This document shows positions 1-64,000 of a DNA stretch of 64,000 nucleotides, piece by piece. The stretch is taken from contig NC_063061.1 of the NCBI RefSeq assembly GCF_018812025.1, forward strand, positions 3,200,001 to 3,264,000. Direction: 5' to 3'. The stretch is from Megalobrama amblycephala. Lineage: Eukaryota > Chordata > Actinopteri > Cypriniformes > Xenocyprididae. A model generated the notes under the pieces. It worked only from the letters and a program-made list of their open reading frames with translations. It was not told the origin of the DNA and searched no databases. Within the stretch, counting starts at the first letter, position 1; the number at the start of each line of letters is the position of its first letter. The translations under genes were made by a program, and so were the position numbers.

Positions 1-436
1 AGCATACCAAATAGACGTTTGAATGAGAGACCCAAGCCACACCAGAATGATATACATTCATGCAATTAAATAATCCATTAGAAATCAGATTAATGTCTCA
101 ACTGGACTAAACTAAACACCTGAATCAATCCCATTGAGCTCAGCCTGAATGATCATTTTGATCAATCATTTTGATCGGATTGGAAGGGGTAGTGTAGATC
201 TGAAATAATCTGGTCAATAAGAAAAAAAATAAGCACATAAACACTTAAAACCGTCTAGTTTCTATCGGATTCAAAAATACCTTGTGCGTGTGCAGTGATT
301 TTTATGTCTCAAAAACATTTATTTACATCTTACAAACTGGACAGGGGAGGAAACTACATTTATTTACAAAATATTTGCTTTAAAATCTCTTCTGTCATAT
401 ATGTTAGCTTTCTTTTTAGATGTCATTGAGGTAAAA
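1..436. other. Non-genic, AT-rich sequence
   Basis: No coding, RNA or repeat structure could be supported here. The stretch lies downstream of spry4, which reads leftwards, and ends at the first copy of the 0.6-0.7 kb repeat family. Confidence 0.5.
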
Positions 437-1050
437 ACAACATGCTGCAGTGAAGACAAATTTTTTTTAGGCCAAAGTTCGCATCACTCTGGTTCCCTTG
501 ACAAAAACCCAGAAGGATTTTTTTTTTCATTGGCGTTTGGATTATTGCAGGAAATAAGCTCTGTGACCAACAAAGATTTATGATTCTTGATAATCTTCAC
601 AAATGAACACAACTTATGAATTTTGAAGCCTAAATAGAAAGTAAAAATCTAAAAGTAGGCTGTAAATAAACTACACCATGGTTGCATGACTTCAACATCT
701 TTAATTAAAAACCTTTTTCCCTGAACGTTTGGGTTAGAATAGTTTGCAAGAACACAACGAGTAGATGAGTTTACCTGTTTACCTGTTTCCCGACAACCTC
801 TGTAGTTCCATTTAGCCACTTGTTAGCAATCACCAAGACAAGTAAGCTTTTAAAAATCATATTATTACTGTATTACTGATATATTTTATGTTGTAGAATG
901 AAACATGAAAATATCTTGAGCTTGTGTTCACCACAGGTCTTATTTCAGGCCTTTGGCTTCAGGACAATGGAATCAGAAGTGCTAAAATGCTCAGTTGTTT
1001 CAGAGTTTTGGCCTACAAAATGACGTCATCCCTGCAGCACTCTATTTTAC
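437..1050 (+). repeat. Interspersed repeat family R1, copy 1
   Basis: This copy shares long stretches with the segments at 44795-45526 (same orientation) and 49727-50370 (reverse). Shared landmarks are AGGCCAA near the left end, AATAAGCTCTGTG, GAAGCCTAAAT, and the right end TTGGCCTACAAAA followed by CTGCAGCACTCTAT. The two ends are rough inverted repeats containing TTTGTAGGCCAA, so it looks like a non-autonomous DNA transposon. No coding capacity is visible. The family name is not known to me, and the left boundary is approximate because the first bases are degraded. Confidence 0.6.
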
Positions 1051-1780
1051 TCACGGTAGCTCTGGTGACATTATTGTGGTGACCTTTTCTTGTTCTGAAT
1101 GCAGCGTGATTACATATATAATGCACATGTAAATGAATATGTGAATTGTAAGAGCCATAATTTGAATAATTAAAATGTAACACTAAAAGCAAAAATGTTT
1201 GAGTAGATATTTCAATTTGCTTAGGTTTATGTTATTTATGAACATTCATTGTGCTATTGTCGTTATACCTGTGGTGGGGACTCTGCTATTCTTTATTACT
1301 GAGAAATATATCTTTATTATTATCTTTACAGTTATCGTCCTTGGTGTGAACGGGCCCTTAGATTGACGTGTTCCTTTAAGAAGAAAAAAAAGGAGCAATG
1401 CAGTTTTGACCATTTCTTTAGACTGTGCAAGAACTTTCAGTAAACAACTGAAACCTGAATGAAGACCTGAGTTAATTATTTGCCAAAAAAAAAAAGGATT
1501 ATTGCTACTACATGAATCGAATTGAAGTTTAGAGTCCATATAAACAGCACTTTTTATAATCTGAAATTGGACTGGATTCATTCAGAATGACAAGTTCTAG
1601 TGCATGTAAACATACCTATAGAGACTTGGAGGTGGGCTCTGTTGACCTGGGCCAATATTACACCACCTAGTAACTACCCAGAATAACCTTGAACACCCTA
1701 GTTATTACCCAGAAACCCTAACAACTGCATAGCAACCCATTTAAGTAACAGTCTCTCGCTATATCCAGGGGCCAGTCCAG

Positions 1781-1954
1781 TGTTGTGCTGAATTTCGACC
1801 CCCCTGTCCAATTATTACCCCCCTTGTTGAAGTCGCTACCTGATTGCCTAATCTTAACCCCACCCCTAATCCTAAACCCTTCCCCACACCTACTCCTAAA
1901 CCTATCAATACTAGGGAGTAATAATCTGGCAGGGGGTCGAAATTCGGCACAACA
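1781..1954. mobile_element. Short MITE with 4-bp target duplication
   Basis: The ends are inverted: TGTTGTGCTGAATTTCGACC on the left matches GGTCGAAATTCGGCACAACA on the right with one mismatch. CCAG flanks both sides (1777-1780 and 1955-1958) as a putative target-site duplication. The 174-bp interior is C-rich on the plus strand with repeated CCCCACCCCTAA-like runs. It is non-coding, and the small overlapping reading frames here are chance. The structure suggests a non-autonomous DNA transposon; the superfamily is not assigned. Confidence 0.7.
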
Positions 1955-2508
1955 CCAGGAAACCAGAATTAGAGAAAGGTGAGGTAAATCTTGCCCCCCA
2001 GGTACAGAGGTAGAGCTGATTTTAATCTTATACACCTAGATAATGTTTTTCCATTATGTTTTCACTCAAAATATCATATCTGCCCTTTAGCATCCCATAT
2101 TCAAGACATTTTCAGTTATGGAGAATTATATTTTTGTGCAATAATTACTGAACTGTACAATTATGTACAGTCCCAGGAAAACAATTCCATATATATATAT
2201 GTACTACTCTCATGTCTTTATCATGTAATAAAAATAATTTCAACTCAATATTTAATGTCCATTTATTTGGAAAATAGCCAGCTGATCACTCTGTCTGGAT
2301 TTATATTGCAATAATAACTGTTTAATTGTATTTCTTTGACTAAAATTTTTTTATTTTTTTTTATTTGAATTTGACCCACTTAATGAATGAATGTGAAGAT
2401 TAAATGTTCATGTTTTTCAATAGCATGTTTTGTATGAATGCAAGGACACTGAAGACACAACACAAAGAGTTTTATATTTAACAATATATATTTTCCGATT
2501 TCAATGTA
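1955..2508. other. Non-genic sequence beyond the spry4 3' end
   Basis: AT-rich sequence with no supported feature. It lies past the best candidate polyadenylation signal of spry4, so it is probably intergenic, though a longer spry4 transcript cannot be excluded. Confidence 0.4.
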
Positions 2509-2509
2509 C

Positions 2510-5228
2510 ATTCCGTTTTGACATAAGCTTTTATTCACAAACAAAAGTAGGCATCTAAATAAATACTATATAAAATAGAACTTCAAAATAAATATATCTA
2601 TAAAGGGACATTTTCATATGTGTGAGATTTTTTTTTCTTTTTGCTTTTTTAAACAAAACAAAAGCACATTGCTCTTTTCTTTAATCCTCAACATTAACAA
2701 TGAAGCCAAAAAATAAAAATAAAAATGCAGAGAGTACAAGCCCAGTTTGGAAGGCAGCTTAAAGTGGGTTAAAAAGCACAGGTTTCTAGTGGCCAAGAAA
2801 CTGTACCACAAATAGACATAGCGTCCTGATGAAAATATCTCAGCAATGGGTTGATAGAAGGAAGATCCATGTAGGCCAGATTATTATGCGAACAACCATA
2901 AAGTTTGTATTTTACAGCTGTATCTTTCTCTGTAGTCGAGATGAAAAATAAGGTGGGGCGAAAAAGCAACACCGAATTGGATGGAATGGAATGTTACTTG
3001 AGAGGGATCCCCGTTCCTCCCAGACAAGTTCACGCACAGCAGCTGTATATGTCAATCAAGCACTGAAGATGTTGCACCATTTTAGGAGGAAGGAGGAAAA
3101 ACAAAATGCTTGGCCACATTCGGTAAAAAAAAAAAAAACGTTACTTTGAGCGTGATGAAATGCCGTTCCTTCGGCGAATTCAATTAAATCTACAGTTTCA
3201 GGGGCACTGAGGAACCGGGAATTAGCCTTGCCTCTCTCGTGCTAATGAGGCATGGCTAGCATTAACAGAGGTATTTTTATTGCCTGGCACACTTTTCTAA
3301 ATCAAGTGCTTGTAATTGAAATACCTAAACACCCTACCTTCTATGCCACAGCCACATAATCTTAACCCCCACCCGCCCCCAGCCCTCCCAAAAATATAAT
3401 AATTCATTTATATACTTTTGTACTGAATTGTAATTAAATTGTACCATGCAATTTTCAGGACATTTGAAACATATTTTAAGATAGCTAGTTTCTTGAGACT
3501 ATTTACAAGAATGTGTAACCTGCATAGGTCAAAATCTAAGATATCTATGGTACATTTGCAACTCTTCCCTATGCAGCTATGCAAGCTTCTCCATTCAGAA
3601 CTACTCTGGCACTTATCCACGGGTTAGATTGCAAACTTAAACTTAAACCCTAGCCTTATACATTCAAGACTAAGAACAGTAGTGTATTTCTGCTTTTCTG
3701 ATTTGTGCAACAAGTACAAAGGTTGGAGTTTGTGGGACTAAATGAGCGAGGTCTTACGTTCGGTTTAAATGCGTGAACCGTGGGTTTGTGTTGAGCAGGC
3801 AGAAAACATTCCCTCGTGCTCCAAGACTCTAGGAATCCTGGGAAGTGGAGCAGCGTACCTTTAAGAGCTTCCTGTCCCACTAATTGGCTAAAGTACAACA
3901 ATGCATGCCCAACAAACAATTAGAATTAAAAATGGTCAACGCAAACTCCATGGTGCACTCCTTTGGCAAAATCTCTATACTCTACATATAACAAAAATAT
4001 ATGTGGAGAAAGCAGTTCGATACTAGGGCACATTGATAGAGCGTTGTGTTTGGTGGTGGTATGGTGCGTAGTAAACTAGAGGAACTTTTCCAACTACAGT
4101 GAAACACTTTGTACATGCTACTGTACATAATACTGTGCTTTTGCCTCATTATAACGGTGATACAATCGGCATGTTTAGTTTATTAGCGGCAGAGCAGTAT
4201 AAGCTAACTTTATAGCTTTTCCTTTTCCCATAACTACTGGCCCAATTCTTCTCATAGCTTATGAATGCTTGGTGTCTGAATTGCTGTGTTTTTCCCCAAA
4301 CAATTCCACTGCCTGTTTCCTTATCTTTAGTCACCAAACTAGTTCCAAGCTGAATTCACATGATGTACGTAATTCAGATGAACTGATGATCCCTGAGGTC
4401 ATTGTCTACAACAAATTGAACCGCTAACATTTGGAAGAATCATTATGGAAGTTCATGTATGCTATGGCATGTCATCAAAGGGACTACTTATGAAAGCTAT
4501 TTGCCGTCGAAAACAAACAATCTGTCCCCACAGAAGATAGAAACATCCTGCCACGCTGTTATGGGTGGTCACCAATGTCTTTCGCAATAGTACACATTGC
4601 ATTTAAGGGAACTTAGAATCCTTCAATGAAACGAAATTACCTCCTATGTTTGCATTTCAAACAACAGAAGAAATAAAGCTCTATAACAAGCTTGTAAATG
4701 TACTGTGCAGAGATGAAGTCTGGTTATTTTGATTGTGACGTGTTATCAGCTTGGAATTCGCTGCAACCTTTCTGCAGTGCCAAGATCCGGAGAGGGATTG
4801 CCAAAGTATAGAGTGTTCTTGAATGGGTGATATTTACTTTGACTTTTCAAAGCCACCCAAAGAGAAAATAAACATCAGAGGAGAGATTGGAATCTTTCAA
4901 AAAAAGACATTTTGCTCAAATGCAGCATTCTGTGTTAGCAAGTTCTTTTACTAGGGGCTGAAATGGCAAATACTTTGATCCCACGGCCATCATGAGAACC
5001 CCAGGAGAAGAAAATGCAGGCCTCGTCCTCTCTGTAGCACTTTATAAACAAGTCAAATAATGATTTGTGCCCGTTTGGTCAGTCAAACACTGCTACTGAT
5101 TTACGCCAGAATACCTTGAGCGTGAGGATAATGCGTGAACCTTAAGTACCATGATTTTGGGAAGTACACCACCACTGGAGAGGGTCCTGCAAACTTTGCT
5201 CACGAGTCTCTCCGTTCCTGGCACACCA
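2510..5228 (-). other. spry4: Probable spry4 3' untranslated region
   Basis: About 2.7 kb follow the spry4 stop codon with no reading frame of interest and no recognised transposon. Long AU-rich 3' UTRs are usual for sprouty genes. The leftmost good polyadenylation hexamer on the minus strand, AATAAA, is at 2530-2535, which would place the cleavage site near 2510. The end is inferred; transcript evidence would fix it. Several small reading frames (for example at 3656-3919) are treated as chance. Confidence 0.45.
2530..2535 (-). terminator. spry4: Candidate polyadenylation signal of spry4
   Basis: TTTATT on the plus strand reads AATAAA on the minus strand. It is the candidate chosen for the end of the spry4 3' UTR because no repeat intervenes between it and the stop codon. 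Other hexamers could be used. Confidence 0.3.
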
Positions 5229-6164
5229 TCATGAGGCCTGTTTTTCCAGCTGACAGGCCTTGACCTCTGCCACCTTGCAGGTCTGGGTGCTTTTGCAGCG
5301 GCAGCCCGGGCGGCTGACACCATCGTAGCACTTCTGCGAAAGCTTGGCGCAACCAGTGGCAGGCAAATAGCACATCAGGCAGGGCAGCACCAAAGAAACG
5401 GCCGCCATGAAGGACCAGCGTGCGCAACAGTTCGAGTGCGAGCAGGAGCACGGCTTGTCAGCACAGGAGCCTTCCTCGTCCTCATCAGTGCAGTGGTAGA
5501 AGACGCCCTTGACTAGACACATGCAAGTGACAGAGTCCACTAGGTTCTGCGCTGAGCACAGGCACTCTTGGTTGCAAACCCAACAAGAGGGCAGGGCCCG
5601 AGGCAACGTGCACTCCGTGCATCGGCATTTGCCGCACTTCTCGCACAATGGCACGTGCTTCTTCTCCACCGGCAAGGCCGCCACTGCCTTCATGTTCTGA
5701 GTCTTGGAGCTCAGCACCTTGGGTTGCTCTGCACCTAGGGTCCTGCCATGGCCATTGCCAGTAGTGTATGGATCCACAACAGGAGGGGGAGCTGCATGGT
5801 CCAGCAGCCGTTGGTCGGAGGAGGTGCTGCTGCTGCTGCTGATGGAGCTGGGCCGACCACTGAATGAAATCCAAGGATGTGTGGTGGCATCCGGGACCTC
5901 GCAGCGGGACAGATGTGGATGGTGTGGGGCTCCCAGCAGGACTTCCTGCCCCCTCGTGCTTGCCTTGTGGCTCGGCGGCTGTTGTGAGATCACAGCAGGG
6001 GTGTCGATGTAGTCATTCTCCAAATGTAAAGATTTCATTTGGTCAATGGGGTAGATAGTTAATGGGTGCTGAAGCCGTCCGTAGGGAACGCGGCTGTCCA
6101 GCAAAGGCTGAACCATGATGGAGGAGGAGACTCCAGGAATGTGGTGAGGAACCCTTGACTCCAT
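5229..6164 (-). CDS. spry4: Sprouty homolog 4 (FGF/RTK signalling inhibitor)
   Basis: A 311-residue protein encoded in one uninterrupted exon, as is normal for sprouty genes. Sprouty proteins are induced by FGF and other receptor tyrosine kinases and inhibit Ras-MAPK signalling at the plasma membrane. Visible features are the N-terminal block MVQPLLDSR (17-25), the SH2-domain-binding tyrosine in ENDYID (Tyr52), a serine-rich stretch GRPSSISSSSSTSSDQRLLD (103-122), and a Cys-rich sprouty domain at about 174-292. That domain contains CEKCGKCRCTEC, LPSCWVCNQECLCSAQ, FYHCTDEDEEGSCADKPCSC and LPCLMCYLPATGC. The start is chosen because the family-typical N-terminus follows it and a splice acceptor lies about 45 bases upstream. 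The length is close to human SPRY4 (about 299 residues). The WISFSGRPSS block and the fgf1 neighbour favour spry4 over spry1 or spry2. I see no frameshift or missing key residue. Confidence 0.95.
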   Translation of the reverse strand: MESRVPHHIPGVSSSIMVQPLLDSRVPYGRLQHPLTIYPIDQMKSLHLENDYIDTPAVISQQPPSHKASTRGQEVLLGAPHHPHLSRCEVPDATTHPWISFSGRPSSISSSSSTSSDQRLLDHAAPPPVVDPYTTGNGHGRTLGAEQPKVLSSKTQNMKAVAALPVEKKHVPLCEKCGKCRCTECTLPRALPSCWVCNQECLCSAQNLVDSVTCMCLVKGVFYHCTDEDEEGSCADKPCSCSHSNCCARWSFMAAVSLVLPCLMCYLPATGCAKLSQKCYDGVSRPGCRCKSTQTCKVAEVKACQLEKQAS

Positions 6165-6210
6165 CTGTAGGTTATGTTCCTCATATACCAGAGATCAGCA
6201 TTTAGCACTC
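6165..6210 (-). other. spry4: spry4 5' UTR segment of the coding exon and splice acceptor
   Basis: On the minus strand TTATCTTTGCAG ends at 6211 and is followed by about 46 bases of leader before the ATG. A pyrimidine-containing tract and AG at this position match the known sprouty structure, a non-coding first exon followed by an exon holding the whole reading frame. Confidence 0.6.
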
Positions 6211-7225
6211 CTGCAAAGATAACAGCACAACTTAGTACTGAAAAGCACCCTCATGGGATTCTAAACACACTTCTTTTTTTTTTTTTTCTTTCTTGCAGAT
6301 TACAAAGATTGGTTTGTGTGTTGGAAACGCAAGCACATCTAAAATAAAGTGCAAAATGGAGCTTGAAAATTACACTGGGTTAATTGTAATTCGTTATTAG
6401 AAGTAAAACAGAGAACGTGTTTAAACCTTCACTTCAATAATCAGATTTATTAGTATTAGTTGAAGTACAAGCCCGCACTAGTGTTCTGAAGGGAGGGGCT
6501 TATTCAGAATAAAACATACACAAGTTAAGTAAACCATAAATTAAGATTTACAGCTTTTCTAAAACGATTAAGTTACAAGTTGGTGAAGTCAAACCGGGAT
6601 TAATTATGATTAATTTGACGTTATTAAGGGTAGAAATCCTCTCTTCAACGCAGCTGCACGTTTGAAACAGTTAATCCAGTGAAATAATTTCGTTGGACGG
6701 TCCTGTAAAACATTACACAGGCTATCTCTATGTGTTTGCTCCAGAGCGCTGAATAAAACTGTGTGTGATGTAACAAAATCAACCTGTTGCAGGATTTTTG
6801 CGTGAGCTATCCGATATATTGAAGTGGCACAGACTGGTTTCGTTGCGAACTAAGGGCTTCTCTTATAAGCAAGCAAGCAGCCTCTAAAGTACTGTCGTCT
6901 ATTAAAACGACAATGTACATGCTGGCGTGCCTCACTTACAGTTTCATACAAAGCAATCTACATTCAAACGGCGTTTTTCATTTTTACTAGAGTCGAAAAA
7001 CGATTATTCTCTGACTAATCTCCGTTTTACTGTTTTACGCATTAAAACAGTGTTAATGGTTAAGATGATATAGCGAATGCGCGAGCTGCAGTGAAGCGTC
7101 ACGCGATGATATTCGACAGAACGCGAACAAACGCTCTGCTGCAAATGGCACGGAATCGTGATACGCAACACGAAATACTGTGTTCATATGAAACGACGTG
7201 TATACGGTTAACCTAGAATTCTCAC

Positions 7226-7330
7226 CTTGCTCTACGCGTACATTTCATTCTTAAATCGCCCACGACCCTGTCGTGGTTACTGTCCGTAGTTAAATATTTA
7301 CACAAGGCACATACACCTACAATGCGTTGC
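7226..7330 (-). promoter_or_regulatory. spry4: Candidate non-coding first exon and promoter region of spry4
   Basis: A splice donor, CAAG followed by GTGAGA on the minus strand, lies at 7221-7226, giving an intron of about 1.0 kb to the acceptor at 6211. The surrounding 6.9-7.3 kb sequence is richer in CpG than its neighbours (for example ACGCGTACATTT and CACGCGATGAT), as expected near a promoter. A second possible donor, ACT followed by GTAAGT, lies near 6935. The exon's outer end is a guess. Confidence 0.35.
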
Positions 7331-7487
7331 TAAAGAACGGCTGTATCGGCGCTTTGTGACAAACCAGCAGCAAAACGACTCGATTCGAAACAAGAATATG
7401 TAACTCCGTGTTATAGCGTTGTCTTTGACATTTGTATTATAGTTGTATTATAATATTATATTACAAAAAAGCAGTAGAGGACATTAG

Positions 7488-7489
<2 letters not shown>

Positions 7490-7536
<47 letters not shown>
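7490..7536. repeat. (AT)n microsatellite
   Basis: A run of about 23 alternating TA dinucleotides. Both strands show spurious Ile-Tyr reading frames through it. Confidence 0.95.
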
Positions 7537-7537
<1 letters not shown>

Positions 7538-7743
7538 TAAAAAACGAAAAACTCACTTGTATTAGAAAAGAGATCATTTCCTTCTCAGATGAACAGATTA
7601 TTGCGATATATTCCAATAGATAGATCCAAACGAAGCCACGAAGGAAAAAATCCGGACGACTATCCGTGCGATGTGCACTGCAGTAAGGACACAGTCTTCT
7701 TCTCCATACGATGTTGCAACTACATGAGGGAAATGGCTTTTTA

Positions 7744-7898
7744 TGAATGGGAGGGTAAGAAACGTACTGCGCAGATGCTTTGACAGATTTTTTTTGTGAA
7801 TGGGAGGGCATTACGACTCGAGGGTTACACTTTTATGAATGGGAGAGCTCCGGATTTTACGGCGCATGCGCCATTTCAAGATTTCATGAATGGAAGAA
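7744..7898 (+). repeat. Four short direct repeats TGAATGGGAG upstream of spry4
   Basis: TGAATGGGAGGG occurs at 7744-7755 and 7797-7808, TGAATGGGAGAG at 7835-7846 and TGAATGGAAGAA at 7887-7898. Spacings are 53, 38 and 52 bases. They sit about 0.5 kb upstream of the candidate spry4 first exon, next to a GCGCATGCGC palindrome (7862-7871). They may be a degraded minisatellite or clustered binding sites; the sequence alone cannot tell. Confidence 0.5.
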
Positions 7899-7899
7899 T

Positions 7900-9640
7900 G
7901 GGGGGCTTTTCGTCACAAGGGCAATGCCAAAGCGGATTACATGAAGAAGGCGGCTACAACTGCTTTACTTCATGTTTTCCATACATTGCCTTATGTGTGT
8001 CTTCTTGAGGTCCCGACCTGCTATGGTATGGAAGTACGTTCTTTTGAAAATAAATTTAAGGCAAAAAATTGAACTGCGTCATCTGTTATTGTTTGATATG
8101 ACGCACTGGGAATGTAAAATTGCAGGATAGTGAAGATAAGGTTTTAGTCCAAAACACTTCCGAGTTTCATCACCACGGGTTAATTTGTAAGCTTCGAGCG
8201 CACTTTATCCTCATTTTGGGTAATCAGAAAACAGGTCAGACTCAGGAACATGCTTAAAATGGGGGATGAAAGAAAGAGAGAGCGAGAGTTTAATCGGTCA
8301 CATTTTGATTTCCCATTTCCAATTTGATTGAGCTCGCGCACTGGAGTAGCAAAAACACGTTTATGACGCAGCAGCATGAGGTCATGCAGGATCAACAAAA
8401 GAACAGGATGTTGTCGATTTGTAACGATCCCACAAGCAGGAAATGTGTGTGAATTTCCTTTTTAACATCCCCCTGTCTGCCCTTCCCCCTACGGATAATT
8501 CCCAGCTTGTGGCTTGACTAATGCTGTCAAATGTTAATGGGCAGCCTCTACATTAGCACACATTTCCATAACAACATCTGCTTTCATATTAAAAATACAA
8601 TCACATTATTTGATGTGCTAAATTTAGGTAAGAAAGGTTTTCATTATTATTATAGCTTTGTTGTAGGTAGGCTAAAAAATATTGTGCTACAATGAAGCAT
8701 GTCTCTCTTAGAAAAAAAAGAACACTTTCAATATTGTTTAGATGAAAACCTCAGGGAATGAGAAAGAGCTAAATATAGTGCATAGACTCTTTGAACACAG
8801 TGTGTTCTCCATTTGGTGCAATTGACCACAAACTGAGAACAGGATTATCAAATGGGGCAATTTAACATCTCCAATACACAATGAGTTCATCCATACCATG
8901 GAAATCCTTCAGCCTAATGTCATATAAATCTAATGATGAATGGTTTGTTTGTTTATTTATTTACATTCTTCCTAATGTCAAATGACTCACGTCACGGATT
9001 AATGGATTATTTATTCATTAATTTATTCATTCATGTTCTGCTTTTCTGACTTGAACCTTTAGTTTGTAACTCCAAAAATTATCACCCTCAGTAGCTTTTC
9101 TTTGTAAATGAAAGCAGCACATAATTTGAGTATAATTTTTCATCCCTAACTTATATTTGTGCTGTTGCTTTTAGGCTAGACTTGACTAGTGACCTGATTT
9201 AAAAAGCAGCAGCCTGTGGCCAATTGGGGGGTCCCTCAGCTTCAAGCCAAGCCCACAGGAAGGAGCTTGTGTGAGGGATATATGCAGAGAATGCAAGCCT
9301 TTGGAGATGTGGGCCTGTGTGGGAAGAAGGGGAAGGCCCCTTCTGGTCCCCTGCTGATAGAGAGGGGGAAAGCCGAGCTCTTGGTGAGATGGTGACCCTC
9401 GACCCTTCTTCAGAGAACTGACAGGAGCGGCCCTGAACTCTCACCCATGGGACAAACTAGCGATGAAGCGTGACCTGTTGCTGGGGGCGTGGACCTGCCA
9501 TTCAGGCCGCAAGCATTCTGGGCATTCCACGCGTCATTCCCCTTACATAGCAGACTTCCCCCTCCCATGAGAACCCACTCCAGTATCCAAATCACAAAGA
9601 CCCCCCCATCACAAATTTCCCATTCCTCACCATCAATGCT
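7900..9640. other. Upstream flank of spry4, no gene seen
   Basis: No coding region is supported. The part at about 8440-8600 is unique, compositionally balanced and free of obvious repeats, with TAATGCTGTCAAATGTTAATG at its core, so it could be a conserved non-coding element. The small reading frames at 9199-9595 have no recognisable domain. Confidence 0.4.
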
Positions 9641-9641
9641 A

Positions 9642-10360
9642 TCACTTTAAACCCTAATGTTCAAAATAACTAATTGGTTTGAGTAGGACAAACTTAAATT
9701 AAGCAAATTAGTTATCAAATTAATATAACAAATGAACTTTTATGAGTATTTAGCACTTTCTTTCTTTCTCTTTCAAGTTCACAGAACTGATATATTTAAA
9801 GTAAACTGAACTGTTTCATTGTTTTGAGTTTTATGAACTTATCTTTTAATTTAGAAGAACTTAAGTTTAACTGAAACTGGGCTGGGATTTCCCTCCATGC
9901 TTTGCCCATGACAGTCAAAAGGGTAGTAATTGCTAAAATTAAGTGTTATATAAGATTAATGTTGGATGATTTACTGGTGATTCATGTTTTGTTATGCTAA
10001 TTTAGAAGATTTTCGGTTAATGTGGGTTTTTGGGGAGTTACTATCATGTGGAGCATGTGGCTTGGTTTGAGAGCAAGTATGTTAAATGTTTTATATTTCT
10101 GCCCTCATTATATATACCATTATTAACATGTTAGCAAATTAGCATTTTTTGAATTAGCTATTTTAGCTAGCTACACTAATAAAAATGTTCACATTGAGGT
10201 TACATGAAAATTTTAAGTTAAATGTATGGATTAGTGTAGTCAAACATTTCAAGTTAAGAACAATTAAAATGTATATTTACAAAATAAAAGTTCTGCTTAC
10301 TTAAACGTACTTAAATTTTGAAATTCAAACTGATCGCCTCAAATTCGGGCTTACAGTGTA
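9642..10360. mobile_element. TACACTGTAAA-type MITE, longer copy
   Basis: The right end TTACAGTGTA and long internal stretches (CAAAATAACTAATTGGTTTG, GAGTATTTAGCACTTTCTTT) match the copy at 18421-18893. The copy is internally expanded and its left end is eroded. It is non-coding. Confidence 0.55.
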
Positions 10361-13300
10361 GACACCATAACCTGAATTTCCACACATACAGAAGCCTTTT
10401 ATAGGAGAAAGCCAAAAAAGAGAAATAAATGGCAAATCAGAAGCTAGACAGGACACTCAAATCAAAGAGTTTGCCACTGCATGTTTTTCAAACTTGAAAG
10501 TTGAGCAAATAGTGTGTTTGTCAGCTTTGTTATATGAGGGTCTGCATAGAGGACAATCCCTACTTCCTGTGACAGCAGCTGGTTTTCGGCTTGCAGAACT
10601 GGATAAAATCAAAAGAAAAGTGTGAGGCCTGTAATTACATGTCAGCTGTTCTTCTTGTTAAACAACCTGATCTTATCTGTATCAAAAGTATAACGGCATC
10701 TAGAGTTTACCATACTCACATTATAGTTTTTTGGCCATTTTTTCAATAAACAGTTATATGTTGCATATGTACTGTGTCAGGCTTGAGTCAGCAGCTATAC
10801 ATCTGGCGATAATGCCAGTCAGTGCATTTGGGTGGCAAAGTAGGAGGTCAACCGTCATGCTGTCCTCAGCGCTCCTTGCTGACATGAGAACGCCTGACCT
10901 TCATTAGTAGTGCATCATGGAGTCACTAACAGCGGGGAGCTATATTTGAGACCTGAATCAGCAATGCTGGCCCAAGCAAAGCACAGTGGATCAGCATTAT
11001 CCATCCCAAGGAGGCCTTTGTTGACAAGCTATCGGCTAAAATAAGCTCCAGCCGGGAGGAGGCACACATTTCCATCAGCAGCCCACTTCCTGTGAGACAG
11101 CAATTTTCTGAATGATGAAGGAAAAGCTTGCACACATCCCCGGACATTACTCTCGTTATTTATTTGTTTTATGAATATATGTTTTATAAAACAAATTAAT
11201 GATTAATGGGAAGGAGGGCTTTGAGTGTCAGTCCCAATGAAGTGCTAACATCCATTAATACCCACATCCTTAGGTATTTGTTACCTTTTTCTTAGTGTTA
11301 TGACCAGAAATCCCTGATATTTTCAGAGTTTTAGCTGCTTTACTGCAGTTTCCATTTTGCTAATTAGCCCTATTGTCTGCTTATCAATCAGATTAGCACT
11401 GGGGGATCTAGGTGGAGGGTGCTGAGTAGAGCAAGTTTACCCAGGAGGAAGTGCAGGGCTTTGATCTCAGCTAATGAGCTGCCAATACTGCCCTCAAGGG
11501 CTACTTCCTGGGGCCAGCTGGAAGCCTGCAAGTTAGGCCACCTGAAACAACACGTACTCTTTCCCTTTCCAAGTGCCCTCACCCCACCTGCCCTTCCCCC
11601 CCATTTTTCTTCAATGGTAACCCTTCCCCCAAATTGAACTCTGTGATAATTGGAGATAGAGGTGGGCTACAGTCACCCAAGGTTCTATTGTCCCCAGTGT
11701 ATTCATGAACTCTCTAGCTAGACTAGTGGCCTGATGTTCTTGGTGACATTTAGCTATATTTAAATCAACTTTTGCATTTGTTGAATGATGGATGCGACAT
11801 TCTGTTTGTTCTGTCACTCAAGTTTGAAACATTCATAATGAGTACTTTGAATTATGAAATCTTCAGACAGATTACTTCACAATTTCAAAACCAGACATCT
11901 CCATTCCATGGAATGTCCAAACAGGAGTGCGTGATTCACTCCAGAACGCTTAATCCTCACCGCTTCCAGTAAACCTCTCACTGCTGGGTATCCTCTCACT
12001 CCTTTGTGACCGTGGGAGAGGGTTGAAACAGAAAGCTCAGCCAATCCTCAGAAGCTCTGTTTCACATCCATTCTCTTTCCTGATCCAGCTCAGGTACCTG
12101 CAGTCCTGGGAAAGAAGCGACTGGCCATGTCTTTCCCCACTGGACATTGAGCCATGCTGAGGTTGATGGCGAGCACACAGCAGCCCCTTTCATGGGCGTG
12201 GGGACAGGGCAACACGGGACACTTCCTGGGCTGAATGGCGCCCCGACACTCGACACCTGGGACAGCGGCGCTCCGACGCTGGCCGGGTGCCAACCTCAAC
12301 GAGGCACCTTTGTGCTCCTGGTCTCAGTAACCTATCCGGAAAGATCTCTCAGTGCTGGTTCCCATGCATCACTCCACTCTACTTCACACTGCCTTTGTGC
12401 CCAACTGGCTCGGGACTCTCCTCGCTTCCTTTCGCCTCGATCCAGGCTATAATTGCACGGTCCCAGTGAAAAGCAAGTATGAACTTGAAAGGAGGGGTCT
12501 AACTCTTGCTTTGCAGTAGCCTTGGGGATCGGGCCACTGAATACAGTTTCTTGTACATGTAAAACCATTCTCCAGGATTAATTTGAAGGCATTGTTCAAA
12601 CATGGCCTATCTGGTGTCCCACTGTCTTTACTGCTGCACTTTATATCTTCCTCACAATGAGGTACAAAGTGCTACATCCAAAAAAAAAAAAAAAGCAAGC
12701 ACAAGGATCTCTTGGTGTGACAATCCGCAATTGATCTTGAAGCAGGGCATTGAACATAACTAGAAAATATACTAATTTGCAAGAAATGATAACCACAGCG
12801 ATCCAGGCACATAAAAACAGGGGTGTTGAGCCTGTTGAGATGTGAAATGGCTAACCACAACAAGCCATACGATGGCAACATGTGCGGGAGACTAGGTTTG
12901 CTTGTTTTGAGGTGCTGCCTCCAAGCCTTGGGCGGCTCGGTCCAAACCCACCAACCCGTCTAGCTTGTCAGACGCACAAGTCTGTCTCCCCAGGATGGTT
13001 TAGTGCATTGTACAAAGTGACAAACCCATCAAAGCAGCCGGGCCCAAATAAAAGGTCTTTTTATGACTTTCCTTCAAAGAGCGGCTAGGAGTTCAAAGCA
13101 CACACAGTGAGCGCAAGTCGATGGAAAGTTCAGAATCATACAGAGAGGCAAAGAGATGGGGGGGTAGGGGGTGGTGAGGGCCTCAAAGGGGATTCAATAT
13201 TGCTCATGAAAGGCCTCCCCCAACCTGCCATACTCTGTGTTCTCCTAGGCAGTAAATCTTCGACATTAGGTTATCATTCTCCTGTACACACCACCTTGCC

Positions 13301-15044
13301 GCTGCACTAAATATATTTCAATTTCATAAACATATGACGTATTCACGGTATCTTCAGCAGCATATGGCGTGTCTTTTGAAGGCGAAGCAGTCAGTGGCTG
13401 TACAGTTTAGCCTGCGCGGCACAGATAAGAATGCAGCTCAGAGTTGGGGAAAATGATTTTGCTTCCTGCCCTCAATTTGCGCCTCCCTTTTCAGAAACAG
13501 AGAGAGCTCTTTAATTAAAAATGGATGTCACTTATAATAAAAAGTGTAATAAAAATCTTTATTTATGTGCATACAGTTGTATGCTTAACATCAAATGCAT
13601 CTTTGATGCCAAGGCATGTTAAGCCCCAATTCGGTCTCAATTTACAGCGTAATGTGAGCTTTCAATAAATACACAGCTTTGATGCAGCACTGCATCTTCT
13701 GTTGCATTCTGAATGCAGTTCCTGAGTTTGCCTTTTCATAGTTTCATTGGAATGAAGTGAATCAGCCCAGATTTCTTTGCTATCATGCAGTGGTGAGGAA
13801 TGATGTCTCATCAAGAGAACCATGTGTCCAGTTTGTCAACGTGCCTTCTACAGTCATTGGATTTATTTTTGATGAGTCATGTTGAATCAATGTAGAGCTC
13901 GTCAGTGTGACTTGCAGACAACAAGTACTTTACAAGCGGAAACCCTAGAACTGGGGCAAACTTACGATGACCCAAATCTGAGTATATCTGATGCTCATGG
14001 GTGAGTCCATTGTTCTGCTATGTGTGCCACTATTTATAGTGTGGAACATGTTAGCATGCTGGTGGGACTGAAAAAGCCACCTTGGAAAGCTTTTTCATTT
14101 GATGAATTTCACAAATAAGAGTTTAGAACAATCTCCCTCAACCAAGTCTGGGTAACTCTCCAAACAAACATTAACAGTGAAGCAAAGTATCAAGTCCAAT
14201 CAAATGCAAACTATGAGCATGTGTGTGCGGCCTCACTAATTACAAAGCAGCCTGAGTTTACGTTGGCTGAGCGACAGCGAGCGCTGCGGGCTGATCCACT
14301 ATCCAGCTGACAGATTGGCCATCCTGAAGTTTGGCTTCAGCGAGTGTCATTCCATTCGATCTGTGCCGATACCATATCAAGTCACCCGTGCCATTGTATA
14401 AATAAAGGTATGATTTCCGCTCGAAGATATATAATGCAGGTATCTCCTTACCAAGCCCTCCCTTCCCACTGGCTTTGTGCCTCCGCAGTGCTCCTGAAAT
14501 CCCCCAGCCCTTTTAATCCCCACAGCAACAAGGGTCTGTTTCTCTGCTTTATACTGAAGTAGGCCTCTGAGGCCTGCTGTATGCCTTGGCCTGTTGGCTA
14601 GATGCCTCCTGTTTACAATTTCCCTATTCCTGTTTTTAATGTTGCTCCGAGAGCAGCCACAAAGGGCCAGTTTTGTCCAGCATGAACAAGGGAGCCATTA
14701 GAACAGAGATGGAGGAAGGAAGGAAAGGAGATTTGGGAGGGTTGGCTTTGGGGGGAATCAGGTGCCCCAGGGGGGATTAGTTATCCCAGCTGCTCCCTTT
14801 GGGGTAAGAAAATGGAAGGCATTTTTATTTCAGAAGAAATCAGAGTGAGGGACAGCTAGGATGTATTGAGGAAATTCCAAAATGAATGATATGTCCTGGT
14901 GACATGAATGAGAAGCTTATTCATAGAAATGAGTAATCTGGAAAAGTTTGCATGTACATGTGCCCTCAGAGGTGTCATAAGATGATAATGCTAGATAAGA
15001 TGACATAAGATGATAATGCTAGATTTTTGAAAACACTTTGCTCA
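10361..15044. other. Long unique stretch between spry4 and fgf1, no gene seen
   Basis: About 4.7 kb with few recognisable repeats and no supported coding region. The reading frames of 60-101 codons at 11.4-13.3 kb lack domains and splice context. The low repeat content compared with the rest of the window, and stretches such as 13500-13760 with balanced homeobox-like AT words, fit a region holding conserved regulatory elements. That is inference; no conservation can be read from one genome. Confidence 0.4.
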
Positions 15045-15051
15045 TAGACAC

Positions 15052-15865
15052 TAGGGGTGTAACGGTACATGTATTCCTCCCGGACGGTACGGTACGGACG
15101 TCACGGTTCGGTTCATGCAGTTAGATGATGAATATAGTCAGTCACAGGCGATCCAAACTCGAATCCAGAAGGGGGCGTGCACGGCAATGCATTGTAGTCT
15201 AACCTCGTTTAACCAGCATTAACCACCAATAATCACAATAAGCTCTGAGTTTTGCTACTTTCGATAAGAAGCAAAGTGTCATATTTTAAATTCTGTCGAT
15301 TTTATCATGAAATCTTAACAATAAATGCCATTTTGACTCTTTTTGATTTGTCCTAACAGACGCAGTATAGGCACCTCAGTTCAAACAGCAGAGCGGAGCG
15401 CGCGTGAACGCGATCATCTCTTCCTCTTCACTACTAGTTACAGAATAAACATGAATGAACACCTGAAGGTATGTTGAAAGATACAGTACAGCTTACTGAA
15501 ATGTCAATGAAACTGCTTGTAAACAATGTCACATAGTATTACATTTAGGCCATTCAGTATCCACAGTTTGTTAATTCGCTAGAGAAATGAATTCTTTTGC
15601 TAAATATATGCAATAAATTAGCCTATATAATGATTATATTTTACTTAACCTATTAGTGATGTCTAATTTTTTAATGTATGTTTCAATAAATCCATCATGA
15701 AAAGAAGATATGACAGCCACTGTGTATATAATTCAATAACGAATTGGAGAAACATAATTTTGTAATTAGATATAGAATTTAATGCAAAAATGTGAACCCG
15801 TACCGAACCATGACTTAAAACTAAGGTACATACCGAACCGTCATTTTTGTGTACCATTACATCCC
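15052..15865. mobile_element. hAT-like element, non-autonomous or remnant
   Basis: The inverted ends are TAGGGGTGTAACGGTAC on the left and GTACCATTACATCCC on the right, each followed inward by diverged copies of an ACGGTTCGGT-type subterminal motif. TAGACAC is present on both sides (15045-15051 and 15866-15872) as a probable target duplication. The GGGGTGTAACGGTAC end is typical of a hAT group common in fish. A short segment near 15440-15470 (ATGAATGAACACCTGAAG followed by GTATG) resembles a leftover first exon and donor. No transposase domain remains. Confidence 0.65.
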
Positions 15866-15920
15866 TAGACACCAAACTGAGATTTAATTGCAGTATTAGT
15901 TGTAGTACACTACTTAATAC

Positions 15921-15921
<1 letters not shown>

Positions 15922-15978
<57 letters not shown>
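15922..15978 (+). repeat. (CTAT)n microsatellite
   Basis: About fourteen uninterrupted CTAT units, directly after the hAT-like element. Confidence 0.97.
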
Positions 15979-15989
15979 AGTTCTGACTA

Positions 15990-17500
15990 TGGAAGTATAG
16001 ACCTATCGCTTTTCTCTGGTCCTATCTATGGAATAATTCTCCAGGGTAACCCTGGACTGGCCAGCCCTCATAGTGGAAAAGCACCATGAGTTTTTCTTTT
16101 CTCCATATGGCAGCCATTTGTCTTAAAGAGCTCTGTCAAACATAAATAATATGTTATGAAAAAAGGGGCAGAAAGCATTACTTCCTCTGGGATAGGATCT
16201 CTGGAGGCCTGGTGTCCTTCACATCCTTGTCCTTCACAGAGACAAAGAGCAAGAAAAGAGAGAAAGAAAGACTAGTATAGACTGCCTGCAAGTAAGTGCA
16301 CACATACAAGTCTGGAGAACGCATGTAACCCTTAATCAAAACAGGCCCTGAAAACTCAGCCCATCTGTTTGTTTGCAGTGCATACTGGACTCGAACTATC
16401 AGGAAATGACAGCGATGGAAAAAAAATCTGCTGAAATATCACACAACTCAATAGTTCAGTCTACAAGACACCAGACATCTGCAGATTTGACTCATTTAAA
16501 ATGGAACTTAAAATGAAAGTTGAATCCCGGAGTTACAAAATATATTATTTGGTCAAATGCTGCTGTTTTCAACAATATAGCTCAATGCAAAGTTTTGAAC
16601 TACTTCCTGAACACTGGACATCTCAGCACTGATACAGGTGAAAAGAAATTGTGAAAATACCCTGACAAAATTAATCCTTTAACTCTATATCAGTTTCTCC
16701 CTTTCCTTCTGTTTCTTCACCAGCCCGGGCTCAAGCTTTCCGTGAGTGCCGAAGGGATCATGATTAACATTCGTTCAATTCGCTGAGGGACACGCATTCT
16801 AAGCCCTTCCTTCCTGCTGCAAGTGGAATTCTCATTAAGTCATAACTACTTTTCAAGAGCAGCATTCCTGCTTAGGAGTCCCTCCAAGATTCCAGCACAA
16901 TGATTTTCTTAGCTGCAAATTAATTGCTGAAGAAGACAAAGAGAGAGGGTCATTTTTCTTAGATCTGACACAAGGTAATTTATTAAAATAAAGAGCAAGT
17001 TTGACTGTCACGCATTGACGGATGAGGTCTTGTCAGGAAGTAAAATCACTCCGTATTCAGACATGCACTGTGTTTAAACTTCTGATATGTGATATCCATC
17101 ATTTGTTAAAGTCAACATGAAGTCAAAATTGAACTTATTTACCTTCTTAATGCATGTTCCTGTCCTACATTATTCCAATTTTTTTCAAGTTTGTCTTCAT
17201 TATTTTTTCAAAAAATATAATTAATTTCTCCACCTCTAAAATGACTTCTCAGCTGATGTCACAAATCACTAGGACTGTTCAGCTCTTTACTTTTCATGAT
17301 CCAACCAATTCCTGATGGATAAAATCAAGCCCCACCCTACATTTTGATTATATGGTTTCACTTGGAAATAAATCAGATTACGGAAGTAAAATTAGTTACA
17401 AAGAGGCTTAATTTCACATTGACTGGAAATTCTAATTCTAACCAGGGACAGGCCGGATGTTCCATAAACATGAACAACAGCACTGATGGAGTCGTATACA
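15990..17500. other. Non-genic sequence
   Basis: No supported coding region, RNA gene or clear transposon boundary. Confidence 0.4.
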
Positions 17501-17502
17501 TA

Positions 17503-17708
17503 TACACTGTAAAAAAAGAATTGTTGGTTTAACTTATTTTTGAGTTCATTGAAATTAAAATTTTGAGTTAATACAATGAAGGCGATTGGTTTAATCAACA
17601 GAAACTCAAAATATTATGTTATCTGAACCACATTTATTATTGAAGTTGATTTGACAAAATAAAAAATGTTATGATAACAAATCATGAAAATTATTTTTTT
17701 ACAGTGTA
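17503..17708. mobile_element. TACACTGTAAA-type MITE, short copy A
   Basis: It starts TACACTGTAAAAAAA and ends TTTTTTTACAGTGTA. The interior is about 85-90 percent identical by eye to 24269-24466, sharing GCGATTGGTTTAATCAACAG and ATTATGTTATCTGAA. It is a non-coding, 206-bp DNA transposon fossil. Confidence 0.75.
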
Positions 17709-18250
17709 AATGCTACATTTTACACTTTCAATGGCCTGGGGAAAGTGTGCTTGATTTCAATGACTGTTTAGAGGAAAGGATTACCTGCATAAAACAGAGA
17801 AAATAACCGATGGAGCCGCCCGTTCCTGGATTTTCTTTTGTTTGGCACTAAAGGGCTGGGCACAGGCCTTCTCGCTCTTACCTGCATGGCTCTGACTAGG
17901 GTAACTGAAATTGGGTGCCCCCCTATACTTGACTCATTTAGTAATTTGTCTGGCTCTTTTCCTTCTTCCCTACGGCTTGTAAAATGATCCAGCAACTTAA
18001 TTTCCCCCTTCCCAAAAAGATGGATGCTAATCCTGTAGGAGAATGAGGGCTGTAGGCACTTAAAACCTAAAGACTGAAGGCAATCTCTTCATGTAAGAGG
18101 GCCTCTCACAAACACACATGCATGTGAAATCGCATGGCACATATAAGATTCCTGTGTCTTTACAGTTTACATAACATTTTCCTTACAAAAAGTATTGTGA
18201 TACAGTGATGGTACCATGGTATGGAATGCTTACCATGTTTATATACCATG
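17709..18250. other. Non-genic sequence
   Basis: Unique sequence with no supported feature. Confidence 0.4.
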
Positions 18251-18257
18251 GCATTTA

Positions 18258-18420
18258 GTCAAGTCAAGTCACCTTTATTTATACAATCCTAATTGTTTCA
18301 AAGCAGCTTTACAGTGATAACAGGGAAATGATTCAATGATGCAAATTCAGCTGAAGTCAGTTTAGTGTTGATTTAGTTCCGCTGTAACGATCATCAGTTA
18401 TTAAATTAGTTAATTTCATC
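18258..18420 (+). repeat. Fragment of a common fish interspersed repeat
   Basis: AGTCAAGTCACCTTTATTTA followed by CAAAGCAGCTTTACAGTGAT is a very common cyprinid repeat tail. Only this fragment is present and its class (SINE or LINE tail) is uncertain. Confidence 0.45.
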
Positions 18421-18893
18421 TACACTGTAAACACTAACACTCAAAATAATTAATTGTTTGAGTAGAGCAAACTCAAATTAAACAAATTAGTTAAATCAAA
18501 TGAACTTTTTTGAGTATTTAGAACTTTTCTTTTTCTTTTGAGTTCACAAAACTGACACATTTTAAGTAATTTTATTTGTTTCATTGTTTTGAGTTTTATG
18601 AACTTGTTTCTTTTAATTTAGACAAACTTAAATTTGCCTGAAATTTCGCTGAGATTTCTATTTCCCAGCATCGCGAACCTTTCTCGATCCCGTTAAGATT
18701 ACATGATAATTTTAAGTTTAATGTATGAATTAACTTCAAAAACTTCAAGTTAAGTGCAATTAAAATGTATGAGTACAAAATTGAAATCTGATAGTTCTGC
18801 TTACTTAAACTTTGAATTTATTAACTAAAAATAAAATGATGTAACTGATTATCTTAATTTTGAATTATGACAATTTATTCGGGTTTACAGTGT
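18421..18893. mobile_element. TACACTGTAAAC-type MITE
   Basis: The left end TACACTGTAAACACT and right end GGGTTTACAGTGT are inverted. The interior matches 9642-10360. It is non-coding. Confidence 0.7.
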
Positions 18894-19986
18894 TTAAAGC
18901 AGTTCAACATGCTACTCCAAATACTTCAAGGGATAATTAAATAAAATAAAAATTATATCATCATTTATGTCAACATAACATTTCAAACATTCTTAAAGAT
19001 ATATTCTTCGGTGTTCTGCAGAAGAAAGAAAGTCATTAAGGTTTAGAACACATGAGGGTGAGTAAATGATAACAATTTTCATTTTTGGCTGAACTGTCCA
19101 TTTAAAATGAAACCCAAGGTATCACCATGAAACCATCATTTTAGTCGTTTTATCACCCTAATGCAATATTGATAATGTTAAAATACAAATTGAAATGCAA
19201 AGAAATTGTCAACAAAGGAAAAATACCCACGACCCATGGGTTATCTTGGAGACAAATTTCATAGAAACCATGTGATGGTGATAGATGCATTGTTTGTCAT
19301 TGTCATAATTTTTTGCCTGAAATGTTTGATGTCAGCAGATGGAGTAGCAGTTTTATGCCACTCATAGCCATGGTGCATGCTGGCCTCGGCTTTGCTGATG
19401 TGAAGTGGTGCCGGGGACCGGAGGCACACTTCTAGACTTGTGGATGAGGCAGAAAATGCATTATGGTCTGTTATGGTTGGCTGATCGCTCCCATTCAAAC
19501 AGTGAGCTGCTCACAAAAGGGCCAGGGCCGAGTTCAAATAATGGATGAACTCCCACCCCCCCTCTCCATCCTGACCAGCCCATTTAGATGATCATGAGGC
19601 ACTTTTGGTGGCAGGGCAGAATCTGTGCCCCCTATCCTGGTCTTGTTGTTGCACACTGGTGATGAACAGCAGGCCTATTGGTTGGACTTCCTGTGTTTCA
19701 AAGAGGGTGTTGCTGACCATCAGGAAGTGAAGCCTGAATGGCGGAACATGGATGCAGGCTTGCTCATTCAGATGGAGAGGAGCCCTTGGGGAGGGGGAAG
19801 TTGGGGATTTAGTTCAAAGCATCCACAGACAACTTTTCAGAGAGTTTAGAAGTCATGGTATGCATTTACCAGTCAAGCAATTCTCAGCAAGTGTGTCCCT
19901 TGCAGCCAAAACTAGCTGACAAGGTCATGTTAATATGACTACAGACACTTGACATTTTTTGAAAATTCTACGGAAGTCCTTTGGGA
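18894..19986. other. Mostly unique sequence with one short repeat fragment
   Basis: At about 19025-19100 there is a diverged end of the AAAGGGATAGTTCACCC family (GAGGGTGAGTAAATGAT and later GGCTGAACTGTCC). The remainder shows no supported gene. Confidence 0.4.
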
Positions 19987-20045
19987 CTTGTTTACACCTG
20001 GTATTAAATGCATTTTGGTCGATCAAATCATATTGGAGTTATATT
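19987..20045. repeat. Truncated end of the GTTTACACCTGGTATTAA family
   Basis: TTGTTTACACCTGGTATTAA followed by ATGCATTTTGG matches the termini of the element at 50375-50964. Only one end is present, immediately beside the element starting near 20050. Confidence 0.5.
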
Positions 20046-20051
20046 AAAAAA

Positions 20052-21109
20052 ATATCCTGGCTCTTCCCGGTTTTATAATGGGAGTGAATAGTAACTGAGA
20101 TTTTGATTTTGAAGCCCAAAAAAAGCATATCAATCCATTATAAAAGTAATCCATATGACTCCATGTCGTAGGATGTAGGAGTAGTGTACGCTTATGTGAG
20201 AGTAGATGCCTCTGGCAGTTCAAACAGTTATAGACTTCTAATTCATGACCAGTGTTTTGTTTTGCTCTATCCTCTGCATTTCCGTGTTCGTCAATACGTC
20301 ATGCGTCGGGTCAAAGTTCACTCTTCTGCAGGAACTTGACTTGCGTACAGAAGCCAGTGATTCTTTTTTATAAAGTTATGATTATGTATATTTTTCATAC
20401 AAAAACGCATAGCTTCGCTTCAGAAAGCCTTTATTAACCCCCTGGAGCCATATTGATTACTTTTATGATGGAAGGATTCACTTTTTTAAGCTTCGAAATC
20501 TCAGTTACTATTCACTCCCATTCAACATGTCCTCCAACCAATACGCCCATATAGGTCGTTTGTCACTTCCCTGAAATATGACCCATAAGAGTGTTTGCTA
20601 AAATTACGCCCCTATCAACAACAGGACAGTTTCATTTTAATGCATTGTACCCTTTTATCTGCGTCTTATTTCGGGTTTTGCGTAACTTAATTGGCAGAGC
20701 ATTGCAATAACAATATGCAATCATGTGATCACACGATTGTGGGTTCGATCCCAGGGAATGCATGTGCTCATAAAGTGTATATGCACTATAAATCACTAAG
20801 GGTAGGTTTAGGGGTGGGGTGGGTGTAGTCGTTAATAAAAAAGTGAGTTTTGCTAAATGGAAATAGGAGAAATGGTGTAAAAAGTCTACACATTGCATTT
20901 AAATGAACATACATTTTGATTGGTAATGACAGTCATACGTCATTTCATGACGACAGACATAACAAGACATATTTTTACGGTACCTAGAGGGCGCATGACT
21001 TTAAAACGTAAATATAGGTCGTAATAAAGTGCTTGAAAAATGACCTATAGGGTCATTTTTTTTGGAGGACAGTCTCCTCCCATTATAAAGCTTGGAAGAG
21101 CCAGGATAT
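20052..21109. mobile_element. Foldback-type DNA element carrying a SINE remnant
   Basis: The ends are inverted: ATATCCTGGCTCTTCC with TATAATGGGAG on the left, and CTCCCATTATA with GGAAGAGCCAGGATAT on the right. A second internal inverted pair (GAGTGAATAGTAACTGAGAT near 20085 and ATCTCAGTTACTATTCACTC near 20500) makes the left half palindromic. This suggests one element inside another or a partial duplication of an end. No coding region is supported. A direct TAATG microsatellite follows at 21114-21140. Confidence 0.6.
20678..20800 (+). repeat. tRNA-derived SINE remnant
   Basis: An A-box-like word (CTTAATTGGCAGAGC, 20685-20700) is followed about 40 bases on by a good B-box, GGGTTCGATCC (20741-20751). 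This is the internal RNA polymerase III promoter layout of tRNA-derived SINEs common in cyprinids. The 3' tail is degenerate and no intact tRNA cloverleaf can be drawn, so it is not called a tRNA gene. Confidence 0.6.
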
Positions 21110-21139
21110 TTTTATCCTGTAATGTAATGTAATGTAATG

Positions 21140-21535
21140 TAAGTCTCTGGTGTCTCCAGAATGTGTCTGTGAAGTTTCAGCTCAAAATCCCCCACAGATC
21201 ATTTATTATAGCTTGTCAAATTTGCCCCTATTTGGGTGTGAGCAAAAACACGCAGCCAAAATGAGGATTGTCAGTAACGGTGTTCAGCCTTACATTGATC
21301 AAACCGGAGTCGACACTGATGGAGAGACTCAGGAAGAAGTTACAACTTTTAGAATGAAACTGGACATTTCTGAACGGTTAGTGGATAAATTTATGTAGTT
21401 GCTGTGGAGTTGATTCAACTCATCCACTAGCATGTGCCGTCATGTTAATCTTACCACCACGCAAACCCCCGATTTCTTCTGAGGGGTGAGTAAATTATGG
21501 GATAATTTTCATTTTTGGTTGAACTATCCCTTTAC
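21140..21535. other. Short unique stretch with an eroded repeat end
   Basis: The last 50 bases (GGGTGAGTAAATTATGG and GGTTGAACTATCCCTTTA) are one end of the AAAGGGATAGTTCACCC family. The rest is featureless. Confidence 0.4.
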
Positions 21536-21539
21536 TGAC

Positions 21540-21922
21540 AGACAGAAGCAGGTTTATAGGCTGCTGTCACTTTAAGACCTAACGCGTATCTGACATGCAT
21601 CCCATTAACTCAATTAGACTGTGCTTACAAGGATATTTGACGAAACAGGAATTTTGACAAAATTGTTGTCCGTTCAAGCACAAAAGAGACCTCAATGCGG
21701 CGCTGGCATGCTGTCTGAAGTGGTAGCCTATTCTGTGCGCGTGTTTCGAGTGTTTGTACACAGAGAGATTTGAGTTAATTTGTTGTGTCTTATCGCGCTT
21801 GAATGGTTTAATAGCACGTGAATAAATGATAGCGTGATCATATACTGTAGCACAGCCTGAGGATGACAGAAAAAAGGCATGCTGCATTAATTGCGATAAA
21901 TATTTTTAACTTGACAGCCCCC
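21540..21922. repeat. Interspersed repeat family R2, short copy
   Basis: It shares GGCTGCTGTCACTTTAA at its left and CATGCTGCATTAATTGC with AAATATTTTTAAC and GACAGCCC at its right with 27124-27815. It probably belongs to an old hAT-like group ending in GGGCTGTCA. It is non-coding. Confidence 0.5.
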
Positions 21923-22925
21923 TTTTTTGGTTCTGTGTTTGGTTCACCAGTTGATGTCCAATATAAAATCTGTATTCTGAAGCAAAACCAATTGAGAAAC
22001 ACTGAATGTTAGTTTGCTCATAAGTGTTCTTAACTAAGCCCAACTGTCTACTTCTCTCCTGTCCTCTGCCCTCTTCTTCTCTCCTTCTCTGATTACAGGG
22101 CACAGGCAGTGAATGAAGTTGATGTTATCTGGTTTTCCTGCTCTCTCGTCCATTCTCCTCCTGTTCTTTCCTCTCATTTACTGTAAAGCAACAGTGGCGT
22201 CTTTCAGCTCTGGGAGAATAAATGAAGTTGTAGCTCTTCCTGGCCGTGTGTTGTGGGTCCAGCCTGGAGACAGGACTCACGGCCCACCTCAAGCTCTCAA
22301 TCGAAAAACAGATAATACAGAGCTTCTGCTGGACACACTGTAATAAAGCACACATGTGTGATCCAGATCCTTGTCCTCTTTCGCAACTTCGATATTTTCC
22401 CCACAGACTTTTCAGGAGGATATCTGGTCAGTTGTTACATATGCTGTCAGATATGCTGACATGAAGGCATCAAGCCAGTTTTGTAATGGCGCAAAGTCAA
22501 AATCTGCCTTTCTGCAATGCTGGATTGCAGTATTGTGTAATCAGCCAGTGTAGGTCATGCTTAGGTGAACTATGCAATTGAGCTGGTTGTTTTCGAAAAA
22601 CACATAATTTTTAATGATTACTTATAGCTGTACAGGGGGAAGTTGTTATTGTAGCTGTGCTATTATCCAAATCTAGTGGTACTTGTGGTTTGCTTTTATT
22701 ACGTAATGAGTACATCTGAGTTGAAGTTCGACGATTTAAACTAACAGGTCAACCTAGAGTAGCTTTATCAATGTTCTGCATCATGTTATTGACTAGTACT
22801 GGTCTAGACTTTTAGGGTCAGTCTCATGAAAACATGTCCAGGTCAAATTGAGAGGAAAAAAAAAAAAGAACTTTTCCTCAAAATATATAGAAAATAAAGC
22901 CTACTTTTGGAGCATAAGGATTATA
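21923..22925. other. Non-genic sequence
   Basis: The overlapping small reading frames at 22113-22553 have no domains and no splice structure. No transposon boundary was identified. Confidence 0.4.
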
Positions 22926-22930
22926 TAGAC

Positions 22931-24100
22931 TACCGGTCAAAAATGTGGAATAATTAAGATTTTGTAATGTTTTGTAAAGTCTCTCTCATTTAGGCTGCAT
23001 GTATTATTACAATATTATTACAATTTAAAAGAACTGTTTTCTATTTGAATATATTTTAAAATGTAATTTATTCATGTGATGGCAAAGCATCATTACGCCA
23101 GTCTTCAGTGTCACGTGATCCTTCACAAATCATTCTAATATGATGATTTTCTCAACATTTGTTATCAATATCAGTGTTGAAAACAGTTGTGCTGCTTCAT
23201 TCCATTCAAAAGTTTAAGATTTTAAAAATTAAAAAAAAAGTGACAGTAAAGACATTTGACAAGTACGGAAGAGGATTAGGGCCAAGCAATAATAAAAAAA
23301 TAAAACCATCTCGAGATTAAAGTTGTTAAATTTCGAGAAAAAAGTCGAAATAAAATTTAAGTCATTAAATTAACTAATTTATTCTCGTAATTTAACAAAT
23401 TTGTTCTCGTAATTTAACGACTTTTTTCTCGTAATTTAATGACTTTATTCTCGTAATTTAATGACTTTATTCTCAACATTTTATCTCGACCTTTCTCGAA
23501 ATTTAACGAGTTTGTTCTCGTAATTTAACGACTTTTTTCTCGTAATTTAATGACTTTATTCTCAAAATTTTATCTCGACTTTTTTCTCAAAATGTAACGA
23601 AATTTTTTTCATAATTTAACGAATTTGTTCTTGTAATTTAACGACGTTTTTCTCGTAATTTAACGACTTTTTTCTCAACATTTTATTTCAACTTTTTTCT
23701 CAAAATTTAATGAGTTTTTTTCTCGTAATTTAACGAGTTTATTTTCAACATTTTATCTCGACTTTTTTCTTGAAATTTAACGAGTTTTTTCTCGTAATTT
23801 AATGAGTTTATTCTCAACATTTTATCTCGATTTTTTTCTCAAAATTTAACAACATTTTTCTCATAATTTAACGAATTTGTTCTCGTAATTTAACGACTTT
23901 TTTCTCAACGTTTTATGTCAACTTTTTTTCTCAAAATTTAACGAGTTTTTTTCTCAAAATTTAACAACTTTAATCTCCAGATGGTTTTATTTTTTTATTA
24001 TTGCTTGGCCCTAATCCTCTTCCGTAGAAAAGTTATAAAAGCTTTCTATTTCGAATAAATGCTTTTGAACTACTGCAAAAAAAAAAAAAAAAAAAGTAAT
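22931..24100 (+). repeat. Old interspersed repeat family R3, interrupted
   Basis: From ACCGGTCAAAAATGTGG onward the sequence matches the segment near 63440-63830, sharing TATTACAATTTAAAA, GTCTTCAGTGTCAC and GATCCTTCA. It ends in a poly-A-like run near 24077. The tail AGTGACAGTAAAGACATTTG is cut by the element at 23264-24026, so R3 inserted first. Confidence 0.6.
23264..24026. mobile_element. Element with inverted ends and an internal tandem repeat
   Basis: The ends are long and nearly perfect inverted repeats: TACGGAAGAGGATTAGGGCC on the left pairs with GGCCCTAATCCTCTTCCGTA on the right, continuing for about 50 bases. TA at both outer edges may be the target duplication. The whole interior is a variable tandem array built from about 20-base words of the form TCTCGTAATTTAACGACTTT and TTCTCAACATTTTATCTCGA. 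No coding region is present. Confidence 0.75.
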
Positions 24101-24268
24101 ACTGCATTACCTTGACTTCTTATGTAAACCTAAACAAAAATAATGGCAGTACAACAAATACTGCATTGATGCATAAATTATTTAAAATTGAAATAATATA
24201 TTTAAAAAAACCCCCATCAAATTACAGTAATAACAATGTGATTTTTTTTCACACTATGAGAATTGGGG

Positions 24269-24466
24269 TACACTGTAAAGAAGAACTGTTAGTTTAACTT
24301 AAAAAAGGTTGCCTTAAAACTTTGAGTTAATACAATGAAGCGATTGGTTTAATCAACAGAAACTCAAAATATTATGTTATCTGAATCAAATTGATTATCT
24401 AAGTTGATTTGAAAAAATAAAAATATGTTGTTATAACAAATCATGAAAATTATTTTTTACAGTGTT
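24269..24466. mobile_element. TACACTGTAAA-type MITE, short copy B
   Basis: It begins TACACTGTAAAGAAG and ends TTTTTTACAGTGTT. The interior matches 17503-17708. Non-coding, about 198 bp. Confidence 0.72.
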
Positions 24467-25429
24467 GAAATTTTTTTTTGTAAAATCTCCATATTTGGCA
24501 GATTCCTTTATCAAAAGAATTTTACAGTGCATTAAATCTGTTCCTTTTATCAGCACATATGTGGCCCAAACAAGTTCTTAACAGATTTCACTCTTCAGTA
24601 TGACTGAACAAATTTCAGCGTTTGACGGATTGCATTGCATGTGCTCTGCTCTGTGTCTTCACTAATGCAAAACACCTTTGTAATGTAAAAAATGTAAAAC
24701 AGTCTCAAGCCTTCCTCTTCCTCCCCTTGTAATCCATCTCACAGCCTCTCGTGTCTTCCTGCGCTCCCCCTCCTCTTGGAGAGGCAAAGAGTTAGTGGCT
24801 GATAAGGGTGATGTCATACCTCCGCTTCCTGGGGATGTGAGTAACTGTATATGCTGTGCTGAGGGGCACGGTGGGGAAACCTCGCCAGAGCACAAGAGCT
24901 TCGAACACACACACACACAACTCCATGAATCCCGTGTCCACCTCCATTTCGAAGCTTTTCAGAATATTTCATGCTCAAACATCCTGTTTGTCTCAAGATG
25001 CAAACACAAATGCAGATGCACAGACTGTTTGGTGAAAATCTCTTTCTCTCTCTTTTGGTTCATGGAGTGATTTTGCTTTTTTATGTCATACAAAGATGTG
25101 GTATTACAACAAGATCTCGTTATTATTTGCAGGTTTTTAGATACTGTCCATATGCTTATATTGTACAAATCACTGTTTAACAGCGGAACTGCACTGATCC
25201 TATTGGTTATTATACTTTCCTACCTATCCCTCTTTCCTTTTAACATTAACATGAAATACAACTGTTCCAATTTACATTCTTAATGCAAATTTCTGGTCTG
25301 GCCTTCATCATGTATTCCAAAAGGGAACAAATATTTTAATAAAATTTGTATAATTTCATTTTCGTAATGTGTTTATAAAACTTATTTTGTTCTGAATCTA
25401 AAACAGTAGAGCATGGCGCTACCAATATA
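24467..25429. other. Non-genic sequence
   Basis: No supported gene. A short (AC)n run lies near 24905-24920, and the reading frames across 24.7-25.2 kb have no recognisable domain. Confidence 0.4.
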
Positions 25430-25431
25430 TA

Positions 25432-26631
25432 CACTATATTGCCAAAAGTATTGGGACACCCCTCCAAATCATTGAATTCAGGTGTTCCAATCACTTCCAT
25501 GGCCACAGGTGTATAAAATCAAGCACCTAGGCATGCAGACTGCTTCTACAAACATTTGTGAAAGAATGAGTCGCTCTCAGGAGCTCAGTGAATTCAAGCG
25601 TGGTACAGTGATAGGTTGCCACCTGTGCAATAAATCCATTCGTGAAATTTCCTCACTACTAAATATTCCACGGTCACCTGTTAGTGGTATCATAACAAAG
25701 TGGAAGCAATTGGGAACAACAGCAACTCAGCCACGAAGTGATAGGCCACGTAAAATCACAGAGTGCGCAGAAGTCACCAACTTTCTGCAGAGTCAATAGC
25801 TACAGACCTCCAAACTTCATGTGGCCTTCAGATTCAAGAACAGTGTTTAGAGAGCTTCATGGAATGGGTTTCCATGGCCGAGCAGCTGCATCCAAGACTT
25901 ACATCACCAAGTGCAATGCAAAGGGTTGGCTGCAGTGGTGTAAAGCACACCGCCACTGGACTCTAGAGCAGTGGAGACGTGTTCTCTGGAGTGACGAATC
26001 ACGCTTCTCTGTCTGGCAATCTGATGGACGAGTCTGGGTTTGGTGGTTGCCAGGAGAACGGTACTTGCCTGACTGCATTGTGTGTAAAGTGTAAAGTTTG
26101 GTGGAGGGGGATTATGGGGTTGTTTTTCAGGGGTTGGGCTTGAACCCTTAGTTCCAGTGAAAGGAACTCTTAATGCTTCAGCATACCAAGACATTTTGGA
26201 CAATTTCATGCTCCCAACTTTGTGGGAACAGTTTGGGGATGGCCCCTTCCTGTTCCAACATGACTGCGCACCAGTGCACAAAGCAAGGTCCATAAAGACA
26301 TGGATGAGTGAGTTTGGTGTGGAGGAACTTGACTGGCCTGCACTTCAACCCGATAGAACACCTTTGGGATGAATTAGAGCGGAGAATGTGAGCCAGGCCT
26401 TCTGACCAACATCACTGCCTGACCTCACAAATGAGCTTCTAGAAGAATGGTCAAAAATTCCCATAAACACACTCCTAAACCTTGTGGAAAGCCTTCCCAG
26501 AAGAATTGAAGCTGTAATAGCTGCAAAGGGTGGGCCAACTCCATAATAAACCCTACGGATTAAGAATGGGATGTCATTAAAGTTCATGTGCACATAAAGG
26601 AAGGCGTTCCAAAACTTTTGGCAATATAGTG
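25432..26631 (+). mobile_element. Tc1-like transposon, 1200 bp
   Basis: The inverted ends CACTATATTGCCAAAAGT and ACTTTTGGCAATATAGTG are flanked by TA on both sides (25430-25431 and 26632-26633), the Tc1/mariner target. The size matches the family. The element contains a broken transposase gene on the plus strand, described separately. Confidence 0.9.
25566..26546 (+). pseudogene. Tc1-like transposase, inactivated
   Basis: The reading frame starts at the ATG at 25566 with the N-terminal helix-turn-helix region (SRSQELSEFKRGTVIGCHLC, then KSIREISSLLNIPRSPVSGI), which binds the transposon ends in this family. It then changes frame near 25.79 kb and again near 26.09 kb. The DDE catalytic core is recognisable in pieces: [12 protein letters not shown] holds the first Asp, and [19 protein letters not shown] holds the second. 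The glutamate region [11 protein letters not shown] appears in another frame after a small deletion near 26350. The internal stops and frame changes mean no functional transposase is made. Confidence 0.85.
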
Positions 26632-26659
26632 TATATAGTTTTTTTTTTTTTTTTTTTTT

Positions 26660-27817
26660 TTTAATTAATTGACAGTCTTTTATATATATATATATATATA
26701 TAATATAATTAACTAATTAATCGCACATTTTCTGTAATTAACTGTGATTAATTGCACCTAACCTTACATATTATAATGTAAATTATATATGTATATTTTT
26801 ATTTTTTAATACTTTCACATTGAATCTCCAAAATATTTTAAATATTTGTTTAATGACATCTTCTTACTAAATACTGTGATTTATTTATTTGGCTTTAAAA
26901 AATATAACAAATTTTTATTTAACAATCTTTATATAAACCCATTGTAATAAATGTCACCTTTAGCTTTAATATATGCCTTTAATATATCAAGGCTCAATGC
27001 TAAGAATTTTTTTCTACTGGTCCAGTCGGGTCGATTTTTACCTGCCCTGCTAAAATGCACAAAAAAAGTTTTTGTTTGTGCTTTAAGATTTTCAAGAGAA
27101 GTGAGTGATTTTTCTCTTTGTCTGAAGCAGGTTTATTAGGCTGCTGTCACTTTAAAACCTGACACCCATGACACGGCTCTGTCACACATCCCATTTTCTC
27201 ACAACTCTTTATGTTCATTTAACACTTTTTAACTAATTTAGACTATACTGACAAGGATACTTATGAAAGCTTGTTTCCGCCACTGAATAAAATGTAAAAA
27301 AAGGTATAATTGCAACTTTTTTATCTTGCAATTCTGACATTTTTCCGCCCAGAGTTGCGAGATATAAAGTCACAATTGTGAGATATAAAATAAGAATTGT
27401 GAGATATAAAATCAGAATTGTGAGATATAAAGTCGCAATTACGTTATAAATTCGGAATTGCAAGATATAAAGTCGCAATTGCCTTATAAAGTCAGAAATG
27501 GACTTTATAACTTGCCATTGCACATTTATATCTTGCAATTCTGATAAAAGACGTCAGTATTTCTCACACTTTTGAGTTTATATCTTGCAATTCTGACTTT
27601 ATTTATCACACTTTTGAGTTTATATCTCGCAATTCTGACTGTATTCCTTGCAATTGCAAGTTTATAACTTGCAATTGTGAGAAAAAAGTCAGAATTGTGA
27701 GGGAAAAAAATGAATGATAGCATGCTCATATACTCATACACAGCCAAATGGATGACAGAAAAAAACTCATGCTGCATTAATTGCTTTAAATATTTTTAAC
27801 ATGTTGAAATGACAGCC
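26660..27817. mobile_element. hAT-like repeat family R2, long copy with inserted minisatellite
   Basis: The left part has TTAATCGCACATTTTCTGTA and GTGATTAATTGCACC. The right end is GTTGAAATGACAGCCCT, close to the GGGCTGTCA terminus of a fish hAT group. The right half matches 21540-21922 but is interrupted by the repeat block at 27280-27712. AT-rich microsatellites at 26682-26702 and 27821-27850 flank it. No transposase domain is visible. Confidence 0.5.
27280..27712. repeat. Minisatellite that switches orientation
   Basis: Imperfect units of about 20 bases such as TTGTGAGATATAAAGTC run in one orientation to about 27490. They then appear reversed, as ATATCTTGCAATTCTGACTT, to about 27660. The block as a whole can fold back on itself. 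Confidence 0.7.
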
Positions 27818-27820
27818 CTA

Positions 27821-27858
27821 TTATATATATATATATATATAATATATATATATTCCCA

Positions 27859-27900
<42 letters not shown>
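27821..27900. repeat. (AT)n and (CT)n microsatellites
   Basis: About 30 bases of alternating TA are followed at 27861-27900 by about 20 CT units. Confidence 0.95.
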
Positions 27901-27902
<2 letters not shown>

Positions 27903-28980
27903 AATATCCTGTTTCATTTACATCACAATACGGAAGTAAAATAGCCTTCCGAATAACATGTCATGTTTACTTTGAGCCCAACACCTGAATTACCAGTTAT
28001 CCTCTACATTCCTCTCTTTCTACTTACACAATTCTCTGGTTCATGTCATAAAAGGAGGCATAAAACAATTCCTTTTGTCACTGTCAAATGAAAACCTAAG
28101 CCCTTTTAAGAGTGTAAACTGATATTTCCCCATTTATGGTACGGAAACGTGAGTCTACATGTGTCTGTCAGCAAGCTGTCCTGTGCCAAGTATCTCTTTC
28201 CTGTAAGAGATTACTGTCTTGGAGGTTTGCTATGTAGGTTTAAAAAGATCAGGATGTGGTCCATCTTGTAATTTACACCATGAGAAAAAAAAACAAGCAA
28301 CGAGCAAAGTTGCTCACAATGGACAACCAGCAGAATGTAAGTCGTTTAAAACTCAGTGTTTCTCTCTTGAGAATATCTCGAGTCAATCGTGTGTGTGATT
28401 TAAAGAGTGAATGGACAGAAATTCTGCTCCTCACAAACTTTCACCCACATCCTTTTAATTCCACTTGCATACAAAGACGCAGGCGAGCAGTGATGTGTGA
28501 GCTCGCCTCCGCTGGCGGGGCCCCAAAGGCTGCTGTTCTTCTCTAGTCTACCGTGGAACTGCTCCTTTCACCGGCTCCAAAGGGACCTCTGATTAGAAAT
28601 CCTTCTCTGCCACTGAATCTCCTGTCCTCCTCTCGCTGTGGAGTCTGACAGAAAGACGGAACTGAACAGAAGCTAACACAAGGACAAAGCAAACATTTAG
28701 TTTCATGAGCCATGTCTTCACTGGCCTGGGTTTATTGGGTTCTTTCCGATGATTCTGACATTATCATAGGTTACAGCAATATATATAAAGAAACCTATAT
28801 TGAAAATTTAAAATGTAAACTGGCTTAAGAATAGTGTTAGAATTAGGCAAGCTTGTTTTAATTTGGTTCTCAATCAGAACAGCTTTGCAGGACACTCAAT
28901 GCGTGACTTGTTTTCTCGAGCACAGCTGACGGAATCAACATCGCCATAGATGCACGAAAGAAAAGACCAATCACAATTCA
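27901..28980. other. Non-genic sequence
   Basis: No supported coding region. The 96-codon frame at 28256-28546 has no domain and no neighbouring exon signals. Confidence 0.4.
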
Positions 28981-28984
28981 GTAT

Positions 28985-29535
28985 GCGAATAAATAGTGGA
29001 AGCTATGAAACCTTTGCGAATCATTTTGAAGCGGTGATTCGAAGCTCGTATTAAACTACCAAAGGCTTTTTTACATGTCATAGCTGTTTCGAAATGATTT
29101 GAAATTTCAATTTCGCCACTAGGGGTGATCTCATGAACCAGTGTCTATATATTGTATGATTTTTACTTGATCTCGGTTCAATATTATAAATTTTATGTAT
29201 AATACAAAGGAAGAGTTGTATTTAAAAGTCTCTCATTGGTCTGCTTAACCAAGCTCTCCATAAAACAGACAAAACAAGCCCTACAATTAAATAAAATATC
29301 ACATACTATTTATTAATAGCATTTAATTGATTACACTTTCAATAAAACATTTGCAATTGGTTTGAAAAAGGTGTTATAAAATGTTTAGATGTTGTAAAAA
29401 AAACAACAACAAAAAAAAGACACTTACACCATTATGACCAGCAGAGTTCACTAGTGTGTGGCGCTTTGAAACGGTGAATCATTTTGCGAAGCAATTGGTT
29501 CGATTGATTCAAAGTTTCGAAAAGCTTAATTTCTC
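28985..29535. repeat. Possible interspersed element with inverted ends
   Basis: GCGAATCATTTTGAAGCGGT near 29015 and its relatives at 29465-29520 (AAACGGTGAATCATTTTGCG and TTCGATTGATTCAAAGTTTC) suggest related ends of a degraded element. The boundaries are not fixed. Confidence 0.35.
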
Positions 29536-29666
29536 GCATCACTGCTAATAAATACAAGAGAGAAGACCAATTGCAATTAAGTATGCAAATCTTACAACAA
29601 TAACACTGTCGGTTAGATTTTGAATGCAGATGTTACGAAGCCAGACATGGTTCTGGGTCAACATAT

Positions 29667-29860
29667 TTTGTTGATCCTGGAACAACATTCCTGTCCAAAA
29701 ATGTAGTCCTAACCATATCCCTACCCCTAAAATCAGAGGGAAATGACAGGTGAATAACACTGAAGCACCTAACCCTGGCTGTAAGCCTAAATTTGACAAT
29801 CTGTAAACTTATCCCTCAAGTCTGATTGGTTGATTGGAATGTTGTTCCAGGATCAACAAA
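29667..29860. mobile_element. Short MITE
   Basis: The inverted ends are TTTGTTGATCCTGGAACAAC with ATTCC on the left and GGAAT with GTTGTTCCAGGATCAACAAA on the right. The 194-bp interior is non-coding and has the CCTACCCCTAAAATCAGA-type words common in cyprinid MITEs. Confidence 0.7.
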
Positions 29861-31500
29861 GATGATGATCCAAAACATGTTCGACTTTGTGAAATCGCAT
29901 TCATAGTCAGCATAGGGTTGCAAAAAGGCAGAAATAAAAGCACTGGATCTATTTGAAAGGAGTTTTCTTTAATCAAAATAAACTCAAAATTACACTTCTT
30001 CAGGCTATCTGGAAACAAAAACAAAAGAAACAGAACAACACCTACTGTGAGACAAGATCAGACAAAGAACAACTGAAACTGAGGCCTATATATACACACA
30101 GGTAAACACTAGGGACTAAACAAGATAATTAACAAGACACAGGTGGAACACATGAGGGCAAATGAGTGCAAAAACTATGGCAACAGATGAACATGAACAA
30201 AGAAAACACAGGAGACTGAACTGAGAACAGTGCAAAACTAACTGTTTATGCATTTTGGCCGTTCATTTACACGATAACAGCGTTTTGGGAGCCTGAAAAC
30301 GCAAACTTTTAAAAACTGGATACTGTTATCAACTCCATGTTAACTACAAAAACGTGAATTTGTGAAAACGGTTACATCAAGCGTTACGTGTTTATAGGCG
30401 CATAGTGTTTGTTTACAAAGTGACATCGCCAACTACTGGCCTGGCAGCAGAATACAGGGTTTTTAGTCATTTTCACGGATCAGTGTGATCGTTTTGACAA
30501 CGTTGTCGTCTGTAAGTGGAAAACGCAAAGGAAAAACGTTTCCTTTTGTAGTACATTGCCCTGTGAACATACCTCAAAGTCCAACTGAAGCAAAACACAA
30601 ACACAGACCAGACGTGACAGTAGAACTTAAACTTTAAAGTATATAGTTTATGAAAAGCAAATATGCAGTGCACTGAAAATCATCAGAAAATCTCTAAAAT
30701 AAACCACTGAATGTAGTCAAGCTGAATTAATAAGGAAAAATATGGAGAGCAAGAAATAGAAATAGATTAGAAAAAATGCTTGTATATTGCTTAAATATAT
30801 TGTTTATTGTTATAAATTTTATTTATAATTTATTTACATTTTGTTTTAGGTAAGAAATAATGTGATTAATATATATAAAATAATATATATATAAAAAGAA
30901 AATCAATTTTGCAAATATTGCATTGATGCAAACACTGACAGTTACTATTTGAAGTATGTTACATTTATTTTTCAAAAATTGCACACAGATTTGATAATCT
31001 TATCTATAAAATTATCTACAAAACAATTTGGATGGAGTTTAAGATGAATTAATTGCAGTAAATTGTAGAGAAGAAGAATAAAAAGATACGCCTTCTCAGT
31101 ATTGTAAAAACAAACAGTCACAGAGGAGTAAAACGAAAAAGATTACTGAAAGGAAAAGTACGGCGCACGGTTAGACAAATAGGGAGAAAGAGATCTCTCG
31201 GGATACAGGGACAGCTCATCTCTCACACAGATCTGTGTCCGGAGCTCTCAGACACTTCCAGACAGGAAGCGACACGTCTCCCCTGACGACTCCTTAAAGG
31301 GCCCTGCCAGAATACGGCCAGTAAGCCTGAAAATCCTCTCTAACCACCTCTTACCACACCCACTGCAGCTCTAAGGCACCTTTATTACACTCCCAGCAGC
31401 CTGTCCTACCAGAAATGAACTCTGCCAACAACACCTGCAGGTTTCCTGACCAACCCATTACTGCGAATGCATTTACATACACAGGCCTAGCATTTTCTGT
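29861..31500. other. Non-genic sequence
   Basis: No gene is supported. Around 30240-30420 there are motifs (ACGATAACAGCGTTTTGG, AAAACGTGAATTTGTGAAAA) resembling a degraded DNA element. The 31150-31430 part is unique and GC-balanced. Confidence 0.35.
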
Positions 31501-31502
31501 TC

Positions 31503-31741
31503 TTAAAGGGATATTTCACCCAAAAATGAAACTTATCCAAAGCGTTACTCACCCTCAAGCCATCCTAGGTGTATATGACTATATTCTTTCAGACGAACAC
31601 AATCTGAGTTATATCCTGGTTATATCCTGATTTTTAAGACCAAAAAAGCACATCCAACCATCATAAAAGTAATCCATACTGCTCCAGAAGGACTTCTGAA
31701 GCGAAGTGATGGGTTTTTGTATCCATATTTAAAACTTTCCC
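31503..31741. repeat. AAAGGGATAGTTCACCC-family element fragment
   Basis: It starts TTAAAGGGATATTTCACCCA and continues with ACTCACCCTCAAGCCATCC, the hallmark left end of one of the commonest cyprinid repeats. The right end is interrupted by the MITE at 31742-31828 and is not resolved. Confidence 0.55.
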
Positions 31742-31828
31742 TGTTGAAAAAACCAGCATATGCTCAAAGCTCAAACCAGCTTCCATGCTTCAAAACATAC
31801 CTAACCAGCATATGCTGTTTTTTCAACA
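31742..31828. mobile_element. 87-bp MITE nested in the preceding repeat
   Basis: The inverted ends TGTTGAAAAAACCAGCATAT and ATATGCTGTTTTTTCAACA leave an interior of under 50 bases. It is almost a perfect hairpin. Confidence 0.75.
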
Positions 31829-33890
31829 TGGTTATAAACTATAATAACAAGCTTCCAGCAGACAGCTGTACATTTCAATTTTTGGTGTCGTGACAACAAG
31901 CCTAATTACTATTCGGTGATGTGCTGCCATGATTAAATGACACATATAATTAATGTGGTTTAAGATTTTGTTTATATCACCCACCCCTAAGCAGACCTGA
32001 TGACTGTCAGTGTTCAGACTTGCCACGCTTTTTTCCCTTATCACATATTTTAGTAATCATCATAAATTAGGTATCATTCAAAAGCTAAAACAATCAAAAT
32101 TCATCATTTGAAAATTTGACATTCCGTTTCCATGGAAACTGTACTTTAAATCCTTTTAGCAGGCTCCTGCTATTTTGTATTCAAATCTTTTTCTAATCTT
32201 GACAAAATGTTGTTGGAAAGGTCCGAGATTCACGGTTTCAACCACTGTTTTCTTATAGAAGTGATATTGTGACAGAAATGTATTAATTTATGATATGAAC
32301 ACATCATGTGGGTGTCTCACTGTGGCTAATTTTGGTATAACGCCTGAACAAAATCTCATAGGAACCTCAATTTTTGTGATATCAACTTCAAATTTGGAAC
32401 ACAGCTTGGTTAGACATTGATTTGATTTTATAACAATGTTAAAGTCCAAATTATTGTGTAAAATATATATTTTGTATATAATATAAAAGTTTAGTACAGT
32501 ACATTTGCAGTTACAGTAAACCTAAAATGAACTGTTTTACACTTTCATGTTTTCGAAGTGCTTTCACTTCACAAAAAGAGGTCTGTATTCATGAATTACA
32601 ACCATTCAAGTTCAGATAATTCATAATTCATGGGGGTAACAGTTAACAGGTCAACTGAAAAATTTATTGAAAGTCATGTCACATTTATAGTATAAAAGAC
32701 ATAATACATAGTATATGCAAAATATATTTAGTCCCCTAGTGTGCAAGCCAAGACAACTGTGGCAAGGAAGGAAAAGCTCTTAATGTTGGATAATGGAGAA
32801 AAAAACATTTGGTGAAACCAGGCTACACCAGGAGACCATTTCTCCTGGCTATATATAGTGTGTAATATTAGCATATTAATATGGTGTATTTATATTATAT
32901 TATATTGTGTTGTGTCATGTCCTGTGCTGCTTTTAGGATTCTGTGAAAGAATGTTACTCTTTTTGTGTAATGTCACACTAATCTACTTTTATAAGAACTA
33001 CATGCGTCTATCCTCTCAGGAAGCTACCGATTATCTGTCCTAAAATTAGGACTTTGGTCATCAGGGACTTTTAGGGTCGGGGGAGTGCGTGGCTTCACTC
33101 GAGACATTCCGTCCACAGGAAGCTACTCCGTGCCTCCTGCGCTCGACCTGATCCACTCCCACATTGAGACAATGGGCCGCTTCAAAAAGACTTATTTGTT
33201 TGGACATTCCTGTGAATAAGGGAATAATTACAGCAGCTCTCCTGCTCTTTCACAAGAGAGGATACAGCTCAAAAAGAGGCAATGAATGAAGGACAAAAAA
33301 GAATGGGTGTGTGTATACATATATAAGTGTGTGTGTATCCTGCAGCATTGACATCGTAAAGGGAAGGAGAAGGGTTATACTTGGTATGTGAGGCATTCAC
33401 CATAAATAGGGCCACGACTCAGTGGTTTTTGTTTGTTGTTAGGTTAGACAGCGGCTATTTTAATTCCAATGGGATTCTATCTAGAGAATGGCTGGAAAAG
33501 GAAAAAGGAAGTGATGATGGATGTTAAACCAACAACATCCAGAGGCCACATTTTTTATAGCTGATGGGTCTTCTGATGTGTTTTTATGTGGAAAAAGGTG
33601 GGTGCGCATGTTACGCGCTGCCTTCTAAAAAGAGATTTTTATTTTTTTTATCTATGAGAAGAACATTAAAGGCATAGCTCACACAGTTATGGAAATTATG
33701 AAGACTATCTGTTTAAATTTCCTCACACAATGCTTCTGTATTTCCTCAGTAGACTTTGAAATATACCACACATATTGTATGTACAAAGTTTACAGGTATG
33801 TACCAATTTTATGATACTTTTGAAGTGATTTTGGTCATGTTTGGAGTTTGGTCACCATTCACTTTCGTTGTAAAAGAGCACCCTGTTATG
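31829..33890. other. Non-genic sequence
   Basis: No coding region is supported. The stretch at 33060-33260 is unique and balanced in composition, unlike the AT-rich sequence around it, and is a candidate regulatory element. Confidence 0.35.
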
Positions 33891-33891
33891 T

Positions 33892-33960
33892 TAGGTTCTC
33901 AACTGGGTTGGCCATGGGACCCACATTTTCCCAAGGTCAATAAGCCGCGACCCACTTTTT
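33892..33960 (+). repeat. hAT/Charlie-like terminus
   Basis: GGTTCTCAACTGGGTTGGCC with downstream CCGCGACCCAC resembles the CAGTGGTTCTCAACTGG-type end of hAT elements. A similar end in opposite orientation is at 45914-45955. Whether they bound one element is uncertain. Confidence 0.45.
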
Positions 33961-35012
33961 TTTAGGAATTTATATATATTAACATAAGTGTGTTAATTAA
34001 CATAAACATAAATTGTAAGAATATGACTAATACTGATTAATAAACAGTAGAATAGGCCTATCCACCTTATTCCTACGCCCCATGACGCGAATTATGGGTG
34101 TAACTTCCGTTAAGCTGTAAACAGTCAGTGAAAGACTCGCTCTATGAACGCAATAATACGTTAAAAATGGGTACAATGAGATGACATTATTCTACTCACC
34201 CTTCAACCATCGAACATTACAAGGACATGTGTAAAAGTGTGTAAAGTGTAAAAGCATCAGGCCATGAAAAAGTGCGATTCTTCCCACAGCAATAACGGAC
34301 GGGTTAATATAACTATAGTGATATATATCTGTATTATGTAATATATGTTCCTTAATAAAAAATGTTCATGAACTTTAGCATTGCGTGATACTATTTCAAA
34401 GTGATTTCCATCATTTTTACATATAATAAATTGTATTTACCTGTGAAAACAAACCTGGAAAGGCTTTGAGGAGAAAAACGAGAGATTCTTCGTTCATTCC
34501 AGTGAATTATTAATGGGATACATCATAAATTATATCGGGAGAACAGACCACAAATGTGCAGTATATGTTGTCCTTTTGGAATGCAAAGGGACAAAAGAAA
34601 ATAATCACGAGGATAGAAAGCAGCGACTGAAGAGCTCTTGCCATAGATATTCTTGTTATAACATGTTACGTTAAAATACCAAACGTTACGTTATTCTCAT
34701 GATGTCTGAAAATAAAACATGAAAAAATCAGTCAAACTGACGGATAAGCTTTATTTGTAAGGCAACCTTATGATTTGAAACATTAGTTTCAGTCGTTTTA
34801 AATGGAAGTTCCCCAAACCAGAAGAGCAACCCATAATTCGAAATGCAGTAGGCTAGCCAGGTATTACATAGCAGTCCCAAAGTAGCTTTTGTTAATACAA
34901 TAAAGTTGGTAATCTTGGCATGAGCCGCCACAGTCATTTAAAAATATACAAAATAACACAAAGTGAGAATAAATTTTGGTGTTAAGGAAACAACAGTTAC
35001 CATGTTGAATAC
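33961..35012. other. Left flank of the giant palindrome
   Basis: AT-rich sequence with no recognised gene. It has no match on the right side of the palindrome, so the mirror symmetry begins at about 35009-35013. Confidence 0.4.
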
Positions 35013-35115
35013 CGCAGTAAAGATAGTTTGCGGTTTGATATTCAGATTTCTTTTGGCTATAAATACGCAGTGCGCTGTCATAGACATGCAAATAATACCG
35101 AATATCGTTCTCCAT
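34864..35115 (-). other. Outward-facing short reading frame at the left palindrome end
   Basis: An ATG at 35113-35115 on the minus strand opens a frame reading MENDIRYYLHVYDSALRIYS and onwards to LYCG. It is the same as the frame at 43752 on the plus strand up to the point where the palindrome ends. It then continues into unrelated flanking DNA for a total of 83 codons. I recognise no domain. It could be a relic first exon (a GT dinucleotide follows GCG at the divergence point) or chance. Confidence 0.35.
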
Positions 35116-35253
35116 GATTTGTGAATTAAGGTGACGCTGTCCTTTGGGCCGAAATCAGGGGTTTTTTTCGTAGCGACTCTTAATTTTATAATGGCTATAG
35201 CTCCAAATGTTGGACACTTAGAGGAATGAAACTGGTGTCATCTTCACCAGCTT

Positions 35254-35432
35254 GATCTGTGAATTTTTTCACAGCAAAGCTCTTGTCCGTAAACCCCTTG
35301 GTAAGTCCGCCAGTAAGGAATGTGAAATAAAAGCGTTCTTCATGTTTAACGTCTATTACCAATGAACAAGCAGACTGCTGGAATAAAATAACATTGTTTT
35401 AGGTCGAGCTCGATTTGTGAAAACTTTCACAA
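35254..35432. repeat. Subterminal palindromic motifs, left arm
   Basis: GATCTGTGAATTTTTTCACAG (first 20 bases from 35254) and GATTTGTGAAAACTTTCACA (from 35412) are diverged versions of the CTGTGAAAACTTTCACAG palindrome that makes up the satellite. They lie in unique arm sequence before the array starts. Similar subterminal motifs serve as transposase binding sites in many DNA transposons. Confidence 0.65.
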
Positions 35433-35496
35433 TAGCATTTTATCTCGTGGTCGTGTTTCTCTTTGCTCTGCCCCCTGTTTTTTGTATAATATGATA

Positions 35497-35501
35497 AATA
35501 A

Positions 35502-35553
<52 letters not shown>

Positions 35554-35556
35554 AAT
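35497..35556. repeat. (AT)n tract, left arm
   Basis: Alternating AT next to the start of the 71-bp array, mirrored at 43331-43373. Confidence 0.95.
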
Positions 35557-35570
35557 GACCTTGTACAGAT

Positions 35571-38500
35571 AATGTACATCACTATTCTCATCTGTGAAAA
35601 CTTTCACAGTTCAGTACGGGTCAGCTGACCCATCCAAGGGTCACTAGCATCACTTTTCTGATCTGTGAAAACTTTCACAGTTCAGTACGGGTCAGCTGAC
35701 CCATCCAAGGGTCACTAGCATCACTTTTCTGATCTGTGAAAACTTTCACAGTTCAGTACGGGTCAGCTGACCCTTCCCTGGGTCATGTACATCACTATTC
35801 TGATCTGTGAAAACTTTCACAGTTCAGTACGGGTCAGCTGACCCATCCCTGGGTCACTAGCATCACTTTTCTGATCTGTGAAAACTTTCACAGTTCAGTA
35901 CTGGTCAGCTGACCCATCCCAGGGTCACTAGCATCGCTTTTCTGATCTGTGAAAATTTTCACAGTTCAGTACGGGTCAGCTGACCCATCCCTGGGTCACT
36001 AGCATCGCTTTTCTGATCTGTGAAAACTTTCTCAGTTCAGTACGGGTCAGCTGACCCATCCAAGGGTCACTAGAATCACTTTTCTGATCTGTGAAAACGT
36101 TCACAGTTCAGTACGGGTCAGCTGACCCTTCCCTGGGTCATGTACATCACTATTCTGATCTGTGAAAACTTTCACAGTTCAGTACGGGTCAGCTGACCCA
36201 TCCCAGGGTCACTAGCATCGCTTTTCTGATCTGTGAAAACTTTCTCAGTTCAGTACTGGTCAGCTGACCCATCCCAGGGTCACTAGCATCGCTTTTCTGA
36301 TCTGTGAAAACTTTCTCAGTTCAGTACGGGTCAGCTGACCCATCCAAGGGTCACTAGAATCACTTTTCTGATCTGTGAAAACTTTCACAGTTCAGTACGG
36401 GTCAGCTGACCCTTCCCTGGGCCATGTACATCACTATTCTGATCTGTGAAAACTTTCACAGTTCAGTACGGGTCAGCTGACCCTTCCCTGGGCCATGTAC
36501 ATCACTATTCTGATCTGTGAAAACTTTCACAGTTCAGTACGGGTCAGCTGACCCATCCCTGGGTCACTAGCATTACTTTTCTGATCTGTGAAAACTTTCA
36601 CAGTTCAGTACGGGTCAGCTGACCCTTCCCTGGGCCATGTACATCACTATTCTGATCTGTGAAAACTTTCACAGTTCAGTACGGGTCAGCTGACCCATCC
36701 CTGGGTCACTAGCATCACTTTTCTGATCTGTGAAAACTTTCACAGTTCAGTACGGGTCAGCTGACCCATCCAAGGGTCACTAGCATCACTTTTCTGATCT
36801 GTGAAAACGTTCACAGTTCAGTACGGGTCAGCTGACCCTTCCCTGGGTCATGTACATCACTATTCTGATCTGTGAAAACTTTCACAGTTCAGTACGGGTC
36901 AGCTGACCCATCCCTGGGTCACTAGCATCACTTTTCTGATCTGTGAAAACTTTCACAGTTCAGTACTGGTCAGCTGACCCATCCCAGGGTCACTAGCATC
37001 GCTTTTCTGATCTGTGAAAATTTTCACAGTTCAGTACGGGTCAGCTGACCCATCCCTGGGTCACTAGCATCGCTTTTCTGATCTGTGAAAACTTTCTCAG
37101 TTCAGTACGGGTCAGCTGACCCATCCAAGGGTCACTAGAATCACTTTTCTGATCTGTGAAAACTTTCACAGTTCAGTACGGGTCAGCTGACCCTTCCCTG
37201 GGCCATGTACATCACTATTCTGATCTGTGAAAACTTTCACAGTTCAGTACGGGTCAGCTGACCCTTCCCTGGGCCATGTACATCACTATTCTGATCTGTG
37301 AAAACTTTCACAGTTCAGTACGGGTCAGCTGACCCATCCCTGGGTCACTAGCATTACTTTTCTGATCTGTGAAAACTTTCACAGTTCAGTACGGGTCAGC
37401 TGACCCTTCCCTGGGCCATGTACATCACTATTCTGATCTGTGAAAACTTTCACAGTTCAGTACGGGTCAGCTGACCCATCCCTGGGTCACTAGCATCACT
37501 TTTCTGATCTGTGAAAACTTTCACAGTTCAGTACGGGTCAGCTGACCCATCCAAGGGTCACTAGCATCACTTTTCTGATCTGTGAAAACGTTCACAGTTC
37601 AGTACGGGTCAGCTGACCCTTCCCTGGGTCATGTACATCACTATTCTGATCTGTGAAAACTTTCACAGTTCAGTACGGGTCAGCTGACCCATCCCTGGGT
37701 CACTAGCATCACTTTTCTGATCTGTGAAAACTTTCACAGTTCAGTACTGGTCAGCTGACCCATCCCAGGGTCACTAGCATCGCTTTTCTGATCTGTGAAA
37801 ACTTTCTCAGTTCAGTACGGGTCAGCTGACCCATCCAAGGGTCACTAGAATCACTTTTCTGATCTGTGAAAACTTTCACAGTTCAGTACGGGTCAGCTGA
37901 CCCTTCCCTGGGCCATGTACATCACTATTCTGATCTGTGAAAACTTTCACAGTTCAGTACGGGTCAGCTGACCCTTCCCTGGGCCATGTACATCACTATT
38001 CTGATCTGTGAAAACTTTCACAGTTCAGTACGGGTCAGCTGACCCATCCCTGGGTCACTAGCATTACTTTTCTGATCTGTGAAAACTTTCACAGTTCAGT
38101 ACGGGTCAGCTGACCCTTCCCTGGGCCATGTACATCACTATTCTGATCTGTGAAAACTTTCACAGTTCAGTACGGGTCAGCTGACCCATCCCTGGGTCAC
38201 TAGCATCACTTTTCTGATCTGTGAAAACTTTCACAGTTCAGTACGGGTCAGCTGACCCATCCAAGGGTCACTAGCATCACTTTTCTGATCTGTGAAAACG
38301 TTCACAGTTCAGTACGGGTCAGCTGACCCTTCCCTGGGTCATGTACATCACTATTCTGATCTGTGAAAACTTTCACAGTTCAGTACGGGTCAGCTGACCC
38401 ATCCCTGGGTCACTAGCATCACTTTTCTGATCTGTGAAAACTTTCACAGTTCAGTACTGGTCAGCTGACCCATCCCAGGGTCACTAGCATCGCTTTTCTG

Positions 38501-39107
38501 ATCTGTGAAAATTTTCACAGTTCAGTACGGGTCAGCTGACCCATCCCTGGGTCACTAGCATCGCTTTTCTGATCTGTGAAAACGTTCACAGTTCAGTACG
38601 GGTCAGCTGACCCTTCCCTGGGTCATGTACATCACTATTCTGATCTGTGAAAACTTTCACAGTTCAGTACGGGTCAGCTGACCCATCCCTGGGTCACTAG
38701 CATCACTTTTCTGATCTGTGAAAACTTTCACAGTTCAGTACTGGTCAGCTGACCCATCCCAGGGTCACTAGCATCGCTTTTCTGATCTGTGAAAATTTTC
38801 ACAGTTCAGTACGGGTCAGCTGACCCATCCCTGGGTCACTAGCATCGCTTTTCTGATCTGTGAAAACTTTCTCAGTTCAGTACGGGTCAGCTGACCCATC
38901 CAAGGGTCACTAGAATAACTTTTCTGATCTGTGAAAACTTTCACAGTTCAGTACGGGTCAGCTGACCCTTCCCTGGGCCATGTACATCACTATTCTGATC
39001 TGTGAAAACTTTCACAGTTCAGTACGGGTCAGCTGACCCTTCCATGGGTCATGTACATCACTATTCTGACCTGTGAAAACTTTCACAGTTCAGTACGGGT
39101 CAGCTGA
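35571..39107 (+). repeat. 71-bp satellite, left array
   Basis: GATCTGTGAAAA starts recur exactly every 71 bases from 35589 to 39068, 50 units here; the array resumes after an insertion at 40401 to give 51. Each unit contains CTGTGAAAACTTTCACAG, then TTCAGTACGG, then the perfect palindrome GGGTCAGCTGACCC, then a variable tail. The tail is either CACTAGCATCACTTTTCT or CATGTACATCACTATTCT. Variants are ordered: blocks at 36370-37150, 37151-37860 and 37861-38570 repeat the same series of 11, 10 and 10 units, so it is a higher-order repeat. Confidence 0.95.
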
Positions 39108-40400
39108 CCCACTGAGCAAATTACGTCCAGAAGACGTCTTTTTGAGGTCTTGTCTCAGGTTGAAAAGACGTCCACTGAGGGGCCAGAATGAAAGTTTTTA
39201 TGACGTCTTTTTTGGACGTCTTCTGGACATCCGATATAGACGAACAAGCAGAATCACCAAAGGAGAAAAATCACAATTTTTAAGCCACCATCGTGGAGAT
39301 GAGTGTTTGCTTTAGTTGGGCTCTTGACCCTTGCCTTATTAATATTAGAGTTTGTTTGGGCTGTTAACTCAGTCATAACAGCCAGACAAGTAAAGAGAAA
39401 TGATCAGGTGATGGTTATGTTTTCACATAATCATTGTTTGATCTGAATCACTGAACTCATTTAGAGCCCAATCTCTGAGTTATATTTACGTTATTGATTA
39501 CAGCAGCACTGTGATTCTACAGCACAAGATCAGCTTTATCAAGATAATATAAAGGATTTCACAAACAGTTGTTCTGAGCAAAAAAAAAATCTTTCTCTTA
39601 GGCACACACAGACATCAAGAATCAGCCTGTGAATCTCAAGGACGGTGACAAGCAACATATTCTGATCAACAGATCAACTCTGAAAATTAGAAAACAAGCT
39701 ACTAAAAAGTCACATAAACAGAACAAAATAAAATATGAGAATAAAGGAAATTACTAAGACAATTAAGCTCATAATTTATTCATGCAGCAATGCATGATGG
39801 GAGCCATGGATGAATTTTGATTGGTTGCTCCCAGAATGCACTGCAACATGCTTTTTGATGGTCACCACTGTTGAGATTCACAGGATGATTCTTGATGTCT
39901 GTGTGTGCCTAAAATAAAAGCTTTTTTTTGTTCAACACACCTTTTCTGAAATCATGTGAATCGTATTGATAAAGCTGATCTTGTGCTGTAGAATCACAGT
40001 GATGCTGTAATCAATAATGTAAATCTAACTCACAGATTGGGCTCTAAATGAGTTCAGTGATTCAGGTCAAACAATGATTATGTGAAAACATAACCAACAT
40101 CTGATCATTTCTCTTTGCTTGTCTGGCTGTTATGACTCAATTAACAGCCCAAACAAACTCTAATATTAATAAGGCAAGGGACAAGAGCCCAACTAAAGCA
40201 AACACTCATCTCCACGATGGTGGCTTAAAAATTGTGATTTTTCTCCTTTGGTGATTCTGCGTGTTCGTCTATATCGGATGTCCAGAAGACGTCCAAAAAA
40301 GACGTCATAAAAACTTTCATTCTGGCCCCTCAGTGGACGTCTTTTCAACCTGAGACAAGACCTCAAAAAGACGTCTTCTGGACGTAATTTGCTCAGTGGG
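39108..40400. mobile_element. Independent foldback element inserted in the satellite
   Basis: The inverted ends CCCACTGAGCAAATTACGTC and GACGTAATTTGCTCAGTGGG extend inward for roughly 500 bases per arm. Matched landmarks include GGTGATTCTGC and CTTTATCAA. The left flank ...GCTGA and right flank GACCC... show a GA duplication (up to GACCC, since the element begins CCC). Removing one copy restores a normal 71-bp monomer. No protein-coding capacity is visible. The CACTG start recalls CACTA-type elements, but this is only a resemblance. Confidence 0.85.
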
Positions 40401-40504
40401 GACCCTTCCCTGGGTCACTAACATCGCTATTCTGATCTGTGAAACCTTTCACAGTTGAGTTTTGGTCAGCTGACCCTTCCCTGGGTCATGTACATCACTA
40501 TTCT
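40401..40504 (+). repeat. Remainder of the left-oriented array
   Basis: This completes the monomer split by the insertion (40401-40433) and adds one more full unit (40434-40504). It carries unusual substitutions (GTGAAACCTTTCAC and GAGTTTTGGTCAGC). Confidence 0.85.
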
Positions 40505-43313
40505 GAACTGTGAAAGTTTTCACAGATCAGAATAGTGATGCTAGTGACCCAGGGAAGGGTCAGCTGACCCGTACTGAACTGTGAACGTTTTCACAGATCA
40601 GAAAAGTGATGCTAGTGACCCTTGGATGGGTCAGCTGACCCGTACTGAACTGTGAAAGTTTTCACAGATCAGAAAAGTGATGCTAGTGACCCAGGGATGG
40701 GTCAGCTGACCCGTACTGAACTGTGAAAGTTTTCACAGATCAGAATAGCGATGTTAGTGACCCAGGGAAGGGTCAGCTGACCCGTACTGAACTGTGAAAG
40801 TTTTCACAGATCAGAAAAGTGATGTACATGACCCAGGGAAGGGTCAGCTGACCCGTACTGAACTGTGAAAGTTTTCACAGATCAGAAAAGTGATGTACAT
40901 GACCCAGGGAAGGGTCAGCTGACCCGTACTGAACTGTGAAAATTTTCACAGATCAGAAAAGTGATGCTAGTGACCCTGGCATGGGTCAGCTGACCCGTAC
41001 TGAACTGTGAAAGTTTTCACAGATCAGAATAGTGATGTACATGACCCTGGGATGGGTCAGCTGACCCGTACTGAACTGTGAAAGTTTTCACAGATCAGAA
41101 TAGCGATGTTAGTGACCCAGGGAAGGGTCAGCTGACCCGTATTGAACTGTGAAAGTTTTCACAGATCAGAATAGCGATGTACATGACCCAGGGAAGGGTC
41201 AGCTGACCCGTACTGAACTGTGAAAATTTTCACAGATCAGAAAAGTGATGCTAGTGACCCAGGGAAGGGTCAGCTGACCCGTACTGAACTGTGAAAGTTT
41301 TCACAGATCAGAAAAGTGATGCTAGTGACCCAGGGATGGGTCAGCTGACCCGTACTGAACTGTGAAAGTTTTCACAGATCAGAATAGTGATGTACATGAC
41401 CCAGGGAAGGGTCAGCTGACCCGTACTGAACTGTGAAAGTTTTCACAGATCAGAAAAGTGATGCTAGTGACCCTGGGATGGGTCAGCTGACCCGTACTGA
41501 ACTGTGAAAGTTTTCACAGATCAGAATAGTGATGTACATGACCCAGGGAAGGGTCAGCTGACCCGTACTGAACTGTGAAAGTTTTCACAGATCAGAAAAG
41601 TGATGCTAGTGACCCTGGGAAGGGTCAGCTGACCCGTACTGAACTGTGAAAGTTTTCACAGATCAGAAAAGTAATGCTAGTGACCCAGGGAAGGGTCAGC
41701 TGACCCGTACTGAACTGTGAAAGTTTTCACAGATCAGAATAGTGATGTACATGACCCTGGGATGGGTCAGCTGACCCGTACTGTACTGTGAAAGTTTTCA
41801 CAGATCAGAAAAGTGATGCTAGTGACCCTGGGATGGGTCAGCTGACCCGTACTGAACTGTGAAAGTTTTCACAGATCAGAATAGTGATGTACATGACCCT
41901 GGGATGGGTCAGCTGACCCGTACTGAACTGTGAAAGTTTTCACAGATCAGAATAGCGATGTTAGTGACCCAGGGAAGGGTCAGCTGACCCGTATTGAACT
42001 GTGAAAGTTTTCACAGATCAGAATAGCGATGTACATGACCCAGGGAAGGGTCAGCTGACCCGTACTGAACTGTGAAAATTTTCACAGATCAGAAAAGTGA
42101 TGCTAGTGACCCAGGGAAGGGTCAGCTGACCCGTACTGAACTGTGAAAGTTTTCACAGATCAGAAAAGTGATGCTAGTGACCCAGGGATGGGTCAGCTGA
42201 CCCGTACTGAACTGTGAAAGTTTTCACAGATCAGAATAGTGATGTACATGACCCAGGGAAGGGTCAGCTGACCCGTACTGAACTGTGAAAGTTTTCACAG
42301 ATCAGAATAGCGATGTTAGTGACCCAGGGAAGGGTCAGCTGACCCATACTGAACTGTGAAAGTTTTCACAGACCAGAAAAGTTATGTACATGACCCAGGG
42401 AAGGGTCAGCTGACCAAAACTCAACTGTGAAAGTTTTCACAGATCAGAATAGCGATGTTAGTGACCCAGTGAAGGGTCAGCTGACCCGTACTGAACTGTG
42501 AAAGTTTTCACAGGTCAGAATAGTGATGTACATGACCCAGGGAAGGGTCAGCTGACCCGTACTGAACTGTGAAAGTTTTCACAGGTCAGAATAGTGATGT
42601 ACATGACCCAGGGAAGGGTCAGCTGACCCGTACTGAACTGTGAAAGTTTTCACAGATCAGAAAAGTAATGCTAGTGACCCAGGGAAGGGTCAGCTGACCC
42701 GTACTGAACTGTGAAAGTTTTCACAGATCAGAATAGTGATGTACATGACCCTGGGATGGGTCAGCTGACCCGTACTGTACTGTGAAAGTTTTCACAGATC
42801 AGAAAAGTGATGCTAGTGACCCTGGGATGGGTCAGCTGACCCGTACTGAACTGTGAAAGTTTTCACAGATCAGAATAGTGATGTACATGACCCTGGGATG
42901 GGTCAGCTGACCCGTACTGAACTGTGAAAGTTTTCACAGATCAGAATAGCGATGTTAGTGACCCAGGGAAGGGTCAGCTGACCCGTATTGAACTGTGAAA
43001 GTTTTCACAGATCAGAATAGCGATGTACATGACCCAGGGAAGGGTCAGCTGACCCGTACTGAACTGTGAAAGTTTTCACAGATCAGAATAGTGATGTACA
43101 TGACCCAGGGAAGGGTCAGCTGACCCGTACTGAACTGTGAAAGTTTTCACAGATCAGAAAAGTGATGCTAGTGACCCTGGGATGGGTCAGCTGACCCGTA
43201 CTGAACTGTGAAAGTTTTCACAGATCAGAATAGCGATGTTAATGACCCAGGGAAGGGTCAGCTGCCCAAAACTCAACTGTGAAAGTTTTCACAGATCAGA
43301 ATAGTGATGTACA
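40505..43313 (-). repeat. 71-bp satellite, right array (reverse orientation)
   Basis: From 40505 the same monomer reads in reverse. The word GTTTTCACAGATC recurs every 71 bases, with its last base at 40528 for the first and 43297 for the last, 40 units. Variants form their own higher-order series: the marker CCCGTATTGAAC appears near 41141, 41993 and 42987, which are 12 and 14 units apart. The variant order differs from the left array, so the arms expanded separately. Confidence 0.95.
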
Positions 43314-43327
43314 TTATCTGTACAAGG

Positions 43328-43330
<3 letters not shown>

Positions 43331-43373
<43 letters not shown>
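43331..43373. repeat. (AT)n tract, right arm
   Basis: Mirror image of the tract at 35497-35556. Confidence 0.95.
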
Positions 43374-43375
<2 letters not shown>

Positions 43376-43433
43376 TATTATACAAAAAACGGGGGGCAGA
43401 GCAAAGAGAAACACGACCACGAGATAAAATGCT

Positions 43434-43613
43434 ATTGTGAAAGTTTTCACAAATCGAGCTCGACCTAAAACAATGTTATTTTATTCCAGCAGTCTGCGTG
43501 TTCATTGGTAATAGACGTTAAACATGAAGAACGCTTTTATTTCACATTCCTTACTGGCGGACTTACCAAGGGGTTTACGGACAAGAGCTTTGCTGTGAAA
43601 AAATTCACAGATC
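43434..43613. repeat. Subterminal palindromic motifs, right arm
   Basis: TTGTGAAAGTTTTCACAAATC (core 43435-43453) and CTGTGAAAAAATTCACAG (43593-43610) mirror the two subterminal motifs of the left arm. Confidence 0.65.
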
Positions 43614-43751
43614 AAGCTGGTGAAGATGACACCAGTTTCATTCCTCTAAGTGTCCAACATTTGGAGATATAGCCATTATAAAATTAAGAGTCGCTACGAA
43701 AAAAAAAACTGATTTCGGCCCAAAGGACAGCGTCACCTTAATTCACAAATC

Positions 43752-43877
43752 ATGGAGAACGATATTCGGTATTATTTGCATGTCTATGACAGCGCACTGC
43801 GTATTTATAGCCAAAAGAAATCTGAATATCAAACCGCAAACTATCTTTACTGCGGTATGGTGAATACACAATACTAG
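43752..43877 (+). other. Outward-facing short reading frame at the right palindrome end
   Basis: ATG at 43752 opens a 41-codon frame (MENDIRYYLHVYDSALRIYS and onwards to LYCG, then MVNTQY and a stop). Identity to the left-end frame stops exactly at the GCGGTAT edge. No domain is recognised. Confidence 0.35.
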
Positions 43878-44057
43878 CATGAACTGTTAATGAAACGTGG
43901 AAACTGCTCCTGATGAACAGAATGAACATCATACCTGTATACCTATATTATACCTATATTTGCAACGCCTCCGGGTAGCTATCCAAGACAAAGTCCAATC
44001 TATTTGAATGGGGGAATCCTGAAATCTCAAAAACTGCTTGGTGAACTTACAATTAAA

Positions 44058-44489
44058 CAGGGACGTGCACAGGAATTTTGAGGGGCAGTTGCTCTGACCT
44101 AAAAAAAGAGCACTCCCCTACCAAACGTTCGTTTTCGTAAAAGATTATAACCTTACTCACCTTTCCGACAACGTTAAGTCGTCTCACACGACAACCGCGA
44201 CAATCTCCTAGTGCCGCTCATGCAGGCTCAGCTCAGGTGCCGGTCGCGTGCAGCGCTGCAGCCACGTAAACAGAGTGCCCTTCCCCTACTGACTTTCACT
44301 TTCGGACGGGTGCCCGAATATGGAAGTGAATGAGGCTTTGCGATTTTTTTATTTTTTTATCTAGGCCTACGTGAAATTCTGCATCCATTGTACGATTTTT
44401 TTTTCCACCTCGGAAGGGCAACGTGAGTCGAGAAGGGCATATGGGCAGTTGCCCGGGCAACCTGAGCAACCCCCCTGTGCACGTCCCTG
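44058..44489. mobile_element. hAT-type MITE with perfect 8-bp target duplication
   Basis: The ends CAGGGACGTGCACAGG and CCTGTGCACGTCCCTG are perfectly inverted. CAATTAAA flanks both sides (44050-44057 and 44490-44497), the 8-bp duplication expected of hAT elements. It is 432 bp and non-coding. Confidence 0.92.
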
Positions 44490-44497
44490 CAATTAAA

Positions 44498-44794
44498 TAA
44501 CATATTTCAAATCAGCAACAAATTCTGACATGAACTGTCCCATAAATGCTGTTTCTTACACTCAAATAGCATTAAAAAAAGTTAATTTTTTCAGGCTAGA
44601 CGAGCCAATGCGCATGCGCAGTCCTAATCACCAGTCTCAGATTTGTATGGGAACCGGAGCTTCTAACAGCAGCTGCTGACGCAATGACTTTATCAATCAG
44701 TGATTGGCTCTTTTACTTGGAAGGCGGGACGTATTCCGCCATATTGCGCATTGCAGTTCCATCCATTCATAAATAAATGGAGTGAACCGTCTTT
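44498..44794. other. Short non-genic spacer between repeats
   Basis: It contains GCGCATGCGC at 44611-44620 and no supported gene. Confidence 0.4.
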
Positions 44795-45526
44795 CTATAG
44801 AGTACCTCAGAGACAACGTGTTTTTGTAGGCCAACCCGGAAGTTAGCGGCGCACGGGTTTCCTCGATCGAAAGCCTATGCATTTTTCCCATAGACTTTTG
44901 GAAAATTGCAAAAAAATAAGCTCTGTGTTTAACAAAGGGTTATGACACTTACACGTTTTGTCTATGAAGATAATCTTAGTTAACACAACATTTATACATT
45001 TTGAAGCCTAAATAAAGTGGTCAGATATAACAAGCTAACAGTAGGCTATAAACGGACTACAGCACACCATGATTGCGGATCAACGTCACCACCACCAAGC
45101 TTCCTCAAACTTTATTTAGAAAACAACTCTATTTAAAAACATGCTCGCTGATTATGATCTGCACTGTGTATGAATACTTATCCACTTTTTCATGAGAAAT
45201 GCTGTCCAAATGTCCTGTTTGTCATGATGACGTCTAAAGTCCCCGCCAAAGAAAGTAGTCCCTTTTAGCAACTTGTTAGCTACCGCCGTTTTTAAGACAC
45301 AATAAAGGTTTAAAAAGTCACAAGCGGGTTATAACTGGTGTGTTTTATGTCATAGATCAAAACGTGAAAAAAATTAGAGGCTTTGTTAACCACAGACCTT
45401 ATTTCAGGCAATTTTGCAAAAACCCATTCAAAAAACCCATAGACTTTAGGGCGATAGGACTTTAGGGAAGTCCTAAAATGATAACTCGCTTCCGGGTTTT
45501 GCATACTACTCTGAGGTACTCTATAG
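44795..45526 (+). repeat. Interspersed repeat family R1, copy 2
   Basis: It begins CTATAGAGTACCTCAGAG and ends CTCTGAGGTACTCTATAG as inverted ends. The interior shares TTTGTAGGCCAACC, AATAAGCTCTGTG and TTTGAAGCCTAAAT with copy 1. It is the best-preserved copy in the window and has no coding capacity. Confidence 0.75.
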
Positions 45527-45913
45527 TCTTTGGTGCAAATCCTTCCCAGCTAATACATGACTTTTATTTCATGACCTACAGCGTATGCCGCCGTATTTGC
45601 ACACTCTGCAAGCACAGTATAACGACTGACAGGACAGGAAAGTTCATTTTGCTGAGGTGAGAGACTTTTTATTTCATAACAAGCTATGAAAATAAAATTA
45701 GAATAATGATACTGACAAATAGCCTGACAACATATCATCTGATCGCTGATACTGAATAAGGACAAAGCATCTTTCTCAGGCACTCTTTACTTAAGTGCGT
45801 CTGATAGAAGTGTCAACAGCGTTCACGCATGTTTTTCAAAATAAAAGTCTCACATCAGAAAAACATTTAGAATTGCCTTTTTTTGATGTTTTGATTTCTT
45901 TAACTGCACACTC
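45527..45913. other. Non-genic spacer
   Basis: Small reading frames only, with no domain recognised. Confidence 0.35.
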
Positions 45914-45955
45914 TGCGACCCACTTAGAACGGCGGACCACAGTTGAGAAACACTG
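45914..45955 (-). repeat. hAT/Charlie-like terminus, opposite orientation
   Basis: CCACAGTTGAGAAACACTG is the reverse of a CAGTGTTTCTCAACTG-type hAT end, with TGCGACCCACTTAGAACG just inside it. It may pair with 33892-33960. Confidence 0.5.
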
Positions 45956-47020
45956 TATTAGTTTATTCCCTAAATTAGCCTAGTTTAAGACCATTTTCCC
46001 AAACCCCAATGACTGGGATTCTGTGCAGAAAAAAAGTGATTATCATAACATACTCTATATGACCCAGTTTCATGCCAAAAATAAAACTCTTCAGCACACA
46101 TCACATAAGAGTGCAGTTTAGATGAGATCGATCTCTCTGACGGCCACTTAATTATTGAAGCTAATGTCAATATCCTATTTCCTGAGGATGTATTACAGCT
46201 CATCAAAGAAATGGGACAGGGATAAAAGATTGTAATATTCCATTCACACTCTCCTGCCAAGAGGGTTTATAATCAGGAAGTACAAAAGACAGGAGGTGGA
46301 CTTCCTGTACTTCTGGATGGAGATGTAATAGCTTGAGCTGTATCACATCATGGGAATATCGAGAACGCATCCTGCCGAGAGCCTCGTTTGTGTTAGTGTG
46401 ACGCACAAAGGGAGAGTACAGCTGCCATGTATTTGTTATCGTAACACCACACTCATTTTTAGATATTTCAGAGGGTGAGAGTCTTTTTTTAGCTCTTTCC
46501 GTCAATGAAGCGGTCAGTTATGTGGATAAGAATGGGAGGTGTGACAAATGAGAATGTGGTGGGCTAGCTGGGATTCTGGTTGTTATGGAAATCTGACTGA
46601 TATCTCACACCCTCTCACAGGAAGAGGAAAAGGTGACCAACACACTGAGCAGTAAATACACCAGTTACTAAGCACAGATGAAGGACATCAGTTTCCACTG
46701 TATATAGTCAGTTAATTTCTGTTCTGTATCATTTTTTAAATTTAAGGATGTCAGATTGCGTAAAATGTCAGGTTTATGAAATCATCATTCATATATCTAT
46801 GTATATTGCATTTTTCAGTACAGTTTGGCCCAACATTTCTAATCTGGCAGGTCCTGTATTACACAAGAATGTTTATTTTCAAATGTGTTTTTTCTTCTTC
46901 ATTTTTTCAGTTACAATGAAGTTATTTGGTGTGCTTCGCTCGCTGTAATCAGTCATCATAAAACCTTCACAATCCATTTTATTTACATATTCGTACATAT
47001 TTTGAATGGAGAAGAAAGCA
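45956..47020. other. Non-genic sequence
   Basis: No supported coding or repeat feature. The 91- and 100-codon minus-strand frames at 45985-46505 overlap each other and show no domain. Confidence 0.4.
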
Positions 47021-47355
47021 TACACTAAAAAATGCTGAGTTAAAAACAACCCAAGTAGGGATAAATATGGACAAACCCAGCAATTGGGTTGTTTTTTATC
47101 CAGTGGTTGGGTTAAATGTTTGACCAACCTGCTGGGTAGTTTTATTTAACTCAACTATTTACTATATGGCTGGCTTAAAATGAACCCAAAATAGGTTGAA
47201 AATTAAAAGTCAGACACATAATTACTAGAGGCAACAGTGGTAATCAAAAGATAAACATGTATTAATTAACCGCTGGGTCAAAACAACCCATTCACTGGGT
47301 TTGTTCATTTTCAACCCAACTTGGGTTATTTTTAACCCAGCATTTTTAGATTGTA
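47021..47355. mobile_element. MITE of the AATGCTGGGTTAAAAACAACC type
   Basis: The left end TACACTAAAAAATGCTGAGT with TAAAAACAACCC pairs with GGGTTATTTTTAACCCAGCA and TTTTTAGATTGTA on the right. It also has internal AACCCA/TGGGTT palindromic words. Non-coding. Confidence 0.75.
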
Positions 47356-47658
47356 TGGTGGGTGTTGATTTTTTCCATCAGAAATTGACTGGATCGTGAA
47401 AAGTGGTTTATATGACAGGTGGTTGGAAGGAAGGAATTGAAAAATACTTGGGCTTGATGATGTCAGCTGAAAAGCAAAGAAGTCATTTCAGATGGAGAGA
47501 AAGTTATTAGATTTTGATAAAATATTCATATCATTCACTAAGAACATTTGTTTACAGTAAGACCTGGAATATTTATCAAGAACATAATAGGGTCAATTCA
47601 GTATGTTTCACTGGCCAAAAACACTAGAAAAACATCGAAGAATATGGTAACATCTATA

Positions 47659-48633
47659 TTAAATGTACAATATGTAAAATTTTCTGGCCCCTAGAAGCCA
47701 ATTCAAAACAAAGGCGTAGCTTGATGACAGCAAGTTTGAGAGTGGAATCTTGGGACATGTGGTCTTTACATCACAGCCGGTGGAAACAATCGGCATAGGA
47801 CTCGGGAAGAAATCATGTTCACGGATGTGATTATTAACGTTACTGTAGTATGAAGCAGAGCAGGAGCGAGTGTTGTGGAGCTGAACGAGGAGCTGGAGCG
47901 ATTGCGCAACACGCCGCGAGCAGCGGGACTTTTATTATGCCACAGTCGCCGGCGCCGCTTCCGCTTTTCCGGTCATGAGAATGAGGTAACGCAGCTCTGT
48001 TTATTATTAGATGCATTTGAGAGTGTTGAAAAAGATGTTATAACGTTACTCTGTGCGTTCACTCGGCGGCTGCTGTGAGACACTGTTACACACTGCAGTA
48101 AGATAGATCGATTTTACAATATCATATTAAATGCTGGATGGTTTGTGTTGATAAATGGCATGGAATTCTAAAAACGCATTGTATGATGGAGAAAATGCTG
48201 TATTACTGTTACTAAAAATAAAGCTGCATCTGATTATGCTATGTTAGCTACTTCACAAAATAGTGTTTTTGGTACTTGTTACTTGCAAAAAAAAATCAAG
48301 AAAATTGATTTAAACAATAAGATTAAAAGTGTTTAGCTATACAACAACAATTAGTTTTCTGTCTATAAATGTAACCAAACAGTTGTTCCCTTGTCTATTT
48401 CCATCGTTTCTACAAAATAAAACCGGAAACCAAGATTAACGTGGGTATGACGCGATTGACAGGCGACTCCTCACACGTCCCAGAGCCTTGGTTAAAATTA
48501 CAATTTTCTCATGATTTACAAATAGTTGGAAACATTTGGGATATTGTAAGTACTCAAGTGAACAAAATATATAACACTGGCCTAGTGGTTTTTGGATATT
48601 TTACTGCAAAAATCTTACACATTACACCTTTAA
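47659..48633. mobile_element. TTAA-flanked DNA element (piggyBac-like MITE candidate)
   Basis: TTAA is present at both edges (47659-47662 and 48630-48633). Inside them ATGTACAATATGTAAAATTT pairs with AAATCTTACACATTACACCT in reverse. A TTAA target is characteristic of piggyBac elements. The interior includes a GC-rich part (47860-47980) but no transposase. Confidence 0.6.
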
Positions 48634-48879
48634 CTGGTTAAAAAATATTATTTAACATCACTAAATCAACCTAAATACATTAATTTATACCAACAATCTC
48701 ATTTTTATGGGTTAAATTGGGTAGAAATAGCTCTTTGGCTCTTACCTCACCAGTGAAAGAGCTGCTTCTTCACCTGTGTTTTGATCCAGAGGTTCTGCAC
48801 TCATTCAGAAGATGCATAATAGCACCCCCTACTGTATCACAGTGAACAGACGTAAAGCCAGAAAATTCCATCAATGCTG

Positions 48880-49145
48880 GGGAAAAAGTTACCACTTTTT
48901 ACGGTAACAATAAGGTCTTTTAACTAGTTTATTAGCATGCATATTACTAGAATATTGGCTGTTTATTAGTACTTAAGCACATATTAATGCCTTATTCTGC
49001 ATGACTTCATTCTACATTCTTAATTCTACCCAATACCTAAACTTAACAACTGCCTTACTAACTATTAATAAGCAGTAAATTGGGGAAAAGTCATGGTTAA
49101 TAGTGAATATGTGTTCCCTATACTAAAGTGTTACCATTTTTACAG
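48880..49145 (-). repeat. Fragment of a common fish repeat
   Basis: ACTAAAGTGTTACC near the right end and CCAATACCTAAACTTAACAA inside are shared by many copies in cyprinid genomes. The class is uncertain. Confidence 0.4.
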
Positions 49146-49726
49146 TGCACCCAGAAGTCCCAAACAACCATTCAGAACAACAGCAACAGCATAGAAACAG
49201 GGTCAATGACGTATAAGAGCACCACATAACATTTTACAGGCTGAACTAACCATGCCATGCCATAAAAAGGTCAAATTATCTGATTTTTTAAGAGACTACA
49301 TATTGACCTTGACACTCACACACTCATGGAGGTCTACAGGGGTCCTCTCTGTGACACCATTTCCTGTTTTATGTTTTTGTTCCCCTTCATGTTATCTTAT
49401 GATTTTGTGTATTGTTTTAATTAATTAATAATAGTTGGGACAAAAGTCGAGACACTGACCTAATAACATGGGAATCACCCAGAAGCATTATGATGGTGAG
49501 TGTTGCACATGCAAACATCACACAAACTGTTATTCTAGAAATTCACTGAAAAAGATGCATGACGAGTAAGTCTGCTCGATAGCCAGTGTATTGACATAAT
49601 ATGATTTTAACATGAATTTTACCATTTCACTCTGAATGTTACTTTGACTACATAACTATACAGCACTGCTAGAAAAAATCCTGTGACCTGGGATAAAATA
49701 TTAATGAGTTTGCTATTAACGAGTCC
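49146..49726. other. Non-genic sequence
   Basis: No supported feature. Confidence 0.4.
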
Positions 49727-50370
49727 TATAAAGTGCTGCAGGGATGGTGTATTTTTGTAGGCCAAATCCCGGAAATGAGTTTTAGCACTTCAAGTTCCAT
49801 CGTCCTGAAGTCAAAGGGTTTAAATGTCTGAAATATGATCTGTTGTGAACACAAGCTCAATAAATGTTCATGTTTTATTCTACCCTATAAAATAGATCAG
49901 TAATACCACCTTGTGATTTCTTAAAGCTTGAAAAAAGCAGTTGCTAACATGTGGCTAAACTGGACATTAAACGTCATCACGCAGAACATGTAAACTCATC
50001 TACTCACTAGTCCGCTTTCACTGCCTGATTGTGTTTATTATCACACTCTTGCAAACTATTTTGACTCAAACCTTCAGGGAAAATGTATTTAAATGAAGAC
50101 AGAAAGAGTTGTCGGAAGCTTAATGGTGGTGATGCTGAAGATCATGCGGCCGTGGTGTAGTTTGTTTTAGCTTTTCATTTCTGCTGATTGTATTTAGGCT
50201 TCAAAATTCATACAAGTTGTGTTCATTTGTGATGGTTATCATTTTGGTCACAGAGCTTATTTTCTGCAATAATTCAAAAGCCAATTGGAAAAATCCTATT
50301 AGGATTTTTTTGAGGGAACCCTGCTGGGTTGGCCTACAAAAATATGTTATCATTGCAGAGCTCTATAGAG
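49727..50370 (-). repeat. Interspersed repeat family R1, copy 3
   Basis: The reverse complement matches copies 1 and 2 along its length: TTGGCCTACC, AATAAGCTCTGTGACCAAAA, CACAAATGAACACAACTTG and TTTTGAAGCCTAAAT. The ends TTTTTGTAGGCCAA and TTGGCCTACAAAAA are inverted. Non-coding. Confidence 0.75.
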
Positions 50371-50374
50371 AACC

Positions 50375-50964
50375 TTAGACACTGTTTCTACCTGGTATTA
50401 AGATGCGATTTGGGCGATCAGATCACAAGTGGATGAGGGAGACACATTCCTGTTTACACCTGATGTTTTAATCCATCTCTTTTCAACCACTTCTCTCCTG
50501 ATTTCTCAGAGGGGAGGGTCTATGGGTGGGTAAATGTATGAGTTTTTTTCAGATCTTTCAATCTAATGGACAAAATAAGCTCACGCATTTTACATATGAA
50601 TTCGCCTGGAGACGACGGAAATAATACGGAGAGCAACAGCTTTCGTTTCTGCTCTGACAGCCACAAGAGTGGCCGAACGCTGTGAGTTTGTGTTAGAAAT
50701 CAGGAACGGTGAGAGAACATTGTGCTTGGTACATTTTTCCATCTTTAAACCAAACTTGGGTCTTCAGCCGACAAAGTTTAAATCCCGTACACATTAAGTC
50801 AGTAGACGGTCTTTTATGGCTGTTCGAACACATTCGACCACATGAGCGTTTACACTACGAAAGCAATCCTGCGTTTTTGCCCCGTTTACACCTGTATTTA
50901 GCGTCAACCACTTATAATCCGATTGACTAAAATGCATCTTAATACTAGTGTAAACAGGGCCTTA
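50375..50964. mobile_element. DNA element with GTTTACACTAGTATTAAGATGC-type ends
   Basis: The left end CTGTTTCTACCTGGTATTAA with GATGCGATTT pairs with AAAATGCATC and TTAATACTAGTGTAAACAGG on the right. A further pair is GATCACAAGTGG and CCACTTATAATC. It is about 590 bp and non-coding. Confidence 0.65.
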
Positions 50965-53190
50965 GTGGGCACAACGTTCTCCAGTTGTCCCCCAGACTAC
51001 ATCCTTGAGATAACAGTATAAACGAAGGTTTAAAGAATGCTTTATCTGAAGAATGTGTCCACACAGCTCAGAACTGCAGTTCTGAAAACTAGAAGGCCTG
51101 GATCCTAATAAGCCGCTCTCCGCGGCCCTACCGCAAGCATGCGAGGCACACCGTAAGGAATTCTCCATTCTACCCCAATGTCCCCCTTTCTTTCTTCCTC
51201 CCTCCATCCTCTTCGTATCCTCCCCCCTTCAGCCTCATAGCTTTTGCAGCCGCCCGGGACGTTGCAAAGTGTTTCAGCAGATGGAAAGCAGTCTTTAATT
51301 ACAGTGGAATCAGCTGACCGGCATGCATCCCCTCTTTCCGTCCTGGATGGACGGAGGCTGAACAACAGCAAGGTAGAAAAGTAAAGCCGCACACACATGC
51401 ATTCATGCAAATGTCAACAACACACTCCGGTTTGAGATGAAAGTTTGAAGACTCCTCCAGAGGCACTTTGCAAGGGGTTGTGTGTGTGTGTGTGTACTTG
51501 AGGTAATGAAGGAGTGTTTGTACAATTTTTAAAGGATTTGTCTTCCGCTTTGACAGAGGTCTGTCAAAGTGCTTTATAATGCTGGTATCTTGGCTGCAGT
51601 TGCGCCGGGGGAGTCCCAGAGGAAGCTGTTGCTTGTTCAGTTTACAGTGAATGGCTCCCTTCCTGCTCCAACCATGGCCCCAAAGGCTGGAGGCCAGGGT
51701 GCAGGGCTGTGTGTGTGTGAGTGAGAGAGAGAGAGCTCTCCCTTGTGTTTGTGTGGGTGGATATGCAATCGTACATCTGTTTGTTTGATAATGTGTGTGT
51801 GTTTGTCGTTTAACCTTGCAGATTTGCATTAAAACAGCTCTTGGACTTTATTTAATTCTTCAACTTTTAACTGTTTACAGAATGGGGTCTCATTTCCAAC
51901 CATTACTGCTGAAACTGGCCATTTGCTTCAGCTGTCCTGTAAAGGTAGTGAGGCACCTTATATGAGCAAGACAGCCCACCATCTGCATTTTTGCCCATAC
52001 TAAATATCAATCTGCAACCTGGAAATAATTTACACTGAAACTCTTACAAGAAAGTCTCAGTAATATATTCTGAGGTTACTCTGAAATGTGTGGAGTGCTG
52101 CCATTTTCAGCTCAAGTCAACTGAAAAGTGGCTAATTAGATACATTACTGCCATCTGTTGGGGAAAGTACAATCTGTGTTATGCTCATAACAATTTATCC
52201 AGATGAATTCTACATCATATTATAGACCTTTATCAAGCTTCAAATAGTAGCATAAAAAAATTCCGCTGCAGCCTGTATCAACGGCTGTGCCCATAGGAGC
52301 GGATTGCTGTGATTTATTGATGTATTCACCCCAGATACTTCTTCTAAAAGATACAACCTCAGTTTACAATCATTAATTGAGTATTGTGAAACAAAGACAA
52401 AAGGTGTCATAATATTCAGACGCATATTTCGTGATTTAAATATACTGTATGTGTATGCGCTATAGAGTCTAATCAACTTATCAACTTTTTTCATGCATTT
52501 ACTTTACGATGCAATCATCAATAATTAGATCACATTGAAACTGTTTAAATAAAGGAATATTTCCAGCCTATACACGATTATTCAATAATAATTGGTTTGA
52601 TCATCTTAAAGGATCATATCCTCCATGTTTGAGTACAATGATTGGATAAGTGGTAATTTAATGCACAAATAAACAAAATAAAATTTAAATCAGTCCGATT
52701 ATTCCTCTCTAACTTGAGCTGCACGCCCGTTAATCTCAGTCTAAGTAGGTAAAAAAAAAAAAAAAAATTGTTGTTAGCAACATTTTCTTCTAACAAATGT
52801 TAAAATAGCATGAATAAAGATTATTTGGGATGAGTCAGTTTATTATCTTGAGTTAACTAAGAAACATGTAGCTAACAAAAGTTGTTTTGTTGACCTTACT
52901 TAGATTCTAATGTATTTGTCCAAAACTTGTCCAAACTTTGTCTCAACTATCCAAATTGAGTTATCTGAACAAACAACTTTACATTCAACAATGCTGTGCC
53001 AGTTCCCAGCATGCATTGCAGCTTGAAAAAAAATTATCTAGTAACTATTATATAAAAATGATTATTGCTTTGCATTAACCGGCTTGATTTATGATGCTTC
53101 TGTTGTTGTCACTATTATTTATCTGTCATATGGTTCAGAGTTCATATTTTTATTGAATTACAATTGTTGATCATCACCATTGAGATTTCA
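50965..53190. other. Non-genic sequence near fgf1
   Basis: The 176-codon minus-strand frame at 51299-51829 is driven by (TG)n runs and has no domain, so it is not called. The 51.0-51.7 kb stretch is GC-balanced, unique sequence and could be regulatory. Confidence 0.4.
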
Positions 53191-53194
53191 GGCG

Positions 53195-53320
53195 TAACAT
53201 CATGACCACCTTCCTAATATTGTGTTGGTCCCCCTTTTGCTGCAAAAACAGCCCTGACCTGTCAAGGCATGGACTCCTCTAGACCCCTGAAGGTGTGCTG
53301 TGGTATCTGCACAAAGATGT
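53195..53320 (+). repeat. Fragment of a Tc1-related interspersed repeat
   Basis: ATCATGACCACCTTCCTAAT with TTGTGTTGGTCCCCC and GACCCCTGAAGGTGTGC-like text is the well-known end region of a fish Tc1-group repeat. Only about 125 bases are left. Confidence 0.5.
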
Positions 53321-53959
53321 TGAGATAAAGCATTGAAATAAAGCTGAAATAAAATAAATATAAAAATTAAACTGGCAACTAACTGATGTACTAAAATGTA
53401 CTGAAACTTAAATTAAAATATTACTTAAACTATTCATAGTATATAAACCATAAAGTAGACCATAACAGTAAATAAATAATGTTAAAATAACACTGTTTGT
53501 CTGATAACATGCAACCTAGCAGGATTGATAATCATATGAGAAACAATAGAAGAAGTTTCATCAATCTCAAAGAGCTCATTAATTTTTTTTTTTTTTTTTT
53601 TTATAATTTAAATCAATGTTATTTTCAACATTACCCTAGGCCAAAGAAAAATTATTTTGTTTTCCTTGGTTCATTTTGTGTTCTCATACTCCTACTTAAA
53701 ATACATTCTAATTGATGGTGGAAACGATACAAAACCACTGTAAGGTGGGACGCACAATGCCAAAATAATTGGTAAAATTCCCAAAATTGTGCTGTTATTA
53801 CATACCAAAAACTCATCAAAAGGAGCCATTGACAGGTCTAGTATTAAATGTATTGTTCAGTTGTCTAATACAGTCGGATGTTTTCCTTAAAAGTGTAATT
53901 TCACCTAATAATTGTAGTCTACATAACTGAACCTTTGCTCCAGGCCTGGTTTAAATATA
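53321..53959. other. Non-genic, AT-rich sequence
   Basis: It contains a T19-like run at 53583-53602 and no supported gene. Confidence 0.45.
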
Positions 53960-54104
53960 CAGTGCACAGCATAAATGAGTACACCCCCTCTGAACAAATA
54001 CAAAAGATGTATTTTCTTTATGATCACTAATACAATTCATGGAAAGATGGCAAAACTAAAATGTATTATACATATACATAATATAAACTGAGAAATATAT
54101 GTCA

Positions 54105-54461
54105 TTAATAGCCATAAAATAAGTAAATTAGCCAATTTTGATTAAATAAAGGATTGCAGAAATGAGTACACCCTAGATTTAATTCAACAAATGTATAATA
54201 TTCTAGTACTTCGTATGCCCTCCATAATTTTGAATATACTGCTCTGACCCCTCTTGGCACGGAGTGTACAAGTTCATGACGAATTGTCACATCTGTCCTC
54301 TTTAACTCCTGGATGATGAGCTCCTTAAATGCCCTGATCTTTAATGGGGAGTGTTGCTCAACTCGTCTCTGCAGAATCCCCCACAGGCGCTCAAGAGTGT
54401 TAAGATTGAGTGCAATACATGTCCACAGAAGGTTTTTCACCTTGGAAGAATGCATATCCAC
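54105..54461 (-). pseudogene. C-terminal part of a Tc1-like transposase
   Basis: LNTLERLWGILQRRVEQHSP corresponds to the end of the DDE core in Tc1 transposases, where DLNPIENLW carries the catalytic glutamate region; here the motif has drifted (LNTLERLW). The rest follows the family tail. The N-terminal two thirds would lie across and beyond the inserted element and are too degraded to trace. Confidence 0.75.
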
Positions 54462-54775
54462 ATTGTCTCATGTTGAAAAAAATGCCCAACAATGCAGGGA
54501 ATGAGGAAAGGGTAACATCTTCTGTTTCAAGTTTGTGTATTAACTTACACAGTGGTGTGTGAATTCATGACAGCATTGATAAAGCACAACTCCCTCACAC
54601 CTTCAGCACTCATACATCCCTATATAAGAGCTTTACTACCACTGAACTTTACTGTGGGAACCAGGGGCTTCTCACTGTACTCCTCCTCTAGCAACACCAT
54701 AACATTTTGAATGCTGTTAGACCCAAATTGATTGATTTGGTCTCATGAGACCAGAGTATTGATTCCCAGAATCTA

Positions 54776-56334
54776 TAGGTGCTGGTCATATAATTAGAAT
54801 ATCATCAAAAAGTTGATTTATTTCACTAATTCCATTCAAAAAGTGAAACTTGTATATTATATTCATTCATTACACACAGACTGATATATTTCAAATGTTT
54901 ATTTCTTTTAATTTTGATGATTATAACTGACAACTAAGGGAAATCCCAAATTCAGTATCTCAGAAAATTAGAATACTGTGAAAAGGTTCAGTATTGAAGA
55001 CACCTGGTGCCACACTCTAATCAGCTAATTAACTCAAAACACCTGCAAAGGCCTTTAAATGGTCTCTCAGTCTAGTTCTGTAGGCTACACAATCATGGGG
55101 AAGACTGCTGACTTGACAGTTGTCCAAAAGATGACCATTGACACCTTGCACAAGAAGGGCAAGACACAAAAGGTCATTGCAAAAGAGTCCAAGCACATTA
55201 ATAGAGAGGCGAAGGGAAGGAAAAGATGTGGTAGAAAAAAGTGTACAAGCAATAGGGATAACTGCACCCTGGAGAGGATTGTGAAACAAAACCCATTCAA
55301 AAATGGAGATTCACAAAGAGTGGACTGCAGCTGGAGTCAGTGCTTCAAGAACCACTACGCACAGACGTATGCAAGACATGGGTTTCTGCTGTTGCATTCC
55401 TTGTGTCAAGCCACTATTGAACAACAGACAGCGTCAGAAGCGTCTTGACAAAAAGGACTGGACTGCTGCTGAGTGGTCCAAAGTTATGTTCTCTGATGAA
55501 AGTAAACATTTTGCATTTCCTTTGGAAATCAGGGTCCCAGAGTCTGGAGGAAGAGAGGAGAGGCACACAATCCACGTTGCTTGAGGTCCAGTGTAAAATT
55601 TCCACAGTCAGTGATGGTTTGGGGTGCCATGTCATCTGCTGGTGTTGGTCCACTGTGTTTTCTGAGGTCCAAGGTCAACGCAGCCGTATACCAGGAAGTT
55701 TTAGAGCACTTCATGCTTCCTGCTGCTGACCAACTTTATAGAGATGCAGATTTCATTTTCCAACAGGACTTGGCACCTGCACACAGTACCTGGTTTAAGG
55801 ACCATGGTATCCCTGTTCTTAATTTGCCAGCAAACTCACCTGACCTTAACCCCATAGAAAATCTATGGGGTATTGTGAAGAGGAAGATGCGATATGCCAG
55901 ACCCAACAATGCAGAAGAGCTGAAGGCCACTATCAGAGCAACCTGGGCTCTCATAACACCTGAGCAGTGCCACAGACTGATCGACTCCATGCCACACCGC
56001 ATTGCTGCAGTAATTCATGCAAAAGGAGCCCCAACTAAGTATTGAGTGCTGTACATGCTCATACTTTTCATGTTCATACTTTTCAGTTGGCCAAGATTTC
56101 TAAAAATCCTTTCTTTGTATTGGTCTTAAGTAATATTCTAATTTTCTGAGATACTGAATTTGGGATTTTCCTTAGTTGTCAGTTATAATCATCAAAATTA
56201 AAAGAAATAAACATTTGAAATATATCAGTCTGTGTGTAATGAATGAATATAATATACAAGTTTCACTTTTCTGAATGGAATTAGTGAAATAAATCAACTT
56301 TTTGATGATATTCTAATTATATGACCAGCACCTG
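54776..56334 (+). mobile_element. Inner Tc1-like transposon with about 200-bp inverted repeats
   Basis: The left end AGGTGCTGGTCATATAATTA and right end TAATTATATGACCAGCACCT are the start of inverted repeats of about 200 bp. Further pairs are GATTTATTTCACTAATTCCA and GGAAATCCCAAATTCAG on the left with their complements on the right. TA flanks both sides (54774-54775 and 56335-56336). The element inserted into the 53960-57077 transposon and is therefore younger. Confidence 0.92.
55095..56045 (+). pseudogene. Tc1-like transposase, frameshifted
   Basis: The reading frame begins MGKTADLTVVQKMTIDTLHK with the N-terminal DNA-binding region, loses frame near 55.2-55.3 kb, and resumes with KEWTAAGVSASRTTTHRRMQ. 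It changes frame again through a segment holding VMFSDESKHFAF, which includes the first catalytic Asp. The last frame is intact from about 55581 to the stop: FIFQQDLAPAHSTWF holds the second Asp and SPDLNPIENLWGIVKRKMRY the Glu. All three catalytic residues are recognisable but the frames are split, so it is inactive. Confidence 0.9.
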
Positions 56335-56512
56335 TATATTTTGTAAATATGGGCTTTGGAAATGGCTAACTGACTTTAGTTCCAGAGAGAACAACAACCA
56401 TGAATGTCATTTCTGCAGGGTGCATCTTACTCTATGAGATAAACAGTCACTCTTTTCATAGCTTTTGCTGGCTCTGAGACACTCGCTTGGTATTTCTCCT
56501 GCTCTTTGTCTA

Positions 56513-56546
56513 GCAAAACAAACAAACAAACAAACAAACAAACAAA
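56513..56546 (+). repeat. (CAAA)n microsatellite
   Basis: About eight ACAA units inside the right half of the outer Tc1 element. Confidence 0.9.
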
Positions 56547-57079
56547 AAAATCCCTCATCACTAAATGAAAGCTTAAAATGAAGGCCTGATTATTTTCAGG
56601 TGCCTTTCAGGTGCCATTGTTTTTGAATTTCTGTCTTACTTTTACTACATTTTCACACATAAAACAATGATTTGGTAATCCTCTTGTACCACTGTCCTCT
56701 TTTGTGCTAAGAAATAAGTCTCCTGACAGTTCTCTCCCAGGTACTTCCATGATTCAGTGGGCTATATAACACTTTTAATTGTCAAGAAATGGCTTCTCTT
56801 TAAATGTTTTGGTTCAACATACTTACATTGCCTTAAACGTACACCAGAATATTTTTATTTTGTTTTATTTAGTAACTTTTAGGAGGGTGTACTCATTTTT
56901 GCTAAACAACATTTTATCACCTTTATAAGAAAATCTTATTTTCCTGAATAATATTGACTTTGGCTTCTTTGGTAATTGATTAAGCAGACTTGTTGGAACA
57001 TTATATCTCTAAAGAACCCTAATATGTCTGACTTTCAGATGTTTCAGAGGGGGTGTTCTCATTTATGCTGTGCACTATA

Positions 57080-57520
57080 CATGTATATATGCATGTATGT
57101 ATTTTAATCATTTAAATATATGAGTTAACAGCGTGGAGTGAGGATATAATTTAAAATTCACAATTATTCTAAATAATAAAACCATTTGTTTCTAACGTGT
57201 TAACAAAAATATCAGTTTTATTGCCTTTTATTTGATGTTAAATGGTTAAAATGATTTATTGTTGCACTATTGAAAGTACTTTTCACAGTGACAGTGAAGC
57301 TAGAGATATATTTCAATCCCTTTGTAGAGCCTAAATATACAGTAGCCTATTTACACAGGAAAGGATCAGACATTATATTTTTTAAAACATTTCTATATCA
57401 AAGGCTCCAATGATATCAAAATACTTGTACTGGTTGAAAACAATACAATAGTAATATTTAAAAAAACGTTCTTTACATTCACCTGTACAGACAAAAGAAT
57501 ATAAATATAAAAAATAAATA
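57080..57520. other. Non-genic sequence downstream of fgf1
   Basis: AT-rich sequence with no feature other than possible further polyadenylation hexamers for fgf1. Confidence 0.4.
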
Positions 57521-57525
57521 TGACT

Positions 57526-57531
57526 TTTATT
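57526..57531 (-). terminator. fgf1: Candidate polyadenylation signal of fgf1
   Basis: TTTATT on the plus strand reads AATAAA on the minus strand about 105 bases past the stop codon. A longer 3' UTR is possible. Confidence 0.35.
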
Positions 57532-57633
57532 TTTATATATAGTGATATTATAAATATATAATGGCTATCTAAGCATTGTCTTATAATTCTTAGAGTGCTC
57601 GGGTTGTTTTGAGGGCCTCGACAAGCCAAAACG

Positions 57634-57837
57634 TTACTGCATGCTGCCATCCACTGGAATAGGCAGGAAGTAGACTGCATTTTGGCCCTTGTGCGTTTTG
57701 GAGCCATTTTTTGTCCGTCCGTTCTTTTTGATCCCCACGTACCAGTCTCCATTCTCCTGATACCTCTGTGAACGGTATGTGTTGTAGTGGTTCTCCTCCA
57801 TCTTCTCAATGAAGTAACACTCATCGTTCAGCATGGC
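57634..57837 (-). CDS. fgf1: fgf1, last coding exon
   Basis: 204 bases encoding 67 residues plus stop. The acceptor GTGTGTGTCAG ends at 57838 and the exon starts in phase 0 with [28 protein letters not shown] is a hallmark of FGF1. The basic loop [16 protein letters not shown] corresponds to the heparin-binding region, and the end [11 protein letters not shown] matches the FGF1 C-terminus. Fibroblast growth factor 1 is an extracellular ligand of FGF receptors that binds heparan sulfate and is secreted without a signal peptide. Confidence 0.95.
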
Positions 57838-58026
57838 CTGACACACACCGGACAGAGATCAGAGGGGTGTTACACAGTTCCTTACAAGCATCATTTTAAT
57901 GAATCAGAGATCAGGAATTTAACAAGTTTAAACATCATGCTCCCGTTTAAAGAACTCCTATCAATAGAGGTGTTAGGAATGGAAATATTAGTTTTAAAAG
58001 TTATATGTGAATTTGTTCAGACTTAC

Positions 58027-58130
58027 AGTGCCATAAAGTTTTCCACATTTATCCATTGCCAGGTATAGTCCAGTCTCGTGACCCCTGATGGCCACCAATC
58101 CTGCTTTCACAGCTTTTACCTTCAAAAGAG
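58027..58130 (-). CDS. fgf1: fgf1, middle coding exon
   Basis: 104 bases, the usual size of the middle exon in FGF1 and FGF2. The acceptor TTATGACAG ends at 58131 and the donor ACT followed by GTAAGT lies at 58021-58027. In frame it reads LLKVKAVKAGLVAIRGHETG and LYLAMDKCGKLYGT, which aligns without gaps to the beta-trefoil core of FGF1 (YLAMD and LYG). It starts in phase 1 and ends in phase 0, joining correctly to both neighbours. The exon is too short to show as an obvious reading frame and was found from its splice sites. Confidence 0.92.
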
Positions 58131-58501
58131 CTGTCATAAAACAATAGTAAAACATTTATATTGCTGTTACATTATGTGATTATTTTTACTGTATATGGTA
58201 AGGTAGCAATATGTATCGCAATTCACAGGCAGGCCTAACATTTTTCTATTCTTTTCCGTGAAATTAATTAGCCTACATTTTATCTGTTTAGTAATAGGTA
58301 GCTATTACATAAGTTCGCCTGAATTACACGCGTTTTTATCATTATTTCATAGATATTTTAGTCTTGAGTCTTCAGTGAACTCAGTATGCGGCCAGCTACC
58401 TTTTCTGATATTTATTACATTTTGCTCTGTGTTAGAAAATACGCAAGAGAATCTCAGGTAGTCAAGTATGCTTCAAACAGATATGTATACTGCATACTAA
58501 C

Positions 58502-58670
58502 TGTAAACGTCGTTATCTTGTCGACTTGCGTCCACAGTCCCGTTGGGTTGGATCCGGAGATGGTATCCTCCATTCCTGCAGTAGAGTTTTTGCAGAGAAT
58601 TGTGTTTAGGATCTTTCTGGTCGGTGGTCGTCGGTAGCAGTGTGAAAGCGGTGATATCCCGCTCGGTCAT
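58502..58670 (-). CDS. fgf1: fgf1, first coding exon
   Basis: Starts at ATG 58668-58670 with MTERDITAFTLLP, close to the N-terminus of FGF1. It continues LYCRNGGYHLRIQPNGTVDA and ends at VY plus one base. The donor ACA followed by GTTAGT (58496-58502) gives the phase-1 join to the next exon and preserves FGF1 spacing exactly. An upstream in-frame ATG at 58746-58748 would add 26 residues, but it lies beyond the likely splice acceptor and is not chosen. The three exons give a 158-residue protein (human FGF1 has 155). No signal peptide is seen, as expected. Whether it is the a or b fish paralogue is not resolved. Confidence 0.92.
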
Positions 58671-58714
58671 GGCGCAGAGTGCTGCTCTGAGACGCGCTGT
58701 GCGCGTGAACACCC
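58671..58714 (-). other. fgf1: fgf1 5' UTR and splice acceptor before the start codon
   Basis: TTTCATTCACAG on the minus strand ends at 58715, giving a 44-base leader before the ATG. The pyrimidine content is modest but a non-coding upstream exon is normal for FGF1. Confidence 0.55.
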
Positions 58715-58984
58715 CTGTGAATGAAATGGATCCGTCTTCCGAGCTCAACTACCACTTATAACGAGTATGTGTCATGCAACCTCCTTCACACGGTCTTATT
58801 ATAAACAGCCAAAAAGGTTCTGCTATTCTGAAACATAATTATAATTATAGTCCTTATAATTTTGGTCCATAAGAAGTATTTTACAAATTTGTGTGTGTGT
58901 ATATGTGTATAAATACATATTACAATATTATGTTACTTTTACGCAAGAGAATCCTTCGACAACAGAACGCTGAAACTGAAATCT

Positions 58985-59010
58985 ACAAAAGATACATATA
59001 TATATATATA
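58985..59010. repeat. Short (AT)n tract
   Basis: Alternating TA within the fgf1 upstream intron. Confidence 0.85.
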
Positions 59011-59075
59011 CAAAAGTTTCTTATAATAGAACAAACAGACATCATTTATATTTATGGGCCTTTCAACAACTTTGC

Positions 59076-59469
59076 TTAAAGGGATAGTTCACCCAAAAAT
59101 GAAAATCATGTTGTTCCAAATCTATAAGACTTTTATTAACCATCGAAACACAAATTAAGATATTTTTAATATCTTACTTTCCACTGAAAGCCCAGGGATC
59201 CAAAACTGTTATAAAAATGTTATAAAAGGCATCATAAAATGAATCCATATGAATCTTGTTGAGATATATGATAACTTTATATGATGAACAGATTGAATTT
59301 AGGCTTTTATTCACATAAACACAACATATTCTATAAAATTGATGCAAACTGCTGTCCCACAACCAAAAAACACATTTAAAAAGCATTTAAGTATTTAAAT
59401 TTTAGATGTTTACTAAGATCCTTCTATTATCTGTTGAATTACACTATAATATTTAAATATATATATTTA

Positions 59470-59533
<64 letters not shown>

Positions 59534-59565
59534 TTATAGGGTTGCATTGTTTAAAAAAAAATTAG

Positions 59566-59614
<49 letters not shown>

Positions 59615-61040
59615 TCAGGAAACTGTAAATTGTAAAAAAAAGAAAAACAAAAAAAAGAAAGAAAGTGTCTCGTATTTTCATATCACTACCAAAACAGTGT
59701 ATGTTTTATCCATTGTCTGAGACTGATTTTAACCACACCCCTACATTTTTGATCAGGAAATATTCTTGTGTCACTCCCTCTCATAGCCTCTCGTTCATAG
59801 TAGATAGGACCATCATTTTGAGTTAAATGTGTTCAAAAAGTCTGAAAATCTGTGTGTAACTTTAAGGAACGTCACTACCAAACACCTTTTTTTTTTCTGC
59901 AATTAAGCAAACTTTTTTGGGTGTTATTCCATGAAATTTAGTTTTTATGTGTACAACTGTTCAGACCTGTGGTAGCTAACCATGTGCTGATTATCATCTT
60001 TGAGCTAGGCTCAGAAGTATCGAAAATGGTCACTACCGAAACAGTCATGACCGAAACATGTGGTGAAGTTTCGGTAGTGACACTATTGTTTTTTTGAGTG
60101 TCACTACCGAAACAGTCATGACCGAAACGTGGTGAAGTTTTTTTGAGTGTTATTTGATAAAATTTAGTTTGTTTTCTGTGTAGAACTGTTCAGAACTGTT
60201 CTAGCTAACCTAGGCTCAAAAGTATCTAAAATTGTCACTACCATACGGAAACAGTCATGACCGAAACATGTCATCATTGTTTTGGTAGTGACAAAAGGGA
60301 ACACATAATCATTTATTTGGGGGAAATAAACACAATTTTAGTACAGTTATGCAAATCATTAGTATTTTAGTATGTTTTAGTAGCGTTTTAGTATGTGAGT
60401 TAAAACAACACATTACTGTCACTACCGAAAATTATATTTTGTCAAAAATAAAGTATATTGAATTATCAACTAAGATGTTATTGTAGTGTTTGGTTCAATG
60501 TATATTCAAACTAATGAATCCTTAACTTTGAAATCTGTATGATTAACTTTATATGCCTTTTACAAAGCAAGAATGGGTTAAAAAAAAAACCCTCATAAAT
60601 TACACTTGAAATATTGTTAAAATTGTAATTGTTAATGATTTACCTGTGAAAACTTTATTTTAAAAAATAGCAAAAAACATATTTACAAGGCAGATGTAAA
60701 CAAAATCTTAATAGGTCAATGTAACCCTTGTTATTACATAATTTATTATTGTGTTTCGGTAGTGACATTTGGAGAGAGGAAAAATATTCCAAAACTTTAT
60801 GAAAATACAATATGAGAATTAACTGCACAATTACTAGAAATGTATACCTTTGATATTATATAATTTGCATGCATACTAAATTTGTGGAAAAAGACGTTTC
60901 CAACTCTGACTTTGAACCAATTCTGTAGAATGGCCCGTATCTAAAACCACATCACATACGGTAAACATGGAGGCTACAATATGTGATGTGCTCTATGTAT
61001 GCAATTTTTTTTTTTTTTTTGGGGTGAACTATCCCTTTAA
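59076..61040. mobile_element. TTAAAGGGATAGTTCACCC element with repeated GTCACTACCGAAA words
   Basis: The ends TTAAAGGGATAGTTCACCC and GGGTGAACTATCCCTTTAA are perfectly inverted, with TTAA at both edges. The interior holds two long (AT)n tracts (59462-59526 and 59570-59610) and a region (59680-60780) in which GTCACTACCGAAACAGTCAT and the reverse TTTCGGTAGTGAC recur about eight times. No coding region is visible. It lies in the putative first intron of fgf1. Confidence 0.65.
59462..59610. repeat. Paired (AT)n microsatellites
   Basis: Two long AT tracts separated by about 45 bases of AT-rich sequence. Confidence 0.95.
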
Positions 61041-61333
61041 GGCCAAGAGGTAGTTTGGTTTTTATTCACATCAAAAGGCCTCAGCCAGACAGCACATCTG
61101 AAGTGGTTTGGAAAGCTATCAGAGACATGTTCGGAAAGCAAGAGAGAACAAACAGCACAGGAATGTGTTCGGCCTACACCGAGCCTATTTTCCAAGCAGC
61201 CACTCCGTGGATACATTGTATTTATTGGAAATAGAGCTTTAGTGCCAGACAGTTTGTCGAGAACACCAGTGTGAATGACGGCCCTCAATGAAGTGCTAAT
61301 GAACCGGGCTGACCAGCAACGTTTGAGACTTAC

Positions 61334-61560
61334 CTGTGACTTTGTTTCAGAGCTGCAAAGAAACTCTGGAACAGAGTTTGTCCTTTTGGTGTTTTGACTC
61401 TGGATAACAAAGTTCTTCTTCTGTGGCCCGCAGTCTGTGGGCAGGTTTCTTCAAGTTCTGTTAAAGGATGACTAGTACGATATACTTCCCAGGGCAAAAA
61501 AGGCAGCTTTCGCAGTCTATCCAGGGGCATGCGTGTGACACGGACCCACGATATGCTCGG
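61334..61560 (-). other. fgf1: Candidate 5' non-coding exon of fgf1
   Basis: A consensus splice donor, CACAG followed by GTAAGT on the minus strand, lies at 61328-61338 in unique, GC-balanced sequence. It would splice over about 2.6 kb to the acceptor at 58715. Untranslated alternative first exons are known for FGF1. The exon's outer boundary is a guess. The 66-codon frame here (61330-61530) has no domain. Confidence 0.4.
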
Positions 61561-63430
61561 AAATGATGCCTGTGTAACATCATCTGTTCATCAACTGACC
61601 TGAACTCTGAACATCATGCGTTTTCACCGAGGCATTTAGTCAGTTTCTGTAACCAATCACCCAAAAATGATGAGGTCAGATCTGTTAGAAGATATGTGAC
61701 CTCATCTGGCCCAGACAGTGAACCGTGTTCATTTCAGGACACTCTATATTTAGGTCTGTCTGTATCATTTCTATTTGTTGCACATTTGTTTACACACCCA
61801 GTTTTGCTGAACTTTTGACATATAGTAATTGTATAATTGTGTAACTGTGTAGTTACTAAATGTACGGATAAGTGACAAAGGTTCCCACACCATTTGACTT
61901 TTCATTACTTTTCCATTTATATGTTTCCATATGTGATTATTGGATAAGATATAATAATCATTTAGTAAAATAATTAGATTAAAAATGCAGTAAAAGCAGT
62001 AATATTGTGAAAAAAACAATGTAATCGTGGCGTGCACAGACCTCCGGTTGCCTATGTCAACTACCTGATTCTCAAATACGTGTTCTCAAATATGCTATTA
62101 TTATTATTATATGTTATTATTATTCTCACGCTTCTACTCCTTCACTAAACTGAACAGCCAATCAGAGTTCTCTCTCTTGTCCGACGGCGATTCTACTCGG
62201 CCCAAAAAACCTTGACGGCGTCCAACTAGAGCCAATGGTGCAGAACTCACCGGGAGAATTTAGTCAGCCAGCGCTTATAAATGGTCCAATGTTGCCCGAC
62301 GGCTTGGTGTTTCCTGGGCTTACGTGAATGTGTTTTGTCGTTTAAAAAAAGAGACCTTTATAATGATGATTTTAGTTGATCTGTAATGCGCGAGGGGCGC
62401 CGCCGCCATGTTAGTTTGCGCCGCAATTCAGAGAATTGTGTAGGTACAACGGGGCTAAAGGCACCTTTGATTTTATTTTCCTCTAAACCACTAGGTGGCA
62501 CAAAAACTTGCCGTAGCACTTTCCTAAATATCCGCTTTTCAAAATGAACGTGCAAATTTGTCTGGTGGTCCTTGACTCGATCGCGGGCAGCAATGCAAAG
62601 TTGATTTTGAGGTAGTTTGATCTACTATTTGATGTTTTTTAAAATGTTGTTGATTTAAGTAGCAAATGAGAATCTATTTAATTAATGTTTATATTTTCAG
62701 ACAAAGGTCTTCTTACTGATTTTCAGTTTTGTTCAAGGTAATTCAAGCAACAGATTTTCAATAACAGAAGAATATGTAAAAGTATGGTATTTGGGGTAAA
62801 AAGTGCATCTGCTGTTGAGGCAAAAACACAATAATTAACACGATAATAATGAATAGCTGGCTGACTTTTCCATTTGTTGACATGATATGGTTAGATTCAG
62901 ATGCTAAATATCATATATATCAAATTGTGTATCCACCTTAGAGATAATACCCATATTTATAATGAAGCATTTAAAAATATATTAATCATATCATAATAAA
63001 ATATCACTTGTTGTTACTACTGTAAATCTATATTAGTAAATATTATGGGATCTCCTTCAATGCTTTCAGAATCTTAACTTTTTAAAATAATTTTGTTTCT
63101 GTATTTTTAAAATATTTTTATATTAACATATTTTAATGACAGTAGCCTATAATTATTGAACGAAAATTAATTATTTTATTTATAAAAATAAACAGAAAAT
63201 AGTACAAACTTTGCTAAAGTGATTCTTTTGAACAAGTATTAACCTAGACATTATTAAAAACATAATATTTTAGCTAAAGTATACTGTGTGTCTTTTACCC
63301 CGTGTGTGGGGTAAAAGGCCCCCTTGCCACCTTATACATTTATTATAAAGATTTTTAAACAAAATAAACCACTTTTATGAATTATTTTCTCACAAAATCT
63401 GTTTCTCCATCAATGTTCGATACAAACATA
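61561..63430. other. Upstream flank of fgf1, no gene seen
   Basis: Part of this (about 62110-62580, including CCAATCAGAGTTCTC, TTGTCCGACGGCG and a GC-rich patch at 62390-62430) resembles interspersed repeat sequence but has no clear boundaries. The remainder is AT-rich and featureless. Confidence 0.35.
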
Positions 63431-63433
63431 CAG

Positions 63434-63830
63434 TACAGTCCAAAAGTTTGGAACCACTAAGATTTTTAATGTTTTTAAAAGAAGTTTCGTCTGCTCACCA
63501 AGGCTACATTTATTTTATTAAAAATACAGTAAAAAACAGTAATATTGTGAAATATTATTACAATTTAAAATAACTGTGTACTATTTAAATATATTTGACA
63601 AAGTAATTTATTCCTGTGATGCAAAGCTGAATTTTCAGCATCGTTACTCCAGTCTTCAGTGTCACATGATCCTTCAGAAATCATTCTAATATGCTGATCT
63701 GCTGCTCAATAAACATTTATGATTATTTTCAATGTTGAAAACAGTTGTGTACTTTTTTTTCAGGATTCCTTGATGAATAGAAAGTTCAAAAGAACAGCAT
63801 TTATCTGAAATACAAAGCTTCTGTAGCATT
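63434..63830 (+). repeat. Interspersed repeat family R3, copy 2
   Basis: It starts CAGTCCAAAAGTTTGGAACC and follows the 22931 copy through CTCACCAAGGCTACATTTAT, AATATTATTACAATTTAAAA and GATCCTTCAGAAATCATTCT. It is a common cyprinid repeat and is non-coding. Confidence 0.65.
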
Positions 63831-64000
63831 ATACACTACCGTTCAAAAGTTTGGGGTCAGTAAGAATTTTTATTTTTATTTTTTTGAAAAGAAATTAAAG
63901 AAATGAAAACTTTTATTCAGCAAGGATGCATTAAATCAATCAAAAGTGGCAGTAAAGACATTTATAATGTTACAAAAGATTCGATTTCAGATAAACACTG
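63831..64000 (-). repeat. Interspersed repeat family R3, reverse end, cut by the window edge
   Basis: ACTACCGTTCAAAAGTTTGG with CAGCAAGGATGCATTAAAT and AGTGGCAGTAAAGACATTTA is the opposite end of the same family read in reverse. It may be the distal end of copy 2 or the start of a further copy. Confidence 0.55.

Follow-up and report, generated by a model that had tools for sequence, protein, structure and literature searches.

A giant palindrome in a 64-kb window of the Megalobrama amblycephala genome (the window being the whole stretch of 64,000 nucleotides that was analyzed) raises the question of what kind of element is built from two facing arms filled with satellite-like repeats. We consider it, with a probability of roughly 0.7, to be a non-autonomous Foldback-type cut-and-paste DNA transposon, perhaps driven by a Mutator-like (MULE) transposase. 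Its arrays would then represent expanded putative transposase-binding sites.

Anatomy and axis of the palindrome

The element was about 7.5 kb in size and nearly all of it was palindrome, with approximately 90 head-to-tail unit copies within the arms (Table 1). Aligned inward from positions 35010 and 43857, the outer arms showed 7 mismatches and no gaps in 490 bp (98.6% identity); a second alignment covered 492 bp, again with 98.6%. The near-identical facing arms of the original prediction were thus borne out, and so were the oppositely oriented arrays; the giant palindrome is real. In contrast, the interior of 7.7 kb that had been placed between the arms does not exist. This stretch consisted of arm and one insertion, a nested palindrome, and it contained the axis.

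Removal of the nested element left arms of 4211 and 3340 bp, with 3120 of the 3340 aligned bases identical. As in Foldback elements, long inverted arms formed most of the element and each arm held tandem repeats, oppositely oriented (49.8 and 39.6 copies). Both arms met without a loop at the junction 40516/40517, inside a dyad of the 71-bp unit. When the axis was scanned with the nested element excised, 40516 was ranked first for all half-widths from 24 to 1000. At a half-width of 12 other unit dyads scored higher, and at 3000 other axes did (0.899 vs 0.881), which is expected with repeats and unequal arrays.

The nested element, at approximately 39108-40400, had arms of its own (~548 bp at 93%) and was present in the left array only. 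It is a later insertion, foreign to the original element. The original prediction had overlooked this insertion as well as the axis between 40516 and 40517. A large interior that had lost its gene was rejected, since the interior was composed of arm and nested palindrome.

Table 1. Features of the palindromic element (positions within the window)
Feature	Position	Strand	Remarks
Candidate 9-bp duplication, left copy	35002..35010	+	ATGTTGAAT; 8/9 vs right copy
Left outer arm	35011..35576	+	Tip with ACCGCA-N12-TGCGGT terminal inverted repeat; TA run 35485-35553
Half-dyad GATYTGTGAA, left outer arm	35116..35125	+	
Dyad GATCTGTGAA..TTCACAG, left outer arm	35254..35274	+	
Dyad GATTTGTGAAAACTTTCACA, left outer arm	35412..35431	+	19/20 identical to 71-bp unit
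Left array	35577..39107	+	~50 copies of the 71-bp unit; higher-order pattern spanning ~10-11 units
Nested palindromic element	39108..40400	.	Ends CCCACTGAGC...GCTCAGTGGG; GA repeated on both sides
Left-orientation remainder, nested element to axis	40401..40516	+	1.6 units
Axis of the giant palindrome	40516..40517	.	Dyad with halves CTGTGAAAG and TTTTCACAG; 22/24 bases pair
Right array	40517..43311	-	~39.6 units of 71 bp, opposite orientation
Right outer arm	43312..43856	-	Matching motifs, GATYTGTGAA at 43446, 43604 and 43742; TA run 43330-43382
Candidate 9-bp duplication, right copy	43857..43865	+	ATGGTGAAT

Ends and candidate target-site duplication

MULEs have long TIRs (>100 bp) and duplicate 8-10 bp of their target, usually 9 bp. 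In the analyzed element 490 bp at 98.6% identity lay ahead of the arrays, and the ends were flanked by a candidate 9-bp duplication with 8 of 9 positions matching. A match as good at length 9 was reached by 44 of 20000 random flank pairs of the window (any of 9 shifts), and by 398 of 20000 when the duplication length was left free between 5 and 11 bp. The Foldback nature of the element, as proposed in the original prediction, is supported by the anatomy (arms, arrays and axis) together with these target-duplication-like flanks.

The frame of the duplication bears on the type of transposase. Elements of the P superfamily (Galileo-like) produce target duplications of 7-8 bp, and in the neighbouring frame a 7-bp reading, TGTTGAA/TGGTGAA, matched at 6 of 7 positions, as a P-type element would. 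The ends would then read TACCGC. Such a Foldback element with a P-type (THAP) or other transposase is, in our estimate, unlikely. The P-type element Galileo does have long TIRs with tandem repeats and binding sites of the THAP domain (PMC3688188), and P elements were counted in a teleost survey, apparently in the zebrafish column of the portion available (PMC4746887). However, the 9-bp frame is the better one (8/9), and the terminal inverted repeat of the tip was longest in this frame (6 bp) and absent in the 7-bp frame.

Relationship between outer arms and 71-bp arrays

The outer arms carried motifs that recur in the arrays. GAT[CT]TGTGAA was found three times per outer arm, in all cases oriented like the adjoining array; the rest of the window contained it a single time. 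The dyad TGTGAA-N0-8-TTCACA was present twice in each outer arm, with no occurrence in the window outside the element; among 20000 first-order Markov sequences built from the arm, one such dyad was found in 9 and two in none. Additionally, the 20-bp core dyad of the unit matched the outer arm in 19 of 20 positions and in the same orientation, which was equalled by none of 2000 Markov-random arms and none of 2000 window pieces. Among 2000 Markov arms, 6 equalled the match of the second arm dyad (19/22). The 64-kb window contained no further copy of the outer arm.

Tandem Repeats Finder identified 49.8 copies of the 71-bp unit on the left (35577-39111) and 39.6 copies in the opposite orientation on the right (40503-43311). 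Counts of 51 and 40 oppositely oriented units, as given originally, are in agreement with this, since the 1.6 units at 40401-40516 have to be added to the left. Spacing between units was exactly 71 bp in 87 of 87 measured cases (49 left, 38 right). Each unit carried the arm-type core dyad (dyad 1) and a second dyad, GGGTCAGCTGACCC (dyad 2), which was not found in the outer arm. The columns of both dyads showed approximately tenfold less variation than the rest of the unit (0.0097 vs 0.0949), and only one of the 71 circular phases, the true one, gave a two-dyad variation that low. Dyad 1 alone was not unusually conserved (14/71 phases as low), because the variable columns bunch at positions 14-37; for dyad 2 alone the value was 4/71.

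The arrays diversified separately in each arm. Only 3 of 30 exact unit variants were common to both arrays when 14.5 were expected, a value as low as this being reached in 0 of 5000 permutations. Mean identity within and between arrays hardly differed, however (by 0.003; 80 of 2000 permutations as large).

A pre-existing satellite that was captured between, or amplified beside, transposon ends would explain the satellite-like character of the arrays, with their higher-order patterns, and the absence of dyad 2 from the outer arm. We nevertheless consider this quite improbable, as in either outer arm every GAT[CT]TGTGAA site points like the neighbouring array, and the core dyad of the unit recurs, equally oriented, in the outer arm (19/20). 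The latter also speaks against the satellite-capturing transposon of the original prediction. The array probably did not originate as a captured satellite, and internal expansion is the simpler explanation given this shared core dyad. Capture was accordingly rejected as first choice.

The chance is smaller still that the locus is a host structure without transposition, for example a palindromic satellite locus that expanded through breakage followed by snap-back repair. Its axis falls on a dyad, as snap-back copying predicts, but the ends are defined, single-copy and nearly identical and have a short flanking duplication. Long inverted repeats are typical misassemblies, yet an artefact in which a read or contig folded on itself is highly implausible here, given flanks that differ and carry the 9-bp candidate duplication, outer arms that differ at 7 positions in 490 bp, separate array histories with different monomer orders (3/30 variants in common) and a nested element in one array alone.

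Proposed mechanism, related elements and vertebrate context

For the preferred reading as a Foldback-type transposon, the source of the transposase has to be considered. Among Foldback elements, several rely on transposases of the Mutator-like (MULE) kind. Within the 64-kb window a single copy of the element and no transposase linked to it were seen, which weighs against the preferred reading. The absence of a transposase agrees with the earlier statement that none was seen and is consistent with a Foldback element, since nothing but arm is left after excision of the nested element. The transposase would be supplied from elsewhere in the genome and would most likely be of the Mutator/MULE type (Phantom or NOF). 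By analogy with the THAP domain of Galileo's P-type transposase, for which this has been shown, it might recognise the dyads, and the arrays might be amplified secondary binding sites. The 71-bp unit may have been derived from the arm's own motif. Subsequently, the arrays could have grown and shrunk independently in each arm through in-register unequal exchange or replication slippage, processes that would keep the 71-bp period exact. The palindrome itself may have originated from a hairpin or from snap-back copying at a dyad.

The Foldback element of Drosophila (FB/NOF) has long inverted arms, unique in their outer part and tandemly repeated further in, together with a 9-bp duplication. The fish element can be likened to it by description, with a unique outer arm, inner tandem repeats and a candidate 9-bp duplication; unlike the 10-31 bp repeats of Drosophila, its unit comprises 71 bp with two dyads. 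Both PMC3169594 (in its Discussion) and PMC4079207 (in section 10) refer to Drosophila Foldback.

Tm1, a Mutator/Foldback family of root-knot nematodes, likewise has composite TIRs that vary in length and carry a tandem motif, with unequal motif numbers in the two TIRs, and it has 9-bp duplications, for which the fish element offers a 9-bp candidate (PMC3169594). The Tm1 motif is, however, only ~14 bp long with 1-9 consecutive units, compared with 71 bp and ~40-50 units here, and Tm1 has a transposase-coding member whereas none was seen with the fish element (PMC3169594). Tetris of Drosophila virilis has the same non-autonomous foldback plan of an outer flanking domain followed by tandem repeats; it makes 8-10 bp duplications and its repeats turned into a satellite (PMC4079207). 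Its unit is ~220 bp, its TIR reaches at most 1,735 bp and it has a separate middle domain (PMC4079207), whereas the arms described here measure 3.3-4.2 kb and enclose no loop. Galileo (P superfamily) also has tandem repeats in its TIRs, in copy numbers unequal between TIRs, and these contain additional transposase-binding sites (PMC3688188, PMC3573991). It differs by a P-type transposase, none being seen here, and by TIRs of up to ~1.25 kb (PMC3688188, PMC3573991). Finally, Muta1 of Aedes aegypti, termed a type 2 Foldback element with an 8-9 bp duplication, likewise has an imperfect palindrome at the tip followed by subterminal tandem repeats (PMC5225508). In Muta1 these are 12-bp repeats in a 145-bp TIR and the transposase is active (PMC5225508), as compared to the 71-bp unit and 490-bp outer arms found here.

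In the accessible portion of the literature on foldback elements and teleosts no fish foldback element was described, and among the matches listed for foldback in deuterostomes the phrase "foldback elements" was absent. Four short strings of the element had no match in literature text, a weak result because papers seldom give sequences as uninterrupted text. Neither the exact monomer pattern nor that of the arm tip matched any viral contig, and the exact monomer had no match in prokaryote genome contigs; this says little, since such collections would not be expected to include a fish element. The RepeatMasker label "MULE-NOF" covers Foldback. According to the available text of PMC7486454, MULE-NOF expanded recently in carp and goldfish, so that an annotated relative may exist. 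The element is a possible vertebrate Foldback case of a kind already known.

A 2019 survey, in the part of it at hand, doubts the vertebrate MuDR entries in Repbase and leaves open whether MULEs are truly missing from vertebrates and what long variable TIRs mean (PMC6446971). More speculatively, the element could belong to a recently active or living lineage of Mutator/Foldback elements in vertebrates, one with a transposase that reads the dyads TGTGAAA-NN-TTTCACA and GGGTCAGCTGACCC, and which makes satellite DNA from its own putative sites with ~90 copies per element. If true, such a lineage would settle whether MULEs are missing from vertebrates. The element provides exact ends, a binding-site hypothesis drawn by analogy and probes with which the presence of MULEs in vertebrates and the meaning of the TIRs can be tested. 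Furthermore, it represents a candidate case of a satellite that arose inside a transposon out of a motif belonging to the transposon itself.

Anatomy of the giant palindrome

The giant palindrome spanning 35011-43856 is most likely an unusually large remnant of a Foldback-type transposon. As described in the original prediction, two near-identical arms face each other: their outer, non-array ends aligned without gaps and differed at 7 of 490 positions (98.6% identity). A BLAST search of the window with the arm as query returned these two copies and no third. The same 71-bp monomer was also confirmed in opposite orientation in both arms (see table), and all 87 measured unit-to-unit spacings were 71 bp.

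The roughly 7.7 kb between the arms did not prove to be an interior. Between the arrays lies a separate palindromic element, here referred to as the nested element, and the rest is arm. The nested element has the ends CCCACTGAGC...GCTCAGTGGG and is flanked on either side by the dinucleotide GA. Joining its flanks restored a regular 71-bp unit, which shows that the nested element entered the left array later. Without this insertion the palindrome comprises 7551 bp, all of it arm (4211 + 3340 bp), and the whole-arm alignment contained 3120 identical bases out of 3340.

Past the nested element about 1.6 units in left orientation remain. The orientation then flips at 40516/40517, the centre of a dyad formed by CTGTGAAAG and TTTTCACAG, in which 22 of 24 bases pair. 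With the nested element removed and its flanks joined, this axis ranked first at half-widths of 24, 50, 100, 300 and 1000 bp. At 12 bp it was outscored by other dyads of the units, and at 3000 bp by other axes (0.899 vs 0.881), as would be expected of repeats and of arrays with unequal lengths. The nested insertion is only 113 bp away from the axis, and random placement came this near in ~3% of cases. This closeness could be due to chance, a target preference or the survival of palindromes with an opened centre.

Ends at 35011 and 43856 leave the flanks ATGTTGAAT and ATGGTGAAT, which are identical at 8 of 9 positions. Among 20000 random flank pairs drawn from the window, 44 reached 8/9 at any of 9 shifts and 398 reached the observed duplication score when the length was left free (5-11 bp). 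Neighbouring frames gave candidate duplications of 7 bp (6/7) and 11 bp (9/11). The tip inverted repeat ACCGCA-N12-TGCGGT is 6 bp long with a start at 35011, shorter with starts at 35012 and 35013, and absent with a start at any of 35007-35010. Judged by these sequences, the longest tip repeat favours 9 bp as the candidate duplication length.

Four of the seven outer-arm differences were a left G vs a right T (35159-35161 and 35200), the three adjacent ones at the edge of a T-run, and a single one of the seven was a transition. Furthermore, the 11-bp context GAACA[A/C]GCAGA has A in the left arm and C in the right arm of the outer element as well as of the nested one, which is either a coincidence or a strand-dependent base-calling error.

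Features of the giant palindrome and of the remaining window
Feature	Position	Strand	Remarks
Outer arm, left	35011-35576	plus	
Left array	35577-39111		49.8 copies of 71-bp unit
Nested element	~39108-40400		palindromic; arms ~548 bp at 93%
Right array	40503-43311		39.6 copies of 71-bp unit, opposite to left
Outer arm, right	43312-43856	minus	
GAACA[A/C]GCAGA, outer element	35364-35374; 43493-43503		
GAACA[A/C]GCAGA, nested element	39242-39252; 40256-40266		
Sprouty-domain open frame, 321 aa	5229-6194	minus	Pfam E 2e-34
Tandem array	23366-23971		22/69-bp periods
Tc1/mariner-like remnant	25696-26094	plus	25696-26091 vs HTH_Tnp_Tc3_2, under curated cut-off (26.1 vs 31.5 bits)
Tandem array	27355-27680		19-42-bp periods
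Tc1/mariner-like remnant	55506-56045	plus	55506-56042 matches DDE_3; Sleeping Beauty transposase sole match among solved structures (E 7e-32)

Origin and history of the arrays

The 71-bp unit holds two dyads, CTGTGAAAACTTTCACAG and GGGTCAGCTGACCC. Across 87 complete units, 49 of them from the left array and 38 from the right (two incomplete inner-end units excluded), mean variation was 0.0097 in the dyad columns vs 0.0949 in the remaining columns. Taking both dyads jointly, the true phase alone was that low among the 71 circular phases. Scored singly, dyad 2 was so at 4 and dyad 1 at 14 of the 71 phases, less extreme because variable columns cluster at 14-37.

The first dyad, TGTGAA-N0-8-TTCACA, occurs twice per outer arm and is absent from the window beyond the element; of 20000 Markov sequences from the arm, 9 contained it once and none twice. 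Each outer arm holds the asymmetric core GAT[CT]TGTGAA three times, invariably in the direction of the array next to it, and the remaining window contained one such site. The best outer-arm site matched the unit at 19 of 20 positions, which none of 2000 Markov arms or 2000 window pieces achieved, and a second site matched at 19/22 (equalled by 6 of 2000 Markov arms). For the second dyad no counterpart was found in the outer arm. Since the first dyad and the core are present there, the array would most simply represent an internal expansion of a binding-site-like motif of the arm itself. A satellite-capturing transposon, as originally considered, is not supported, given the unit's core in the outer arm.

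The arrays shared 3 of 30 exact monomer variants compared to 14.5 expected by label permutation (as low in 0 of 5000), a test that ignores joint copying of neighbouring units. The variants follow a different order in the two arrays, and identity between units was highest at lags of 10 and 21 units in the left array and of 12 and 14 units in the right one. Mean monomer identity was nearly equal within the left array (0.923), within the right array (0.929) and between both (0.922). Together this points to one pool of sequence states, reshuffled separately per array. In-register unequal exchange or slippage would have this effect. Meanwhile, the outer arms have hardly diverged from each other.

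Proposed working and relationship to known elements

Beyond the observed anatomy, we propose that a transposase encoded elsewhere would bind the arm dyads, and repeated sites might increase its affinity or specificity. In Galileo the THAP domain of the transposase was shown to bind within the long TIRs, with more sites in tandem repeats (PMC3688188). Its authors proposed multiple sites as the source of specificity in Foldback-like elements, which they called untested for Foldback and Phantom. Unequal numbers of tandem units between the two TIRs of one Galileo copy have been reported as well (PMC3573991). Similar features are described for Tm1, which combines composite TIRs and 9-bp duplications with a MULE transposase of Phantom type (PMC3169594), for Muta1, where tandem repeats follow a palindromic tip (PMC5225508), for Tetris, with a foldback-derived satellite (PMC4079207), and for the plant MULE MuTAnT, with TIRs of foldback type (PMC4486113). 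The element is probably new as an individual, and its structural kind is already known.

Foldback-like arms enclose unrelated transposases (PMC3169594), so this architecture alone cannot decide the MULE question. The Sprouty-domain frame and the Tc1/mariner-like remnant matching Sleeping Beauty would be compatible with a fish source for the window. A teleost survey lists a MULE-NOF count of 1159 in what we read as the zebrafish column, going by a table without its header (PMC4746887). In carp and goldfish, MULE-NOF and TcMar-Tc1 are named as main components of the latest expansion (PMC7486454). According to PMC6446971, vertebrate MuDR reports could not be matched to MULE transposases, and the question is raised there whether MULEs are truly missing from vertebrates. 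It is possible that the element represents a genuine vertebrate MULE/Foldback lineage, which, if true, would be the main prize of this locus.
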